Assembly: GCA_000063505.1 (NCBI GenBank)
Contig: CT971583.1
Span: forward strand, 1-64,000
Length of the DNA stretch: 64,000 nucleotides
From: Synechococcus sp. WH 7803
GTDB lineage: Bacteria; Cyanobacteriota; Cyanobacteriia; PCC-6307; Cyanobiaceae
Reading direction: 5' to 3'
The position numbers and the translations under genes are program-made. The notes beneath the pieces were generated by a model that was not told the origin of the DNA, made no database searches, and worked only from the letters and a program-made list of their open reading frames with translations. Numbering within the stretch: the stretch's first letter is position 1; each line of letters begins with the position of its first letter. Shown here piece by piece: positions 1-64,000 of this stretch.

Positions 1-5
1 CGGGG

Positions 6-23
6 TTTTCCACGTTTTCCCCA
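6..23 (+). promoter_or_regulatory. Two tandem DnaA-box-like 9-mers
   Basis: TTTTCCACG (6-14) is followed directly by TTTTCCCCA (15-23). Each differs by one base from TTTTCCACA, a common DnaA-box form. They lie upstream of dnaN in a short AT-richer leader (1-173), where the replication origin is plausible in picocyanobacteria. The window cuts off the left side, so a full origin cannot be judged. Confidence 0.3.
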
Positions 24-173
24 TCCTCTATTACGGCTGTTTAGTAGTTCTTTTCTTGAAATCATTTCAATCCAGTAGAACAGGGACACCACGTTGATCT
101 CGGTGCCATTGCACTTCCGGCTCGCCTGTGAAACCTTGGGTGATCTCATTCCCCAGCTGCGGTCACCAACGCG

Positions 174-1343
174 ATGAAACTGGTCTGTTCCCAGACGGAA
201 CTCAACAGCGCACTTCAGCTGGTCAGTCGTGCTGTGGCGTCCCGTCCCACCCATCCAGTGCTCGCGAATGTGCTGCTCACCGCCGATGCCGGCACAGATC
301 GACTGAGCCTCACGGGATTTGACCTCAGCCTGGGGATTCAGACCTCCCTGCCTGCTTCAGTCGACACCAGCGGGGCGGTGACGCTCCCGGCGCGATTGTT
401 CGGCGAGATCGTGTCCCGTCTCTCCAGCGATTCCCCGATCACCCTGACCACCGATGACAGCGGCGAGCAGGTGGAGCTCACCAGCCTGAGCGGGAGCTAT
501 CAGATGCGCGGCATGCCGGCTGACGACTTCCCCGACCTGCCTTTGGTGGAAAACGGCACCGCGGTCAAGCTTGATCCGGCTGCTTTGGTTCGTGCACTGC
601 GCAGCACGCTGTTTGCGAGCAGTTCTGATGAAGCCAAGCAGTTGCTCACCGGTGTGCACCTGCGTTTCGATCAAACCCGTCTGGAAGCCGCGTCCACTGA
701 TGGGCACCGTCTCGCCGTGCTGAGCGTGGATGATGCTCTACAGGACGCGATTGCCAACGAGGAGGCTCCCGATGCTGAAGGCAGTGCGGGGCTGGCGGTC
801 ACCCTCCCTGCCCGCTCCCTGCGTGAGGTGGAGCGTTTGATGGCTGGCTGGAAAGGCAGCGATCCTGTCAGCCTCTTCTTCGAGCGTGGCCAGGTGGTGG
901 TTCTGGCCGCCGATCAGATGGTCACCAGCCGCACCCTTGAGGGCACCTATCCCAACTACCGACAGCTGATTCCTGAGTCGTTCAGCCGCACCATGGCCTT
1001 GGATCGACGGGCCTTCGTGGCCTCTCTCGAGCGCATTGCAGTACTGGCGGATCAGCACAACAATGTTGTGAGGATCATCAGTGATCCCAGCAAGGGGCTG
1101 ATTCAGATTTCAGCTGATGCCCAGGACGTGGGCAGCGGATCGGAGTCTCTCCCCGCACAAATCGAAGGGGAGGAGGTGCAGATTGCCTTCAACGTGCGTT
1201 ACGTGCTCGATGGCCTCAAAGCCATGGATGCTGAACGCATCGTTCTGTCTTGCAATGCACCGACCACCCCGGCGATTCTCTCGCCGGCGGATGATGGAGC
1301 CGGCCTCACCTATCTCGTGATGCCCGTGCAGATTCGCTCCTGA
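174..1343 (+). CDS. dnaN: DNA polymerase III sliding clamp, beta subunit
   Basis: This 389-residue protein is the beta sliding clamp, a ring-shaped dimer that tethers DNA polymerase III to DNA in the cytoplasm. The start MKLVCSQTELNSALQLVSRA and the ending LVMPVQIRS are typical of the family, and the length fits the three-domain clamp (usually 365-390). The ATG at 174 is preceded by about 170 bases of non-coding leader carrying DnaA-box-like sites. The next gene begins 3 bases after the stop, so the two are probably co-transcribed. Picocyanobacterial genome records are often numbered from just upstream of dnaN, which suggests that base 1 here is base 1 of the record. Confidence 0.98.
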   Translation: MKLVCSQTELNSALQLVSRAVASRPTHPVLANVLLTADAGTDRLSLTGFDLSLGIQTSLPASVDTSGAVTLPARLFGEIVSRLSSDSPITLTTDDSGEQVELTSLSGSYQMRGMPADDFPDLPLVENGTAVKLDPAALVRALRSTLFASSSDEAKQLLTGVHLRFDQTRLEAASTDGHRLAVLSVDDALQDAIANEEAPDAEGSAGLAVTLPARSLREVERLMAGWKGSDPVSLFFERGQVVVLAADQMVTSRTLEGTYPNYRQLIPESFSRTMALDRRAFVASLERIAVLADQHNNVVRIISDPSKGLIQISADAQDVGSGSESLPAQIEGEEVQIAFNVRYVLDGLKAMDAERIVLSCNAPTTPAILSPADDGAGLTYLVMPVQIRS

Positions 1344-1346
1344 GCC

Positions 1347-2096
1347 TTGCCCCTGCCCGATCCGTTTCTTCTGAGCGATCTGCTTCGCCATCGCGTGCGC
1401 TGCGATCAGGGGTTGGACCATGGACCCGGTGTGATGGCCTGGATGCATCCTCCAGTGCATCGTCTGCTGGGTTGGGTCAGCCGTCCTTCTGCCTTGCGCA
1501 ACCAACGAGACGTTTGGCGTCTGGATCAGTGTCGCGGCGTGGATGATCAGCAGGTGTATGTGAAAGGTTTCCCGGCGGAGACCGACCAGCTGACCCTGGA
1601 TCGACTGCCCACGCTGTTGGATGCGGATCTCCTCGATCGGGATGGCGAGCGACTGGGTCAGATCGCTGACCTCGCGTTTGTTCCCACATCCGGTGAAATC
1701 CTCTACTACCTCGTCTCCCGCAGCGATCCAAGGCTTCCCGGTAGCAGCCGTTGGCGTCTCAGCCCCGAGCGCATCGTCGACCAGCAACCCGGACGGGTCT
1801 CCACAGCCCTGCGCAATCTTGATGATCTTCCCCAGGCTCGCGCCAGCGTCCGTCAGGACTTGGTGCGACGGTCCCGTCACTGGCGTGAGCAGCTCCAGCA
1901 GTTCGGTGATCGTGCCGGAGAACGGTTGGAAGGTTGGCTGGAGGAGCCCCCTTGGGAGGAACCCCCTTGGGGGGAACAGCCGCGGCCATCCCCCCAAGAG
2001 TCCCGCGAAGCCTGGGATGACGAGGACTGGTCAGAGCCTGGAGAGCCTCGCCGGGATCGATCCCGGTCTGATCACGACGAAGACCCCTGGATCTGA
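1347..2096 (+). CDS. PRC-barrel-containing protein
   Basis: A 249-residue protein starting at TTG, 3 bases after the dnaN stop. The centre (about residues 85-145) reads like a PRC-barrel: LLDADLLDRDGERLGQIADL, then a strand-rich stretch ending in WRLSPERI. PRC barrels are small beta domains found in RNA-processing and photosynthetic proteins; the role here is unknown. The C-terminal third is charged and low in complexity, with a short EEPPW/EEPPWGEQ duplication near residues 196-206 and an Asp/Glu/Arg-rich tail. Position between dnaN and purL matches what I recall for picocyanobacteria. Start codon uncertain. Confidence 0.8.
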   Translation: MPLPDPFLLSDLLRHRVRCDQGLDHGPGVMAWMHPPVHRLLGWVSRPSALRNQRDVWRLDQCRGVDDQQVYVKGFPAETDQLTLDRLPTLLDADLLDRDGERLGQIADLAFVPTSGEILYYLVSRSDPRLPGSSRWRLSPERIVDQQPGRVSTALRNLDDLPQARASVRQDLVRRSRHWREQLQQFGDRAGERLEGWLEEPPWEEPPWGEQPRPSPQESREAWDDEDWSEPGEPRRDRSRSDHDEDPWI

Positions 2097-2150
2097 ATGC
2101 GGAGGGCCTGCAGGCCGTCGGCAACACTGGGAAGAGATGAACGGTTGGCT

Positions 2151-4484
2151 GTGACTCAGTCCCCTTCAGCAGATGGATCCTTTGATGTGGCCTCTGCACT
2201 GCGCCAGGAAGGGCTAACGCAGGAGGATTACATCGAAATTCAGCGCCGCCTTGGGCGAGATCCCAACAGGGCGGAGCTGGGAATGTTCGGCGTGATGTGG
2301 TCCGAACATTGCTGCTACCGCAATTCCCGGCCACTCCTGCGTGGTTTTCCCACCGATGGACCTCGCATCCTGGTGGGGCCAGGAGAAAACGCTGGCGTGG
2401 TGGACCTGGGGGAGGGTCACCGCCTGGCGTTCAAAATTGAAAGTCATAACCATCCGTCGGCGGTGGAGCCTTTCCAAGGTGCCGCCACAGGGGTGGGAGG
2501 GATCCTCCGGGACATCTTCACCATGGGTGCTCGACCGATCGCTCTGCTGAATGCCTTGCGCTTCGGTCCCCTTGATGAACCCGCCACCCAGGGACTTGTG
2601 GAAGGTGTCGTGGCGGGGATCTCCCATTACGGCAATTGCGTCGGGGTGCCGACCGTGGGGGGGGAGGTTGCCTTCGACCCCGCCTATCGCGGCAACCCCC
2701 TGGTGAATGCGATGGCTCTGGGTCTCATGGAGACCGATGACATCGTGAAATCGGGGGCCTCTGGTGTGGGCAATCCCGTGGTGTATGTGGGCAGCACCAC
2801 GGGCCGGGACGGGATGGGCGGTGCCAGCTTCGCCAGTGCCGAGCTCAGCGCCGATTCCCTGGATGATCGCCCTGCGGTGCAAGTGGGCGATCCCTTTCTG
2901 GAGAAGGGATTGATTGAGGCTTGCCTCGAAGCCTTCCAGAGTGGGGATGTGGTGGCGGCCCAGGACATGGGCGCTGCGGGTCTCACCTGCAGCTGCTCGG
3001 AGATGGCGGCCAAAGGGAATGTGGGGGTGGAGCTGGATCTCGACAGGGTTCCAGCCCGTGAACAGGGCATGACGGCTTACGAGTTCCTGCTGTCTGAATC
3101 GCAGGAGCGGATGCTGTTCGTGGTGCAGGCCGGACGGGAGGAGGCGTTGATGCAGCGTTTCCGCCGCTGGGGGTTGCAGGCAGCTGTTGTTGGGCAGGTG
3201 CTTGAAGAACCCGTTGTGCGTGTGCTGCAGCACGGATCGGTGGCTGCTGAGGTTCCTGCCCGGGCTCTGGCGGAAGACACCCCGATCAATCAGCACACCT
3301 TGATCTCAGAGCCTCCAGAGGACATCCAGGAGCATTGGCGCTGGTCGGAAACGGATCTTCCCTCGGTGTCCAGGGATCACGACTGGGGGGCGGATCTGCT
3401 GGCTCTGCTGGATGATCCCACCATTGCCAGCAAACGCTGGGTGTATCGCCAATACGACCAGCAGGTCCTCGCCAACACGGTGGTGCCCGCCGGCGGCGCT
3501 GATGCTGCTGTGGTGCGCCTTCGGCCTCAGCAAGGGGATGCGTCGCTTCGGGGGGCGAATCGAGGGGTGGCGGCCACGGTCGACTGCCCCAATCGTTGGG
3601 TGGCTCTGGATCCCGAACGGGGGGCGATGGCCGCGGTGGCGGAGGCTGCCCGCAATCTCAGTTGCGTTGGGGCGGTTCCGGTGGCTGTCACCGACAACCT
3701 CAATTTTCCGTCTCCGGAAACGCCTAAGGGCTACTGGCAGCTGGCCATGGCCTGCCGAGGTTTATCCGAAGGCTGTCGGGTGTTGGGCACTCCCGTGACC
3801 GGGGGAAATGTGTCGCTCTACAACGAAACCCGCGCTGACGACGGCAGCCTGCAACCGATTCATCCCACCCCTGTGGTGGGCATGGTGGGGCTGGTTGAGG
3901 ACCTTGGTCGGGTGGGTGGCCTGGCCTGGCGTCAAGCGGGCGATGCCGTTGTGCTTCTTGGGGTCTCCAGCGACGAACGCCAGGATGATCGGGTTGGTTT
4001 GGCCGGCAGCAGCTATCAGGGGGTGATCCACGGACTGCTGACCGGAAGACCTCCGCGGGTGGATCTCGATCTTGAGCAGCGCGTTCAGGCCCTGGTGCGC
4101 CAGGCCTGGGAGCAAGGACTGCTGGCCTCCGCCCACGACAGCAGCGATGGAGGTCTTGCTGTTGCCTTGGCTGAATGTTCGATCGCCTCGGGTCTCGGTG
4201 TGGATGGGGCATTGCCTGGCGACGGCGTTGCTCCTGAGCGCCGTCTTTTTGCTGAGGGGGGAGCCCGGATTGTTGTGTCGGTGCGGGCGGAATGCATGGA
4301 TGCCTGGACCTCCCTGCTCGCTGATGAGGCCCATGCCGCTGTTCCGGTAACCATCCTCGGGGCTGTGGCTGATCACGGACGTTTCCGGCTCTCCCTGGGA
4401 TCGCAACCCGTGCTGGATCAGGCCGTGCAAACCCTGACGGAGCGTTTTGATCAGGCGCTTCCCCGTCGGCTGGGAACAGCGTGA
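2151..4484 (+). CDS. purL: Phosphoribosylformylglycinamidine synthase, large subunit (FGAM synthase II)
   Basis: PurL converts FGAR, glutamine and ATP to FGAM in step four of purine synthesis, working with PurS and PurQ. The 777-residue length fits the small PurL type that lacks a fused glutaminase. Visible family features are [52 protein letters not shown] and [14 protein letters not shown]. The frame is open from an ATG at 2097, but the first 18 codons look non-coding and homology begins after VTQSPSADG, so I chose the GTG at 2151. Its stop overlaps the first codons of purF, giving translational coupling of two purine genes. Confidence 0.96.
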
Positions 4485-5989
4485 TGCAGAATTCTGAAAG
4501 AAATCCGAAGTCGAGGCGGACCGTGCATCAGCTCGAGGCGGAGCGTCCCGATCGGATGGAGGAAGCCTGCGGCGTGTTTGCCGTTCAGGCCTCTGAGCAA
4601 CCGGTGGCCAACCTGGCTTATTTCGGTCTGTATGCCTTGCAGCACCGCGGCCAGGAGTCCGCGGGCATCGCTGTGTTTAACCAGGGCAAGGTCCGTCTTC
4701 ATAAAGACATGGGCCTGGTCAGTCAGGTGTTCGATCAAGACGTGCTCGCTCGGATGCCTGGTGATCTCGCCATTGGCCACAACCGTTATTCCACAACTGG
4801 CAGCAGCAGGGTCTGCAATGCCCAGCCAGTGGTTCTGATGACGCGCCTCGGTCCCTTTGCGCTGGCCCACAACGGCAATCTGGTCAACGCTGCCGAGTTG
4901 CGCGAACGCATTGATGACGGACAGGTGGAATTCACGTCCACCACGGATTCCGAGTTGATTGCGTTTGCCGTTCAGCAGGCTGTGGATCGTGGGCTCGACT
5001 GGAAGGCTGCGATCACCTCGGCGGTGTCGCTCTGCCAGGGCGCCTTCAGTTTGGTGATCGGCACTCCGGGAGCGCTCTACGGCCTGCGCGACGGATACGG
5101 CATCCGGCCCTTGGTGTTCGGGTCTCTCGGTGAGGAGTCCAGTGGTCAGTGGGTGCTCAGCAGTGAAACCTGTGGGCTCGACATCATCGGGGCCGCCTTC
5201 GTTGATGACGTTCAGCCTGGTGAGATCGTCACCTTCCTGCCCGGGGACCCCACCCCGCAAAGGGAGAGCTGGATTGAGCCCACCACGCGCATGTGCGTGT
5301 TCGAGATGATTTATTTCGCTAGGCCGGACAGTCGGTTTTTCGGTGAATCGCTGTACAGCTATCGCCAGCGCATCGGTCAGATCCTTGCCAGGGAATCGGC
5401 GGTGGAGGCTGATCTGGTGATCGGTGTTCCAGATTCGGGCATCCCCGCTGCGATCGGTTACTCCCAGGCCACAGGACTGCCCTATGCCGATGGTCTGATC
5501 AAGAACCGTTACGTCGGTCGTACCTTCATTCAGCCCACCCAAGCGATGCGCGAAGCCGGCATCCGCGTGAAGCTCAATCCCCTTCCCGATGTGCTCAACG
5601 GCAAACGCGTTGTGGTGATCGATGATTCGATCGTGCGCGGCACGACCAGTCGCAAGCTTGTTCAGGCCCTTCGCGATGCCGGAGCGACTGAGGTGCACAT
5701 GCGCATCAGCTCACCACCGGTGACCCATCCCTGCTTCTATGGCATCGATACCGATACCCAGGATCAACTGATCGCTGCCCGTTACACCCTGGAGGAAATT
5801 GAGGCCCATCTCAAGGTGGACTCCTTGGCCTATCTCAGTAAGGAAGGAATGGTGGAGGCGGCTGGTGCTGACTCCAAACAGTTCTGTACCGCCTGTTTTG
5901 ACGGCGATTACCCGGTGCCGATGGATGAGTCGATGCGCTCCAGCAAGCTGATGCTGGAGCCTGCCGGTGTGGCTGCCAACCTGGGTTGA
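4481..5989 (+). CDS. purF: Amidophosphoribosyltransferase
   Basis: PurF makes phosphoribosylamine from PRPP and glutamine, the first committed step of purine synthesis. The class II glutaminase nucleophile is the Cys of EACGVFAV, about residue 30, so a propeptide of roughly 29 residues is probably removed. The PRPP loop is [16 protein letters not shown]. Cysteines in [18 protein letters not shown] and FCTACF match the Bacillus-type enzyme with a 4Fe-4S cluster. GTG (4481) and ATG (4484) are adjacent candidate starts, both overlapping the purL stop. It converges with the topoisomerase gene, whose stop is 2 bases away. Confidence 0.97.
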
Positions 5990-5991
5990 GA

Positions 5992-8457
5992 TCAGCTCAG
6001 AAGCGGAACAATCCGCTCGAGCGTTTCGCCGGATTTAAGCGTTAAGTCCTTGGGCTCAGTCGCGAGCAGCCGACCATGACGGCCGGATGAGGTGACGACG
6101 CCAACCAGTCCGGAGCCGGTACAAGCCGCACAGAGTCGATCCTCCGGATCGCGTCCATCCTGTTCGGGTTGCCAACCGATCACACCCAGATCTCCCCGTT
6201 GGCAGGCACGCACAGCGTCGCGTGCCAGGGATTTGATTCTTCCTTGGCGGCTGAACAGCAGCAGCGGATCCTGCTGATCGGGATTTGTGGCGACGGCTGC
6301 AATCAGGGATTCCTCAGGAAGCAGTCGCATGGTGACGGGACCTTGGGCCAGCTTGCCCATCAAGGGCAGGTTGGCCTCGCTGACCGGGAGATGCAGGACG
6401 CGACCGAGATCACTGATCAGAGACAGGGCTCCTCCCTCCTGGCAGATCACGGCGGTTTTGAGTTCAATGCCCTCCTTGAGCTTCACCACACTGGCTGCCC
6501 GTCCGGAGAGGTCGAGCAGTTCCTGCATCGCTAGTCGTTTGAAACGGCCGTCGCTGCTCAGCAGTCCGAGCGATGAGACCGCTGCCGCGTTGCTGTCAGC
6601 CTCTGCATCGGGCAGCTGCAAAACCGACACCACCGGATCTCCCTGCAAAGCCGTGGGCAGGAATCGCTCCAGGCTTCCGGGTTGCTGCCCTGCGAATTCC
6701 CAGCGAATCAGTGCAACCCGTCCGCTGGCAGTCACAGCCAGCAGTTTGGCCACGGGTTTGATCGGCAGGATGATTCGGGCCGGAGAAGGCTCATCCCCCA
6801 GTGCCGTTGGCTCATTGAGGTGCAGTCGGCCCATCAATTGCGGACTGATGACTTTCACCTGACCGTCGTCTTGGATCAGGATGCGCGAATCGGGAGGGAG
6901 GGCCTCGAGGGCCTGGCGGCGCTGCAGTTCAGCATTGGGGCGCTGACTGGCAGCCCGCTCCGCCAGGAGGTGATCTCCCCCTTCCACCAGGCGGGTGCGG
7001 CGAGGGGTGGCAAAACGCTTCTTGAGCTGACGCAGTTCCTGAACGAGGGCATCCAGCAGCTGATCGCGGTTGTCAAGGAGCAGCTTCAGGCGTTGGCGTT
7101 CCGCTCGCAGCTCCTCCGCTTCCTGCCGGAGGCTTTCCCGCTCCAAACCGGTTAACCGCCGCAGGGGCATGGCCAGCACGGCGTCGGCCTGCCGTTCGCT
7201 GAGATCGAGGTGCACCATCAGGCTGGCCCTTGCGGCCGCGGCATCCTGTGCCTCCTGAATCATGGCGATCACCCGCTGCAGGGATTGCAGGGCGGTGATC
7301 AAACCCTCCACCACCTCCAGACGGTCTTCCGCTTTGCGCAGGGCATGGCTTGTGCGCCGGATCAGGGTCAGTTCCCGGTAATCGAGGAACGTCTGCAGAA
7401 GCCGGCGCAGGGACAACTGCTGGGGTTGGCCATCCACGAGGGCCAGCATGATGGCGCCGAAATTGCTCTGCAGGGATGTCCGGCGTTGGAGATCCTTCAG
7501 AACCGCATCGGGATCGGCATCGCGGCGCAGTTCCACCACGACGCGCATTCCTTCGCGGTCGCTTTCATCTCTGATGTCGGCGATGCCGCCGATCTTGCCG
7601 TCGTTGACCTGTTCAGCCAGCTTTTCAATCCACCCGGCCTTACTCAGCTGGTAGGGCAGTTCGGTCACGATCACCGCATTGCGTTTGTGACGGCCCTTGC
7701 CGAGTTGCACCTCTTCCACATGGGCGACACCGCGCATGGGAATGCTTCCGCGACCGCGCAGGTAGGTGTCTCGGACCCCGCTGCCCAGCAGCACTTCACC
7801 GCCGGTGGGGAAATCGGGTCCAGGGATCAGGCTGAGCAGCTTGTCGTCGCTCAGATCCGGTTTGCGCACCAAGGCGATCAATCCATCCACCACCTCTCCC
7901 AGGTTGTGGGGCGGAATGCTGGTGGCCATGCCCACAGCGATGCCTGAACACCCATTCAGGAGAAGAAAGGGCAGCTGGGCAGGCAGAACCGTGGGTTCCT
8001 GCTGGGACCCGTCGAAGTTGTTGGCGAAGTCGACGGTGTCGTTGCCGATCTCGTCGAGGAGGCCTTCATGGGCGATCGGCGCCAGGCGGGTCTCCGTGTA
8101 GCGCATGGCGGCCGGCGGGTCGTCATCGACCGATCCGAAATTGCCGTGGCCATCCAGCAGGGGGTGACGGCTGGAAAAGGTCTGCACCAAACGAACAAGG
8201 GCGTCGTAGACCGCCTGATCGCCGTGGGGGTGGTATTTGCCCAGAACATCACCGACGACCCGTGCACATTTGCGATAGGGGCGATCAGGTGTGAGGCCCA
8301 GTTCATGCATCGCGTAGAGGATGCGGCGTTGAACCGGTTTCAGTCCATCGCGGACATCAGGCAGCGCCCTGCCCACGATCACGCTCATGGCGTACTCGAG
8401 GTAGGAGCGCTGCATCTCTTGATGCAGGGCGATCGGTTGAACGCGCTCCTCGGCCAT
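5992..8457 (-). CDS. Type IIA topoisomerase subunit A (GyrA/ParC-like)
   Basis: An 821-residue breakage-reunion subunit. The active-site tyrosine lies in [14 protein letters not shown], and the N-terminus ([37 protein letters not shown]) is classic GyrA/ParC. A coiled-coil region follows, then a beta-propeller-like C-terminal domain. I see no GyrA box (Q-x-R-G-G-x-G) where gyrase usually has it, after the RRTRLVEGG stretch, so this may be a topoisomerase IV-like or divergent second paralogue rather than the supercoiling gyrase. A TTG at 8472 is possible, but the ATG at 8457 ([11 protein letters not shown]) is preferred. It is probably the last gene of a queG-TPR-topoisomerase cluster. Confidence 0.93.
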
Positions 8458-8546
8458 CCGTTTTGGAATCAAGAAGGCAGAAGGGGTCTCAGCCTACAGA
8501 TCTTCTTTCGCTTGACCAGCCCAAAGACCGCGGAAAGGGCGGCTAT

Positions 8547-9443
8547 TCATTCGGCCGTTGTGGGATCAGCATTGGCCTCGGCCCGCTCCACGGCTCCTTT
8601 CAAAGCTCCTTCCGAGAGCAAGGTTTCCGTGGCTTGACGCAGTTTCAGGCCCCAGAGTTGGTTTTCCTGATGACCGGGGAGGACGTAATTGGGATCCTCC
8701 GCAAGGGCCTTGCGTGCCAGTTCGATCGATTCAGTGTCTCCGGGTTTCTGCTTGTTGAGAGCCGCGGCCAGCGCCAGCATTGGTTCAGCGTTGCGTTTGA
8801 TCGTGAGCACGGAACGCCAGCGTTTGATCGCTTCGCGCGTGTTGCCCATTTCGAAGAGCACCAGCGCCTGATTGTTGAGCGCCTCCCAAAAACTCGGTTT
8901 GATGGTGGTGGCCTGTTCAAAGGCACGCAAGGCCTGGCGCAGGTCGTCCTGCATCACCCGAGCATTGCCGAGATCGAAGTAGGCCCCTGCGTTCTTGGGA
9001 TCAAGTCGCAAGCCCTCATCCAACAAGTCAATGGCGTCATCGGGGCGGTTGTCCCGTAAAGCCAGGGAGGCTTCCGCGAACCAGAGCCCCGCTTTCCCGG
9101 GGTTCAGAGATTTGGCCTTGGCCAGGGATCCCGCTGCAGCCTTGAGTTGATCACTGCGGAGCTGGGCTTCCGCCAGCACCGACCACAGGCGTTCGTCGTT
9201 CGGTTGCAGCCGAACAGCCAGAGCTGCCAGACGGGAGGCTTCCTCCGGCTGGCCGAGTCTCAGCAGCTGTGCAGCTGTGCGGCCGATGCCGATGCCTGCA
9301 CCTTCCAGTTCTTCGGTGCTGGGCGTGTACACGTAGGGGACCAAGGCCCTGGCAGGGGGCGTTGTGGAGGCACCAACCAATCCCAGGGTCAGGGAGAGCA
9401 CTAGGGACTTCTGCCAGAGCTTCCAGGTACGTGCCGGTCCCAT
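8547..9443 (-). CDS. Tetratricopeptide-repeat protein with signal sequence
   Basis: About 298 residues from ATG at 9443; a TTG at 9455 is also in frame. A basic, hydrophobic N-terminus (WQKSLVLSLTLGLVGAS, then PPARAL) looks like a signal peptide, so the protein is probably periplasmic or lumenal. The rest is built of helical TPR units, seen in AGAYFDLGNARVMQDDLRQA, FWEALNNQALVLFEMGN and similar segments, suggesting a protein-protein interaction scaffold. The partner is unknown. It lies 15 bases after queG and 89 bases before the topoisomerase gene on the same strand. Confidence 0.88.
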   Translation of the reverse strand: MGPARTWKLWQKSLVLSLTLGLVGASTTPPARALVPYVYTPSTEELEGAGIGIGRTAAQLLRLGQPEEASRLAALAVRLQPNDERLWSVLAEAQLRSDQLKAAAGSLAKAKSLNPGKAGLWFAEASLALRDNRPDDAIDLLDEGLRLDPKNAGAYFDLGNARVMQDDLRQALRAFEQATTIKPSFWEALNNQALVLFEMGNTREAIKRWRSVLTIKRNAEPMLALAAALNKQKPGDTESIELARKALAEDPNYVLPGHQENQLWGLKLRQATETLLSEGALKGAVERAEANADPTTAE

Positions 9444-9458
9444 CGTTGAACCCAAAAG

Positions 9459-10421
9459 TCAGCTCAGGGTAGGTCCGTCATCGAGGCGTGCCGCTTCTGC
9501 GTTGCGACGCCACATCCAGGGTTTGATGCGTTTCAGTGCCGACCCTTGCAACCGTTCCGCCCAGTCCTGATCTGTCCAGCTCTGGATGCGTTCCGGGGTC
9601 AGATCCAGCAGCCAGGGTCTCGGCTGCAGGTCGGGATCTTCACTGGAGGGCACATCAGCTTGATTGAAGGGGCAGACGTCCTGGCAGATGTCGCATCCGG
9701 CCACCCAGGGGCCTAGGGCATTGGCGATCGCTGCTGGAAGCCGCTCACTGCGGTTTTCAATCGTGTGGTACGCGATGCATCGCCTGGAATCCACCACAAA
9801 GGGTTCGGTGATCGCTTGCGTCGGGCAGGCGTCCAGACAGGCACGGCAACGCCCGCACCGGGATGCAGCCGGTTCATCAGCCACGAGGGGTTCCGTGATC
9901 AGCAGATGTCCGATCACCATCCACGACCCTCGCGTGGGGTGAATCACGTTGCTGTGTTTTCCGATCCAGCCCAGCCCAGCTTCCTCAGCCCAAGCCTTAT
10001 CGAGCAGGGGTTCAGCATCCACGCAGGCCCGCCAGCGGCAGTTCGGTTGTTGATCCTGGAGCCAGCGACCCACTCTCCGCAGGCGCTGGTTCACCACCCG
10101 GTGGTAATCGCGGCCCCAGCCGTAGCGAGCCACCGCCAGGCGGTCGTGGCGGCGGTCGTGGGCCACGTGATAGTTCAGCCCAACGGCCAGCACACTTTGG
10201 GCTCCGTCCAACAAAGTGTCTGCTGACCGGCGTCGCGGTGCTGCCATCCAACCCATATCGGCTTGGTGTCCAGCGTCCAGCCAACGTTGCAGAGCCTCCG
10301 TGCGCAGGCGCAGGCGAGGACTGCCAGGGAGGGAGGCGATGCCGACGGGTTCAAATCCCTCGGCTCGGGCCCGCTCCTTGAGAGCCAAGCTCAGCTGCGC
10401 TCCGACGTCGGGGACGTTCAC
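9459..10421 (-). CDS. queG: Epoxyqueuosine reductase
   Basis: QueG reduces epoxyqueuosine to queuosine in the wobble position of tRNAs with GUN anticodons, using cobalamin and iron-sulfur clusters. Two ferredoxin-like cluster motifs are visible: CGRCRACLDACPTQAI and CDICQDVCPFNQ. The preceding HSNVIHPTRGSWMVIGHLLI segment is family-typical. The frame extends upstream to 10490, but that stretch is not protein-like. The GTG at 10421 (VNVPDVGAQLSLALKERA) gives 320 residues and is preferred. It is divergent from the HpsJ-like gene with about 40 bases between starts. A cobalamin need fits the cbiD gene elsewhere in the window. Confidence 0.95.
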   Translation of the reverse strand: MNVPDVGAQLSLALKERARAEGFEPVGIASLPGSPRLRLRTEALQRWLDAGHQADMGWMAAPRRRSADTLLDGAQSVLAVGLNYHVAHDRRHDRLAVARYGWGRDYHRVVNQRLRRVGRWLQDQQPNCRWRACVDAEPLLDKAWAEEAGLGWIGKHSNVIHPTRGSWMVIGHLLITEPLVADEPAASRCGRCRACLDACPTQAITEPFVVDSRRCIAYHTIENRSERLPAAIANALGPWVAGCDICQDVCPFNQADVPSSEDPDLQPRPWLLDLTPERIQSWTDQDWAERLQGSALKRIKPWMWRRNAEAARLDDGPTLS

Positions 10422-10462
10422 GAAAACTAACCGTAAAGTTGGGCACCTTTTGACATCGTGAC

Positions 10463-11122
10463 GTGTCTGCTTCCCACCAGGAGTCCTCACCTCGTCTCGC
10501 GCCGCTCCTGCGTTGGCTTGGGCTCACCCTGGTTCTGCTTCTCGCTCTGCAGATCGGTGTGGTTCTCAGCGCTGCGGATTGGAGTGATGAGGTTTACCAG
10601 CAGCTCCTCATTGAGCGGTTGGTCAATCAGGCGCCGATGGGATTCATCGGTCTGTTGCTCATGCTCATCGCGTCGCGGTTGGATCAGCCCGGATCAGCGC
10701 GTCCGCCGATCCGGATCGTGGTCTGCATTCTTTCGGCACTGATGGCTCTGGCCATGATCGCCGTGATTCCCCTTGGCATCAGTGGCAATCAGTCCCTCTC
10801 CGGTGAAGCCGACCAAAGCCTGAACCAGAAGCGAGGGCAGTTGGAGATGGCAAGACAGCAATCCGCCAATCCCGACAACGTGAAGATTCTCGGTGAGCAG
10901 CTTGCCCAGGCCGGTCAGCTTCCCGCTGATGCAACCGATGAGGACAAGACCAAGGCGGCGCAGGAGTTCATCGACAAACAGTTGTCACAGATGGATCAGC
11001 AGATCCAGCAGGCCGAGCGCCAGCGCAATCTGGCAGTGAATCAGCGTCGGTTCGGCGGCACCTTCAGTGCGGTGGTGCTTGCTGTGGCTCTGGCACTGCT
11101 GGCTGTAGCCGCTGTGCTCTGA
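10463..11122 (+). CDS. HpsJ-like multi-helix membrane protein
   Basis: A 219-residue inner-membrane protein from GTG 10463. Hydrophobic segments lie near residues 18-40, 58-68, 78-98 and 198-219. Between the last two is a polar, glutamine-rich helical stretch (QLSQMDQQIQQAERQRNLAV) likely to form a coiled coil. The arrangement resembles the cyanobacterial HpsJ family, linked in filamentous species to hormogonium polysaccharide; that assignment is from memory and moderate. No biochemical function is visible. It begins a plus-strand cluster with the DUF502 gene 16 bases downstream. Confidence 0.8.
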   Translation: MSASHQESSPRLAPLLRWLGLTLVLLLALQIGVVLSAADWSDEVYQQLLIERLVNQAPMGFIGLLLMLIASRLDQPGSARPPIRIVVCILSALMALAMIAVIPLGISGNQSLSGEADQSLNQKRGQLEMARQQSANPDNVKILGEQLAQAGQLPADATDEDKTKAAQEFIDKQLSQMDQQIQQAERQRNLAVNQRRFGGTFSAVVLAVALALLAVAAVL

Positions 11123-11138
11123 TCGCTGGTTAGGTTGG

Positions 11139-11909
11139 TTGCACACGTTGGCCGCAGGCCCCGGGCGTTCCTTGGTCCAGTCCAATCCAAGACCTGATCA
11201 GCCACTTGGCGCCAGGCTTCAACAGGATCTCAAGAATGACCTGATCGCAGGTCTGCTTGTGGTGATTCCTTTGGCCACCACGATCTGGCTGGCCACGATC
11301 GTCAGTCGCTTCGTGCTGGCCTTTCTCACGTCGATCCCCAAGCAGTTCAATCCGTTCATCACGCTCAATCCGCTTCTGCAGGATCTGATCAACCTGGCCC
11401 TCGGGCTCACGGTTCCTTTGCTCGGAATCTTGCTGATCGGTCTGATGGCCCGAAACATCGTGGGTCGTTGGTTGCTTGAGTTCGGTGAGGGAACCCTCCT
11501 GCGCATTCCCTTGGCGGGATCGGTTTACAAAACCCTCAAACAACTTCTTGAGACTTTTCTGCGCGATAACTCCCAACGCTTCCGAAGGGTTGTGCTTGTG
11601 GAATATCCCAGGGAGGGCCTCTACAGCGTTGGTTTTGTGACCGGAGAAGTCGGCCCTTCGCTGCAGTCAGAACTGGAAGAGCGCTTGCTGAGTGTGTTTA
11701 TTCCCACAGCACCCAATCCCACCACCGGTTGGTACACCCTCGTTCCTGAATCGTCTGTGAGGGATCTGGATCTTTCCGTTGAGGATGCATTCAAAACGAT
11801 CATTTCCGCCGGAATCGTGAACCCTGACGCCCGGGAAGCGCCAGCCGGCCGCAGCTTTTCGAGCCTGATCGCCCAGCTCAGAGCCTCTGTGGCACCCTCC
11901 TCCTCCTGA
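11139..11909 (+). CDS. DUF502 family membrane protein
   Basis: A 256-residue protein with two strong transmembrane segments: residues about 34-60 (LIAGLLVVIPLATTIWLATI) and about 85-108 (LINLALGLTVPLLGILLIGL). A soluble domain with VYKTLKQLLETFL and VVLVEYPREGLYSVGFVTGE follows. This is the DUF502 pattern, widespread in bacteria and plants with no firmly established bacterial role. The computed start is TTG at 11139; a TTG at 11172 nearer the conserved region is equally possible. It sits 18 bases upstream of nusB on the same strand. Confidence 0.88.
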   Translation: MHTLAAGPGRSLVQSNPRPDQPLGARLQQDLKNDLIAGLLVVIPLATTIWLATIVSRFVLAFLTSIPKQFNPFITLNPLLQDLINLALGLTVPLLGILLIGLMARNIVGRWLLEFGEGTLLRIPLAGSVYKTLKQLLETFLRDNSQRFRRVVLVEYPREGLYSVGFVTGEVGPSLQSELEERLLSVFIPTAPNPTTGWYTLVPESSVRDLDLSVEDAFKTIISAGIVNPDAREAPAGRSFSSLIAQLRASVAPSSS

Positions 11910-11927
11910 GTCGTTCGTTAACGATCC

Positions 11928-12560
11928 ATGCAGACCCGTTCCCTCTCCCGAGAGCTCGCCCTCCTCGTGCTCAGCCAGTGCGCAGAGCGGGATCGCTCTC
12001 TGTCTGTGGAGTCTCTCGAGGCGCTTCTGCAGAAGGCTCTGGATAGTTTGATGCAGCATTGGCGCGAGGTTCTCGATCGATGCGCCGCTGATCTCGAGAA
12101 AGCCCAGCAATCGTTACTGGACAGCGAGCTGCAGGAGGGATCAACGGCTGCAGTCATGCCGGTTCGCGAGCATCTGCGTGACTCCTTAACCAGCGCGGAG
12201 CAAGTGTTGAACGGTCTCTCCGCCAGCCTTGAATTGCCCCGATTGTTGGCCTTGGCTGATCAGGAGATGGTGCAAAAGGAGGCGATGCGCAGGATTCAAC
12301 TGGTTCTCGATGCCCGTCCATCCCTGGATGATCAGCTCGACAGCGTGATGGAAGGCTGGCGTTTGAGCCGTCTTCCCCGCATCGACCGCGACATCCTTCG
12401 TCTTGCTGTTGTTGATCTGCAGTCGATGAAGACGCCAGCGTCCGTTGCTTGCAATGAAGCTGTTGAGCTCGCCAACCGCTACAGCGATGAGCAAGGTCGC
12501 CGCATGATCAATGGGGTGCTGCGCCGCCTGCAGAATGCCTCTTCCCAGGCAGTGTCCTGA
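11928..12560 (+). CDS. nusB: Transcription antitermination factor NusB
   Basis: NusB binds boxA RNA with NusE (ribosomal protein S10) and keeps RNA polymerase elongating through rRNA operons. The ending WRLSRLPRIDRDILRLAVVD then CNEAVELANRYSDEQGRRMI and NGVLRRL is the family signature. The 210-residue length exceeds the E. coli protein (about 140) because of an inserted helical stretch around residues 60-125, usual for cyanobacterial NusB. The ATG at 11928 gives MQTRSLSRELALLVLSQ, a normal NusB start. It ends 5 bases before ftsY, so the two form an operon. Confidence 0.95.
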   Translation: MQTRSLSRELALLVLSQCAERDRSLSVESLEALLQKALDSLMQHWREVLDRCAADLEKAQQSLLDSELQEGSTAAVMPVREHLRDSLTSAEQVLNGLSASLELPRLLALADQEMVQKEAMRRIQLVLDARPSLDDQLDSVMEGWRLSRLPRIDRDILRLAVVDLQSMKTPASVACNEAVELANRYSDEQGRRMINGVLRRLQNASSQAVS

Positions 12561-12565
12561 CCCCC

Positions 12566-14032
12566 ATGGTCTACGACTGGTTCAACCGGCAGTCTGAGGC
12601 TGCTCCAACCCCACCTCCAGCTGATGACAGTGCGTCAGCGCAGGAACCGCAGCAGGACGCGGCCGCCAGTGCGGATGACGATCCTCTGGAGTGGGCACGG
12701 CAGGCCTACGCCCGTTTGAAAGCTCAGAAGGAGCAGGCGAACGCGACCCCTGCGGCACCCCAATCCGACTCCCCGGCAGAGCCAGAGACCAAGCCCGAGC
12801 CTGAACCAGAGCGAGAGCCGGAACAAGAGCCAGCGCCAGCCGATCCCGAGCCAACACCTGTGGCTGGTTTGTCCTTGCTCGAGCAGGCCGCGGCCCAACG
12901 CCAGGAACGACAGCAGCAGCTCGAACAAGAGCCGCAGGTTGCTCAGGAACCGGTCGCCGAGCAACCGGTTCCTGCTGCAAGCGTTGAAGTGGATCGCGAG
13001 CAGGATGAGCCCAGTCTCGGCGCGTTCGACGACACCTTCACCTGGTCGGCGGAGGTGTTGGCCGCCCAGGGTCGTGAGGCAGAGCAGGTCACCCTCGAGG
13101 AGATCGACTGGCTCGGTCGCTTGCGCCAAGGCCTTGAGAAAACCCGCCAGGGTTTTGTCTCCGGGCTTCTGGAGAACTTGGGTGATGACCCCCTCACCCC
13201 GGAGGTGCTCGATGATCTGGAGTCGTTGCTGCTTCGTGCCGACGCTGGCGTGAAGGCCACCGATCAGGTGCTGGATGCTCTGCGCAAGCGCATGAACGAG
13301 CAGGTGGTGGACCCGAGCGAAGGCATCCGCTTTCTCAAGGAGCAGCTTCGGGATCTCTTAGAGGCTCCGATCAAGTCCAGCGGCGTGGATCTTTTGGCCC
13401 CTCAGCGCGGTCAGCTGAACGTTTGGCTGATGGTGGGTGTGAATGGCGTGGGGAAGACCACAACTCTCGGCAAGCTGGCCAACCTGGCGGTGCGTAGCGG
13501 CTATTCCGCCATGATTGCCGCCGCTGATACGTTCCGGGCGGCTGCGGTTCAGCAGGTGCAGGTTTGGGGTGATCGCAGTGATGTTCCTGTGGTGGCTAAC
13601 CCATCGGACAATGCGGATCCTGCAGCTGTGGTGTTTGATGCCATCGGGGCCGCCCGGTCGAAGGGCACGGATCTGGTGCTTGTGGACACCGCTGGCCGCC
13701 TGCAGACCAAACACAACCTGATGGAAGAGCTCAACAAGATCCGGCGGGTTGTGGATCGATTGGCTCCTGATGCAACTGTGGAATCCCTGCTTGTGCTCGA
13801 TGCCAGCCAAGGCCAGAACGGTCTCAAACAAGCCATGGCCTTTGCGCGTGCTGCCGGGTTGACCGGGGTGGTCATCACCAAACTCGATGGCACGGCCCGA
13901 GGGGGTGTTGCTCTCGCTGTTGCCTCCGAAGCCGGGCTTCCGATCCGTTTCATCGGTGCCGGTGAAGGAATCCGTGATTTGCGGCCGTTCAACAGTTTTG
14001 AATTCGTGGAAGCGTTGCTCGCCTCTCGCTGA
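12566..14032 (+). CDS. ftsY: Signal recognition particle receptor FtsY
   Basis: FtsY is the membrane-associated GTPase that docks SRP-ribosome complexes for co-translational insertion of membrane proteins. The NG domain fills the C-terminal 300 residues: P-loop GVNGVGKTTTLGKLA, ADTFRAAAVQQ, DTAGRLQTKHNLM and TKLDGTARGG. The first 170 residues are acidic and low in complexity (runs of Glu-Pro, Glu-Gln), like the acidic A domain of E. coli FtsY that contacts membrane and translocon. The total of 488 residues fits that layout. Follows nusB by 5 bases. Confidence 0.97.
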   Translation: MVYDWFNRQSEAAPTPPPADDSASAQEPQQDAAASADDDPLEWARQAYARLKAQKEQANATPAAPQSDSPAEPETKPEPEPEREPEQEPAPADPEPTPVAGLSLLEQAAAQRQERQQQLEQEPQVAQEPVAEQPVPAASVEVDREQDEPSLGAFDDTFTWSAEVLAAQGREAEQVTLEEIDWLGRLRQGLEKTRQGFVSGLLENLGDDPLTPEVLDDLESLLLRADAGVKATDQVLDALRKRMNEQVVDPSEGIRFLKEQLRDLLEAPIKSSGVDLLAPQRGQLNVWLMVGVNGVGKTTTLGKLANLAVRSGYSAMIAAADTFRAAAVQQVQVWGDRSDVPVVANPSDNADPAAVVFDAIGAARSKGTDLVLVDTAGRLQTKHNLMEELNKIRRVVDRLAPDATVESLLVLDASQGQNGLKQAMAFARAAGLTGVVITKLDGTARGGVALAVASEAGLPIRFIGAGEGIRDLRPFNSFEFVEALLASR

Positions 14033-14106
14033 GTGCTCGCTTGCCCTCGGGCTGCAGTTGTCGGTAGCAAATTTTGCTACGTTGCGGGCCCTGCCATGGT
14101 GATGCT

Positions 14107-15519
14107 GTGAGCAGCAAGCCACCACGGCGACATCCGGCCTCTCCTGCCCGTAGTGCCAGTCAGCAGCCCCTGACGGCCACGGCGTCCTTGCGTCAACTGC
14201 TCGACAGCTTGGTTCGCGAGCAACGCTCGAATCAAGAGCTGTTGGTGTCGCTGGGTTTTGCGCTGCGCAGTTTCACCAACCTCAACCGTTTTCTCGAACT
14301 GGTTCCAGTGGTGGCAGCGCGCCTGGTTGGTGTGGAAGGAGCACTGCTCGTGCCGTTTCAGGGGGATGGTCGCCTCTGGGCCGATCAGATTCAGATGCTC
14401 CCCGGCGTGCGTTCAGAGTCGCTGCTCCAAACGTTGAGCCAGCATGAACCTGGCCGGTCTGCAGGGTTCGGTTCCGATGACGCCCTTGTGCTGGCGCTGG
14501 ATCGCCTGGTTCAGGGTCAGCTGGGCTCCTCTGGACTGTTTGCCACCTCTGTGGTGGCGAGAGGCCGGCAGCGCGGTCGTCTTTATGTGTTCGAGCCCAA
14601 AGGATCGCTGGTGTGGAGCGATGTGCATCGCCGGCAGGTGCAACTGGTTGCTGACCTCACCGGAGTCGCGATCGAAAATGACCAGATGCTGCAGGAAGCC
14701 AGGCGCCATGAGCGCGTGGATCGTCAGCTCAGCATCGGTGCGGAGATCCAGGCGCAGCTTCTGCCGGATCATTGCCCGGTGATTGAAGGGGTGGAACTGG
14801 CGGCGCGCTGTCGGCCGGCGTTTCAAGTGGGAGGCGACTACTACGACTTCATCCCCACGCGCCCGGAGTTAATTGGACGCCGCCGTGAACGGGGTCGCTG
14901 GGCCCTGGTGATGGGTGATGTGATGGGCAAGGGGGTGCCTGCGGGTCTCCTGATGACCATGCTGCGCGGCATGTTGCGCGCTGAGGTGCTGAGCGGATTG
15001 CCGCCGGATCGCATTCTTCACGATCTCAATCAGCTGGCTCTTGAGGATCTGTCTCAGTCCCATCGCTTCGTGACCCTGTTTTATTCGGATTTCGATCCGC
15101 GCTCCCGGCGCTTGCGCTTTGCCAATGCGGCCCACAATCCGCCTTTGATCTGGCGCGCTCAGCAACGCACGATCAGCCGTTTGGATGCGCCGGGGTTGTT
15201 GATCGGTCTGCAGCCCGAGGCGGATTACGGCACTGGCTCCGTTGTGTTGGAACCGGGAGATGTGCTGCTCTATTACACCGATGGCGTCACTGAAGCTCCA
15301 GGGATCACCGGGGATCGCTTTGATGAGGCAAGGCTGATTCGCAGCCTGGAATCTGCCTGCCGCTCTGGCACGGGGTCTCAAGGCATTCTCGATCAGTTGT
15401 TCGACCGCCTGGATCGTTTCGTTGGCGCCGATCGTCAGCTGGAAGACGATGCCTCCATGGTGGTGTTGAAGGTGCGCGAGGAGGTGATGCTGCCTTCAGT
15501 TCCCCGTTCTCCGGCCTGA
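14107..15519 (+). CDS. GAF-domain PP2C-type (SpoIIE/RsbU) serine phosphatase
   Basis: About 470 residues from GTG 14107; a TTG at 14074 opens the frame further upstream. The N-terminal 200 residues look like a GAF sensor domain. The C-terminal 250 are an RsbU/SpoIIE phosphatase with EIQAQLLPDHCP, VGGDYYDFIP, GDVMGKGVPAGLLM and YYTDGVTEAPG, including the Asp/Gly metal-binding residues. Such enzymes usually dephosphorylate anti-sigma-factor antagonists in partner-switching cascades. No anti-sigma or antagonist gene is next to it, so the target is unknown. Confidence 0.92.
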   Translation: MSSKPPRRHPASPARSASQQPLTATASLRQLLDSLVREQRSNQELLVSLGFALRSFTNLNRFLELVPVVAARLVGVEGALLVPFQGDGRLWADQIQMLPGVRSESLLQTLSQHEPGRSAGFGSDDALVLALDRLVQGQLGSSGLFATSVVARGRQRGRLYVFEPKGSLVWSDVHRRQVQLVADLTGVAIENDQMLQEARRHERVDRQLSIGAEIQAQLLPDHCPVIEGVELAARCRPAFQVGGDYYDFIPTRPELIGRRRERGRWALVMGDVMGKGVPAGLLMTMLRGMLRAEVLSGLPPDRILHDLNQLALEDLSQSHRFVTLFYSDFDPRSRRLRFANAAHNPPLIWRAQQRTISRLDAPGLLIGLQPEADYGTGSVVLEPGDVLLYYTDGVTEAPGITGDRFDEARLIRSLESACRSGTGSQGILDQLFDRLDRFVGADRQLEDDASMVVLKVREEVMLPSVPRSPA

Positions 15520-15550
15520 CAAGCTGTGGAGATCTGAGCAGAGGTGAGCG

Positions 15551-16963
15551 ATGGCTGGCGGAGTGACAGGAGGAGGCTCCGCAACCTGGAGTGATCGTTT
15601 CGAGCAGGGATTGCATCCAGCGATCGAGCGTTTCAATGCCTCCATCGGTTTCGACATCACCCTTCTGCAGGAGGATCTCGATGGATCCATGGCCCATGCC
15701 CGCATGCTCGCGCAGTGTGGTGTGATCAGTGAAGCTGAGGCGGATCAACTCTGCGGTGGCTTGGAGCAGATTCGGGCCGAGGCAGCTGAGGGCCGTTTCC
15801 AGCCAGGCCTGGACGATGAGGATGTGCACTTCGCCGTGGAGCGCCGGCTGATCGCTCTCCTGGGACCTGTCGGTAAGAAATTGCATACCGGCCGCAGTCG
15901 CAATGACCAGGTGGGCACGGATCTGCGCCTCTGGCTGCGGCGACGCATTGATGAACTCATTCCCCAGGTGAAGACGTTTCAACGGGCTCTTCTGCGTCAG
16001 GCCCTGAGCCATCGTCGAACCTTGATTCCCGGTTACACCCATCTGCAGCGGGCGCAACCGGTTTGTCTAGCCCATCACCTGCTGGCTTATGTGGAGATGC
16101 TGGAGCGTGATCGTCAGCGTCTTGAGGATGTGCGCAAACGGGTGAATGTTTCACCGCTCGGTGCAGCGGCCCTGGCCGGAACTCCCGTTCCCATCGACCG
16201 GCGCAGCACGGCCGCGGCTCTTGGTTTTGACGGCCTTTATGCCAACAGCCTTGATGCCGTGAGCGACAGGGATTTTGCGGTGGAATTCTCGGCGGCCATC
16301 TCCTTGGTGATGGTGCATCTCAGCCGCCTTGGGGAAGAGGTGATCTTCTGGGCTTCCGAGGAATGCGGCTTTGTTCGGCTCAGTGATCGCTGCGCGACGG
16401 GCAGCAGCCTGATGCCTCAGAAAAAAAATCCCGATGTTCCCGAGTTGGTGAGGGGAAAGTGCGGACGGGTGTTTGGTCATCTCCAGGGCTTGCTCACGAT
16501 GATCAAGGGCCTTCCCTTGGCTTACAACAAGGATTTTCAGGAAGACAAGGAGGCCCTGTTCGACGTGGTCTCTACCGGTTCCCAGTGCCTGGAAGCGATG
16601 ACGATCTTGATGGACGAGGGCCTCAGCTTCCGGGAGGACCGTTTGGAAGCTGCGGTCGCTGCTGATTTCTCCAATGCCACCGATGTGGCCGATTATCTGG
16701 TGGCCCGCCAGGTTCCCTTCCGGGAGGCTTATCAGATCGTGGGCTCTGTGGTGAAACAGTGTCTGAGCGAGGGGGTGTTGTTGCGCGACCTCAGCCTCGA
16801 GCGCTGGCAGAGCTTTCATCCGGCGATTGAATCCGATCTCTATGACGCATTGGCTCCGCGCCAGGTTGTGGCGGCGCGCACCAGTGAGGGCGGAACTGGC
16901 TTCGATCGTGTGGAGGAACAGTTATCGGCCTGGAGTGAGCGCTTGGACCTAGCGAATGGATGA
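15551..16963 (+). CDS. argH: Argininosuccinate lyase
   Basis: ArgH splits argininosuccinate into arginine and fumarate, the last step of arginine synthesis. The fumarase/aspartase-superfamily signature is [12 protein letters not shown] near residue 285, with [20 protein letters not shown] and [11 protein letters not shown] at the other active-site regions. The length of 470 is normal. ATG 15551 follows a purine-rich AGAGGTGAG. It is followed by about 120 non-coding bases before the RNA-binding protein. Confidence 0.98.
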
Positions 16964-17082
16964 ACATTTCGCGTGGACGGGTCTACGCTGAGCAAGCCGG
17001 AGGTGCCGCGTTCCTTCACCGGATCTTGACCCGATGGCTTGTCTGATCCCCAGGGTCACTTTCATTCAGGTTCATCAGGAAC

Positions 17083-17706
17083 GTGAGCATTTTTGTAGGC
17101 AATTTGCCCTTCCGCGCTGAGCAGGAAGACGTCATTGAATTGTTCGCTGCCTTTGGAGAGGTCACGAACTGTGCCCTCCCCCTGGAGCGCGACACCGGCC
17201 GCAAACGTGGTTTTGCTTTCGTGGAGATGGCTGATGACGCGGCCGAGGCCGCGGCCATCGAAGCCCTCCAGGGTGCGGAGCTGATGGGCCGTCCCCTGCG
17301 CATCAACAAAGCGGAGCCCCGCGGCAGCGCACCCCGTCGTGGCGGTGGTGGCTACGGCGGCGGCGGCGGTGGTGGTGGCTATCGCGGTGGCGGTGGCGGC
17401 TACAACGATGGCGGCGGTGGCGGTGGCTATCGCGGCGGTGGTGGCGGCTACGGCGGTGGTGGAGAACGCCGTTCGGGCGCCCGAGGTTGGGAAGATCGCA
17501 GTTACGGCGGTGGAGCCTCTGGCGGTGGTGGTGGCTACGGCGGTGGCGGTGGCAGCTACAGCGATGGCGGCGGTGGCGGAGATGACGGCCGCAGCCGGCG
17601 CCGGCGTGGTGGAGCTGCACCCAGTGAGGGTGGTGGATTCAACGATGGCGGTTACGGCGGCGGCGGTGGAGATGACTACGGCGGTTACGGCGGCGCTGAA
17701 GGCTGA
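17083..17706 (+). CDS. Glycine-rich RRM RNA-binding protein
   Basis: A 207-residue protein from GTG 17083. Residues 1-80 are one RRM domain, with RNP2 SIFVGNLPF and RNP1 KRGFAFVEM. The remaining 120 residues are low-complexity, mostly Gly with scattered Tyr, Arg and Ser (GGGYRGGGGGYNDGG-like units), similar to plant glycine-rich RNA-binding proteins. Cyanobacterial Rbp proteins of this kind bind RNA, are often cold-induced, and can take part in mRNA localisation. The 5' untranslated region of up to 119 bases may matter for control. The glycine tract creates false long ORFs in other frames. Confidence 0.93.
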   Translation: MSIFVGNLPFRAEQEDVIELFAAFGEVTNCALPLERDTGRKRGFAFVEMADDAAEAAAIEALQGAELMGRPLRINKAEPRGSAPRRGGGGYGGGGGGGGYRGGGGGYNDGGGGGGYRGGGGGYGGGGERRSGARGWEDRSYGGGASGGGGGYGGGGGSYSDGGGGGDDGRSRRRRGGAAPSEGGGFNDGGYGGGGGDDYGGYGGAEG

Positions 17707-17724
17707 GTTCCTTGTGCTGCCTCG

Positions 17725-18729
17725 TTAAAGCCCGGCATCGATCAGCTGCCGGGCTGAGGCCTCCAGCACCGTGAGATCGGCGCCGCTGCGCTGTGCCTTT
17801 TGGCCCAGGTCACGGCGCCAGTGACGGGCTCCAGGAACGCCTTCCACCAGTTGCACGAGATGGCGGCCAATGTCCCAGAGCCGGCCTCCGCGTTGTAGAT
17901 GCCGCTCGGCGTGGGGAATCAGGCCGATCAGCACATCCGATGCCCGCACGGTTTGCGGGGCATCGCCATAGATCAGCGTGTCGACTGAAGCCCAACGCAA
18001 GGGGTGGGCGTAGGCCGCACGACCCACCATGGCTCCATCACAGTGCTGCAGGGCATCAAGGCATTGTTCCGGTGTGTCGAGGCCTCCGTTCAGTTCGATC
18101 GTGAGCTGTGGTCTGCGCGCTTTCAGGGCGATCACCCGGTCGTGCTGCAAGGGCGGAATCGTGCGGTTCTGTTTGGGGTCGAGACCCTCCAGCCACGCTT
18201 TGCGCGCATGCACGCTGAAGCGAGAGGCTCCGGCATCGGCCACCCGGTCAACGAAGGCCGTGAGCAGGTCGTCGCTGTCGAGATCATCGATGCCCACGCG
18301 GTGCTTCACCGTGACGGGCCGATCGCTGGCCGACACCATCGCCTCCACGCACTGCGCCACCCGCTCGGGTTCCGCCATCAAACAGGCACCGAAATTGCCG
18401 GCCTGCACCCGCGGGCTGGGGCAGCCCACATTCAAGTTGATCTCGTCGTAGCCCCAGTCCGCGGCCATGCGGGTGGCTTCGGCCAGCAGCTGGGGGTCAT
18501 CGCCTCCCACCTGCAGAACAATCGGATGTTCTTCTGGATCGAAACCGAGCAGTCGTTCCCTGCGGTTGCTGTGGTGCAGCGCCTGGGCCACCACCATTTC
18601 GCTGTAGAGCAGTGAACGGCGGCTGATCTGCCGCATCAACTGGCGGAAATGCCGGTCGGTGCAGTCCAGCATCGGGGCGACGCTGAAACGCCAGGGGGGT
18701 TCCCGATCGGCATCGGTGAGGGAATCCAT
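17725..18729 (-). CDS. dusA: tRNA-dihydrouridine synthase A
   Basis: DusA reduces uridines in the D-loop of tRNAs using FMN and NADPH. FSVAPMLDCTDRHFRQLMRQ, the active-site segment NVGCPSPRVQAGNFGACLM (catalytic Cys in GACLM) and ELNGGLDTPEQ are typical of the DusA subgroup. The frame runs up to 19056, but the first 109 codons lie across msrB and do not look coding. The ATG at 18729 (MDSLTDADREPPWRFSVAP) gives 334 residues, the usual length. Divergent from msrB with 60 bases between starts. Confidence 0.95.
   Translation of the reverse strand: MDSLTDADREPPWRFSVAPMLDCTDRHFRQLMRQISRRSLLYSEMVVAQALHHSNRRERLLGFDPEEHPIVLQVGGDDPQLLAEATRMAADWGYDEINLNVGCPSPRVQAGNFGACLMAEPERVAQCVEAMVSASDRPVTVKHRVGIDDLDSDDLLTAFVDRVADAGASRFSVHARKAWLEGLDPKQNRTIPPLQHDRVIALKARRPQLTIELNGGLDTPEQCLDALQHCDGAMVGRAAYAHPLRWASVDTLIYGDAPQTVRASDVLIGLIPHAERHLQRGGRLWDIGRHLVQLVEGVPGARHWRRDLGQKAQRSGADLTVLEASARQLIDAGL
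17729..17755. terminator. Inverted repeat, possible terminator between RRM gene and dusA
   Basis: A perfect 9-base stem, AGCCCGGCA / TGCCGGGCT, with a 9-base loop lies just past the RRM gene stop and over the last codons of convergent dusA. Neither side has a convincing U-run, so it may be only a weak bidirectional terminator or an mRNA-stabilising hairpin. Confidence 0.35.
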
Positions 18730-18789
18730 CCCTCCATGGTGCCTGTCCCTGGGGTTCGGTTTGCTTAGAACGGATGGAACACAGCTGAG

Positions 18790-19308
18790 ATGACAGCGAT
18801 GACTCCCACCGTTGAGCAGTGGTTGTTGAGCCGCCGGTCCCTGATGGTGGCGATGGCAGCGAGTTTGTTTGGGGTGTTCAGGGCTCCAGATCGGGTGTTG
18901 GCGGCTTCCAAAGCCTCGGATGCGGCCTGGGATCTGACGGACGCAGACTGGAAGAAGCGCCTCACACCGGATGCCTATTCGGTGTTGCGCAAGGAGGGCA
19001 CGGAACGTCCGTTCACGAGCGCGTTGAACAACGAGAAGCGAACCGGCACGTATCACTGCGCCGGTTGCGACATGCCCTTGTTCTCCTCCAACGCCAAGTT
19101 CGACAGTGGCACCGGCTGGCCCAGTTTCTTTGAGCCTCTACCCGGTGCGATCGCTACGAAAGTAGATTTCAAACTGATCGTTCCGCGCACGGAATACCAC
19201 TGCAGCCGCTGCGGCGGACACCAGGGCCATGTGTTCAATGACGGCCCCCGGCCAACCGGTAAGCGCTACTGCAACAACGGCGTTGCCCTGCGCTTCCAGC
19301 CTGCTTGA
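18790..19308 (+). CDS. msrB: Exported methionine-R-sulfoxide reductase MsrB
   Basis: MsrB reduces the R form of methionine sulfoxide in proteins. Zinc-binding cysteine pairs (YHCAGC and HCSRCGG), FDSGTGWPSFF and the active-site RYCNNGVALRF are visible. The first 37 residues are not part of the catalytic domain: LSRRSLMVAMAASLFGVF, preceded by polar residues, resembles a twin-arginine (Tat) signal, so the enzyme probably works outside the cytoplasm or in the thylakoid lumen. The 172-residue length equals the usual domain plus signal. The following flavoprotein gene overlaps its 3' end. Confidence 0.94.
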   Translation: MTAMTPTVEQWLLSRRSLMVAMAASLFGVFRAPDRVLAASKASDAAWDLTDADWKKRLTPDAYSVLRKEGTERPFTSALNNEKRTGTYHCAGCDMPLFSSNAKFDSGTGWPSFFEPLPGAIATKVDFKLIVPRTEYHCSRCGGHQGHVFNDGPRPTGKRYCNNGVALRFQPA

Positions 19309-20539
19309 TCTGATCGTTGTTGGTGGTGGTCCTGCCGGAACGATGGCAGCGATCACCGCTGCCGAGCAGGGTCTGGAGCTGGTTCTGGTGCTCGAAGGCA
19401 CCCCGGAGCCCCTGCAGAAGGTGCGCATCAGTGGGGGCGGTCGCTGCAATGTGACCCATGCCTGCTGGGATCCGCGCGAGTTGGCCAGCCACTACCCTCG
19501 TGGCAGCAGACCCTTGCGTGGTCCGTTCAGTCGCTTCGCCTGTGGTGATGCGATCGCCTGGTTTGATGAACGGGGTCTCACCCTGGTGGAGGAGCCCGAC
19601 GGACGCCTGTTCCCCCAGGAGAACCGATCGGAAGCGGTGATCCGCTGCCTGCAGCAGGCGGCCGCTGCTGCCGGGGTGCAATGGCAGATGCGGGCGATGG
19701 TGCAGCAGATCACGCTCCATCCTGAAGGTGGGTTTCTGGTGGAGGGTCGCGGCCTGGAGCAGCCCCTGCGAGCCCGCAGCGTGATGCTGGCCACCGGCGG
19801 TCATCCCAGTGGCCGCAAGTTGGCTGCAGCGCTGGGTCACCAGGTGGTGCCACCGGTGCCGTCGCTGTTCAGCCTCTCGCTGCAGGCCTGCGAGCTCAGC
19901 GCTTGCAGCGGCATCGCCCTCAACGATGTGGGCTTGGACCTGAAGCTGGGTGATCAGCGCTTTCGCCAGACCGGCCGGGTGCTGATCACCCACCGGGGTT
20001 TGAGTGGACCTGCCACCCTGCGGCTTTCGGCGTTTGCGGCCCGGGCTCTGCATCAGAGCCATTACAAGGGTGATCTGAAGGTGGATTGGAGTGCTGGGCT
20101 GGGCCGCTCCGGGGTGGAGCAGCGCTTGCAGCAGTGGCGCCGGGAGCAGGCCCGGCGCACTGTGTCAGCTGCCAAGCCTTTGGACCACCTGCCGCGTCGT
20201 CTGTGGCAGGTTTTTCTGGCATTGGCTGGGGTGGAGGCGGAGCGGCGCTGGGCAGATCTGCCGCTCAAGGCCGAGCGTCAGCTGCTGGAGATTCTCTGCG
20301 CGCAGCGTCTGGCGATCCAGGGACGTGGTCCCTTTGGAGAGGAGTTTGTAACGGCTGGCGGTGTGGATCTCGGTGAGGTGAATCTGGCCACGATGGAAAG
20401 CCGCCGCTGCCCTGGTTTGTATCTGGCTGGTGAGTTGTTGGATGTGGATGGAGTGACCGGCGGCTTTAATTTCCAGGCCTGCTGGAGCGGCGGCTGGCTG
20501 GCTGGGATGGCGATTGCGGCGGCCAGTCGATCTGAGTGA
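19229..20539 (+). CDS. BaiN/HI0933-family FAD-dependent oxidoreductase
   Basis: About 436 residues at the longest. A dinucleotide fold begins with LIVVGGGPAGTMAAI, followed by the family motif ISGGGRCNVTHA and the C-terminal GVTGGFNFQACWSGGW. These mark the HI0933/BaiN-like flavoproteins; the physiological substrate of most members is unknown. The ATG at 19229 overlaps msrB by 80 bases. A TTG at 19283 would cut the overlap to 26 bases and place the FAD motif near the N-terminus, which is more usual. Probably co-transcribed with msrB, suggesting but not proving a redox link. Confidence 0.88.
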   Translation: MCSMTAPGQPVSATATTALPCASSLLDLIVVGGGPAGTMAAITAAEQGLELVLVLEGTPEPLQKVRISGGGRCNVTHACWDPRELASHYPRGSRPLRGPFSRFACGDAIAWFDERGLTLVEEPDGRLFPQENRSEAVIRCLQQAAAAAGVQWQMRAMVQQITLHPEGGFLVEGRGLEQPLRARSVMLATGGHPSGRKLAAALGHQVVPPVPSLFSLSLQACELSACSGIALNDVGLDLKLGDQRFRQTGRVLITHRGLSGPATLRLSAFAARALHQSHYKGDLKVDWSAGLGRSGVEQRLQQWRREQARRTVSAAKPLDHLPRRLWQVFLALAGVEAERRWADLPLKAERQLLEILCAQRLAIQGRGPFGEEFVTAGGVDLGEVNLATMESRRCPGLYLAGELLDVDGVTGGFNFQACWSGGWLAGMAIAAASRSE

Positions 20540-20551
20540 GATGACTTCATC

Positions 20552-20579
20552 AAAGCCTCCCCATGGAGGAGGAGGCCTT
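20552..20579. terminator. Possible bidirectional terminator hairpin
   Basis: AAAGCCTCC and GGAGGCCTT flank CCATGGAGGA in the 62-base gap between two convergent genes. GCCTCC/GGAGGC can pair, with one bulge in the longer version. There is no strong U-run, so support is modest. Confidence 0.35.
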
Positions 20580-20601
20580 GAATGACCTAACCGAACACTG
20601 A

Positions 20602-23600
20602 TTAAGTTAGTAAATCTGTTGAATTAGGGGTGAGATTACCCATTCCTCCAATCACTTCGAGAGTGGTTTGGATGCCCAGTTCATTGAGTTGATCGCTTGA
20701 CAGGAAGGTGCTGTTTCCGACCTCATCAACAACAAAGAAATTATCAAGAGTCCATGTTCCATTTTCGGAAAACTGGTTAAAGACAGCTTGATCGTTGTAG
20801 GTGCCATTGAGGAAATCTCCTGTGACCGGATCTGTGAACCCACCACCACTGACAAATTGATTGCCACTAGGGCTTGTCCATCGCGCAAATGAAATACCGC
20901 CTCCATCCCCATTAGCAAATGTTCCATCGAATACACCACTGATGTCATCGCGGATGGCAGCTGTGACATCAACGGTGACATCACCATCTGAGAGATCAAT
21001 GTTGTAATCAGAAAGTGTGTAGGAGAGGAGGTCGGGCGGTGTGGTGTCCTCTATTCCTCCGCTGCTAAAAATATCCCCAAAGACTGTTTCCCAACCGTCT
21101 TGAGCGAGTTGATCAGCGGATTTCCAGCCGGTGCTTGAGGAGATCAGTCCGGTGTTGTCTGTGGTCCAGACAAGGAATTGATCGGCGCGTGCCGTGCCAT
21201 CAGCGCCCTCGAGGAGAACGTTGAACCCGGAGCCATCCGTGGCTTGAACCGCTTGTGTGGCATCCCAGTTGGGGATGCCGGTAGTGGAGAAGGAACGCGT
21301 GCTGCCATCGGAGCGTTCTTTGGTGATGGTGAGTGGATCACCGCCATTGAAGAGTGTGTAAACAGAACGGTTGTCCACCAGGCCGTTGGCGTCGTTATCG
21401 ACTGCGGTGGGAACACCTGTGATGCCGTCATTGTTGAAGTCGGTTGAGAAGGGAGCTTCCCAGCCGTCTTGAGCGAGTTGATCAGCGGATTTCCAGCCGG
21501 TGCTTGAGGAGATCAGTCCGGTGTTGTCCGTGGTCCAGACAAGGAATTGATCAGCGCGTGCCGTGCCATCAGCACCCTCGAGGAGAACGTTGAACCCGGA
21601 GCCATCCGTGGCTTGAACTGCTTGTGTGGCATCCCAGTTGGGGATGCCTGTTGTGGAGAAGGAACGCGTGCTGCCATCGGAGCGTTCTTTGGTGATGGTG
21701 AGTGGATCACCGCCATTGAAGAGTGTGTAAACAGAGCGGTTGTCCACCAGGCCGTTGGCGTCGTTATCGACTGCGGTGGGAACACCTGTGATGCCGTCGT
21801 TGTTGAAGTCGGTTGAGAAGGGAGCTTCCCAGCCGTCTTGAGCGAGTTGATCAGCGGATTTCCAGCCGGTGCTTGAGGAGATCAGTCCGGTGTTGTCCGT
21901 GGTCCAGACAAGGAATTGATCAGCGCGTGCCGTGCCATCAGCACCCTCGAGGAGAACGTTGAACCCGGAGCCATCCGTGGCTTGAACTGCTTGTGTGGCA
22001 TCCCAGTTGGGGATGCCTGTTGTGGAGAAGGAACGCGTGCTGCCATCGGAGCGTTCTTTGGTGATGGTGAGTGGATCACCGCCATTGAAGAGTGTGTAAA
22101 CAGAGCGGTTGTCCACCAGGCCGTTGGCGTCGTTATCGGTGCTGCCGCTTTCGGGATCATTGATGGCAATTGACAGTGCATTACCCACAGGTGTTGTGAG
22201 GCTGCTATCGCTGTAGAGCTGAATCTTCAGGGTTTCATTGCCTTCGGCTTGTTGATCATCGGCAATGGTGACGTCAAAGCTGAGTTGGCCATTGGCATCC
22301 ACCACTCCGCTGCCACTGAGGGAAGAGGGATCAAGATCGCTGGCTTCGATGCTGTCACCTGAGAACTGCCAATAGAGGGTTGTGCCTTCCTCAAGATTGG
22401 TGGTGTTGACAGTTGCCGTTAGCGAATTGCCCTCCTGCAGCGCCTGCGCGGTTGCTGTGAGGGCATAGTTTGGCTGTAATGCATCGCTTCGATCAATCAC
22501 AAACGTGGATTGAATATTGGAATCAATAAGGAACTGATCCCACTGTGCTCCTGAGCTGAAGTTAGATCTTGAAAAAGAGAAAGAGTTACTGGCTTGATCT
22601 CGGCCATAAATTTGCGTGAGTTTCCACTCGCCGCTGGCAGCGAAGGCATTAATCTCACGGCTTTCAGTTACTGTGCCTGAGAGGAGGGAGCCCTGGATAA
22701 AGTCGTCTCGGCCTAGGTCGAAGTAAATCTGTTGTCCGGTTTCAACCGATTCAAAAGTGAGAAACACATCATCAAGACCGGATCCTTGATCAGTGAAGTC
22801 AACGTTCACGGTGAGGGAGGCCCCACCGGGTTGTGAGGGATCGAGGCGATCTGAACTGAGGCTGAGACTGTTGATGATGAGTGTGGATGTATCAGCCTGG
22901 GGGTTATCAATTACAAACGTGGATTGAATATTGGAATCAATAAGGAACTGATCCCACTGTGCTCCTGAGCTGAAGTTAGATCTTGAAAAAGAGAAAGAGT
23001 TACTGGCTTGATCTCGGCCATAAATTTGCGTGAGTTTCCACTCGCCGCTGGCAGCGAAGGCATTAATCTCACGGCTTTCAGTTACTGTGCCTGAGAGGAG
23101 GGAGCCCTGGATAAAGTCGTCTCGGCCTAGGTCGAAGTAAATCTGTTGTCCGGTTTCAACCGATTCAAAAGTGAGAAACACATCATCAAGACCGGATCCT
23201 TGATCAGTGAAGTCAACGTTCACGGTGAGGGAGGCCCCACCGGGTTGTGAGGGATCGAGGCGATCTGAACTGAGGCTGAGACTGTTGATGATGAGTGTGG
23301 ATGTATCAGCCTGGGGGTTATCAATTACAAACGTGGATTGAATATTGGAATCAATAAGGAACTGATCCCACTGTGCTCCTGAGCTGAAGTTAGATCTTGA
23401 AAAAGAGAAAGAGTTACTGGCTTGATCTCGGCCATAAATTTGCGTGAGTTTCCACTCGCCGCTGGCAGCGAAGGCATCAATCTCACGGCTTTCAGCCACT
23501 GTGCCTGAGAGGAGGGAGCCCTGGATAAAGTCGTCTCGGCCTAGGTCGAAGTAAATCTGTTGTCCGGTTTCAACCGATTCAAAAGTGAGAAACACATCAT

Positions 23601-24168
23601 CAAGACCGGATCCTTGATCAGTGAAGTCAACGTTCACGGTGAGGAAGGCCCCACCGGGTTGTGAGGGATCGAGGCGATCTGAACTGAGGCTGAGACTGTT
23701 GATGATGGGTGTGGATGTGTCTTCAGGTCTAAGGGCTTCTTGAGTTGTGTTGTTCACAACAAATGAGAGAGCACTTTGGTCGATATTCAAGGCATCGAGC
23801 TGCTCAAACCAGATGGCGTCAGTGGGAAAATCATCGCGATAGAGGTCGAAGCCATTACCTGCTTGATCGCGTGTGCTCAGGGAGCTCAATGTCCATTGAC
23901 CGTTAGCAGTGAATTGATCGAGTTCCCTGCTGCTCTGAATCGTTCCAGCCAGAGCATTGCCATCAATGGCATCTCCTAGGCCGAAATACAGAGATACTCG
24001 TTGGTCACTGGTTGTCGATTGATAAGAGAGTATGATGTATTCCAGACCAGATAAATCAGAGAAGCTGATTGATCCCGCGAGGAACGCTCCTCCTGGTGCT
24101 GAAGGATCAAGATCGGTGGAGTTGAGAGAAGCGCTAGTAAGGGTTGGTGCCTGGACGTCGCTGGTCAA
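20602..24168 (-). CDS. Large tandem-repeat surface/secreted protein (Ig-like and Trp-rich repeats)
   Basis: A 1188-residue acidic protein with no signal peptide or membrane segment. In order: a divergent Ig-like beta unit (about 1-146), three near-identical 138-residue copies of it (about 147-560; each starts with INSLSLSSDRLDPSQPGG), a Calx-beta-like domain (about 561-677), three 123-residue copies (about 678-1034; NDANGLVDNRSVYTLFNGGD to DGWE) resembling the Trp-rich C-terminal domain of cyanobacterial proteins (PF07483-like), and a final Ig-like unit. I infer an extracellular or cell-surface protein, possibly type I secreted. Start is TTG 24168 after an in-frame stop, so it is uncertain. 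DNA is visibly more AT-rich than its neighbours. No secretion genes are nearby. Confidence 0.87.
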   Translation of the reverse strand: MTSDVQAPTLTSASLNSTDLDPSAPGGAFLAGSISFSDLSGLEYIILSYQSTTSDQRVSLYFGLGDAIDGNALAGTIQSSRELDQFTANGQWTLSSLSTRDQAGNGFDLYRDDFPTDAIWFEQLDALNIDQSALSFVVNNTTQEALRPEDTSTPIINSLSLSSDRLDPSQPGGAFLTVNVDFTDQGSGLDDVFLTFESVETGQQIYFDLGRDDFIQGSLLSGTVAESREIDAFAASGEWKLTQIYGRDQASNSFSFSRSNFSSGAQWDQFLIDSNIQSTFVIDNPQADTSTLIINSLSLSSDRLDPSQPGGASLTVNVDFTDQGSGLDDVFLTFESVETGQQIYFDLGRDDFIQGSLLSGTVTESREINAFAASGEWKLTQIYGRDQASNSFSFSRSNFSSGAQWDQFLIDSNIQSTFVIDNPQADTSTLIINSLSLSSDRLDPSQPGGASLTVNVDFTDQGSGLDDVFLTFESVETGQQIYFDLGRDDFIQGSLLSGTVTESREINAFAASGEWKLTQIYGRDQASNSFSFSRSNFSSGAQWDQFLIDSNIQSTFVIDRSDALQPNYALTATAQALQEGNSLTATVNTTNLEEGTTLYWQFSGDSIEASDLDPSSLSGSGVVDANGQLSFDVTIADDQQAEGNETLKIQLYSDSSLTTPVGNALSIAINDPESGSTDNDANGLVDNRSVYTLFNGGDPLTITKERSDGSTRSFSTTGIPNWDATQAVQATDGSGFNVLLEGADGTARADQFLVWTTDNTGLISSSTGWKSADQLAQDGWEAPFSTDFNNDGITGVPTAVDNDANGLVDNRSVYTLFNGGDPLTITKERSDGSTRSFSTTGIPNWDATQAVQATDGSGFNVLLEGADGTARADQFLVWTTDNTGLISSSTGWKSADQLAQDGWEAPFSTDFNNDGITGVPTAVDNDANGLVDNRSVYTLFNGGDPLTITKERSDGSTRSFSTTGIPNWDATQAVQATDGSGFNVLLEGADGTARADQFLVWTTDNTGLISSSTGWKSADQLAQDGWETVFGDIFSSGGIEDTTPPDLLSYTLSDYNIDLSDGDVTVDVTAAIRDDISGVFDGTFANGDGGGISFARWTSPSGNQFVSGGGFTDPVTGDFLNGTYNDQAVFNQFSENGTWTLDNFFVVDEVGNSTFLSSDQLNELGIQTTLEVIGGMGNLTPNSTDLLT
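21069..22137 (-). repeat. Three tandem 369-bp repeats (123-residue Trp-rich units)
   Basis: The same sequence recurs every 369 bases: for example, the stretch that includes GAGCGTTCTTTGGTGATGG is at about 21311, 21680 and 22049. The two upstream copies in the gene (about 21400-22137) are almost identical at DNA level; the C-terminal-most copy differs by several silent and few other bases and runs into the unique DGWETVFGDIF end. The period is a multiple of three, so copy number can change without frameshift. Confidence 0.9.
22488..23729 (-). repeat. Three tandem 414-bp repeats (138-residue Ig-like units)
   Basis: GTGTGGATGT recurs at 22881, 23295 and 23709, a period of 414 bases. The copies at about 22488-22901 and 22902-23315 look identical base for base. 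The copy at about 23316-23729 differs at a few sites (GAFLTV against GASLTV, AESREID against TESREIN). A more diverged fourth copy lies upstream at 23730-24168. This indicates recent duplication or gene conversion. Confidence 0.9.
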
Positions 24169-24250
24169 AATTAAGGCGTCTTAAAATAAATCTCGGTGAG
24201 ATTCGCGCGCACTTGCTTTCTGAGTCAACCCTTCAGCTGTAGGTGATTGA

Positions 24251-24278
24251 TATATATCTAGTAGCAACTTAAAGTCAA
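24251..24278 (-). promoter_or_regulatory. Candidate sigma-70-type promoter for the repeat protein
   Basis: On the minus strand, TTGACT (24278-24273) is followed after 16 bases by TATATA (24256-24251), about 80 bases upstream of the repeat-protein start. It lies in the 195-base AT-rich gap between pilC and the repeat gene, which holds no other gene I can see. Confidence 0.45.
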
Positions 24279-24363
24279 CTTTGTTGTTTCTGAAATTCGT
24301 CTGAGTATTGTCAGAAATTTTGCTGAGAGCAGCGTGCTTTGCGGGCTTGATTGCCTGCTGACG

Positions 24364-25794
24364 CTATTGAATCTGATCAAACACGGTGAACATCGGCAGG
24401 TACATCGCCAGCAGGATGGAGCCCACAATGCCGCCCACCACCACGATCATCGCGGGTTCAAGCATCGAGGTGAGCGCCTTCACGGATGCCGAAACCTCGT
24501 CTTCGTAGAAGTCGGCCACCTTGCTGAGCATCTGGTCCATCTCACCGGTTTCCTCGCCGATCGAGAGCATGCTCAAGGCCATCTCCGGCAGCACTTTCTG
24601 GCGGGTGAGCGCTGTGCTCAGCAGCACGCCTTCCTGCACCAGGCCGCGCGATTCCAGGATGGCGTCGGAAATGATGGAGTTGCCTGCGGTTTCGCTGGAG
24701 ATCTCAAGCGACATCAAGATCGGTACGCCAGCGCGGGTGAGTGAACTGAAAATCCGGCAGAACTGGGCGGTGGCGGTTTTCATGATCAAGTCGCCAAACA
24801 GCGGAACTTTGAGCATCAGGCGATCAATCACCCGGCGGCCCTTGTGGGTGGCGTAGTAGCGGCTGAACAGCCAGATCCCCACCAGCAGCACTCCAGCGAA
24901 GACGAGTGCTGCCGAAGAGCGCAGCAGTTTGCTCAGGTCCACCATCAGCTGCGTGAACAAGGGCAGTTCGGCCCCCAGGTCTTCGAAGATCCCCGCAAAG
25001 GTGGGAATCAGAAAGATGGTCATTCCCAGGAACACCAGAATCGCGATCACCAGAACGGCCACTGGGTAGCCCAGGGCTCCTTTGATCTGGTTCTGCAAGC
25101 GGGCGTTGTCTTCCAGAAGTTTGGCCAGGCGCTTGAGTGATTCATCGAGCACGCCGCCCGCCTCGCCGGCGTCCACCATGGCCACGGTGAGTTGATCAAA
25201 CACCTTCGGCCACTGGCGCATGGCAGCTCCCATGGCTGTGCCCTGGTTCACTTCCAATCCCACGGCGGTGAGCGCCTTCTTGAACATCGGCAGCTTCTGC
25301 TGGGTGGCCATCAGATCGAGGCTGCGCACGATCGGTACGCCGGCATCCACCAGCGCGGCCAGCTTGCTGGCCCACACCGCTTTGTCTTTCACGCCAGGGG
25401 GCTTTTGCAGTGCTTCCTCGAGGGTTTGAAGAAATCCGGATCGGTTGCTTGGTTTGCTTTCGTTGGCGTTGCTGTCTTTACCGGTTGGGTTGATGGCTAA
25501 GGCGATTGATTCTGCGCGTAGGCCAGAACGTCTGAGTTGTTTTTTGGCAGCGGCAGGATTGGGTGCATCGATGGTTACGGTGCGCTTCTTGCCTTTCACC
25601 GTGATGCAGTGAGCCTCGAAGCGCTGGGTGCGTGGTGCTTGTGCCGGTTTTTTGTCGTTATGGATTTCAACTTGAATGGGTTTTAAGCCACGTCGTCTCA
25701 GATTCTGTTTTGCTGTTGATTCATCCTTGGCATCAAGAATTCTGCTTGCTCTTTGGCCTTCTTGATTAATATAAACAGCTCGATACTTCGTCAT
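24364..25794 (-). CDS. pilC: Type IV pilus inner-membrane platform protein PilC
   Basis: PilC is the inner-membrane platform on which the PilB and PilT motors act. Two GspF/T2SSF domains are visible: the first with KDKAVWASKLAALVDAGVPI, the second with FCRIFSSLTRAGVPILMSLE. Hydrophobic segments lie near residues 240-270, 290-310 and at the C-terminus (MIVVVGGIVGSILLAMYLPM). The ATG at 25794 is preferred over the open frame to 26064, which overlaps pilT. At 476 residues it is longer than the usual 400-410, because the N-terminal beta-alpha-beta module occurs twice (residues about 4-44 and 59-99). Last gene of pilB-pilT-pilC. Confidence 0.94.
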   Translation of the reverse strand: MTKYRAVYINQEGQRASRILDAKDESTAKQNLRRRGLKPIQVEIHNDKKPAQAPRTQRFEAHCITVKGKKRTVTIDAPNPAAAKKQLRRSGLRAESIALAINPTGKDSNANESKPSNRSGFLQTLEEALQKPPGVKDKAVWASKLAALVDAGVPIVRSLDLMATQQKLPMFKKALTAVGLEVNQGTAMGAAMRQWPKVFDQLTVAMVDAGEAGGVLDESLKRLAKLLEDNARLQNQIKGALGYPVAVLVIAILVFLGMTIFLIPTFAGIFEDLGAELPLFTQLMVDLSKLLRSSAALVFAGVLLVGIWLFSRYYATHKGRRVIDRLMLKVPLFGDLIMKTATAQFCRIFSSLTRAGVPILMSLEISSETAGNSIISDAILESRGLVQEGVLLSTALTRQKVLPEMALSMLSIGEETGEMDQMLSKVADFYEDEVSASVKALTSMLEPAMIVVVGGIVGSILLAMYLPMFTVFDQIQ

Positions 25795-25799
25795 GGTTG

Positions 25800-26873
25800 T
25801 CACCCGCTGATTAATCGTTCGAGCTCTCCAGGTTTGGAAGCTTTGCTCATGACTTCTGGTTGCGAAATTTGTTTGGTCTTCACGAGATCTGCCAGCGCCT
25901 TCTCCAGGGTCTGCATGCCCAGTTCGCCACCGGTTTGAATTTGTGAATACAGCTGGGCAGTTTTTCCTTCGCGGATGAGATTGGCGATGGCCGGTGTGTT
26001 GATCATGATTTCCTGCGCCATCACCCGACCGAATTGCCCAGGCGCCGGGTTGCTGCGGCGGCACAGGGTCTGGGAGAACACCGCCACCAAGCTCCCTGAG
26101 AGTTGCACGCGGATCTGGGTTTGTTGCGCGGGGGGGAACACATCCACCATGCGGTCCACGGTTTGGGCCGCTGAGCTGGTGTGCAGGGTGCCGAACACCA
26201 GGTGCCCGGTTTCAGCAGCGCTGATCGCCAGCTGGATGGTTTCCAGATCGCGCATTTCTCCCACCAGGATCACGTCGGGGTCTTCCCTGAGAGCTGCTCG
26301 CAGTGCATTGGCGAAACTGCGGGTGTCTTCATTGAGCTGGCGTTGGTGCACCAGGCTCTGATCGCTTTTGTAAACGAATTCGATCGGATCTTCGATCGTG
26401 AGGATGTGCTCGGCGCGGCTGTGATTGATGTGATCCAGCAGGGCCGCGAGCGTGGTGGTTTTGCCTGACCCAGTCGGGCCGGTCACGAGCACCAATCCCC
26501 GGGGTCGTTTGCTGGTTTCCACCACCACGGGGGGCAGATTCAGCAGCTCGATGCTGGGGATTTTGCTGCCAAGAGCTCGCAGACAGGCCGCGTAGCTGCC
26601 CTTCTGGCGGTACACGTTCACCCGGAAGCGGGCCACGCCTTTGAGTCCATAGGCACAGTCGAGCTCCCAGGTTTGCTCGAGCGTTTTGCGCTGGCTGTTG
26701 TTGAGCATGGAAAAGATCAGCCGGTTGCAGCTTTCCTCCATCAGGGGCTCGTCGCGCATGGGCCGCAACTGGCCGCTGAAGCGGCCGTAAGGGGGTTGAC
26801 CGCTGGCGATGTGCAGGTCGCTACCGCCCGCTTCCACCAGCTCCTGCATCAGGTCTTCGATCATCACTTCCAT
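25800..26873 (-). CDS. pilT: Type IV pilus retraction ATPase PilT
   Basis: PilT powers pilus retraction, needed for twitching and often DNA uptake. Walker A GPTGSGKTTTLAALLDH, ILTIEDPIEFVY, the Walker B region DPDVILVGEMRDLETIQ and GHLVFGTLHTSSAAQTVDR are family hallmarks. The ATG at 26873 (MEVMIEDLMQELVEAGGSDLH) gives 357 residues, normal for PilT; the frame upstream overlaps pilB. It starts 10 bases after the pilB stop and ends 5 bases before pilC, so the three are one operon. Confidence 0.96.
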   Translation of the reverse strand: MEVMIEDLMQELVEAGGSDLHIASGQPPYGRFSGQLRPMRDEPLMEESCNRLIFSMLNNSQRKTLEQTWELDCAYGLKGVARFRVNVYRQKGSYAACLRALGSKIPSIELLNLPPVVVETSKRPRGLVLVTGPTGSGKTTTLAALLDHINHSRAEHILTIEDPIEFVYKSDQSLVHQRQLNEDTRSFANALRAALREDPDVILVGEMRDLETIQLAISAAETGHLVFGTLHTSSAAQTVDRMVDVFPPAQQTQIRVQLSGSLVAVFSQTLCRRSNPAPGQFGRVMAQEIMINTPAIANLIREGKTAQLYSQIQTGGELGMQTLEKALADLVKTKQISQPEVMSKASKPGELERLISG

Positions 26874-26883
26874 GACGCAGCCC

Positions 26884-28569
26884 TCAATGGCGTGGGGTAA
26901 GGCAGTACGGACATTCCAGCCAACCTTCCTGAAGTCCGCCACCACATCCGCTGCAGGTGAGCGTGCTCAGGGCTCGGGCCCGCCGTTCGGACTCCAGGCC
27001 GGCATCGGTGAGCACCATGCGGCCCACTTCCTCCAGGGTGGTGCGTCCTTCGCGCACGAGATCCAGGCTGTAGCCCAGCAGCGTTTTCATCCCTGATTCC
27101 AGGGCTAGCTGGCGCACCATGTCGGTGGTGGCTCCCTTGGCCACTGCAGCGGCCATCACTTCATTCATGCGCAGCACCTCGTACACCCCCACCCGGCCCT
27201 TGTAGCCGCTGCCCTGACAGGTGGGACAAGCGTCCGGATGTCCCTCGCGGTGATTGGCCCTGAAGAACGTCACGCCCTCTTCATTGCTGGTCATCAAGCC
27301 GAACCGCCCGAGCTCCTCAGCTTTCGGGTGATAGGCAAGGCGGCAGTCGGGGCAGACACGCCGCAGCAGGCGTTGGGAAACGATGCCGATCAGCGACGCG
27401 CTCACCATGAAGGGCTCAACGCCCATTTCATCCAGTCGGGCGATGGCGCTGGGTGCGTCGTTGCAATGCAAGGTGGTGAGCACGAGGTGACCAGTGAGTG
27501 CTGCCTCGATGGCGGTTTTGGCCGTTTCCAGGTCGCGGGTTTCGCCCACGAGCAGCACATCCGGGTCTTGGCGCATGAAGGCCCGCAGCGCCTGGCTGAA
27601 ATCGAACCCTTTCTCTCGGTTCACCTGGCATTGGGTGATGCCGGGGAGGGTGTATTCGATCGGATCTTCCACCGTGGAGATGTTGATTCCAGGGTCGTTG
27701 CGTTCGGCCAGCAGGGAATAGAGCGTGGTCGATTTCCCCGATCCGGTGGGTCCGGTCACCAGGATCATGCCGAAGGGTTTGGAGCCCAGGGACCGCACGG
27801 TGTCGAGCGTTGTCTCACTGGTAATCAGCTTGTCCAGGCCCAGCTGGGTGGCGGAGCTGTCCAGCAGTCGCAGCACGATCTTCTCCCCGAAGCGACTGGG
27901 CAGGCAATTCACCCGAAAGTCCACGGTGCGGTTCTGGAATCTGCGCCGAATCCGCCCGTCCTGGGCCACCCTGCGCTCGGCGATATCCAGATCCGCCATG
28001 ATTTTGAAGCGTGAGGTCACCGCTGGCACCAAACGGCTTGGCAGAGGCTCGATGCTGGTTTGCAGCACGCCGTCCTGGCGAAACCGCAACTGCAAGCCAG
28101 CCTGCTGGGGTTCCACATGAATGTCGCTGGCTCCCAGCTGCAGCGCCTGCATCAGGATCCGGTCCACGAGATTGATCACCGGTGAACGATCGGCATCGTT
28201 CAGTCCGTCTTCCAGATCCACGATCGAAGACGACTGCAGTTCGGCCTCATCGGGGTCGTCCTCCAGCACTCCGTCCACGCTGAATTCCGCGAGATAGGAG
28301 CTGGCGGTGTCGGCAATGCTCTCCGGTGCTTGCTGAGGAGCTTGCGCGTGTTCCTGCTGTGGTTCTTGCTTCTGATCTTGGATTGCTTCTGCCGGAGCTG
28401 GTTCGAGAAGGCTGCTCAGGGTGGCTGTGAGCTCGCCGTGGCGCTTCGGATCCAGTCCCAGCGCCGTCAAATCGCTCAGAAGATCCGGTTTGTCGGCGCT
28501 GCTGAGGGTGCCTGGGATGGTGCGTTTCAGCAGCAGTTCCAGTTCCAGTCGGCGGCGATCGTCACTCAC
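26884..28569 (-). CDS. pilB: Type IV pilus assembly ATPase PilB (GspE family)
   Basis: PilB powers pilus extension. Walker A is [15 protein letters not shown], with [34 protein letters not shown] and [19 protein letters not shown]. The zinc-binding CPDCRLAY...[12 protein letters not shown] is present. The first 130 residues are acidic and poorly conserved. After the usual end (GRMVLTDAG) there is an extra tail of about 40 residues with CSGCGG and CPYC, like a second zinc ribbon. It starts at GTG 28569, divergent from grpE with about 95 bases between starts. First gene of the pil operon. Confidence 0.95.
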
Positions 28570-28664
28570 AGCACATCAAATCCAAAAGGTGCGGGCTTCC
28601 GCCGCTTGTGGGAGGCCTACCTCACCTATCAACATGTCTAGACGTGAATTCGCAACCGGTCAGC

Positions 28665-29387
28665 ATGAGTGGCGACGCCTCCACCCCTGAGCAGGATCCG
28701 GCCCAGGTTGTTGCCGACGGGCAGCAGCCTGTCGAGACGCCCAATGATCCTGTCGAGACCCCCTCGGCTTCCGATCCCGGCTCGGCGGCTGAGGTTTCCC
28801 CTCAGACCGGTAACAACGAGGCTCGCCTGGAGCAACTGGAGCGGGAGCACACCACCCTGCGCGACGAACACGATGTGTTGCGGGGGCAGTACATGCGCAT
28901 CGCTGCCGACTTCGACAATTTCCGCAAGCGCCAGAGCCGGGATCAGGATGATCTCAAGATCCAGCTCACCTGCAGCACGCTGAGCGAGATTCTTCCTGTT
29001 GTCGACAATTTTGAGCGCGCACGCCAGCAACTCGATCCCCAGGGAGAGGAAGCTCAGGCTCTGCACCGCAGCTATCAGGGCCTCTACAAGCAGCTGGTTG
29101 ATGTGCTCAAGCAGCTTGGTGTGGCTCCGATGCGCGTGGTGGGTCAGGAGTTCGACCCCACCCTGCATGAAGCGGTTCTCAGGGAGCCCAGCGATGCCCA
29201 TCCCGAAGATGTGGTGATCGAGGAGTTGCAACGCGGCTATCACCTCAACGGCAAGGTGCTGCGGCACGCCATGGTGAAAGTGTCCATGGGCCCAGGCCCG
29301 CAGGATGGCGCCTCTTCTCAGCCTGCCGAAGCACCAGCGGCGGATGCCCCCGCTGAGGACAGCGGTTCCGGTGATGGCAACGGTTGA
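28665..29387 (+). CDS. grpE: Nucleotide exchange factor GrpE
   Basis: GrpE releases ADP from DnaK during the chaperone cycle. A coiled-coil stretch ([21 protein letters not shown]) leads into [16 protein letters not shown], and the beta domain has [17 protein letters not shown] and [17 protein letters not shown]. The first 65 and last 25 residues are acidic/Ala-Pro-rich and disordered. The frame is open from 28608, but the ATG at 28665 ([12 protein letters not shown]) fits best and gives 240 residues. dnaJ follows 50 bases later. Confidence 0.95.
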
Positions 29388-29437
29388 GCCAATGATCAGA
29401 CCCCTCCCCTTACTGTGACCTTCGGGATTTCCAGCTG

Positions 29438-30568
29438 ATGGCCGATTATTACGAGCTTCTCGGTGTCAGCAGGGATGCCGACGCCGACACCCTCAAGCGT
29501 GCCTACCGCCGTCTGGCTCGCCAGTACCACCCGGATATCAACAAGGAGCCTGGGGCTGAAGACCGTTTCAAGGAGATCGGTCGGGCCTACGAGGTGCTCA
29601 GCGATCCGCAAACTCGCGGTCGTTACGACCAATTCGGTGAGGCCGGACTCGGTGGTGCCGCCGGGATGCCCGACATGGGCGATATGGGCGGTTTCGCCGA
29701 CCTTTTCGAAACCTTCTTCAGTGGCTTTGGTGGTGCCGCCGGCGGAGCCCGTCAGCAGCGTCGTCGCGGCCCCCAGCAGGGGGACGATCTCCGCTACGAC
29801 CTCACGATCGACTTCGATCAGGCGGTGTTCGGCCAGGAACGGGAGATTCGTGTGCCCCACCTGGAATCCTGCACCACGTGCGGAGGCAGTGGGGCCAAGA
29901 GCGGCAGTGGTCCCACCACCTGTTCCACCTGCGGCGGGGTCGGCCAGGTGCGCCGGGCCACCCGCACCCCCTTTGGAAGCTTCACCCAGGTGGCGGAATG
30001 CCCCACCTGCAACGGCAGTGGTCAGGTGATCGCTGACCCCTGCAACGCCTGTGGTGGCCAGGGTGTGGTGCAGGTTCGTAAAAAGCTGCGGATCAATATT
30101 CCTGCGGGTGTGGACACGGGCACGCGTCTGCGGGTCGCCGGTGAGGGCAATGCCGGCCTCCGTGGTGGTCCTTCCGGGGATCTGTACGTGTTCCTCACCG
30201 TTAAGTCCCACCCCACGCTGCGGCGCGATGGCCTCACCGTGCTGTCTGAGGTGAAGGTGAGTTACCTGCAGGCGATCCTTGGTGACACGATCGAGGTGGA
30301 GACGGTGGATGGTCCCACCAGCCTGGAGATTCCTGCTGGCACGCAGCCCAATGCCGTGCTCACCCTCGAGAACAAGGGCATTCCCAAATTGGGTAACCCT
30401 GTGGCTCGGGGCAATCAGCGGGTTGCCGTCACCGTGAAACTTCCCACCCGCTTGAACGACGAGGAGCGCGGTTTGCTCGAGGAGCTCGCTGGACACCACT
30501 CCGCCAGAGGGGAACAGCATCACCATCACAAGAGCGGACTGTTTGCGCGGCTCTTCGGGCAGCGCTGA
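29438..30568 (+). CDS. dnaJ: Chaperone DnaJ (type I Hsp40)
   Basis: DnaJ delivers unfolded proteins to DnaK and stimulates its ATPase. The J domain (residues 1-70) carries the HPD motif in [12 protein letters not shown]; a Gly/Phe/Met-rich linker follows; four CxxCxGxG zinc repeats are [24 protein letters not shown] and CNACGGQG; then the substrate-binding C-terminal domain. With all parts present and 376 residues it is a full-length type I DnaJ. Downstream are a TusA-like gene (2 bases later) and rsgA. Confidence 0.97.
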
Positions 30569-30570
30569 CC

Positions 30571-30813
30571 ATGGCAGCCCTCCAGCCTGATCAGGTGCTG
30601 GATCTGTGCGGAACGCCCTGTCCGCTCAACTTCATCCGCTGCCGGCTTGCCTTGGAATCCCTCGCCCCAGGGCAGTGCCTGCAGGTTGATCTCGATCCCG
30701 GTGAACCTGAAGAGATGGTGGTGCCCGGGCTGCGCCGGGATGGCCATGGGGTCACGGTGGAACGCCTGGGGCCTGATCGGGTCCGCCTGTTGGTGATCTG
30801 CAGCGGTGAGTGA
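30571..30813 (+). CDS. TusA-like sulfur-carrier family protein
   Basis: An 80-residue protein with the TusA/SirA fold pattern: a beta strand and LCGTPCPLNFIRCRLALESL near the N-terminus. The conserved Cys that carries persulfide sulfur in TusA is kept (CPLN), but the usual CPxP has Asn instead of the second Pro. TusA proteins shuttle sulfur for tRNA thiolation or molybdopterin, but function here is not proven. ATG 30571 is 2 bases after dnaJ, and its last 8 bases overlap rsgA, so it is translationally linked to both. Confidence 0.85.
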   Translation: MAALQPDQVLDLCGTPCPLNFIRCRLALESLAPGQCLQVDLDPGEPEEMVVPGLRRDGHGVTVERLGPDRVRLLVICSGE

Positions 30814-31714
30814 GGCTGCACCCGATGGCGGCATGGTGGTGGCGCTCCAGGCCAACTACCTGGAGGTGGAACTGGATGCCCCATCGCCCGGCACGCCGGC
30901 CCGTCTTCTCTGCACCCGTCGCACCCGGCTCAACCATCGCGGCGCTGCTGTGCATGTGGGGGATCGGGTCACGGTGGAGGCGATCGATCCAATCCAGGCC
31001 CGTGCTGTTGTGTCCGCCGTGGAACCCCGCAGCAGTTTCCTGGTGCGGCCTCCGGTCGCCAATGCCTCCTGTGTGCTCGTTGCTTTGGCTGCGGAGCAGC
31101 CTGCGTTCGATGCCGATCAGGCCAGTCGCTTTCTGCTCACTGCGGAACAGACCGGTCTGCAGGTGCAGCTGGTGCTCACCAAGTGCGACCTTCTGGCGCC
31201 TGAGCAGCAGCTGGCGTTGAAGCAGCGTCTGGAGGGCTGGGGCTATGCCCCCGTGATGGTGTCGGTCCAGACAGGCCTCGGTTTGGATCCGTTGCGCGCC
31301 GTACTCGCGTCTCAGGCCATCACCGTGCTCTGCGGCCCTTCAGGGGTGGGTAAAAGTTCGCTGATCAATGCCTTGCTGCCAGGTCTGGCCCTGCGGGTCG
31401 GCGCTGTGTCGGGACGGCTGCAGAGGGGCCGGCACACGACGCGGCATGTGGAGCTGCACCCCTTCAGCCCAGGAGCCCGTGTGGCGGATACGCCCGGCTT
31501 CAACCGACCGGACCTGCCTGGGGATGCCCGCAATCTTGAAGTGCTGTTCCCGGAACTCCGGGACCAGCTCACCATTCATCCCTGTCGCTTCCGCGATTGT
31601 CTCCATCGCGATGAACCGGGCTGTGGAGTCAGTCGCGACTGGGAGCGCTATGGGTTCTATCGCGGAGCGGTGGAGGAACTCCTGGGGATCAGCCGCCCAT
31701 CCCGGGGAGGTTGA
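30806..31714 (+). CDS. rsgA: Ribosome small-subunit GTPase RsgA
   Basis: RsgA (YjeQ) is a GTPase that acts late in 30S subunit maturation. An OB-fold occupies about the first 90 residues. The circularly permuted GTPase follows: LTKCDLL (G4) comes before the P-loop [17 protein letters not shown], then [11 protein letters not shown] zinc knuckle [16 protein letters not shown] closes the protein. The start at 30806 (GTG) overlaps the TusA-like gene by 8 bases. The 3' end overlaps convergent ybaB by 26 bases. 302 residues is normal. Confidence 0.96.
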
Positions 31715-32030
31715 GATCGAGACCTCCGGTGAGATCTTGCATGCGCTCTTTCATGGTGGCGGTGGAGCGTTCGTAGGCCGATTGGAGAGCAGCGAGAACA
31801 GCTGCTTCCGCAGTGTCTTGGCCCTCGTTCAGCAGACTCGGATCCAGCTTCACGCGCAGGGGTTGTTGATTGCCGGAGAGCCAGATGCTGGCCCGACCGT
31901 CCTCACTGCTGCCCTCGATTTCCATGGCATCGAGCTCTTCCTGCAGTTTCTGGGCGTCCTGCTGGATCTGCTGGGCCTTGCGGAAGGCTTCGGTGAGCTG
32001 TCCGAAATTGGGAAGTCCGAAACCGGCCAT
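31689..32030 (-). CDS. YbaB/EbfC family nucleoid-associated protein
   Basis: A 113-residue protein of the YbaB/EbfC family, small dimers that bind [22 protein letters not shown]-like helix composition ([20 protein letters not shown]) and a following beta hairpin ([20 protein letters not shown]) are typical; the end is Gly/Met-rich (LNLPGMGG). It is 24 bases downstream of murB in a probable murC-murB-ybaB operon, and converges with rsgA with a 26-base overlap. Confidence 0.93.
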
Positions 32031-32054
32031 GGAACTGCTGAAGGAACTGGAAGG

Positions 32055-32987
32055 TTAATCGGGCGTCTCGAAGCCCAGCCGTTTCACTTCTGGATGCAAG
32101 GCAATGCCTTTGGCCTCCATCACTTCGCCTTGCACCAGGCTGATCAGGGCGCGGATGTCGTTCGCTGAGGCATCGCCAGTGTTCACGATGAAATTGGCGT
32201 GAAGCTCAGACACCTGGGCACCACCGATGGCCCGGCCTTTGAGCCCCAGGGATTCGATCAGCCGCCCGGCTTTCTCCGGTTCGGGGTTGCGGAAGACGCT
32301 GCCGCAGCTGGGCAGTTTGTAGGGCTGGGTGGAGGTGCGATGGTTGAGGTTGCCACTGGTGAGGCGTTGCAGTTCGGCCGGGTCGTGACCGGGTTCGAGC
32401 TGAAATTCGGCGGCCACCACCAGGTGCCGGTTGCTTTGCAGGGCACTGTGGCGGTAGCTGAACGCCAGTTCGTCCCGACTGAGGGTGGCGAGGCTGGGTT
32501 GTGCGTCGCTGAAGCGGATCACATCCACACTGATCAGCTGTTCCGCCGTGCAGCCTCCCTGCGCTCCGGCATTCATCACGGCGGCACCGCCCACCGTGCC
32601 GGGGATCCCTACAGCCCACTCCAACCCTTGCAAGCCAGCTTTGGCAGCACGCCTGGCCAGGGTGGGCAGCGGCTCTCCAGCGGCGGCACGCACGCGTCCC
32701 GTGTCTGCATTCAACGCACTGCCTTGCAACCGTCTCAGGCAAAGGGTGAGTCCGGGCAAGCCGCCGTCGGCGATGAGCAGATTCGATCCCGCTCCGATCA
32801 TGTGAACGGGGAGTCGTCTCTCCCTGGCCCACTGCAGGAGCTCTGGGATCTGCTCGGTGCTGGTTGGTTCAGCCAGCCATTGGGCCGGACCTCCCACGCG
32901 CCAGGTGGTGAACTCCGCGAGCGGAACCTTCTGTTGCAGGACACCGCAATCCTGCAGAGCCGTCAGGCTGCCAGTGCCGGTGGACAT
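32055..32987 (-). CDS. murB: UDP-N-acetylenolpyruvoylglucosamine reductase
   Basis: MurB reduces UDP-GlcNAc-enolpyruvate to UDP-MurNAc with FAD and NADPH in the cytoplasm. [15 protein letters not shown] and [15 protein letters not shown] form the FAD-binding region, [19 protein letters not shown] is the core motif, and [19 protein letters not shown] carries the catalytic Ser of the type II subgroup. 310 residues, normal. The start at 32987 overlaps the murC 3' end by 25 bases, so translation is coupled. Confidence 0.97.
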
Positions 32988-34423
32988 GACGCCTGACCCT
33001 CGCTTGAAGACTGCGACAACCGCGACCAGAGGCTGTTCACATCACCGGCACCCATGGCCAGGACCAGATCATCGGGGAGGCTGTGTTCCTTCACGAGGCT
33101 GACGAGCTCATCCATCGTTGATGCCACCAGAACGGATTGCTGGGTTGATAGCTCCTGCATGACGCTGGCCAGCGCTTCACTGTTCACCCCAGGCATTTCA
33201 GCTTCACCGGCGGCGAAGATCGGAGCCAGCAGCACCAGTTCAGCGGAAAGCAGTGCCCGGGCGAATTCGGTTTGGAATTCCTGGGTGCGGCTGTAGCGAT
33301 GGGGTTGGAACACAGCGACCAACCGCTGCGGTGATCGAGGCAGAGGGCTGCGACCACTGGAGACCATCAAGTTGGCCATGTTCAGTGTTGCTGCCACTTC
33401 GCTGGGGTGATGGGCGTAGTCGTCAACGATCTGCCGGCCCTGCCAGTCGCCTCGATAATCGAACCGGCGCCCTGGGGTTTTCAGCTCTGAGAGGTGGCTG
33501 ATCAAGTGTTCAAGGGGCACACCCTCCATGCGGCAGGCGGCGAGCGCACCGATGGTGTTGCTCAGGTTGTGCAGTCCGGGCATGGGCAGGGTGATCTGCC
33601 CCACAAAAGTCCCCTGTTCGTAGAGGTCGGCGATGGTGCGATCGCCTTCAAGAGCCACGGGCAACCCTGCAAAATCCACGTTGTCGCTGCGCTGGACCGA
33701 CCACCAGGCATCGGCTTGGAAGTGCTCGCTGAGGATGGGATCGTCCTGATTGGCAAGCAAGCGTTTGCAGCCGTCTCCGAAGCGTTGAAGGGTTGCGATC
33801 AGGTCGTCCAGATCGCGGTAGTGGTCGGTGTGATCCAGTTCGAGATTGGTGATCACACCCAAAGAGGCTCTGAATTTCACCAGTGAGCCATCGGATTCGT
33901 CGGCTTCAGCCACCAGAAGGCGTCCTTGGCCGGCATGGCCGTTGCTGTCGTAACAGGGAACGATGCCACCAATCACAGCAGTGGGATCTTCGCCGGCACC
34001 ATGAAGAAGGGTGGTGACCACCGTGCTGGTGGTGGTTTTGCCGTGGCTGCCAGCGATGGCGATCGATGGTTGCTGGTCGATCAGTGCCGCGAGTAAATCC
34101 GAGCGATGCCACACCTCGAGCTGCCGCTCTCTGGCGGCAACCAACTCAGGATTGTGGTCGGGAATGGCACTGCTGATCACCACGATGGGTGAGGAACGAT
34201 CCAGACGATCCAAGGCCTGGAAGTTGGCGGCAGCTTGGGACTCAAAGGCCACCATCCCTGCGGTTTTGAGGCTCTCCATGGCGGGAGACAGCCGGCGGTC
34301 CGAACCGCTGACGCGATGGCCTCGGCTGAGCAGAATCCGCGCCAGCGCAGACATACCAATACCGCCCGCACCGATGAAGTGCACAGGCGATTGAATGTCA
34401 AGCGTGCAGACCAATGACCGCAA
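32963..34423 (-). CDS. murC: UDP-N-acetylmuramate-L-alanine ligase
   Basis: MurC adds L-alanine to UDP-MurNAc, using [21 protein letters not shown] starts the Rossmann domain, the Mur-ligase P-loop is [14 protein letters not shown], and [15 protein letters not shown] plus FQPHRYSRT mark the C-terminal domain. 486 residues, typical. Likely start is near 34423; alternatives a few codons in are possible. First gene of murC-murB-ybaB and divergent from gap2, leaving about 160 bases that hold a candidate gap2 promoter. Confidence 0.97.
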
Positions 34424-34541
34424 CCGGGAACACGCACGATAAATCAGCTTTTCGAGCTGACCAGCAGTTCAGAAACTTTGTAGCTCTGGGTTGATGGTGA
34501 TCAAAAAATCATGCGTAACAAGGTAAATCCCGTGATTTCTG

Positions 34542-34547
34542 TATGAT
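34542..34547 (+). promoter_or_regulatory. Candidate -10 element of the gap2 promoter
   Basis: TATGAT lies 38 bases upstream of the gap2 ATG in the 160-base gap to murC. No clear -35 hexamer is seen at the usual spacing, so this is tentative. The rest of the gap (34424-34585) shows no coding feature. Confidence 0.35.
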
Positions 34548-34585
34548 CGGCGGCCAAACCCAGTAGCGGATCACCCGCTTTTGTT

Positions 34586-35611
34586 ATGACCCTGCGCGTT
34601 GCGATCAATGGATTCGGCCGAATTGGTCGCAATGTGATGCGGGGTTGGCTGAGCCGCGGAGCTGATACCGGACTCGAGATCGTGGGGATGAACTCCACAT
34701 CCGATCCCAAAACCAGCGCCCACCTCCTCACCTACGACTCGATCCTCGGTCACATCGATCGCAGCGTTCAGATCGAAACCACCGACGACACGATGATCGT
34801 CAACGGCAAGGAGATCAAATTCTTCGCTGATCGCAATCCCCTCAACTGCCCCTGGAAGGATTGGGGTGTGGATCTGGTGATCGAGTCCACCGGTGTGTTC
34901 AACACTGATGAGAAAGCCAGCATGCACCTTGAAGCCGGTGCCAGCAAGGTGATCCTCACGGCGCCTGGCAAAGGCGACGGTGTGGGCACCTTCGTGGTGG
35001 GTGTGAACGACGATCAGTACCGCCACGAAGATTGGAAAATCCTTTCCAACGCCAGCTGCACCACCAACTGCCTGGCTCCGATCGTGAAGGTTCTGGATCA
35101 GAGCTTCGGCTTGGATTGGGGTCTGATGACCACCATTCACAGCTACACCGGTGACCAGCGCATCCTCGACAACAGCCACAGGGACCTGCGTCGTGCCCGT
35201 GCTGCTGCCCTCAACATGGTTCCCACCACCACCGGTGCTGCCAAGGCTGTGGCTCTGGTTTACCCCGAGGTGAAGGGCAAGCTCACCGGTTTCGCCATGC
35301 GCGTGCCCACCCCCAATGTGTCCGCTGTTGACCTCACCTTCGGTCCGTCCCGCGCCACAACCGTGGATGAGGTGAAGGCTGTGATCAAGGCCGCTTCCGA
35401 GAACGGCATGAAGGGCATCATCAAGTACAGCGACCTGCCCCTGGTTTCCACCGATTACGCCGGCACCAACGAATCCACCATCTTTGATGCCGACCTCACC
35501 TACGCCATGGGTGACAAGGCGGTGAAGATCCTTGCCTGGTACGACAACGAGTGGGGCTACAGCCAGCGCGTGGTGGATCTGGCCGAAGTGGTGGCCCGCA
35601 ACTGGAAGTGA
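34586..35611 (+). CDS. gap2: Glyceraldehyde-3-phosphate dehydrogenase, Gap2 type
   Basis: Gap2 reduces 1,3-bisphosphoglycerate in the Calvin cycle and gluconeogenesis. The N-terminus [18 protein letters not shown] is the dinucleotide fold, [19 protein letters not shown] holds the catalytic Cys (about 156), and [16 protein letters not shown] ends the protein. At the position where strictly NAD-specific enzymes have Asp (about 32-34) it has GMNSTSD, fitting the NADP-accepting photosynthetic form. 341 residues. A clear hairpin with T-run follows at 35643, so it is transcribed alone. Confidence 0.95.
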
Positions 35612-35642
35612 TCCAGAAGAGCGCACTGACTTGCGTGTTTCG

Positions 35643-35669
35643 ATCCCCCCTGCCAAGGGGGGATTTTTT
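35643..35669 (+). terminator. Rho-independent terminator of gap2
   Basis: A perfect 8-base stem ATCCCCCC / GGGGGGAT with loop TGCCAA is followed by a run of six T. It lies 32 bases after the gap2 stop, on the plus strand. The minus side has no T-run, so it probably does not end thiL. Confidence 0.9.
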
Positions 35670-35674
35670 ATGGC

Positions 35675-36661
35675 CTAGGTCGCTCCGTAATGGGCGAACC
35701 CCTCAGCGACCACCGGTGCGTTGTCGTGGCTCCACACGATCGCTTTGGCTTGATCGGTGATCACTCCCACCTGCCGGCAGGACGGTTGCGCGTCAATCCA
35801 GGCTTTCGCCCAGGGTTCGGGGAGGGTGACCACCAGTTCGAAGTCTTCTCCGCCACTCAGGCACCAGCGTTGCCAGAGCGGACCCTCGGGCCATCCTCCT
35901 GCCCGTGGCAGTTTTGTTGTGTCTAAAACGGCGCCGCAGCCACTGCTTCGACAGAGGCAGTCGATGGCTTGAAGCAGACCGTCGCTGCTGTCGGTTCCAC
36001 CGGCTCTCCAGGGAAGCCCCCCTGGCTTGCTCATCACCAGTGACCTGAGCGCATCAAGCCTTGGCTGTGGACGCTGGTGCTGTTGGATCGCCTGTTCTTT
36101 GAGAGCCTCCGGCAGGGTGACGCTCTGCAGCGAGGACTCCTCGAGAAGCAGGGCCAGCCCCAGGCGGCTCAGACCATGGGCTCCGCTCACCACGATCCAG
36201 TCGCCAGCTCTGGCCTGGGACCGGTGCAGCCGCAAGGGCCCGAGCGTGCCCAGCGCAGTGATGGAGAGCATCCTTGCGGGGCCCTGGGAGCAGTCGCCCC
36301 CCAGCAGCACGCCCCCACTGTCCTGGAGGAGGGAGTCGATGCCGCGGTAGACACCCTCCACCCAACTCCAGGGCGTGTGGCCTGGCGCGACGAGCCCCAC
36401 CGTGATTCCCAGGATCTGGTCCACACCGCTGGCGGCCAGGTCGGAGAGATTGGCGGCCACAGCACGCCAGCCCACATCCAGCGCTGCCGTGGTCGCATCA
36501 CTGAAGTGGATGCTCTCCACCAGCACGTCGGTATTCACCAGCAGATCCCCAGATGGCTGCTGCAGTTGAGCGGTGTCGTCGTCGAACTGACCTGGTGGAG
36601 CGAAGCGCGCCAAGCGCCGCAGCAATTCCGCTTCTCCCAGGTCTGCCAGGGTCTGCGTCAC
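35675..36661 (-). CDS. thiL: Thiamine-monophosphate kinase
   Basis: ThiL phosphorylates thiamine phosphate to the active cofactor TPP. The family N-terminus FDDDTAQLQQPSGDLLVNTD (metal-binding Asp cluster), WRAVAANLSDLAASG, LGGDCSQGP, TDSSDGLLQAIDCLCR and LSGGEDFELVVTLPE are all present. Length 328. Starts at GTG 36661, only 6 bases after the cyclophilin stop, so both are probably co-transcribed though functionally unrelated. Thiamine synthesis also appears at thiG near 56 kb. Confidence 0.95.
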   Translation of the reverse strand: MTQTLADLGEAELLRRLARFAPPGQFDDDTAQLQQPSGDLLVNTDVLVESIHFSDATTAALDVGWRAVAANLSDLAASGVDQILGITVGLVAPGHTPWSWVEGVYRGIDSLLQDSGGVLLGGDCSQGPARMLSITALGTLGPLRLHRSQARAGDWIVVSGAHGLSRLGLALLLEESSLQSVTLPEALKEQAIQQHQRPQPRLDALRSLVMSKPGGLPWRAGGTDSSDGLLQAIDCLCRSSGCGAVLDTTKLPRAGGWPEGPLWQRWCLSGGEDFELVVTLPEPWAKAWIDAQPSCRQVGVITDQAKAIVWSHDNAPVVAEGFAHYGAT

Positions 36662-36667
36662 AGCCGA

Positions 36668-37786
36668 TCAGGCGTGGGCCTGCAGCCGATCGGCTCCATC
36701 CACCACCGCAATGCGGTTGATCTGGTCGTCCACGCTGAGTTCCTCGAGAACATCGAAGCCATCCACCACATACCCGAACGCGGCATTGCGTCCATCCACC
36801 AGATTCAGACCGGCAGGGGTGAGCTCCGCCTCGTAAAGAAACAGGAAGAACTGGGATGAGCCGTCATCGAGTGCCTGATCGGAATGGGCCCAGCCGAGGG
36901 TGCCGAGGGTGGAGAAGGGCAGCACGGGCGTCGCCTTGTACAGACCCACATCTTCAAAGGTCTCGTTGTAGAAGGTGTCTGGCTCTCCGGGTACACGAAT
37001 TTCCAGGGGCACATGCCGTTCCTGCTTGCTGGTTGGATCCACATATCCGATGGCTGGACCTTCGGGATCGCCGCTTTGCAGGATGTAGAAGTCTTCCGCT
37101 CTGGTGAAGGGAAGGCCGTCGTAGAAGCCCTTCAGGCTCAGGTCGATGAAGGCACCGGCCGTGAGAGGTGCGTTGTATCCATCCACCACGGCAGTGAGAT
37201 CGCCCTGGGTGGTGCTGATCACCACGGTGGCTCGGCCATTGAGGCGGGGCAGGTCATCGAACTCCGCGGGAATCGCAGGGATCCGGTCATCAATCAGCAG
37301 GAATTCGAGATCGCCGATCGTGGACAACGTCTGCCGGCGGCTCTGGATGAACCCTGACTTGTCCGTGGCATCCACCCGTTCTTGCAGTTGCACCAGACCG
37401 TCTTTGACCGTGTTGAGCAACTGTTCAGCCTGCGGGCGATCGGCGTCGGGAACGGCGTTGAGAATGTTGTTGGAACGCGTGTTCAGCAGCGCTTCGCTGC
37501 GGCCGATGGTGCGTCCGAGGGCGCTCCAGCGCTTGGCCCGTAAATCATCGCTGGTGCCTTCCAGGCGGTGTTGCAGTTCGCGCAGGTCCTCCTGGTCCAT
37601 CGGCAGGGAATCCCGCAGGATCGCAGCGGGATCCTGCACAGCATTTCCTTGAGGTAGTCCGGCCCAGACCGGTTCGGCCCCAAGCAAGCCGACCACGATC
37701 AGAAGGCTGAGCAAGCCAGTACCCCAACGCTGAAAAGCCAACCGAATCGCCAAGGAGAACCCCAGGTGCTGAAAGGACTTTGGCAC
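36668..37786 (-). CDS. Lumenal cyclophilin-type peptidyl-prolyl isomerase (CYP38/TLP40-like)
   Basis: A 372-residue protein. Residues about 20-42 ([21 protein letters not shown]) form a cleavable signal peptide with an AxA site, sending it to the periplasm or thylakoid lumen. A helical domain (about 50-170) precedes a cyclophilin barrel with [30 protein letters not shown] and [14 protein letters not shown]. This layout matches plant CYP38/TLP40 and their cyanobacterial relatives, linked to photosystem II assembly; isomerase activity of that group is doubtful. Start GTG 37786, divergent from efp by 32 bases. Confidence 0.92.
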
Positions 37787-37818
37787 AGCCGTATGATCCC
37801 CTGAACCGTTCAGCGGGA

Positions 37819-38382
37819 ATGATTTCCAGCAACGACTTTCGCACTGGCACCACCATCGAGCTGGACGGTGCCGTCTGGCGCGTGGTCGAGTTCCTGCACG
37901 TCAAGCCAGGCAAGGGTTCTGCCTTTGTGCGCACCAAGCTCAAGGCGGTGCAGAGCGGCAACGTGGTGGAGAAAACCTTCCGCGCTGGCGAGATGCTGCC
38001 CCAGGCCATCCTCGAGAAAGCCACGCTTCAGCACACCTACATGGAAGGTGAGGACTATGTCTTCATGGACATGGGCACCTACGAGGAAACGCGCCTGTCT
38101 GCCAAGCAGATCGGAGAAAGCCGCAAGTACCTCAAGGAAGGCATGGAGGTGAATGTCGTCTCCTGGAATGACAAGCCCCTCGAGGTGGAGCTTCCCAATT
38201 CGGTTGTGCTCGAGATCAAGGAGACGGATCCCGGCGTGAAAGGTGACACCGCAACCGGTGGCACCAAGCCCGCCATTCTTGAGACCGGTGCCCAAGTGAT
38301 GGTGCCTCTTTTTCTTTCCATTGGTGAGAAGATCAAGGTCGACACCCGCAACGACACCTACTTGGGTCGGGAGAACAGCTGA
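37819..38382 (+). CDS. efp: Translation elongation factor P
   Basis: EF-P relieves ribosome stalling at polyproline stretches. The protein is 187 residues from the ATG at 37819 ([17 protein letters not shown]), the usual EF-P start; the frame opens earlier at 37780 but overlaps the cyclophilin start region. The tip loop [18 protein letters not shown] contains the Lys that some bacteria modify. [18 protein letters not shown]-like text ([17 protein letters not shown]) and the ending [13 protein letters not shown] are family-typical. accB follows by 2 bases; this efp-accB pairing is common in cyanobacteria. Confidence 0.97.
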
Positions 38383-38384
38383 CC

Positions 38385-38864
38385 ATGCACCTCGACCACG
38401 ATCAGCTGAATCAGCTTCTCGACAAGCTGGCAGAGAGCGATATTCAGGAATTCCGTCTCGAGGGCGACGACTTCCGTTTGGAGGTTCGCCGCAATCTTCC
38501 TGTCTCGGCTGTTGCCCCCCAGATGGTGCCCGTTGCAGCCGCTCCCGCCCCGGCGCTCGAGATCAAGTCGACCAGCGAGTCTTCGTCCGCTGCTCCTCCT
38601 GCCGCTGCAGGAACCCGCTCGGATCTGGTGGATGTCACGGCACCGATGGTGGGAACCTTTTACCGGGCTCCTGCTCCCGGTGAAGCTGCCTTTGTGGAGA
38701 TCGGCAACCGCATCTCTGCTGGACAGACCATCTGCATTCTCGAAGCGATGAAGCTGATGAATGAGCTGGAGGCCGAATTAAGCGGCGAAGTGGTGGAGAT
38801 CTTGGTGGACAACGGCACCCCCGTGGAATTCGGTCAGGTGTTGATGCGCGTCAAGCCTGGCTAA
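38385..38864 (+). CDS. accB: Biotin carboxyl carrier protein of acetyl-CoA carboxylase
   Basis: AccB carries the biotin that transfers CO2 to acetyl-CoA in the first step of fatty acid synthesis. The biotinylated lysine is in ILEAMKLMNELEAE near residue 122. An N-terminal helix (LNQLLDKLAESDIQEFRLEG) and an Ala/Pro-rich linker (about 45-80) precede the biotinyl domain. 159 residues. It is in operon with efp, and its last 14 bases overlap the convergent pdxA 3' end. Confidence 0.97.
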   Translation: MHLDHDQLNQLLDKLAESDIQEFRLEGDDFRLEVRRNLPVSAVAPQMVPVAAAPAPALEIKSTSESSSAAPPAAAGTRSDLVDVTAPMVGTFYRAPAPGEAAFVEIGNRISAGQTICILEAMKLMNELEAELSGEVVEILVDNGTPVEFGQVLMRVKPG

Positions 38865-39879
38865 GCGTCCAGGCCGCTTCGATGGCCGACAGCATGCTCT
38901 CGCAGCGCGCGATTCCCTGGGCGGCGATGTCGAATCCCGTTCCATGGTCGGGTGATGTGCGCAGAAACGAAAGGCCGAGGGTGGTGTTCACGGCCTGGTC
39001 AAAGGCAAGCAACTTCACAGGAATCAGTCCTTGGTCGTGATACAAGGCCAGAATTCCGTCTGGTCCGGACGCGTCGCTGCGGTTCCATGCCTGCGCTGCA
39101 CTCAGCCAGCAGGTATCCGGCGGCAGAGGTCCCTTGAGCCGGATCGTTGGGTTGGCCTGCGCCCATTGATGCAGCAAAGGCGTGAGCCATTGCTCTTCTT
39201 CGCTGCCGAGCTGGCCTTTCTCGCCGGCGTGGGGATTGAGACCGGCCACCAAAAGTTCGGGTGATGGATTGAAGCGCTGGCAAAATCGGGTCAGGGTTTC
39301 CAGTTTGCTGCGCACCAGCGCTGGTGTGAGGGCTTGAGACACCTGTTGCAGGGGGATGTGGGTGGTGGCCAGAAGGGTGTTTAGTCGCCATCCCGTGCTG
39401 GGTGACACGGCGGTGAACAGCATCGATGCGGATTCGGCTCTGTCGAGTTCGGCCAGGCGTTCGGTCTGCCCGGGATAGGGATGGCCCGCCGCATGCCAGG
39501 TGTGCTTGGCGATCGGCGCTGTGACCAGGGCCCGCCCGTGCCCTGCCTGGACCAACTCAACAGCGCGACTCAACCAGCGGAATCCGGCTGCCCCACCAGC
39601 GGCCCCCGCGTCGCCTGGATTCACGGGAGCGCCGGGGATCGGAAGGTCTTCCACGTCCAGGTCATCTGGATCCGCCAAGGGAACGCCCGTGAGGTTGCGC
39701 AGGCGTTGATGGGTGCGTTTGAGGCTGGCTCTGCAGCCCACCAGCAACGGTTTCATGCCCTCTGGACAACGCGGATGGGCAAGGGCTTTGAGGGTGACTT
39801 CCATGCCGATTCCGGCGGGATCCCCTAAAGCGATCACGAGATGTTGATTAGCGTCGGTGCGTTGATGGAGCGGGATCAT
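38851..39879 (-). CDS. pdxA: 4-hydroxythreonine-4-phosphate dehydrogenase
   Basis: PdxA oxidises 4-phosphohydroxythreonine in vitamin B6 synthesis. IALGDPAGIGMEVTLKAL starts the fold, LVTAPIAKHTWHAAGHPYPG and VAGLNPHAGEKGQLGSEE are substrate- and metal-binding regions, and YHDQGLIPVKLLAF, RTSPDHGTGFDIA complete the family pattern. 342 residues. Its ATG lies on the same CATG palindrome as a small plus-strand ORF. Marine Synechococcus use this DXP-dependent route alternatively to PdxS/T; only pdxA is visible here. Confidence 0.95.
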   Translation of the reverse strand: MIPLHQRTDANQHLVIALGDPAGIGMEVTLKALAHPRCPEGMKPLLVGCRASLKRTHQRLRNLTGVPLADPDDLDVEDLPIPGAPVNPGDAGAAGGAAGFRWLSRAVELVQAGHGRALVTAPIAKHTWHAAGHPYPGQTERLAELDRAESASMLFTAVSPSTGWRLNTLLATTHIPLQQVSQALTPALVRSKLETLTRFCQRFNPSPELLVAGLNPHAGEKGQLGSEEEQWLTPLLHQWAQANPTIRLKGPLPPDTCWLSAAQAWNRSDASGPDGILALYHDQGLIPVKLLAFDQAVNTTLGLSFLRTSPDHGTGFDIAAQGIARCESMLSAIEAAWTLSQA

Positions 39880-40069
39880 GCTGCGCTGGCTGGTGATCGG
39901 GTTGCTGCTCTATGGCCTGGGAACTGCTCTGAGGCAGGGATGGCTGGAGGTTCAGTGGAGCCAATTTCTCCATGACGCTGGGCTGACGTTCATCGATCCC
40001 GACCAGCCCCTTGAATTGCATGAACTGCCCATGTTTAAGCCTGAGACGACGCAGTCCCCGACTCCCTGA
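39878..40069 (+). CDS. Small single-pass membrane protein, unknown
   Basis: A 63-residue ORF. Residues 2-20 (LRWLVIGLLLYGLGTALRQ) look like one membrane helix, followed by a polar tail that ends in Pro/Thr. Composition is plausible for a real protein, and the ORF starts back-to-back with pdxA, sharing CATG. Its 3' end overlaps the convergent SDR gene by 35 bases. I do not recognise a family. It could be spurious, since it has no clear ribosome-binding site beyond a purine-rich GATCATG context. Confidence 0.5.
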   Translation: MLRWLVIGLLLYGLGTALRQGWLEVQWSQFLHDAGLTFIDPDQPLELHELPMFKPETTQSPTP

Positions 40070-40961
40070 GGGTCTCGACCGCGAGGCATTGCGCCAGGCC
40101 GCTGCGGTAGGTCGGGTGGATCAGCTCGTAACCGAGATCCTCACGCAGGCGCCGGTTGCTCACCCGCCGGTTGTCTGCCCAGAAGGATCGGGCCATGGCG
40201 CTCATGCCGGCTTCGGCTTCGGCGAACGCTTTGGGTTGGGGAAGCTCGCAGTTCAGCAGGGATGCGGCGTAGCGGTGCACCGAAACGCTCGCTGCTGGTT
40301 CGTCATCGCACACATTCACGATCTCTGGATGCTGACCCTGCGCGGAGCAGTGCATGAGATGGAGGGCGGCCGCGGCCACGTCATCCACATGAATGCGGCA
40401 GAACATCTGCCCTGGCTTATCCACCGGCTGCAACGTTCCTGCTTTGACCGCAGCGAGAGGGGAGCGGCCAGGCCCATAGATTCCTGGTAAACGCAGGATC
40501 TGCAGGGGGAGTCCGCTGGCCTGCCACTCCTGCTCGCACGCCAGCCGTCGTCGGCTTCGCTCTTGACTGGGTTGTGGAGGGTCGTTTTCGCAGACCCAGG
40601 CTCCGTCGGTGTTGCCGTACACCCCTGTGGTGGAGAGATAGCCCACCCAGCGCAGCGGCCACCGCTTGATCTGATCGCCGAGCGTTGTCAGCACTGGATC
40701 GTTGCCATCGCGATCGGGCGGGATGGTGTTGAGCAGATGGGTGACACCCTCGAGCTGGTGAGGATCGGGACCCTGTCCGCTTGCCGAGTCGAAGGTGAGG
40801 TGTCCGCTGCCTGGAGCGGGTTCACGCCGGGTGCTGATCACGGGGATCCCCAGGGCAGCAGCGAGGGCCGCGAGCCGGCCGCCACTGAACCCGGCGCCCA
40901 GGATGCAGAGCTTGGAGCCAGCAGGCAGGGGCCTGCAGCGGTTGACAAGCGATTCAGGCAT
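40035..40961 (-). CDS. YeeZ-like SDR / NAD(P)-dependent epimerase family protein
   Basis: About 308 residues. The N-terminus KLCILGAGFSGGRLAALAA is an NAD(P)-binding Rossmann motif, VGYLSTTGVYGN and ILRLPGIYGPGRSPL match atypical extended short-chain dehydrogenases of the YeeZ type, and FCRIHVDDVAAAAL is also typical. The Tyr-x3-Lys catalytic pair of true epimerases is not evident, so the activity is uncertain. ATG at 40985 or 40961 could be the start; neither has a clear ribosome-binding site. Confidence 0.85.
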   Translation of the reverse strand: MPESLVNRCRPLPAGSKLCILGAGFSGGRLAALAAALGIPVISTRREPAPGSGHLTFDSASGQGPDPHQLEGVTHLLNTIPPDRDGNDPVLTTLGDQIKRWPLRWVGYLSTTGVYGNTDGAWVCENDPPQPSQERSRRRLACEQEWQASGLPLQILRLPGIYGPGRSPLAAVKAGTLQPVDKPGQMFCRIHVDDVAAAALHLMHCSAQGQHPEIVNVCDDEPAASVSVHRYAASLLNCELPQPKAFAEAEAGMSAMARSFWADNRRVSNRRLREDLGYELIHPTYRSGLAQCLAVETLRESGTASSQA

Positions 40962-41033
40962 GAGTACAAACGTATTATTCGCCATTCAGTCGTGACCGGA
41001 TCCTGTCTTTCCCTGGTGTCATCCCAGAACTCC

Positions 41034-41228
41034 ATGCTGCCGCGTCGTGCGCCGATCCGCAGGGCTCGTGCCGCAGCTCGTCAGGACACCGGCCTGCTGC
41101 GCGCCGTGATGGCCGCCGCTGCTGCTGCATTGGTGAGCGGAGCGTTTCTGTTGGCTCCAGAGCAGCCGGAGCAGCAGGCTTCCATCTGCCAACAGCACCA
41201 TTCAGTGGATGCCTGCCGGGTTTGGTGA
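41034..41228 (+). CDS. Small hydrophobic-helix protein, unknown
   Basis: A 64-residue ORF within a longer open frame. A strongly basic N-terminus (PRRAPIRRARAAARQ) is followed by one hydrophobic segment (LLRAVMAAAAAALVSGAFLL) and a short tail with two cysteines (ASICQQH, DACRVW). This looks like a small membrane or exported protein. It ends one base before the convergent HNH gene stop. A GTG at 40994 is an alternative start. No family recognised; moderate confidence only. Confidence 0.5.
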   Translation: MLPRRAPIRRARAAARQDTGLLRAVMAAAAAALVSGAFLLAPEQPEQQASICQQHHSVDACRVW

Positions 41229-41672
41229 TCAGGCCACCTGGAAGGCCCAGTCGTTGTCGTCCTGCTGATTGGTTAACAGCGGGTCTGCATCGGTGGAATC
41301 GGCTGTTGCTTGTTGAAGATCAGGTTGGGCCCATTGCAGCAGGCGCAATGCCAGGCGCAGATCCCCATCCATCCAGGCGCGGATCGCCATGGCGCGGCGT
41401 GGATCATAAAAACGCTGACGCCGGTACCAGTCGAAGACATCGGCATCCGACTTGTGGCCATTGCATGACAAGCAGGCCGGTACGCAGTTCTCGGTGATGC
41501 TTAATCCGCCCCGACTTCTCGGCAATACATGATCGATTGATTCAGAAGGTTTGCCGCAATAAATACAGCTTTTACCGGTGTAAGTATGAAGCGATTGACG
41601 CCATCTTCGGACACGTAATTTAGGACAGAGATCTTCGAGAAAGACTGCATCTCTGCTGTGCATCCGAATCAT
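41229..41672 (-). CDS. HNH endonuclease
   Basis: A 147-residue protein with a compact HNH nuclease domain: CIYCGKPSESIDHVLPRSRG then CVPACLSCNGHKSD. The His-Asn-His metal-binding residues and two zinc-binding CxxC pairs are visible. The N-terminus (VRRWRQSLHTYTGK) is basic. This family is widespread in cyanobacteria; its target and physiological role are unknown, and it is not a restriction system on its own since no methylase is nearby. It is divergent from the SNF2 gene with 183 bases between the starts. Confidence 0.9.
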   Translation of the reverse strand: MIRMHSRDAVFLEDLCPKLRVRRWRQSLHTYTGKSCIYCGKPSESIDHVLPRSRGGLSITENCVPACLSCNGHKSDADVFDWYRRQRFYDPRRAMAIRAWMDGDLRLALRLLQWAQPDLQQATADSTDADPLLTNQQDDNDWAFQVA

Positions 41673-41855
41673 TCGGTTGCTTGAAGTGTGCCGTGACCAC
41701 CACCATCGTCAATGTGTTCAAGACTGCATTTTGGCGATTTCGTTGTGAATGCTTGGGGACGGTGTCTGCCCCCTTGTTTCTCTCGCTGAAAGGCATAAGA
41801 TAATGATTGCTGAATTGGGTCCACGGCGGGATCTCCTCCTGGCTGCAGTTTTGGG

Positions 41856-43424
41856 TTGACGCCATCGGGCCTTGTGCGCGCAACGTATCCCTTCGATGCG
41901 GTCACCCATGCGCAAATGGGGCGCATCCGTCCTCGCGGGCTCTGGCGCGGTGCATCCCTCGGTTGGGAATTCCCGCTCGCAGCGGCTGAGACCTTGCTGG
42001 AGCGTTTTGGTGCCCGCTTTCGTGTGGAGGATGAGCTCCTGCGCTGGCTGCATTGGCACCGGCACCCCCTGCCGCCTCTGCCCCATCACCGTGAGCTGAT
42101 TGCCCAGGCTGATCTGAATCGACCCTTGGTCGATGGCCGCAGGCCTCTTCCCCATCAGCGATCCGGTGCCCGTTGGCTCCTCGCCCGTCGGGGAGCGCTT
42201 CTCACGGACGAGATGGGGCTCGGTAAAACGCTCACCGCGCTGCTGGCAGCGCGAGCGCTGCTGCGAGTGGTTCCTCTGCGCCTTCTGGTTGTCGCCCCGG
42301 TGGGTCTGCATCCCCACTGGCAACGGGAAGCGGCGGCCGTTGATCTTGAGCTGTGTCTGCACAGCTGGGCACGGCTGCCCAGCGAACTTCCTGAAGCGGG
42401 CACCGTCATGGTGGTGGATGAAGCGCACTACGCCCAGACGATGCAGGCGCAGCGCACCCAAGCTTTGCTGCGCTTAGCCCGTCATCCGCGCCTGCGTGCG
42501 ATTTGGATGCTCACGGGCACGCCGGTGCGCAATGGCCGACCGATTCAGCTGTACCCCCTGTTGGCTGCGATCGACCATCCGCTCGCCCGTGATCAGCGCT
42601 CCTTTGAGGAGATGTTCTGTCAGGGCCACTGGAGCGAACGCGGTGGACAGCGACGCTGGCGTGTGGATGGAGCGAGCCGTCTGGAGGAGTTGCGCAGGCT
42701 CACCAGGCCACTGGTGCTGCATCGCCGCAAGCAGCAGGTGCTGGGCCTGCCTCCGAAGCGTCGCTCCTTTCTGCCTGTGGCACTGGAGCCCAACCAAGCC
42801 CGTGGCATGGACCACCGTCTTGCGTTGGTGGTGGAGGACTATCGCCGTCGCGTTAAGGCCGGAAAGGTGCGTTCTGATGCTGAATCTCTCGCGGTGCTGA
42901 CGTCATTGCGTTTGATTGCCGCGGAATTCAAGCTGCCGGCCGCTGAACGTCTCGTGCAGCAGCTGCGGGCGCAGGGCGAATCCGTGGTGCTGTTCAGCTC
43001 CTTTGTGGCGCCCCTCGTGCTGTTGCAGCAACGTCTGGGTGGAGCCTTGCTCACCGGTCGGCAGAAACCGGAGGAGCGTCAGACAGCGGTGGATCAATTT
43101 CAGGCTGGGTCGACCGATCTGCTGCTGGCGACCTACGGGGCCGGTGGTCTGGGATTCACGCTTCACCGAGCCCGTCAGGTGGTGCTGTTGGAGCGCCCCT
43201 GGACCCCTGGCGATGTTGATCAGGCCGAGGATCGCTGCCATCGGCTGGGCATGGATGGGGAACTCGTGAGCCATTGGCTTCAGCTTGGTCCAGCGGACCA
43301 GCTCGTTGATGGACTGGTGGCCAGCAAGGCCAGTCGCATCGAGCTGCTGATGGGTCCGCGACGGGTGAGCGTTGAACGTCAGTCGTTGCCGGCGATGGTG
43401 GCCCGCAGCTTGCAGGATTGCTGA
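41856..43424 (+). CDS. SNF2-type DNA translocase/helicase
   Basis: Up to 522 residues. The SNF2 ATPase core has motif I LLTDEMGLGKTLTALLAA (about 116-133), DEAH box VVDEAHYAQ, motif III LTGTPVRNGRP and motifs V-VI TYGAGGLGFTLHRARQ and DQAEDRCHRLG. It is a short, single-protein type like SMARCAL1/ZRANB3-group enzymes, which remodel or reverse replication forks; the N-terminal 90 residues (RGLWRGASLGWEFPLAAAE) loosely resemble a HARP domain, an inference. The start is TTG 41856 or GTG 41874. Overlaps the convergent lipoprotein gene by 46 bases. Confidence 0.92.
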   Translation: MTPSGLVRATYPFDAVTHAQMGRIRPRGLWRGASLGWEFPLAAAETLLERFGARFRVEDELLRWLHWHRHPLPPLPHHRELIAQADLNRPLVDGRRPLPHQRSGARWLLARRGALLTDEMGLGKTLTALLAARALLRVVPLRLLVVAPVGLHPHWQREAAAVDLELCLHSWARLPSELPEAGTVMVVDEAHYAQTMQAQRTQALLRLARHPRLRAIWMLTGTPVRNGRPIQLYPLLAAIDHPLARDQRSFEEMFCQGHWSERGGQRRWRVDGASRLEELRRLTRPLVLHRRKQQVLGLPPKRRSFLPVALEPNQARGMDHRLALVVEDYRRRVKAGKVRSDAESLAVLTSLRLIAAEFKLPAAERLVQQLRAQGESVVLFSSFVAPLVLLQQRLGGALLTGRQKPEERQTAVDQFQAGSTDLLLATYGAGGLGFTLHRARQVVLLERPWTPGDVDQAEDRCHRLGMDGELVSHWLQLGPADQLVDGLVASKASRIELLMGPRRVSVERQSLPAMVARSLQDC

Positions 43425-43771
43425 CGCACGCTCAGCTCATGCAGCAGCAGCGGGTCGGGCTTTGGTTGGAATTCAACGTTCTTGATCAGGCGTGCGGCCT
43501 TGGCCACGTCGTTGCAGGCCTCATCCGGTCTGTCCATCAGGTTGAAAATCAACGAGCGATCCACCAGGGGAGCTGGATTGCGGCTGTGGGCGCGAACCAC
43601 TGCATTGCAGCGATCCAAGGCGGCATTCAAGCGCTCGAGATTCAGATTTTCCAGACACTCGGAAGCTCCGATTTCAGCCTCCTGGGTTGAGGAGGCTGGA
43701 TTGGAAGGCCTCCCGCAGCCCATGCAGCTGACCAGCAACCCGCCGAGAACCAGACCGGAAACGAGCCGCAT
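43379..43771 (-). CDS. Putative lipoprotein with TPR-like core
   Basis: A 130-residue protein. LVSGLVLGGLLVSCMGCGRP is a short signal peptide with candidate lipid-attachment Cys residues at 16 and 19 (LVSC and CMGC). The rest is helical (CLENLNLERLNAALDRCNAV, RPDEACNDVAKAARLI), resembling one or two TPR-like hairpins, with four Cys that may form disulfides. No named family recognised. Its ATG overlaps the TGA of the upstream gene (TGATG), so the two are translated together. The 3' end overlaps the SNF2 gene. Confidence 0.78.
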   Translation of the reverse strand: MRLVSGLVLGGLLVSCMGCGRPSNPASSTQEAEIGASECLENLNLERLNAALDRCNAVVRAHSRNPAPLVDRSLIFNLMDRPDEACNDVAKAARLIKNVEFQPKPDPLLLHELSVRQQSCKLRATIAGND

Positions 43772-44175
43772 CAGTAGCTGTAACGATCGTCAGCATCCCA
43801 GTTGGGAATCTCCGAACTGTCGCTACTGCTGCTTGTTGTGTTGGTGGATGCAGACGCACGGCCGGATCCGCCGAAGAGATCGCCGAGGTATTGGCCGCAG
43901 TCAGGGAAGCTACCGGGATCTTCCACCACGGCCTCGGTGATCATCACAGCGGCGTGTTCGGGCGAGGTTTTGAACAGACCGCTTCCCTGGCGCTTGATCA
44001 GCGCGTAGGAGGCTTCCCAACTCACGTTGTGGTTGTTGCCATTGCTGCGCATGTAGCAGTAAACCTGCGCGCCCTTACCGGCGGGACCGTTGGCTGCGGC
44101 CCGCGCTGGGGCCGCTGACCACAGCATCCCCGCCATCGGCAGCAGCAGAGCAAGGCGCATGGGAAGGCTGGCCAT
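43771..44175 (-). CDS. Small secreted protein, unknown
   Basis: A 134-residue protein with a clear signal peptide (MRLALLLPMAGMLWSAAPARA, AxA site near residue 27). The mature part has YCYMRSNGNNHNVSWEASY and GSFPDCGQYLGDLFGG, with two Cys that could form a disulfide, then a Ser/Thr-rich tail ending DDRYSY. I recall similar short secreted proteins in other marine picocyanobacteria but no function. It is coupled to the lipoprotein gene downstream through TGATG. Confidence 0.75.
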   Translation of the reverse strand: MASLPMRLALLLPMAGMLWSAAPARAAANGPAGKGAQVYCYMRSNGNNHNVSWEASYALIKRQGSGLFKTSPEHAAVMITEAVVEDPGSFPDCGQYLGDLFGGSGRASASTNTTSSSSDSSEIPNWDADDRYSY

Positions 44176-44238
44176 CGGTAGACAGTTGAGGCGATCTGCG
44201 CCAACGTATCGATTCCTGATTCGCTGTCCAGAGCTGGA

Positions 44239-44757
44239 TCAGGAATTGCCGAGGCCAAGGGGGGCCAGCAATTTCACCACCAGGGGCAGCACGAGGAGCA
44301 CTGTGACCAAGCGGACAGCGTGCAGAGCTGCCACCGCCGCACCAACGCCGTAATCGGCACCGACCAGACTCATGCCGCTGATGCCTCCGGGCGCCGCACC
44401 CAGCAAGGTGATCAAGGGATCCACACCGAGCAGCCGGCTGGTCCAGAGACCGATCGCAATCCCTGTGAGGACCAGGGTCACTGTGATCAGCACCGCAGGT
44501 CTCCAGAGGTTCTGCAACTGATCGAGGGAGGCCCGTGTCAGACCGGTGCCGATCACCGTGCCGATGCCGATCTGCAGCGCCGTTCGCGTGCCGCTGGGCC
44601 ACTCCGCCACCTCCACGCGTCCGCTCATGCTCACCACGGCAGCTCCGATCAGCGCTCCGGCGAGCGGCGCCGCTGGAAGCCCTGTTTTCAGTGCCAGCAG
44701 TCCAAAGACGGTGCCTGCCAGCAGGTACACCAGCAGGGTCAACAGAGAAGTCAGCAC
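44239..44757 (-). CDS. AbrB-family membrane protein, half-length
   Basis: A 172-residue, very hydrophobic protein with about five membrane helices. GLPAAPLAGALIGAAVVSMSGR and LLGAAPGGISGMSLVGADYGV are typical of one repeat of the AbrB (formerly 'ammonia monooxygenase-like') membrane family, whose full members (about 350 residues) have two repeats. The substrate is unknown and the old ammonia-monooxygenase label is unreliable. It could be a single-repeat form acting as a dimer. ATG 44757. This is not the AbrB transcription factor. Confidence 0.85.
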   Translation of the reverse strand: MLTSLLTLLVYLLAGTVFGLLALKTGLPAAPLAGALIGAAVVSMSGRVEVAEWPSGTRTALQIGIGTVIGTGLTRASLDQLQNLWRPAVLITVTLVLTGIAIGLWTSRLLGVDPLITLLGAAPGGISGMSLVGADYGVGAAVAALHAVRLVTVLLVLPLVVKLLAPLGLGNS

Positions 44758-44886
44758 AACAAACTCCCAGCGGGTGGTTGTTCAGTCTCTGTCCACAGTG
44801 GCATCACCCGATCCACAACTTGCGGGTCCGACTTGAGGGTCTGTGCTGCATGTGTTGTGATCAGCCCATCACTGTTCCTGTCCCGG

Positions 44887-45156
44887 ATGACCCAGTCCGT
44901 GTCTTTCCGTATCACCCGAACGGCTGAGGATGTCGCTCAGACACTCAACGCCTTGTCTCAACGCCTGATCAGGTTGGAGCAACGCCTGGAAAGTGTTGAA
45001 CTGCAGATGAAGCAGCAACGCAGCGAAGCGCAGACGATGCCGGCTGAAGAGCTGCATCGCCTGGATGGTGTCGATCAGTTGCTGCTCGAGTGTCAGGAGC
45101 TGCTTGGTCGTTCAGAACACCAGCTGGACGAACCGGATGTGGATCTGGCCGCATGA
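44887..45156 (+). CDS. Small coiled-coil protein, unknown
   Basis: An 89-residue ORF from ATG 44887, inside a longer open frame that reaches back into the AbrB-family gene. It is rich in Leu, Gln and Glu with heptad spacing (TLNALSQRLIRLEQRLESVE, LQMKQQRSEAQ), predicting a coiled coil, and ends in an acidic tail. No family recognised. Good codon composition and position in the gap between genes support it, but no experiment or homology is available to me. Confidence 0.55.
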   Translation: MTQSVSFRITRTAEDVAQTLNALSQRLIRLEQRLESVELQMKQQRSEAQTMPAEELHRLDGVDQLLLECQELLGRSEHQLDEPDVDLAA

Positions 45157-45194
45157 GGCTGGTCAGGGGTGGCAAAATAAAAAGAAAGCCAACC

Positions 45195-45440
45195 ATGGCA
45201 CTCACAACTCTCTCCACATCTGGTAACCGCGGTTCCGGAAACGTTTCGCGACCAGGCTGTTCCTCCTCAGGTCTGCCCATGCCAGGACACCGTCGCAGCT
45301 TTTTTGAAGGTGGTCACCAGCTGGAAAAGCTGGAGTTCGCTCTTGCCGTTGCGATCACCCGCGGTGATGACAACCGATCTGAGCTTCTTCGGGCTCAGAT
45401 TGCTGAGCTGGGGGGCAACGTTGAAGAACCTGGCACCTGA
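45195..45440 (+). CDS. Small basic-to-acidic protein, unknown
   Basis: An 81-residue ORF from ATG 45195, preceded by a purine-rich AAAGAAAGCC. The N-terminal half is Ser/Gly/Pro-rich (ending SSSGLPMPGHRRSFFEGG) and the C-terminal half is helical (HQLEKLEFALAVAITRGDDN, RSELLRAQIAELGGN). The helical part looks like a small interaction motif; no named family is recognised. It lies 38 bases after the previous small ORF on the same strand. Confidence 0.6.
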   Translation: MALTTLSTSGNRGSGNVSRPGCSSSGLPMPGHRRSFFEGGHQLEKLEFALAVAITRGDDNRSELLRAQIAELGGNVEEPGT

Positions 45441-45501
45441 CGCCTTGGTTTGACATTCAGCGAACGATTGTGTTGGGCTTTTCTTTGTGATCTTTTATTG
45501 A

Positions 45502-45507
45502 TATAGT
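45502..45507 (+). promoter_or_regulatory. Candidate -10 element upstream of a small ORF
   Basis: TATAGT lies 26 bases upstream of the GTG at 45533, within a 90-base AT-rich stretch. No good -35 hexamer was found, so this is tentative. Confidence 0.35.
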
Positions 45508-45532
45508 TTATGCAAGTGGAAAAAGTAGAGAC

Positions 45533-45781
45533 GTGGTTGCCACGCTATTGAAGTCATCAGGTCAGACAACAACAACGAGCTCAACGCGAGAGCAATGCCT
45601 TGAATTGGCTGAACAGCATTACGAGCAAGCACGCCTCAATGCAGAGGCTGGACAGATGTCAGAAGCGGCTCAATTGATTCTCAAGGCCCTTGATCAGGAG
45701 CGCCGCGCCGGCAGTGTGGGCCCGCAAGTGATGCAATTGATCAAACCGCGTTCAGTGTCTGCGTGGGGTAATCGCAGCTGA
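45533..45781 (+). CDS. Small helical protein, unknown
   Basis: An 82-residue ORF from GTG 45533. A Ser/Thr-rich N-terminus is followed by a helix-turn-helix hairpin (CLELAEQHYEQARLNAEAGQ, MSEAAQLILKALDQERR) that resembles one TPR or MIT-like hairpin, then a basic tail. No named family recognised. It ends 24 bases before the tRNA-Gly gene on the other strand and seems to have its own promoter. Confidence 0.6.
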   Translation: MVATLLKSSGQTTTTSSTREQCLELAEQHYEQARLNAEAGQMSEAAQLILKALDQERRAGSVGPQVMQLIKPRSVSAWGNRS

Positions 45782-45804
45782 AAACGATCTAAAAGTTGTA
45801 GGCA

Positions 45805-45876
45805 AGCGGGTGACCGGACTCGAACCGGCGACGTTCAGCTTGGGAAGCTGACATTCTACCACTGAATTACACCCGC
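45805..45876 (-). tRNA. tRNA-Gly (anticodon CCC)
   Basis: The minus strand folds as a complete 72-base tRNA: acceptor stem GCGGGTG/CACCCGC, D-arm with AGTGGTA, anticodon stem TCAGC/GCTGA around loop TTCCCAA (anticodon CCC, reading GGG), and T-arm with GGTTCGAGTCC. The discriminator base is T (U), and CCA is not encoded. Confidence 0.95.
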
Positions 45877-45881
45877 GCTCT

Positions 45882-45904
45882 GGGCATGATGGTATCTCAT
45901 GCCC
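45882..45904. terminator. Inverted repeat between aminotransferase and tRNA-Gly
   Basis: A perfect 8-base stem GGGCATGA / TCATGCCC with loop TGGTATC lies between the aminotransferase stop and the 5' end of tRNA-Gly. No T-run follows, so it may be a weak terminator or a processing site. Confidence 0.35.
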
Positions 45905-45935
45905 TTGGTGAAAGGTTTGCCGAATCGTGCTTCTT

Positions 45936-47087
45936 TCAGCTGTTCAGTGCTGAAGAGGCTGCGCTGAGCCCAGCGCCCATCGTGCCTTTGTGCAGACCCA
46001 AAGACTGCAGCACGGATTCGATGGCGGCCACAGCTGTGAGCACATCGCGATCACAGACAAACCCAAGATGGCCGATCCGGAACACCTGACCTTTGAGATG
46101 GTCCTGTCCGCCAGCCAGCAGGATGTCGAATCGCTCCTTGACTGTTTTGCGGAGCTGTTCAGCATCAATACCATCCGGCGCCACAGCGGTGATGGCAGGG
46201 CTGCCGTAGCCTTCCGCCGCGAACAGCGGCAGACCGATGGCCTTCATCGCTGCAGTGGCTGCAGCGCGATGGCGTGCGTGCCGGGCGAAGATCGAATCCA
46301 GGCCCTCTGTCTGCATCATCTCCAGCGCTGCATCCAGGGCGAAGTAGAGATTCACCGCCGGCGTGAATGGGTTGCTGTTTTTGGCTGCTGTTTTCCGATA
46401 AGGGCCCAGATCCAAATAGAACTTGGGAAGGTCGGAGCGTTCGTAGGCGCTCCAGGCCCGATCGCTCATGGCCACGAAGCTCAGGCCAGGGGGCATCATG
46501 TAGCCCTTTTGGGAGCCTGAGGCCACCACGTCGAGGCCCCAGGCATCCATGGGAACGTTGGTGGCGCCGAGGCTCGTGACGCAGTCAGCGATGGTGAGCG
46601 CCACGCCGTGGGCCTTCACGTGGCTGCTGATTGTTTCCAGATCGTTGATCACTCCGGTGGAGGTTTCGGAGTGCGTGAGGATGACTGCCTTGACGGCTTT
46701 GTCGGTATCGGCCTCGAGAGCCCTGCGGAAGGCCTCAGGGTCGAGAGGCTGGCCCCACTCGGCCTTGATCACCTCCACATCGAGTCCATAGGCCCGCGCC
46801 ACCTTCACCCAGCGCTCACCGAACTTGCCGTTGTCTCCGCAGAGCACACGATCGCCGCGGCTCAGGGTGTTGATGATGCCGGCTTCCATGGCCGCCGTGC
46901 CGCTTCCGGTGATCACCAGCACGTCGCTGCTGGTCTGATGCAGCCAGCGCAACTGGGCATTGGTGCGCTCCACCACGGCCTGGAATTCCCCGCTGCGGTG
47001 ACCGATCGGGTGTCGCCCCATGGCCTTCAGCACCGTTTCGGGCACCGGGGTGGGCCCGGGAATCATCAGGGTCAGCTTGTCCTGCAC
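45936..47087 (-). CDS. Class V aminotransferase (alanine-glyoxylate / serine-pyruvate type)
   Basis: A 383-residue PLP enzyme. MIPGPTPVPETVLKAMGRHP is the start typical of alanine-glyoxylate/serine-glyoxylate aminotransferases, and the PLP lysine lies in SGSQKGYMMPPGLSF. In cyanobacteria this enzyme is thought to work in photorespiratory glyoxylate-glycine conversion. Homologues are often mislabelled 'soluble hydrogenase small subunit'. GTG 47087 is the start, only 10 bases from the divergent cbiD start, so the promoters must lie inside each other's genes. Confidence 0.93.
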   Translation of the reverse strand: MQDKLTLMIPGPTPVPETVLKAMGRHPIGHRSGEFQAVVERTNAQLRWLHQTSSDVLVITGSGTAAMEAGIINTLSRGDRVLCGDNGKFGERWVKVARAYGLDVEVIKAEWGQPLDPEAFRRALEADTDKAVKAVILTHSETSTGVINDLETISSHVKAHGVALTIADCVTSLGATNVPMDAWGLDVVASGSQKGYMMPPGLSFVAMSDRAWSAYERSDLPKFYLDLGPYRKTAAKNSNPFTPAVNLYFALDAALEMMQTEGLDSIFARHARHRAAATAAMKAIGLPLFAAEGYGSPAITAVAPDGIDAEQLRKTVKERFDILLAGGQDHLKGQVFRIGHLGFVCDRDVLTAVAAIESVLQSLGLHKGTMGAGLSAASSALNS

Positions 47088-47097
47088 GGCCTACGGA

Positions 47098-48285
47098 GTG
47101 CCAATCCTCCATCCTAAAAAACGACCTGCTGCCTGCTCCGCTATCGCCGCCCCTGTTGTTGATTCCGGATCCGGACTCACCCTGCCGGTGTGGGTGGCGG
47201 CGGCAGCCCGTGCTGCCACCCAGGTGTTGCAAGGGCATCCAGCGCCGGACCGGGTCAGCCTGACGATTCCTGGGGAGGCTGCTCCCCGCAGCGTGCCGAT
47301 CCAGGCGGCGAGTTGTGTGCGCGATGGTGCGCAGGCCTTGGCCATCAGCGTGTGTGATCCCGGTCCTGGTCTCGACCTCACCCGTGGTTTGGAGATCTGG
47401 GTGCATGCCTGCTGGGGTTCTGCCGATCAAGGTTGGCTGTCGTTGAAGGCCGGGGCGGGGGTTGGTCGGCTTGAGAGCGATGGCTCCCTGTGCATCTCTG
47501 GTTTCGCCAGGGAGTTGCTGGAGTGCAATCTCCACGACCTCGTGCCCAGCGGCCGGCGTCTGGACCTTGAGGTGGTGCTGCCCCGGGGCGAACAGTTGGC
47601 GCAACGCACCAGCAACGCCGCCTTTGGTGTGGTGGAGGGCCTGGCGCTCATCGGCACCCAGGCCGAGGTGCAAGCCAGTGCTTCTCCAGATCAGCTCCAG
47701 GCCGCGCTGAATCAGCTTCAGTCTCTGACGGGGTCATCCGATTTTCAGGGGCGGCTCACGTTGGTGATCGGTGAAAACGGTCTTGATCTGGCCCGATCGC
47801 TCCAGCTCTCGGCCCATCAGCCCCAGCTGAAGGCCGGTAACTGGATGGGTCCGCTGCTGGTGGCTGCCGCTGAAGCGGGAGTGCAGGAGCTCCTGCTCTT
47901 CGGCTACCACGGGAAACTGGTGAAGTTGGCTGGCGGCATCTTCCACACCCATCACCATCTCGCGGATGGGCGTTTGGAGGTGCTGGTGGCCCAAGGGGTG
48001 AAGCAGGGCTTGCCGGGTGAATACCTGCGTGGCTTGATGGCTGCTGCCTCCCTGGAAGACGCCTTCCACTGGCTGGCGGATCAGGATCGGGATCAGGCAG
48101 TGGCCTTGTGGCAGGCCATGGCCGCGGCGGTGGAAGAGCGAAGCCTGGCCTACCTGGCCCGCTACGGCTGCAACGGCATGGGCGTGGGCGCAGCTCTCTT
48201 CGATCGGCAACGTCGGTTGCGCTGGGCAGGACCGCGTGGGCAGGAGATGCTCAGGCGTTGTGAGGTCCTTCTCTACGCTGAGTGA
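47098..48285 (+). CDS. cbiD: Cobalt-precorrin-5B C1-methyltransferase
   Basis: CbiD methylates C1 of cobalt-precorrin-5B in the anaerobic route to cobalamin. [18 protein letters not shown] near the N-terminus, [16 protein letters not shown] and [20 protein letters not shown] are characteristic. The frame opens at 47020, but GTG 47098 is the best start because the upstream part lies across the aminotransferase gene; 395 residues. Marine Synechococcus are known cobalamin or pseudocobalamin makers. guaA follows 46 bases downstream. Confidence 0.94.
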
Positions 48286-48331
48286 TCGGCCGCTGATTGT
48301 GCGGCCACCCGTTCCACGGCTCACGGGCGAG

Positions 48332-49918
48332 ATGTCACAGGCTCCGAATGAAGGTCAGCGTCAGCCGGCCATTGTCATTCTTGATTTCGGCTCTCAGTAC
48401 TCAGAACTGATCGCCAGGCGGGTCCGGGAGACCGAGGTGTTCTCGGTGGTGCTCGGTTACAGCACCACGGCCGAGGACTTGCGCCGGATGGCACCGCTGG
48501 GAATCATTCTCAGTGGTGGCCCCAGCTCCGTGTACGCGGAGCATGCACCCCTGTGTGACCCGGAGATCTGGAACCTGGGGATTCCGGTGCTTGGGGTTTG
48601 CTACGGCATGCAGCTGATGGTGCAGCAGCTGGGTGGTCGTGTGGTGGCAGCCACCGGTAAAGCCGAATACGGCAAGGCACCGCTTGAGGTGGATGACCCC
48701 ACCGATCTGCTCACGAATGTGGACAACGGATCCACGATGTGGATGAGCCATGGGGACTCGGTGGAGGCTCTGCCGGACGGGTTTGTGCGTTTGGCTCATA
48801 CCGCCAATACGCCCGAGGCGGCGGTGGCCAATCTCCAGCGCAGGCTCTACGGCGTGCAGTTCCACCCCGAGGTGGTGCATTCCACCTGCGGGATGGCGAT
48901 GATCCGCAATTTCGTTTATCACATTTGCGGCTGCGAGCCGGATTGGACCACGGCGGCGTTCATCGAGGAAGCCGTGAAGCAGGTGCGCTCCCAGGTCGGT
49001 GACAAGCGGGTGCTGCTGGCTCTGTCTGGGGGTGTCGACTCCTCCACCCTGGCCTTTCTGCTCAAGAAGGCCATCGGTGATCAGCTCACCTGCATGTTCA
49101 TCGACCAGGGATTCATGCGGAAGGGGGAGCCGGAATTCCTCATGGATTTCTTTGATCGCAAGTTCAACATTCACGTTGAATACATCAATGCTCGCCAGCG
49201 TTTTCTCGACAAACTCAAAGACATCACCGATCCAGAGCAGAAGCGCAAAATCATCGGCACGGAGTTCATCCGTGTGTTCGAAGAGGAGAGTCGTCGCCTG
49301 GGGCCCTTCGACTACCTGGCCCAGGGAACGCTCTATCCCGATGTGATCGAGAGTGCCGGCACCGACGTGGACCCCAAAACCGGTGAGCGGGTGGCGGTGA
49401 AGATCAAGAGCCACCACAACGTGGGTGGTTTGCCGAAGGATCTCCAGTTCAAGCTGGTGGAGCCCTTGCGCAAATTGTTCAAAGACGAAGTGCGCAAGGT
49501 GGGTCGCTCGCTCGGTTTGCCCGAGGAGATCGTCCGGCGTCATCCCTTCCCAGGGCCTGGTCTGGCCATCCGCATCCTCGGCGAAGTGACGGCCGAGAAA
49601 CTCAACTGCCTGCGTGATGCGGATCTGATCGTCCGCGAAGAGGTGAAAGAGGCGGGGCTGTATCACGAGATCTGGCAGGCATTCGCCGTGTTGTTGCCCG
49701 TGCGCTCTGTGGGTGTGATGGGCGATAAACGCACCTACGCCTGGCCGATCGTGCTGCGCTGTGTGTCCAGCGAGGACGGCATGACGGCGGACTGGTCGCG
49801 GTTGCCCTACGACCTGATGGAGACCATCTCCAACCGCATCGTGAATGAGGTGAAGGGCGTTAATCGGGTGGTTCTCGACATCACCAGCAAGCCACCGGGC
49901 ACGATTGAGTGGGAATAA
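48332..49918 (+). CDS. guaA: GMP synthase (glutamine-hydrolysing)
   Basis: GuaA aminates XMP to GMP. The glutaminase domain has the nucleophile in [16 protein letters not shown] and [13 protein letters not shown]. The ATP-PPase motif is [17 protein letters not shown], and the dimerisation end reads [16 protein letters not shown]. The frame extends upstream, but the ATG at 48332 ([12 protein letters not shown]) gives 528 residues, the normal length. Downstream genes 49982 and 50612 and pbp2 lie in the same direction with short gaps, suggesting one transcript. Confidence 0.97.
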
Positions 49919-49981
49919 GGGGGCGTAGGGGCTGGTGGGCCAGGCTCAGTGCCGATACTCTTGGCCCCCGGCCTCAAGTCT

Positions 49982-50593
49982 GTGACCGCTGCTCAACAGC
50001 AGGACCTGCAACTTCAGCGTCGTCTGCAGCAGGACAGCATCCAGTTGGCAGGCAAGACCATTTACATCAACCCGTTTCTCTATTGGAGACGGTTTGACAG
50101 CAATACGGACCGCTGGTTGCGGGAACCCGGCCAGCTCAGCGAAGAGCAGATCCAGCAGAACCGTGTGCGCTTCTATCCAGAGCTCGAGTGGGCGCTTCTT
50201 GATGAGCGTGACCAGGAGATCAAGGATGGGGCCGTTGAGATGTTTCTCAAAAGCCTTGAGCTGATCAGCACCTTCCACCCCGAGCTCACCTCCGGACAGC
50301 TTCTGGAGGTGGAGCGCAAGATGGCCATCACCAAGAAACGCTCCTTCGAGCGCTGGGTTGAGAAGTCCTATCGGCGCAGATCCCGGGAGGAAACCAGGGA
50401 GAAGCGGCGTTTTGCCCGCAACCGTTTCTGGCGGGGATGGGGCGAATGGATCGCCCTGGACACCACCCATCAGGCCCTGGTGCCGATGGTGGCCTTGCTG
50501 GTGCTCTCCGCTGTTGCGGGCTGGTCCCTGGGGTCGTCCCGATCCAGTTGTCCGACACTTGTGCTTCCGCCGGAGCAGACTGGAGTTCGTTGA
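49982..50593 (+). CDS. Conserved membrane-anchored protein, unknown
   Basis: About 203 residues from GTG 49982; an ATG at 49949 opens the frame. The N-terminus is glutamine-rich, then LAGKTIYINPFLYWRRFDSN and a charged helical region (SFERWVEKSYRRRSREETRE). One membrane helix lies near the C-terminus (LVPMVALLVLSAVAGWSLG), so the bulk is probably cytoplasmic. No named family recognised. It sits between guaA and two genes leading to PBP2, a possible link to wall synthesis that is only inference. Confidence 0.75.
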   Translation: MTAAQQQDLQLQRRLQQDSIQLAGKTIYINPFLYWRRFDSNTDRWLREPGQLSEEQIQQNRVRFYPELEWALLDERDQEIKDGAVEMFLKSLELISTFHPELTSGQLLEVERKMAITKKRSFERWVEKSYRRRSREETREKRRFARNRFWRGWGEWIALDTTHQALVPMVALLVLSAVAGWSLGSSRSSCPTLVLPPEQTGVR

Positions 50594-50611
50594 GTAAGGC
50601 GTTCGGAATCC

Positions 50612-50989
50612 ATGGCTGAAGGCCAACCGCTGGATGAGTTGCGTCTGGCTTTGATGCAGGACGTGCTGCCCATGGGACTGGCTTTTGTGGATCGGGTGCG
50701 CAGCGAAGGGCCGGCTCGGGTTGTTGAGTCGTTGTCCCAGGGGGATGATCCCCTGGCCGACCTGCGCAAGGAAGGTGAACCTGCCGCGCGGGTGCTGAGA
50801 GAGCGACTGGATCAGATCAGTCCGGGCCTTGGGAATCCCGTGATGTCGGTGCAGGTGGAGGTGGAGGAGCCCGCCGAGCCCCAGTCCTCGTCTTCGCTCC
50901 CGGACGATCCCAAGGAGCTGCAGGAGGTGCTGGACCGCATCGAGACGCGCCTGCAGCGGCTTGATGCCCTGATCACCCCAGGGGATTAA
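50612..50989 (+). CDS. Small conserved protein upstream of PBP2, unknown
   Basis: A 125-residue protein with no signal or membrane segment. LRLALMQDVLPMGLAFVDRV and DLRKEGEPAARVLRERLDQI are amphipathic helices; the middle is Pro/Glu-rich, and the C-terminus (LQEVLDRIETRLQRLDALIT) looks coiled-coil. No named family. The stop is 4 bases from the PBP2 start, so translation is likely coupled. Function unknown. Confidence 0.75.
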   Translation: MAEGQPLDELRLALMQDVLPMGLAFVDRVRSEGPARVVESLSQGDDPLADLRKEGEPAARVLRERLDQISPGLGNPVMSVQVEVEEPAEPQSSSSLPDDPKELQEVLDRIETRLQRLDALITPGD

Positions 50990-50993
50990 CTCC

Positions 50994-52808
50994 GTGACCG
51001 GTTTTGCGCAGGGGGATGGGCAGCGTCATGCCGGTTTACGCCAGCAGCCACTGGTGCTGCTGGGTTTGGTGCTGTTGGTGAGCACCGCCATGGTGTCCCG
51101 CCTGGTGTGGCTCCAGGTGCTGGAAGCGCCGCGCTTTCGCCAACTCGCTGATGAGAACCGCATTCGTCTGGTGCCGCGCTCGCCCACACGCGGTCGGCTG
51201 TTGGATCGCAAGGGCCGGGTGTTGGCTTCCAGCAAGCTCACCTATTCGCTGTATGTGGAGCCGCGTCTGGTGGATGACGCGGCCTGGCCGGAGTTGCGCG
51301 ATCGCCTGGCTCGGCTGCTGAATCTCGATGCGGACGTGCTGGATCAGCGTCGGGGTGGCGGCTTTGCCAGGGATGGTTACCGCATCAATCTGGCCACGGA
51401 TCTCAAGCCGGAACAGGTGCTGCGTTTCCGCGAGCAGGCACTCGGGCTCAAGGGGGCGCAAGTGGATGTGGACATCCTGCGGGCCTATCCCCATGGAACC
51501 CTGGCGGCCCATGCCCTCGGGTATACCCAGCCGATCACGGAAGACGAATACAAATCACTGGCCAAGAAGGGCTACAAGATCCGTGATCGGATCGGCCGGA
51601 TCGGTGTGGAGGCGGCCTACGAATCCCACTTGCGCGGCGCCTGGGGCGGCCAGATGCTCGAGGTGAATGCCATGGGTGAGGTGCAGCGTCACCTCGGTGA
51701 CCGTCCGTCGGTGGCGGGCAAGGATCTCACCCTCACCCTGGATCTCGACCTGCAGAAGGTGGCCGAGCAGGCCCTGGCCGACAAGCCCGGGGGCGCCATC
51801 GTTGCCATGGATCCAAGAACGGGCGCCATCTTGGCGTTGGCGAGCAAGCCCACCTTTGACCCCAACTTCTTCTCCAAACTCGTCACCACCCAGAAGGAGT
51901 ACGACGCGCTGTTCTCCAACCCGAAGAAGCCCTTGCTTTCGAGGGCGATGAATCCTTACGACCCCGGCAGCACCTGGAAGGCGGTGACAGCGATGGCTGC
52001 CATGGAGTCAGGCAAATTCCCGCCGGACACCAAGTTGCCCACCATGGCGTGCATCACCTACGGCGGTCATTGCTTCCCCGACCACAACGGCGCTGGTTTC
52101 GGCACCATCGGTTACGCCGATGCGTTGCGCTTCTCCAGCAACACTTTCTTCTATCAAGTGGGGGTGGGAGCCGGTTCTCGCGCCCTGCAGAAAGCGGCGA
52201 CAGCCCTGGGCTTCGGGCAGAAATCAGGGATTGAGATCGGCTGGGAGGAAAGTGTCGGTTTGGTGGGTGATGAAGACTGGGCCGCGGCCGGTCGCGGCTG
52301 GGCGGAACCGGGAACAACCCCATGGATTCCGGAGGACATGGCCAGTGCGTCCATCGGTCAGTCGGTGGTGCAGATCACGCCCCTGCAGCTGGCTCGGGCC
52401 TATTCGGTGTTTGCCAACGGTGGCTGGCTGGTCACACCCCATCTGGCGGATCAGGGTCTGGACTGGACCGATGCCTCCCGTCGCACCAAGGTGGACATGA
52501 AGCCTTCCACCCTGGCCAAAATCCGAGAAGGTCTGCGCAAGGTGGTGTCTGATGGCACTGGGTTTGGCCTCAACGGGCCGGGCATTCCACCAGCAGGAGG
52601 CAAGACGGGCACCGCGGAGGACAGCACCGGCGGTCCGGACCATGCCTGGTTTGCCACCTATGCCCCCTATCCCGAGGGAGAGATTGTGATCGTGGCCTTT
52701 GCGCAGAACACGCCCGGGGGAGGGTCCGTGCATGCGTTGCCGATGGCCAAGAAAGTGATGGAGATGTGGAACCGCAAGCGTGCGCAGCCGATCCCGTCGC
52801 CTTCGTAA
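50994..52808 (+). CDS. mrdA: Penicillin-binding protein 2 (peptidoglycan transpeptidase)
   Basis: A 604-residue class B PBP that cross-links peptidoglycan during elongation. A single N-terminal membrane helix (LVLLGLVLLVSTAMVSRLVW) anchors it. The non-catalytic domain has RGRLLDRKGRVLASSKLTYS. The transpeptidase domain holds the SxxK serine in DPGSTWKAVTAM, the SxN motif FSSNTFF and KTGTAEDS. The length and order match MrdA. Start GTG 50994 is 4 bases after the preceding gene. The ending RNRKRAQPIPSPS-type tail is basic. Confidence 0.95.
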   Translation: MTGFAQGDGQRHAGLRQQPLVLLGLVLLVSTAMVSRLVWLQVLEAPRFRQLADENRIRLVPRSPTRGRLLDRKGRVLASSKLTYSLYVEPRLVDDAAWPELRDRLARLLNLDADVLDQRRGGGFARDGYRINLATDLKPEQVLRFREQALGLKGAQVDVDILRAYPHGTLAAHALGYTQPITEDEYKSLAKKGYKIRDRIGRIGVEAAYESHLRGAWGGQMLEVNAMGEVQRHLGDRPSVAGKDLTLTLDLDLQKVAEQALADKPGGAIVAMDPRTGAILALASKPTFDPNFFSKLVTTQKEYDALFSNPKKPLLSRAMNPYDPGSTWKAVTAMAAMESGKFPPDTKLPTMACITYGGHCFPDHNGAGFGTIGYADALRFSSNTFFYQVGVGAGSRALQKAATALGFGQKSGIEIGWEESVGLVGDEDWAAAGRGWAEPGTTPWIPEDMASASIGQSVVQITPLQLARAYSVFANGGWLVTPHLADQGLDWTDASRRTKVDMKPSTLAKIREGLRKVVSDGTGFGLNGPGIPPAGGKTGTAEDSTGGPDHAWFATYAPYPEGEIVIVAFAQNTPGGGSVHALPMAKKVMEMWNRKRAQPIPSPS

Positions 52809-52817
52809 ACGCCTGAT

Positions 52818-53966
52818 TCAGGCCGCTGCGTTCAGCTGAGGTTGCTTGAGAACCTGGCGGTAATACCCGCGCAGCTGTTCGGTAGCTCCGGCCCATCCCC
52901 AGCGTTCCGCTTCCGAGCGGGCCGCATTGCGCAAGGCCTGGCGCTCCACGTCGTTGCCCAGCAGGCGTTGGGTGGCTGCGATCAGGCTGGCTGCTCCGCC
53001 ATCGGCGCCGTCGGGTTCATAGAGGCAGCCATTCACCCCGTCGCTGATGATGTCGGGAATGCCCCCGCGGTTGGCCCCCACCACCGGGCAACCGGCAGCC
53101 ATGGCCTCCAGCAGCACCAGACCCAGGGTTTCGGTGCTGGAGGGGAAAAGGAAGGCGTCGCCGCTGGCGTAGGCACCAGCGAGCTCCTCGCCGGCCAGGT
53201 AGCCCACGAATGTGGTGGCGGTGCCCTCGAAGTGCTTCTCCAGTTGCTGCCGGTGCGGCCCATCACCCACCAGGGCGAGGCGGGCGTCGGGCAGGGCCTC
53301 GAGCACTGGTTTGATGCGCTCGATCTGTTTCTCAGCGGAGAGACGGCCCACGTAGAGCAGCAGGGCTCCGCGATCGTCATGGCGGCCGAGCAGGCGCTGG
53401 CGGAGCTCAGCACTGCGCAGGTCCGGCCGGAACAGCTCGGTGTCCACCCCGCGCTGCCAGAGGTCTGTGTGCTGAATCCCCTTGTCGCTCAGTTCCTGCA
53501 CCATGGCGGTGGACGTGCAGAGATTGAGCAGCGCCTGGTTGTGGGCTGCTTTGAGCAGTTCCCAGAGCAGGGGCTCGAGCATGCCCATGCCGTAGTGCTC
53601 GAGATATTTGGGCAGATGGGTGTGGTAGCTCGCCACCAGCGGAATCGATTTGGCTTTGGCCAGCCAGATCCCACCTAGGCCCAGCACCGCTGGATTCACC
53701 ACGTGGATCAGGTCCGGCTGGAAGCTGTCGATCGCTTCGGAAACCGCGGGTCGGGGCAGCGCCAGCTTGAGTTCGGGGTAAAGCGGCAGAGGCATGGCTG
53801 GAACGCCGATCAAGCGCGCTCCCATGTACTCCTCGGGGCAACCCTCCGGACAAAACACGATCACTTCGTCACCGGCATCCACCAGGTGTTTCACCGTTTT
53901 GGTGAGACGGGTGACGATGCCATCGACCTTGGGAAGGAAGGTCTCGGTGAAGAAGGCGATTTTCAA
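52818..53966 (-). CDS. sqdX: Sulfoquinovosyltransferase (sulfolipid synthase)
   Basis: SqdX transfers sulfoquinovose from UDP-sulfoquinovose to diacylglycerol, making the sulfolipid SQDG of thylakoid membranes. It is a GT4 (GT-B) enzyme: KIAFFTETFLPKVDGIVTRL at the N-terminus, SYHTHLPKYLEHYGMGML, LLYVGRLSAEKQIERIKPVL and FPSSTETLGLVLLEAMAAGC. I start it at TTG 53966, 14 bases after the sqdB stop, giving 382 residues; the frame runs on upstream across sqdB but is not coding. sqdB-sqdX is an operon. Confidence 0.95.
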   Translation of the reverse strand: MKIAFFTETFLPKVDGIVTRLTKTVKHLVDAGDEVIVFCPEGCPEEYMGARLIGVPAMPLPLYPELKLALPRPAVSEAIDSFQPDLIHVVNPAVLGLGGIWLAKAKSIPLVASYHTHLPKYLEHYGMGMLEPLLWELLKAAHNQALLNLCTSTAMVQELSDKGIQHTDLWQRGVDTELFRPDLRSAELRQRLLGRHDDRGALLLYVGRLSAEKQIERIKPVLEALPDARLALVGDGPHRQQLEKHFEGTATTFVGYLAGEELAGAYASGDAFLFPSSTETLGLVLLEAMAAGCPVVGANRGGIPDIISDGVNGCLYEPDGADGGAASLIAATQRLLGNDVERQALRNAARSEAERWGWAGATEQLRGYYRQVLKQPQLNAAA

Positions 53967-53979
53967 GGGAGTGCCCTGA

Positions 53980-55173
53980 TCAAGCGGTGGCGATGGCCTG
54001 GGCCTGGGTTTTGGTCCAGGCGGAGGTGCAGAGGATGCGGTTGCGATCGCAACGGTCGGCGTAGCGCGTCGCGATCTCCACCACTTCCTTGAGCAGGCCG
54101 TCATCGAGGGTGGTGGGATTGAGTCCCAGCTCGATGAAGCAGCGATTGTCCACGATCAGGTCGTTCTCCACGGCCTCATTGCGGGGGTTGGGGAGGTTGT
54201 TGACCTGCGCACCGGTGAGGGCGGCGACCTTTTTGGCCAATTCACCCACCTGATGACTTTCGGTCATCTGGTTGAAGATCTTCACCCGTTCGCCCTGGGT
54301 TGGGGGGTTCTCCAAGGCCAGCTGCACACACTTCACGGAATCGCGGATGTGAATGAAGGCGCGGGTCTGGCCGCCGGTGCCGTGCACGGTGAGGGGGTAA
54401 CCGATGGCCGCTTGCATCAGAAAGCGGTTGAGCACCGTGCCGTAGTCGCCGTCGTAATCAAAGCGATTGGTGAGGCGCGGGTCGCGGTCGGTGGCATCGG
54501 TGTTGGTGCCCCAGACGATCCCCTGGTGGAGGTCGGTGATGCGGACCTTGTCGTTCTTGTTGTAGTAGAGGAACAGCAACTGATCGAGCGTCTTGGTCAT
54601 GTGATAGACGCTGCCCGGGCTGGCGGGATGGAGGATCTCCTCCTCGAAACGGCTGCCGTCCGGCTGGGGGACCTCCACCTTGAGGTAGCCCTCGGGAATC
54701 GTGGCACCGCGGTGGGAGCCGTAGCCGTACACGCCCATGGTGCCGAGGTGCACCACATGGATGTCCTGGCCGCTTTCCACGATCGCGGCGAGCAGGTTGT
54801 GGGTGCCGTTGACGTTGTTATCGACGGTGTAGCGCTTGGTGGCGCTGCTCTTCATCGAATAGGGAGCAGCGCGCTGTTCGGCGAAGTGCACCACGGAGTC
54901 GGGCTTTTCCTCGATCAGCAGATCCAGCAGCCGCTGATATTCGTGGGCGATGTCCATGTGCACGAAGCGCATGGGTTTGCCGCCGATCTCCTCCCAGGCC
55001 TTGAGTCGCTCGCCAATCGAGGTGATCGGGGTGAGTGACTCCACCTCAAGGTCGACATCGATCTTGCGCCGACTCAGGTTGTCCACGATCAACACGTCGT
55101 GGCCCTGATCAGCGAGATTCACGGCACAGGGCCAGCCGCAGAAGCCGTCACCACCGAGAACGAGAACTTTCAC
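53980..55173 (-). CDS. sqdB: UDP-sulfoquinovose synthase
   Basis: SqdB makes UDP-sulfoquinovose from UDP-glucose and sulfite, using NAD. VLVLGGDGFCGWPCAVNLAD is the NAD motif; LGTMGVYGYGSHRGATIPEG and VYHMTKTLDQLLFLYY (Tyr-x3-Lys) hold catalytic residues, with FDYDGDYGTVLNRFLMQAAI and GGQTRAFIHIRDSVKCV typical of SqdB. The GTG at 55173 gives 397 residues and fits the NAD motif at the N-terminus. It lies upstream of sqdX with a 14-base gap. Confidence 0.97.
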   Translation of the reverse strand: MKVLVLGGDGFCGWPCAVNLADQGHDVLIVDNLSRRKIDVDLEVESLTPITSIGERLKAWEEIGGKPMRFVHMDIAHEYQRLLDLLIEEKPDSVVHFAEQRAAPYSMKSSATKRYTVDNNVNGTHNLLAAIVESGQDIHVVHLGTMGVYGYGSHRGATIPEGYLKVEVPQPDGSRFEEEILHPASPGSVYHMTKTLDQLLFLYYNKNDKVRITDLHQGIVWGTNTDATDRDPRLTNRFDYDGDYGTVLNRFLMQAAIGYPLTVHGTGGQTRAFIHIRDSVKCVQLALENPPTQGERVKIFNQMTESHQVGELAKKVAALTGAQVNNLPNPRNEAVENDLIVDNRCFIELGLNPTTLDDGLLKEVVEIATRYADRCDRNRILCTSAWTKTQAQAIATA

Positions 55174-55231
55174 CTCAAACTCCTGCTGAAGCGTGCAAGC
55201 CGCCAATCTGAGGCAAGCTACTACAGGCTTT

Positions 55232-55399
55232 TCAGCTGATCGCCACCGTGAAAGCCATCAGGGCGATCACAAGCAGGGAGCCGCCCATCAGGATCAGTCG
55301 GGAGCCATTGCTGTGGCTGGCTTCCTTGCTCAGCACCTCCATGCGCGGCTCTTTTGCGAAAGCGTTCAAACGGCCTCCGTCCTCCTGGGTGACCTGCAT
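55232..55399 (-). CDS. psb34: Psb34-like small photosystem II assembly protein
   Basis: A 55-residue gene, ATG 55399 to TGA 55232, with a strong GAGGAGG ribosome-binding site. The soluble part has EDGGRLNAFAKEPRMEV, then a linker and one membrane helix (RLILMGGSLLVIALMAFTVA). The EEGGRLNNFAIEP-like signature is that of the cyanobacterial Psb34 family (ssl1498-like), small proteins that bind photosystem II assembly intermediates near CP47. It lies on the minus strand between thiG and sqdB, 58 bases before sqdB. Assignment is from sequence pattern and memory. Confidence 0.88.
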   Translation of the reverse strand: MQVTQEDGGRLNAFAKEPRMEVLSKEASHSNGSRLILMGGSLLVIALMAFTVAIS

Positions 55400-55499
55400 G
55401 GATTCCTCCTCAATTGGTTCGGACCTTATGGAGCTGATCGGGCAGGGGCCTGAATCCTCAATGCAGCTTCATGGGACTTGATCTGTCGTTACAGACAGC

Positions 55500-56312
55500 T
55501 CAGTCGTTGACCTTGCCGGTGGTGGGTGAGCTGGGTGAGGCCTGAGCACGGGTGGGCAGCCGGCCCGCTTGGAAGGCCTGGCGCCCCGCCCGCACGGCGG
55601 AGGCCATCGCTTCGGCCATCAGCGGTGGGTTGCCAGCCAGGGCGATGGCACTGTTCACCAGAACGGCGTCTGCTCCCATTTCCAGGGCAGCCGATGCTTC
55701 GCTGGGCACGCCGATGCCTGCATCCACCACCACGGGCACCGAAGCGTTTTCGATGATCAGGGCGATGTTGGAGGCGTTGCGCAACCCCTGCCCAGACCCG
55801 ATCGGAGATCCCAGGGGCATCACCGTGGCGCATCCCACCTCTTCGAGGCGTTTGGCCAGCAAGGGATCCGCATTGATGTATGGCAGCACCGTGAAGCCCT
55901 CCTTCACCAGCTGTTCAGCCGCTTCCAGCGTTCCGAAAGGGTCTGGCAACAGGTGACGGCTGTCGGGAATCACTTCCAGCTTCACGAACGTGTTGTGCTC
56001 CTGGCCGGCAAGCCGGGCCAGTTCCCGACCCAAACGCGCCACCCGGATCGCTTCCTCTGCCGTGGTGCAGCCAGCGGTGTTGGGAAGCATCCAGATCTTT
56101 GTCCAGTCGATCGCTTCCATCAGTCCGGCGTGCCCGGCCGCCACCGTTTGCACCCTGCGCACCGCCACGGTCACCATCTCGCAGTCGGAACGATCCAGGC
56201 TCTGTTGCATCAACGCCAGGTTTGGATACTTTCCCGTGCCGGTGAACAGCCTGCTGCGGAACTGGCGGCCACCGATCACAAGCGTGTCGGTGCTGGTCGG
56301 GGTCGAATCCAT
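55500..56312 (-). CDS. thiG: Thiazole synthase
   Basis: ThiG builds the thiazole ring of thiamine from deoxyxylulose phosphate, dehydroglycine and ThiS thiocarboxylate. [20 protein letters not shown] at the N-terminus, [20 protein letters not shown] (catalytic Lys region), [16 protein letters not shown] and [20 protein letters not shown] are all typical. 270 residues, ATG 56312. It is alone on this strand between the 56.4 kb gene and psb34. Confidence 0.96.
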
Positions 56313-56419
56313 GAAAAGGAACGGAGGGACTGGTTAGGGAACCGGATCGGAAAACGGACGCGCACCGCTGAGGGGCACTACCGTGCATCCCATCATCCGT
56401 TCTCGTCACGTCTGTCACC

Positions 56420-56929
56420 ATGGACATGAACGCGCCGATTGAGATTCCGGCGACTTTCGAACCGTCTTTGCCCCTGGACAGCTCAGTTCTGGACGAGCCC
56501 CTGGTGTTGGACGGCACGGTTCAACAATTCGATCCGGTGCTGCGTGCGGCTGATCTGGCTGCCTCGATGCCCCGGCAATGGTGCGGTAGCTACAAGTCGT
56601 TCACGTCCGGCAGCGCTGTGGAGGTGAAGCTCACCCTGGCGAGCGTGGAACCGATCGGCCAGATGGTGAACCTCCGCGGTGACATGGAGATCGCCGGTGT
56701 GAGCACTCCCGTGCAGGGCAACCTCAACGCCACATCCGACCAGCTCGACCTGCTTCCTCTGGCCGGTGAGCTTGCCGATGATCTTGAGGCTGGCGGTGAT
56801 TTTCTCGGACTGCAGGGACTGAGCCTGTCCGGCTGGCAGGCACCCCGACTCACCAACCTGGGAGGCAGCCTGAGCTTGGCTCCCAGTTGCTCCAGTTCAG
56901 AAACCCTTCCCGTCCGCGCTCTCTGGTGA
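56420..56929 (+). CDS. Conserved cyanobacterial protein, unknown
   Basis: A 169-residue protein with no signal or clear membrane segment. MPRQWCGSYKSFTSGSAVEV is followed by a beta-rich region (VNLRGDMEIAGVSTPVQGNL, LSGWQAPRLTNLGGSLSLA), so a small beta-sandwich or lipocalin-like fold is plausible. I recall similar proteins in other marine picocyanobacteria but no function. ATG 56420 or 56426. Overlaps the convergent ycf37-like gene by 33 bases at the 3' end. Confidence 0.7.
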   Translation: MDMNAPIEIPATFEPSLPLDSSVLDEPLVLDGTVQQFDPVLRAADLAASMPRQWCGSYKSFTSGSAVEVKLTLASVEPIGQMVNLRGDMEIAGVSTPVQGNLNATSDQLDLLPLAGELADDLEAGGDFLGLQGLSLSGWQAPRLTNLGGSLSLAPSCSSSETLPVRALW

Positions 56930-57490
56930 TTCGTTCGTTGGAGTTGCCTCCGAGCGGCTGCTGGCTTGACGCTTGGCAGCCCGCTCGAGGCGTTTGAGGC
57001 GCTTTTTGGCGGTTGGATTCTCGGGTTCGAGGTTGAGAACCTTGCGGTACAGCTCGCAGGCTGCATCACGGTTGAGCAACCGTTCTTCGGCAAAAGCCAG
57101 GTTGTTGAGAGCGACGGGATACTCCGCTTTGGCCTGCAGGGCCAATTTGTAATGCCGGATCGCTGTTGAAAAATCCTTCTGGGCGGCCAGCGAAAAGCCC
57201 AGAGCGTTCTGGATCAGTGCGCGTGCTTCCTGCGGTTCGTTTCCGAGCCGTTTCACGGCTTGCCGCAGGGTTGCCGTGGCTTGGGGATACAGGCGCTTGC
57301 GCAGTTGCACAGAGGCCAGCTCGTAGAGATCACCGGCATCGCGGGATCCGGCCGCATCCGCCTGCTCGAGACGGATGAGGTTTTGTTCATCGCGGCGGAC
57401 GCGCAGGAGTTGACGACCAACGACAACAGCGACGATCGCGAGCAGGCCGATGAGGCCCAGCAGATAAGTCTGCGGGAGGAGCGATTCCAT
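56897..57490 (-). CDS. ycf37: Ycf37-like TPR photosystem I assembly protein
   Basis: A 197-residue protein with one N-terminal membrane helix (YLLGLIGLLAIVAVVVGRQL) and three TPR motifs: DAGDLYELASVQLRKRLYPQ, IQNALGFSLAAQKDFSTAIR and YPVALNNLAFAEERLLN. This layout is that of Ycf37, associated with photosystem I assembly or stability in cyanobacteria and algae. The C-terminal tail is charged and disordered. It lies 34 bases after rplT and is likely part of the rpmI-rplT transcript. Assignment is by pattern, moderately sure. Confidence 0.85.
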   Translation of the reverse strand: MESLLPQTYLLGLIGLLAIVAVVVGRQLLRVRRDEQNLIRLEQADAAGSRDAGDLYELASVQLRKRLYPQATATLRQAVKRLGNEPQEARALIQNALGFSLAAQKDFSTAIRHYKLALQAKAEYPVALNNLAFAEERLLNRDAACELYRKVLNLEPENPTAKKRLKRLERAAKRQASSRSEATPTNESPESADGKGF

Positions 57491-57524
57491 GGAGGGAAGA
57501 GAAGGTCCCGAGGCGGGACGCTAC

Positions 57525-57872
57525 TCAACCCTGCGTGGCATTCACCACAGTTGTGAAGCTGGAAGGATCAGCCACAGCCAATTGCGCCAGCATCTTGCGG
57601 TTGATGCGCACGTCGGCCTGCTTCAAGCCACCGATCAGACGGCTGTAGCTCACGCCGTTGAGACGCGCTGCTGCATTGATGCGTGCAATCCACAGACGGC
57701 GGAAATCACGCTTGCGCCGGCGCCGGTCGCGGTAGGCATTGCACAGGGCCTTCATCACCCGCTGGTTGGCGGTGCGGAACAGGGTTCCGTTGCTGCCGCG
57801 GAAACCGCGAGCTAAGCGGAGGATTTTGTTGCGGCGCTTGCGGGCGACATTGCCTCTCTTGACGCGTGCCAT
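57525..57872 (-). CDS. rplT: Ribosomal protein L20
   Basis: A 115-residue protein of the large ribosomal subunit, needed early in 50S assembly. The very basic N-terminus [20 protein letters not shown] and [20 protein letters not shown] are the family hallmarks. It follows rpmI by 43 bases, the usual bacterial L35-L20 pair; infC is not adjacent in this window. In many bacteria L20 represses its own operon by binding leader RNA; no such site was identified here. Confidence 0.98.
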
Positions 57873-57915
57873 GAATTCGGTGGGTGATTAAAAAACGATC
57901 GTGCGCTGAAACTGA

Positions 57916-58113
57916 TCAGGCGTAAGGCATCATCAGGGCCACCCGATCCTCGTCCGTCCGGTCCACCACAGCTTTGGTGGCCAGGTGGCGCTTCAGTTTC
58001 GGGCTCTTGTGATCCAGCAGGTGGTTGCGGAAGGCGCGCCGACGCAGGAACTTGCCAGTGCCTGTTGCTTTGAACCGCTTGGCGGCTGCTTTGCGGGTCT
58101 TGAGCTTGGGCAT
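57916..58113 (-). CDS. rpmI: Ribosomal protein L35
   Basis: A 65-residue basic protein of the large ribosomal subunit. [20 protein letters not shown] and [20 protein letters not shown] match the family. ATG 58113 is the conserved start; the frame opens further upstream but the extra residues are not L35-like. First gene of rpmI-rplT-ycf37-like, divergent from the SpoIID/LytB gene with 59 bases between starts. Confidence 0.98.
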
Positions 58114-58172
58114 GTCTCTGGCGGCACGGGGCACAAACGAAGACAATAGAACCTCGCCCTCCCTGCAGCCAA

Positions 58173-59750
58173 ATGTCCGGTGTCCGATCCCTGGCCCACC
58201 TGCTGGTGCTGCCGGTTGTGGCAACGGTCGGTTGCCGGGCGCAAGACCTCAAGTCGATGCCGCCGGCCCCGCAGGCTCCGGCGCTGCCCACCCACCGCGC
58301 CGTGCCGGCGCCGCCCGCTGCCGGGCAGGCGATTCTGTGGGTGTCGCTCGCCGATCATCTGGGCCGCGGCACCCAAGCGCAGCGTTCCGCGCCTCTGCTC
58401 ACGCTCACCAGTGCCGGCCCAGCACCGCTGCAGCTCCTTGATCCCAGCGGCACCGTGGTGGCCGATGGTCCAACCCTGGTGTTCAGCTGGCGGTTGGTGC
58501 CTCTGGAGTCTCCCCTTGCCGTGGCCAGGCGGGTGGCAGGGCCTCTCGCCAGTTTCGAATCCGCTGAGCGGCTGGCGCAGCGTTGGCGGGATCAGGGTGT
58601 GGAGGCCAAGGTCGCTCACCCCGATGAGTGGGAGGTGTGGGCACCGGCCGATGCGCCGGATCTTCCCGGTGTGCCGTTGCGTGATGTCACATCCACGCTT
58701 GCGGCCGAGGTTCGACCCGTGCTGGAGGGGCCAGAGGGTGGCCGCACGCTCCAGGGGCCTCTGCAGTTGCAAGCCCCCAATGGGCTGCGCTGGAAGGGTG
58801 GTGTGATGCGTGGCCCCTTCCGGCTGCAGGCCGATGCCTACGGCAGCTGGACCTTGCTGGAGCAGGTGCCTGTGGAGCGCTATCTGGAAGGCGTGGTTCC
58901 CCATGAGATCGGCGCAGGCTCTCCCCCTGCAGCGCTGCAGGCCCAGGCGGTTTTGGCCCGGACCTGGGCTCTGGCCAACAGCCATCGTTTCGCGATTGAC
59001 GGCTATCACCTCTGCAGCGACACCCAGTGCCAGGTTTACAGCGATCCGCGCCAGGCTTCGGCTTCGGTCCGTGAGGCCATCCGCGCGACCTCCGGTGAAG
59101 TGCTCCGCTGGGAGGGCCAACCCATCCACGCGGTGTATCACGCCACCAATGGCGGGATCAGTGCCAGCGCTGAAGAAGCCTGGGCGATGGACCCACTGCC
59201 CTATGTGCGTGTGCAGCCGGATGGATCCCAGGCCTGGCGAGACGCCACGGGGCTGCCCCTGCAGTCGGCGGAGAGTTTGAGATCACTCCTGCAGCGCCGG
59301 GATGGTGCCTACGGCGCTGGTCATCCGCGCTTTCGCTGGACCCGCAGTTATTCCGCCGGCCAACTGGCCCAGGCGTTGGCGGCAGCCGGCAAGGGCAATG
59401 CCCTTCCCACCAAAGTCAGCGTGCAGGACCGGGGACCGAGCGGACGCGTGCTGGCTTTAGCGATCGAGCGCGACGGGGGCGCACCCGCGGTGGTGCTGCG
59501 CCTTGATGCGATCCGCAGGACGCTTCGCCGTCTGCCCAGCACCTTGTTTGTGCTCCGGCCTGAGGGTGCGAGGGCCTGGCAATTCCAGGGCGGTGGATTC
59601 GGTCATGGCGTGGGCCTGTCGCAGGCCGGGGCCATTGATCTGGCCGGCCGCGGCTGGAATGCTCAGCGCATCCTTGAGCATTACTACCCCGGGACCCAAT
59701 TGGAGCCGCTTCGGCAGGCCCCACCGGTTCCACCGGTTCAGGCCCCTTAA
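58173..59750 (+). CDS. SpoIID/LytB-domain protein
   Basis: A 525-residue protein. The first 25 residues ([17 protein letters not shown]) look like a signal peptide with a Cys that might be lipid-modified (TVGC is an imperfect lipobox). The SpoIID/LytB domain (about 225-460) includes [57 protein letters not shown] and a final [19 protein letters not shown]. These domains act in peptidoglycan cleavage or activation of amidases. About 150 N-terminal residues are of unknown type. Downstream is a GT2 glycosyltransferase. Confidence 0.9.
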
Positions 59751-59780
59751 AGTTCAAGCACTTTGCGATTGGGGAGGGGC

Positions 59781-61115
59781 GTGGCCGCAGGTACAGGTGA
59801 TCACCGACGCGGCAAGACGGCTCTCTTTCTTGCGGCCTGCGGCTGGGCCGGGGCTGCACCCCATTGGTTGGATCCGAGCCGAAGCCTTCTGCCCGCTCTC
59901 ACCCTCGCCGTGCTCCTCGGTGGCTATGGCTTGCGCACTGTGTTGCGCAGGGAGTCGTTGGGTGATGGCTCTGAGCCCGGCTTGACCAGCGCTGATCCAG
60001 AGGAAGGGGCCAATACGGCGCGGCCAACCGTGGATGTGGTGGTGGCGGCCAGGGATGAGGAGGCCGTCGTCACCCGCTTGGTGGAGCGTCTGGCTGCGTT
60101 GCGTTATCCCGCTGATCGCCTCAGCCTCTGTGTAGTGGATGACGGCAGCGAAGACCGCACGCCCGAGCGCTTGGCGGTGCTGCAGGATCGTTTTCCAGCG
60201 CTGCAGGTGATCCGCCGCCCCCGCAACGCCGGCGGCGGGAAATCCGGCGCGCTCAATGAAGCCCTGGCCCAAACCCAGGGAGAGTGGTTGCTCATCCTTG
60301 ATGCCGATGCCCAGCTTGCAGACGATCAGCTCGAGCGGCTGATTCCTTTTGCCTGCGGTGGCGACTGGTCGGCCGTGCAGATGCGCAAGGCTGTGACTAA
60401 TGCCCAGGACAACTGGCTGACCCGGGTGCAGGCGATGGAAATGGCCTTCGATGCCCAGATCCAGCAGGGTCGCCTGGCCGGTGGGGGCGTGGCGGAACTG
60501 CGCGGAAATGGCCAGCTGCTGCGCCGGGATCTTCTCGAGGCCTGCGGCGGCTTCAACGAGGAAACGGTCACCGACGATCTCGATCTGAGTTTCCGCTTGC
60601 TGTTGCAGGAGGCTCGGATCGGCATTCTCTGGAATCCTCCGGTGCAGGAGGAGGCGGTGGAGACTCTCCAGGCCCTCTGGAAGCAGCGTCAGCGCTGGGC
60701 GGAGGGCGGTTTGCAGCGTTTTCTCGATTACTGGCCCGGTTTGCTTTCATCCCGGCTCAACTTGTCCCAGCGCCGCGATCTCGCCAGCTTCTTCCTGCTG
60801 CAATACGCATTGCCGGTGGTGTCCTGGTCGGATCTGATCACCAGCCTGCTGAGCCGCACCACACCGGCGTACTGGCCTCTCTCGATCGTGGCGTTCAGTG
60901 TGTCGGGGGTCGCCTACTGGCGAGGTTGTCGCCGCTCCAGCGATGGTCCTGATCTCCCCCAGCCGGATGTTCTCAATTTGCTGCTTGGCATCGCCTACCT
61001 CAGCCACTGGTTTGTGGTGATTCCCTGGGTGACCCTGCGCATGGCCTTGCGTCCCAAGCGGCTGGTGTGGGCGAAGACGAGCCACCGCGGCCAGGAAGAA
61101 ACGGTTCAAGCCTGA
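59781..61115 (+). CDS. GT2 family glycosyltransferase, membrane-bound
   Basis: About 444 residues from GTG 59781 (a TTG at 59763 is possible). The GT2 core shows VDVVVAARDEEAVVTRLVER, CVVDDGSEDRTPERLAVL, LLILDADAQLADDQLERLI (DxD metal motif), GFNEETVTDDLDLSFRLL and KQRQRWAEGGLQR (QxxRW processivity motif). Two or three membrane helices follow (FFLLQYALPVVSWSDLITSL, LLGIAYLSHWFVVIPWVTL). This pattern fits processive enzymes making surface polysaccharide; the product is unknown. Starts 30 bases after the SpoIID/LytB gene and may be co-transcribed. Confidence 0.91.
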   Translation: MAAGTGDHRRGKTALFLAACGWAGAAPHWLDPSRSLLPALTLAVLLGGYGLRTVLRRESLGDGSEPGLTSADPEEGANTARPTVDVVVAARDEEAVVTRLVERLAALRYPADRLSLCVVDDGSEDRTPERLAVLQDRFPALQVIRRPRNAGGGKSGALNEALAQTQGEWLLILDADAQLADDQLERLIPFACGGDWSAVQMRKAVTNAQDNWLTRVQAMEMAFDAQIQQGRLAGGGVAELRGNGQLLRRDLLEACGGFNEETVTDDLDLSFRLLLQEARIGILWNPPVQEEAVETLQALWKQRQRWAEGGLQRFLDYWPGLLSSRLNLSQRRDLASFFLLQYALPVVSWSDLITSLLSRTTPAYWPLSIVAFSVSGVAYWRGCRRSSDGPDLPQPDVLNLLLGIAYLSHWFVVIPWVTLRMALRPKRLVWAKTSHRGQEETVQA

Positions 61116-61130
61116 CCCTGGCGGGATGGA

Positions 61131-62996
61131 TCAAGGGTCGAGATCCACATTCAGCACCTGACCGTTGAAGAAATCAGCCAGGCGCTTGGCCTTGTCATCC
61201 AGCACGGATGGCTCCTGCCGCTGAACAGCCGCGGAATCGGGTTCCGGAGCTGGGGCAGGTGCAGCACTCGGGGTCGGGGTTGGAGGAAGTGAAGCCGGTG
61301 TTGGGGTTGCGGCCAGCGGTCGCGGTGGCAGTTGCGCTTCGCTGCTCGTGACGGCCGGGGCTGGAACGGGAGCCGGTGTGGCGTTGGGTGTGGGCGGTGG
61401 CGGTGTCGATGGCGCTGGCATGGCGGCCATCGGTGCAGCCCCCCCATGGCTTTCCAGCACGAGTTGGCGGCTGCCGCCGACAGCCCGGGCGATCGCCTGC
61501 TCCAGTAAGGCCACGCGGCTTTGCACCATGCCCATCCAGTTGCCGGCCACTTGCACCACGGCGCGGTGGTTGTCGAGGCGCACCAGTTCGGCCTGCTGCG
61601 ACAGCAACATGCGCGTGGATGGCAGTTCCAGGCCAGCCAGGATCTGCTGCCAGAGCTCTCCGAGATCCTGGGGAGGCGACGGGTTCGCTGCTGCTGCAGG
61701 TTCAGCGGCCGGGGGACTGGTGTCGGGGAGGCTGACGGGAGCTGGCGGGGGGGCCTGGGCTGGCGGGGCCTGTGGGCTTGGAGCAGCGGTTGCCACAGCC
61801 GGAACCGGTGGTGCCGGGATTGGCGCCGCGGTGGCGGGGGCTGACTGGCTGCCTGGACGGGGGGGCTGACTGGCTGCCTGGACGGGGGTCTGGGCGGCTG
61901 TGGGCTCTGCGAGCAATCCCAGCAGCAGTACTTCCAGCCAGAGCCGCGGTTGCACGCTCTGGCGCAGTTGTTGCTCCGTGCCGCGCAGCTGGGATTGCCA
62001 CTGCAACAGGCGGCTGCGGCCAATCGCTTTGGCCAGCTCGGGCAGCTGGTCGCGGAATTGGGGCGACACGCTGGTGAGTTCCGGCCGGTCTGGAGCCGCA
62101 GCCATCAGCACGAGATCACGCAGGATTCCCGCCAGGCCCTGCAGCACAGAGCCCGCATCGCGACCACGGTCTAGCAGGTTGCGGGTGGCTTCCAGCAGGG
62201 CCACCGGTTCACCACTGCGCATCGCTGCTACCAGCGCCAGCAGCTCCTGTTCGGGCACGGCACCGAGCAGATCCCACACCGCTTCGGCCTGAATCGGTCC
62301 GGGCAGCAGGCTGAGCTGGTCCAGCAGGCTTTCCGCATCACGCAGGCCCCCCTGGGCCCGTTGCGCCACCACATGCAGGGCTTCGGGTTGGATCGGGATG
62401 GTTTCCTGCTCTGCAATCCAGGTGAGATGCCGCTCCAGCGCCTCCAGGGGGATGCGCCGGAAGTCGAAGCGCTGGCAGCGGCTGAGGATCGTGGGCAGCA
62501 CCCGTTGCGGGTCGGTGGTGGCGAGCACAAACACCACCTGCGGTGGCGGCTCCTCGAGGGTTTTGAGAAGGGCGTTGAAGGCAGCGGTGGAGAGCATGTG
62601 GCATTCATCCACCACGTACACCTTCCAGCGCGCCTGCACCGGGGCAAAGCGGGAGCGTTCGATCAGATCGCGGATGTTGTCCACGCCGGTGTTGGAGGCC
62701 GCATCGATCTCGATCACATCGAGGGCCGTGCCGGCGGCAATCGTTGTGCAGAGCTCGCAGTGGCCGCAGGGTTCCGGGGTGGGCCCCTCACTGTTGAGGC
62801 AATTGAGGGAGCGGGCCAGGATGCGGGCGCTCGAGGTTTTGCCGGTGCCCCTGGGGCCACTGAACAAGTAGGCCGGGGCGATGCGGCCCGAGCGCAGGGC
62901 GTGACCAAGGGTCGCGGCAATCGCCTCCTGCCCCACCAGTTGATCGAGACGCTGGGGCCTGTATTTGTGATGCAGTGGCTGGTAAGCCTGACTCAT
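61131..62996 (-). CDS. dnaX: DNA polymerase III gamma/tau subunit
   Basis: DnaX is the clamp-loader ATPase and organises the replisome. LHHKYRPQRLDQLVGQ, Walker A GPRGTGKTSSARILARSLN, the zinc cysteines CGHCELC, DEIDAASNTGVD-type text (VIEIDAASNTGVDNIRDLIE) and VDECHMLSTAAFNALLKTLE are complete. After about residue 360 comes a long Pro/Ala-rich linker, then a tau C-terminal domain. No intein is present. The linker carries a 25-bp out-of-frame tandem duplication and a C7 run. 621 residues. Confidence 0.95.
   Translation of the reverse strand: MSQAYQPLHHKYRPQRLDQLVGQEAIAATLGHALRSGRIAPAYLFSGPRGTGKTSSARILARSLNCLNSEGPTPEPCGHCELCTTIAAGTALDVIEIDAASNTGVDNIRDLIERSRFAPVQARWKVYVVDECHMLSTAAFNALLKTLEEPPPQVVFVLATTDPQRVLPTILSRCQRFDFRRIPLEALERHLTWIAEQETIPIQPEALHVVAQRAQGGLRDAESLLDQLSLLPGPIQAEAVWDLLGAVPEQELLALVAAMRSGEPVALLEATRNLLDRGRDAGSVLQGLAGILRDLVLMAAAPDRPELTSVSPQFRDQLPELAKAIGRSRLLQWQSQLRGTEQQLRQSVQPRLWLEVLLLGLLAEPTAAQTPVQAASQPPRPGSQSAPATAAPIPAPPVPAVATAAPSPQAPPAQAPPPAPVSLPDTSPPAAEPAAAANPSPPQDLGELWQQILAGLELPSTRMLLSQQAELVRLDNHRAVVQVAGNWMGMVQSRVALLEQAIARAVGGSRQLVLESHGGAAPMAAMPAPSTPPPPTPNATPAPVPAPAVTSSEAQLPPRPLAATPTPASLPPTPTPSAAPAPAPEPDSAAVQRQEPSVLDDKAKRLADFFNGQVLNVDLDP
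61836..61888. repeat. 25-bp tandem duplication in the dnaX linker
   Basis: GGGGGCTGACTGGCTGCCTG... occurs twice in a row, 61836-61860 and 61861-61885, followed by three more G. The period is 25 bases, not a multiple of three, so the copies are read in different frames (QAASQPP against RPGSQSAP). A run of seven C on the coding strand (61865-61859) joins the copies. Confidence 0.9.
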
Positions 62997-63023
62997 GCAC
63001 AGCCGGCAAGACGCTGAGGCTAC

Positions 63024-63698
63024 CTAGCTTTCAGGGTCGCTCTCCAGGAGTGTTCTGATCCTGGTTTCCAGGTCTTCCACAGCGGCCAGTTCGTCGGCGA
63101 TGGTGCGGCCGGTGAGGAGCAGCTGGCGTCCGCGCCGATCCATGCGCTCATCCGCACCCTGGCCTGGCATGCCCTTCAGCCAGACCTCCGCCTGCCCAAG
63201 GGTGGACTCCAGCTTCTCCAGCAGGGTCAGACGCAGGCGCTGCAGCTGCACCAGTCCCTGCCGGGCCCGTTCTTTCGAGGCCTCGTCAATCAGCCCTTTT
63301 CGCAGCAGCAGGCCCAGGCCGGTGAGCAGAGCGGCGGGCATCAGCTGGCCGAGGGCCAGGGCGCCGAGGCTGCCAGTGTGCAGCCAGTCCTCCACCTGTC
63401 CGCTGCGGTGTCGGCCGGTTTTGCACCAGTTGGCGAAATGCTCGCAGTTGTTGAACAGCAGGTTGTAGTTCTGCTCGCCGATGCGGCTCATGGCCCGGCG
63501 CAACGTGACGCCAGCCGGCGAGGCCTGGTCGTGACTGACCACGCTCACCTCCTGGCCGCGGCTGAACTGCGCAAGCGGGCTGCGCAGAATCTCGCGCCCT
63601 TCCAGATAGTGGGCGACGCTGCCGTCGCCCAGATCGATGCCGTGATGGAGAAACAGTCCGTGCTGGCGGGGCACCCGCAGGTGGTCGGCAGCGGCCAT
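63024..63698 (-). CDS. LRAT-domain-like protein
   Basis: A 224-residue protein. The first 130 residues read as an LRAT/NlpC-P60-like domain: LRVPRQHGLFLHHGIDLGDG, with histidines, and NYNLLFNNCEHFANWCKTG with the NCEHF active-site Cys. Such proteins in animals are acyltransferases or phospholipases; bacterial ones are largely uncharacterised. A helical C-terminal part (LVQLQRLRLTLLEKLESTL) may form a coiled coil, with a possible membrane stretch near residues 110-130 (LGALALGQLMPAALLTGLGL). ATG 63698 is 4 bases after the clpX stop, so both are probably co-transcribed. Confidence 0.87.
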   Translation of the reverse strand: MAAADHLRVPRQHGLFLHHGIDLGDGSVAHYLEGREILRSPLAQFSRGQEVSVVSHDQASPAGVTLRRAMSRIGEQNYNLLFNNCEHFANWCKTGRHRSGQVEDWLHTGSLGALALGQLMPAALLTGLGLLLRKGLIDEASKERARQGLVQLQRLRLTLLEKLESTLGQAEVWLKGMPGQGADERMDRRGRQLLLTGRTIADELAAVEDLETRIRTLLESDPES

Positions 63699-63702
63699 GG
63701 CC

Positions 63703-64000
63703 TTAGGCCGATTCCTGCTGCCGCTCGCTTCCCGGGAGGGGCAGCACCTTGCCGCCGGTGTGCTCCTCCACCATTGCGCGGGTGATGGTGAACGACGACG
63801 CGTCTTTGCGGGAGGGCAGCTCGTACATGAGATCGAGCATCAGCTCTTCCACAATCCCGCGCAGGGCCCGGGCGCCGGTCTTGCGGCGGTGAGCTTCCTG
63901 GGCAATGGCTTCGATCGCGCTCGGTTCGAACTCCAGCTGCACGTTGTCCATGCTCAGCAGGGTGCGGAACTGTTTCACCAGGGCGTCCCGCGGTTCGGTG
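63703..64000 (-). CDS. clpX: ATP-dependent Clp protease ATP-binding subunit ClpX, 3' part
   Basis: Only the last 98 residues are in the window; the gene runs off the right end. [20 protein letters not shown], then [20 protein letters not shown] and [17 protein letters not shown] are the C-terminal small domain of ClpX (sensor II region with GARALR). ClpX unfolds substrates for the ClpP protease. The end shows the usual ClpX fold up to residue [12 protein letters not shown]. The order clpX, LRAT-like gene, dnaX is on the minus strand. Confidence 0.95.

Follow-up and report, generated by a model that had tools for sequence, protein, structure and literature searches.

A lineage-restricted gene of Synechococcus sp. 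WH 7803 joins Ig-type and Trp-rich arrays in a probably exported protein

What does the product of a large, repeat-built gene beside pilC in Synechococcus sp. WH 7803 do, and where does it act? We analysed a 64,000-nt window (contig CT971583.1, positions 1 to 64,000), the whole stretch of DNA under study. An earlier note, made from the sequence alone, had described the gene as a repeat-built frame in AT-richer DNA, and its coordinates, strand and single open frame proved correct (Table 1); overall its observation is confirmed and its interpretation partly supported. Counting genes between msrB (_0016) and DnaJ (_0023), locus tags of Synechococcus WH7803 (PMC5931967), identifies the gene as SynWH7803_0018, and Pfam confirmed the identities of the neighbouring genes. 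From the N- to the C-terminus the protein comprises Ig unit A, three Ig units B, a 116-aa middle domain, three Trp-rich units, and a diverged Ig unit C. GC content is 51.6% and GC3 52.8%, against a GC3 of 71–74% in the four neighbours tested, in agreement with the AT-richer composition. The protein contains no cysteine, and 168 Asp and Glu residues face 45 Lys and Arg. Its 19-residue Kyte-Doolittle mean peaks at 1.25, compared with 3.16 for PilC as a membrane-protein control; by hydropathy, the proposed absence of a signal peptide and membrane segment is borne out.

Table 1. Features of the SynWH7803_0018 locus, in positions of the window
Feature	Position	Strand	Observation
Coding sequence	20602..24168	minus	1188 aa; TTG start 24168; stop 20602-20604; no internal stop
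Ig unit A (aa 2-147)	23728..24165	minus	Ig profile 180 bits (unit A among profile seeds)
Ig unit B2 (aa 148-285), DUF7035/PF23034-like	23314..23727	minus	Repeats, Pfam; model pLDDT 92.5
Ig unit B3 (aa 286-423)	22900..23313	minus	97.6% nt identity to B2
Ig unit B4 (aa 424-561)	22486..22899	minus	98.6% nt identity to B3
Middle domain (aa 562-677), resembling Calx-beta in position and, weakly, in score	22138..22485	minus	
Trp-rich unit 1 (aa 678-800), W_rich_C-type	21769..22137	minus	Pfam, profile, repeats
Trp-rich unit 2 (aa 801-923)	21400..21768	minus	368/369 nt same as unit 1
Trp-rich unit 3 (aa 924-1040)	21049..21399	minus	Terminal DxNxDG loop missing
Ig unit C (aa 1039-1175)	20644..21054	minus	Ig profile 124 bits (unit C among profile seeds)
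C-terminal tail (13 residues)	20605..20643	minus	No RTX match in the protein
Stretch missing from close relative G022 (clean empty site)	20518..24364		blastn boundaries

Two sets of direct DNA repeats underlie the arrays. Three Ig copies recur at a spacing of 414 nt with 99–100% identity over 300 nt (96.1–98.6% over the full units B2, B3 and B4), and the three tandem Trp-rich copies that had been described recur every 369 nt with 97% identity over 300 nt; repeats of such identity are not due to chance. Divergence at its end lowers the identity of Trp-rich unit 3 to about 91%. A single profile recovered all five Ig-type units, including unit C, so that the Ig-like unit claimed for the end of the protein is present. 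Of the four related 138-residue units proposed, the three near-identical B units stand; unit A has 147 aa and is 41% identical to B at the protein level, as against 54% to the A units of a relative in genome G001. Unit C shares 27–30% of its residues with A and B, and 48% with the N-terminal unit of a protein (L030) from genome G016.

The Ig units score above the cut-offs of PF24025 (Ig-like) and of PF23034 (DUF7035; 32 bits against 27), and unit C leans to DUF7743 (PF24893), below cut-off. By these sequence matches the Ig unit is better named DUF7035. A literature search on DUF7035, PF23034 and DUF7743 found nothing, so the label gives no function. The structure prediction that the earlier note had proposed returned an Ig-type fold of mainly strands and one helix, modelled confidently by AlphaFold2. 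A fold search with this model matched adhesin-extender, PKD and RbmA domains with Z values up to 9.2; middling Z values are common, so these matches back the fold class only. The predicted structure thus supports an Ig-like β-sandwich for the 138-aa unit. A PDB sequence search with the Ig profile gave no convincing match (best E 0.8).

The resemblance of the Trp-rich units to PF07483 (W_rich_C) holds: the protein taken as a whole scores 29 bits and passes the cut-off of 26.2. A single unit in the genome search reaches only 20.2 bits, for which reason we regard the picocyanobacterial units as a diverged PF07483 subtype. Several tandem matches per ORF are common in this family, among the matches listed; in contrast to what the family name implies, the array in SynWH7803_0018 is not C-terminal, and 147 residues follow its last unit. 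Unit 1 opens with a DxDxNG loop and carries a DxNxDG loop close to its end, and the protein contains five loops of the DxDxDG type against a shuffle mean of 0.08. The structure model of the unit is poor (pLDDT 50.1), and a PDB sequence search with the Trp-rich profile yielded nothing convincing (best E 0.63). Their tandem arrangement and aromatic residues suggest that the units may have a binding role.

The Calx-beta-like domain of the earlier note did not survive as a firm label. PF03160 scores 12.9 bits, short of its cut-off of 27, and a profile comparison of the middle domain with the Calx-beta domains of two other proteins (L162 and L159) gave a probability of 1.5%. The domain is 42.5% identical over 106 aa to protein PSSM2_126 of cyanophage P-SSM2, and tblastn against phages returned five records that cover only this domain and its edges. 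Searched as a whole, the protein had a single NCBIfam match, far short of the cut-off (TIGR02267, 29.6 against 60, E 7e-7), weak matches only in PHROGs (best E 0.0011), and none in the PDB sequence search.

The protein probably leaves the cell via type I secretion, in keeping with the large surface or secreted protein envisaged before. It resembles type I substrates in being acidic, cysteine-poor and free of a Sec signal by hydropathy, and none of 39 ORFs with Ig or Trp-rich units, some of them cut by contig ends, has a Sec-like hydrophobic N-terminus (first-60-residue maximum 1.25). A search for type I secretion genes, also suggested by the note, found two ABC+HlyD loci in the same genome, both distant from SynWH7803_0018, as well as OEP/TolC-family genes. 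Of the 45 Trp-rich loci, 6 have such a pair in the stretch examined, where about 0.6 would be expected from the ABC+HlyD density of the WH 7803 genome (P 0.00005, or 0.002 at doubled density), the loci being non-independent (L031 and L175 are at the same place) and some being cut by contig ends. The remaining 39 loci show no pair, and no exporter gene adjoins SynWH7803_0018; adjacency holds for some relatives only. In L115 and L128, Trp-rich genes encoding RTX repeats and an M10 C-terminal domain besides the Trp-rich units start 81 and 73 bases after HlyD on the same strand; a Trp-rich paralogue in the WH 7803 genome (L025) has an HEIGH motif, though no Pfam peptidase match. A gene at 5892–6500 of L175, lacking a Pfam match at E 1e-10, is presumably QueE. 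Neither the SynWH7803_0018 nor the G001 protein matches RTX repeats (HemolysinCabind), and we recognised no C-terminal secretion signal.

We favour, with a probability of roughly 0.55, a lineage-restricted single-gene insertion that encodes an extracellular modular protein, exported by the type I route and built from a stalk of Ig units and Trp-rich modules for binding. The unfolded chain, free of a Sec-like N-terminus, would exit via one of the two ABC+HlyD exporters and a TolC-type channel, and seawater calcium, bound by the DxDxDG loops, would then lock it. The Ig units would form the stalk. The Trp-rich units in tandem would be aromatic modules, probably binding glycans or surfaces, and would anchor the protein to the surface of the cell or to a target. 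Recombination between near-identical copies could adjust unit number, so that length and avidity would shift fast between strains. Attachment, or shielding from grazers or phages, is a candidate outcome.

The Trp-rich unit might instead be mainly a type I export signal and not a binding module. The six exporter-linked loci are consistent with this, as is the position of the last unit, which lies at most 19 residues from the C-terminus in 12 of the 31 Trp-rich ORFs (those with units over 25 bits) and 0–1 residue from it in 6. However, 17 of the 31 begin their array within the first 140 residues, away from the C-terminus, SynWH7803_0018 has an Ig unit after its array, and an export signal needs no tandem multiplication, all of which argues that this reading is improbable. 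It is likewise unlikely that the protein is the remnant of a secreted protease that lost its catalytic domain and kept accessory arrays with no binding role of their own. Several relatives do join S8 or M10 peptidase domains to Trp-rich arrays. Against a remnant stand the intact frame and recent unit multiplication, the absence of Pfam peptidases from the SynWH7803_0018, G001, L161, L162 and L159 proteins, and the recurrence of the Ig-then-Trp-rich order in proteins of G001, G062 (two) and G343.

This order of the two arrays is found in proteins of three genera. The note could name no homologue of known function; a syntenic relative and proteins of the same order in other genera can now be named, and one further relative is probably a published exoprotein. 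This protein, L028, has 1961 aa with five Trp-rich units, and hydropathy shows no Sec-like start. It is probably EAR17767.1 of Synechococcus WH7805, matched by length and domains, which makes up 0.67% of the WH7805 exoproteome according to the part of PMC4949707 consulted, and it thereby supports the export reading. It shares tandem Trp-rich units (38% identical to those of SynWH7803_0018) and a Sec-less N-terminus, and is an exoprotein in that part of PMC4949707, but has peptidase and cadherin-like domains and is unmatched by the Ig profile. The giant ORFs of marine Synechococcus and SwmB, in the passages of PMC2441476 and PMC7522525 consulted, are likewise uneven in distribution, compositionally deviant and very large; SynWH7803_0018 (3.6 kb) falls below the lower end of that class (5,016 bp) and has a simple two-array plan, SwmB being compared by description.

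SynWH7803_0018 is a single-gene insertion between the flavoprotein gene and pilC, found at this site in 2 of 26 genus genomes, as expected of a lineage-specific gene; in the other 24 the flavoprotein gene directly abuts pilC. The second genome, G001, holds the syntenic relative, whose units are 49–72% identical in amino acids and which multiplied the same unit types independently. Searches of genome and viral contigs found no relatives of the locus, and tblastn against plasmids one weak match. SynWH7803_0018 is an optional gene whose probably exported product is one of many strain-specific surface proteins, a kind already known. Closely related marine picocyanobacteria differ most in exported proteins, many of them uncharacterised, as the consulted part of PMC4949707 reports. 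A stretch of 195 bases separates the pilC stop (24364) from the start codon, which would permit co-transcription with pilC. The motif TTGACT-N17-ATATAT at 24278–24250 was spotted by eye and carries no evidential weight.

Could the gene be a cryptic, unexpressed insertion drifting towards loss? The TTG start is weak, and a promoter and terminator scan left the coding strand empty, with fewer sites than in shuffles. The gene is rare among relatives and absent by name from the literature searched; papers on Trp-rich Synechococcus proteins, the one paper found on PF07483 and the sections consulted of PMC5839243 do not treat or name it. The intact 1188-codon frame and the equally open G001 frame nevertheless make decay very unlikely. 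We also reject as unlikely that the protein is an accessory protein or tip adhesin of type IV pili, a reading prompted by the position directly downstream of pilB-pilT-pilC in matching strand and order, by the G001 relative at the equal site and by the abundant pili of WH7803 (PMC7994388, in part), since a prepilin or Sec-like N-terminus is absent, 24 of 26 pilC loci lack the gene and six loci place Trp-rich relatives close to type I exporters.

More notable than the protein itself is evidence that Trp-rich arrays are copied rapidly, even between different genes 830 kb apart. Tentatively, and with considerable doubt, the picocyanobacterial Trp-rich unit may act as a mobile cassette for surface binding in type I-exported proteins, one that homogenises itself, multiplies within genes and spreads by copying to unrelated genes in the same genome. 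If so, each strain's set of surface proteins would change fast and, much as antigenic length variation does, counter grazers or phages. Together with a site where close relatives differ cleanly by the presence or absence of one gene, and with the link of PF07483-type arrays to type I exporters, this copying opens the route of export, and a part in grazing or attachment, to tests in WH7803, a strain for which the part of PMC7994388 consulted describes a pilus knockout mutant.

The gene lies at 20602–24168, where the earlier note placed it, and is a single open frame of 1188 aa on the minus strand. It is a real, intact and lineage-restricted gene of a known kind, coding for the large modular proteins that marine picocyanobacteria export. 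The window makes up the first 64 kb of a genome in one contig of 2,366,980 bases, and PMC2441476 describes WH7803 as 2.37 Mb with 60.2% GC. The gene order in the window (msrB (SelR), HI0933-like flavoprotein, the target, pilC, pilT, pilB, grpE, dnaJ) matches the tag count between SYNWH7803_0016 (msrB) and SYNWH7803_0023 (DnaJ), as named in PMC5931967; by gene counting, the target should therefore be SynWH7803_0018, a tag for which a literature search found no paper. The start is supported by agreement with two related proteins: that of G001, the syntenic carrier of a related gene, aligns with its own ATG displaced by a single residue (M-SDTQAP against M-TSDVQAP), and that of locus L030 in genome G016 likewise starts with an Ig unit (MSSDITAP).

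Units of the target protein and positions of other Trp-rich genes
Feature	Position (aa)	Length (aa)	Nucleotides	Description
A	2–147			Ig unit
B2, B3, B4		138 each		Ig units, after A
Middle domain	562–677		window 22138–22485	between Ig B units and Trp-rich units
W1, W2		123 each		Trp-rich
W3		117		Trp-rich
C	1039–1175			Ig unit, after W3
Tail		13		C-terminal, after unit C
L025		979	5096–8035 (own genome 1535095–1538034)	Trp-rich gene
L028		1961	5906–11791	Trp-rich gene, G003
L029			752–10384	Trp-rich gene, G003
L026		~600	6361–8211	Trp-rich gene
L111		~600	9150–10964	Trp-rich gene
L114		~600	8958–10730	Trp-rich gene
L116		~600	9466–11199	Trp-rich gene

The repeats are long and almost exact in the DNA. 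The B units are 94–99% identical to one another in amino acid sequence and W1 is 100% identical to W2; unit A shares 41% with the B units, and unit C 27–30% with A or B. Pfam detects DUF7035 (32 bits, cut-off 27) and Ig_DR_A0283-like (29.2 bits, cut-off 27.1), and the likeness of the Trp-rich unit to PF07483 proposed earlier is borne out by a W_rich_C match of 29 bits (cut-off 26.2). DxDxDG-type loops lie at the start and mostly at the end of the Trp-rich units, five in all against a mean of 0.079 in 1000 shuffles, none of which had five. The Calx-beta label once given to the middle domain is not supported, with only 12.9 bits against a cut-off of 27. This domain shares 42.5% identity over 106 aa with the hypothetical protein PSSM2_126 of cyanophage P-SSM2, whose gene sits between two terminase genes.

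A model of the Ig unit built from four window units (pLDDT 92.5) matches the Ig-like domains of Cwp6 (Z 9.2), GbpA (8.8), a PKD domain (8.0), RbmA (8.0) and the adhesin extender 6xi3 (7.7). Many enzymes and complement proteins match at similar Z, and the two best Foldseek matches (E below 0.001) are NPC2 and NIS1. The model and its matches support the Ig fold class, not a function. The model of the Trp-rich unit is poor (pLDDT 50.1).

The Ig profile matches 13 of 400 family genomes and the Trp-rich profile 25 of 400; PF07483 at E 1e-5 matches 20 of 292 phylum genomes and misses the window's own. Proteins in which a Trp-rich array comes after an Ig array occur in three genera: in the window, G001, L161 and L162 (both G062) and L159 (G343), the L159 protein being interrupted by a masked stretch. 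Between the two arrays Calx-beta scores above cut-off in L162 and just under in L159 (24.6 of 27); profile comparison gave no match of these to the target's middle domain. L158, from a fourth genus (G213), is arranged likewise, though its Ig units score weakly (12 and 29 bits). L030 and L163 carry Ig units and lack a Trp-rich match, and contig ends truncate L160 and L176. The Ig-unit comparison covered Ig matches other than those of G103, G108, G292, G294 and G352.

The G001 protein has three copies each of A and B and two Trp-rich units, without middle domain or C unit. Within each species, units of the same type are 92–100% identical in amino acid sequence, except the Trp-rich units of G001 (74%); between the two species identity drops to 54% for A, 49–53% for B and 64–72% for W. 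Therefore, A and B predate the split of the two genes, and each lineage later multiplied or homogenised them. The same cross-species values, 49–72% overall, show that the two genomes did not exchange the gene recently.

In the genus set of 31 genomes, 27 have a pilC match and 26 a true pilC locus, the match in G016 being a 36% paralogue. The flavoprotein gene directly adjoins pilC in 24 of these 26, and the target gene or its relative intervenes in the window genome and G001 only. Window 20518–24364 is missing from the close relative G022, with flanks 93% identical in nucleotides on either side. In trees of pilC and of the flavoprotein, each with 25 genomes (G017 was omitted for its partial pilC), the two carriers do not group as sisters, and supported branches force at least two presence/absence changes. 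Nearest the window genome on the pilC tree are G022 and G006, both without the gene; on the flavoprotein tree it falls within an unresolved group of four including G022. This distribution could have arisen by two separate insertions, by transfer, or by a single old gain followed by many losses. The AT-richer composition noted earlier is confirmed (GC3 52.8% against 71–74% in four neighbours), and GC3 is 43–54% in the G001 gene and four other Trp-rich genes. Since giant ORFs are likewise described with deviant composition (PMC2441476), low GC3 may characterise genes of this class and does not prove that transfer was recent.

Trp-rich arrays elsewhere are near-identical at the DNA level: in L025, which belongs to the target's own genome, the first four units are 99–100% identical, and the first five of L027 96–100%, suggesting that duplication or gene conversion took place recently. 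In G003, L028 and L029 lie ~830 kb apart and encode different large proteins, yet have in common 2,047 bases including the Trp-rich array (96.4% identity; first units 100%), as if this stretch had been copied between genes. The target's Trp-rich units, by contrast, are only 44–45% identical to those of L025, so copying between genes is not seen for the target.

Export of the target by type I secretion is likely. Consistent with the reported lack of a signal peptide, a scan of 39 Ig or Trp-rich ORFs by Kyte-Doolittle hydropathy alone revealed no Sec-like hydrophobic segment within the first 60 residues of any (starts at the first possible codon, some ORFs cut by contig ends). The target protein is acidic (168 D+E versus 45 K+R) and lacks cysteine. 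The type I secretion genes sought elsewhere in the genome are present as two ABC+HlyD loci (~2.295–2.299 Mb and ~0.140–0.145 Mb), their HlyD matches being under the TIGR01843 and over the Pfam HlyD_3 cut-off, and OEP-family genes also occur. An ABC+HlyD pair lies within the fetched stretch of 6 of 45 Trp-rich loci (L031, L115, L128, L164, L172, L175), the window entered as a miss and lone or distant ABC genes (L110, L112, L165, L176) left out, against 0.62 expected if such pairs were as dense as in the target's genome (Poisson P 0.00005, rising to 0.002 if the density is doubled). Some of these loci are not independent of one another. The protein of L028 (five Trp-rich units, S8, M10, cadherin) fits EAR17767.1, reported as 0.67% of the WH7805 exoproteome (PMC4949707); this record, of a relative and not of the target, is the sole experimental support for export. 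For the target itself we infer a binding role.

Other Trp-rich genes vary in architecture. The L025 protein combines five Trp-rich units, in an array finishing exactly at the C-terminus, with a cadherin-like domain and an HEIGH motif like that of metalloproteases. At a pyrG-queC neighbourhood (L041, L031, L175, L027, L118, L120, L122, L123, L127; pyrG and queC Pfam-confirmed in L041 and recognised by eye at the others) different genomes carry either a type I exporter or a Trp-rich gene, or the two together; the two Trp-rich genes scanned there, L027 and L031, contain an S8 protease. The L026, L111, L114 and L116 proteins each have one Trp-rich unit, 15–19 residues from the C-terminus, and next to the L026 gene lies one for a putative chitinase or other carbohydrate-binding secreted protein, recognised by eye.
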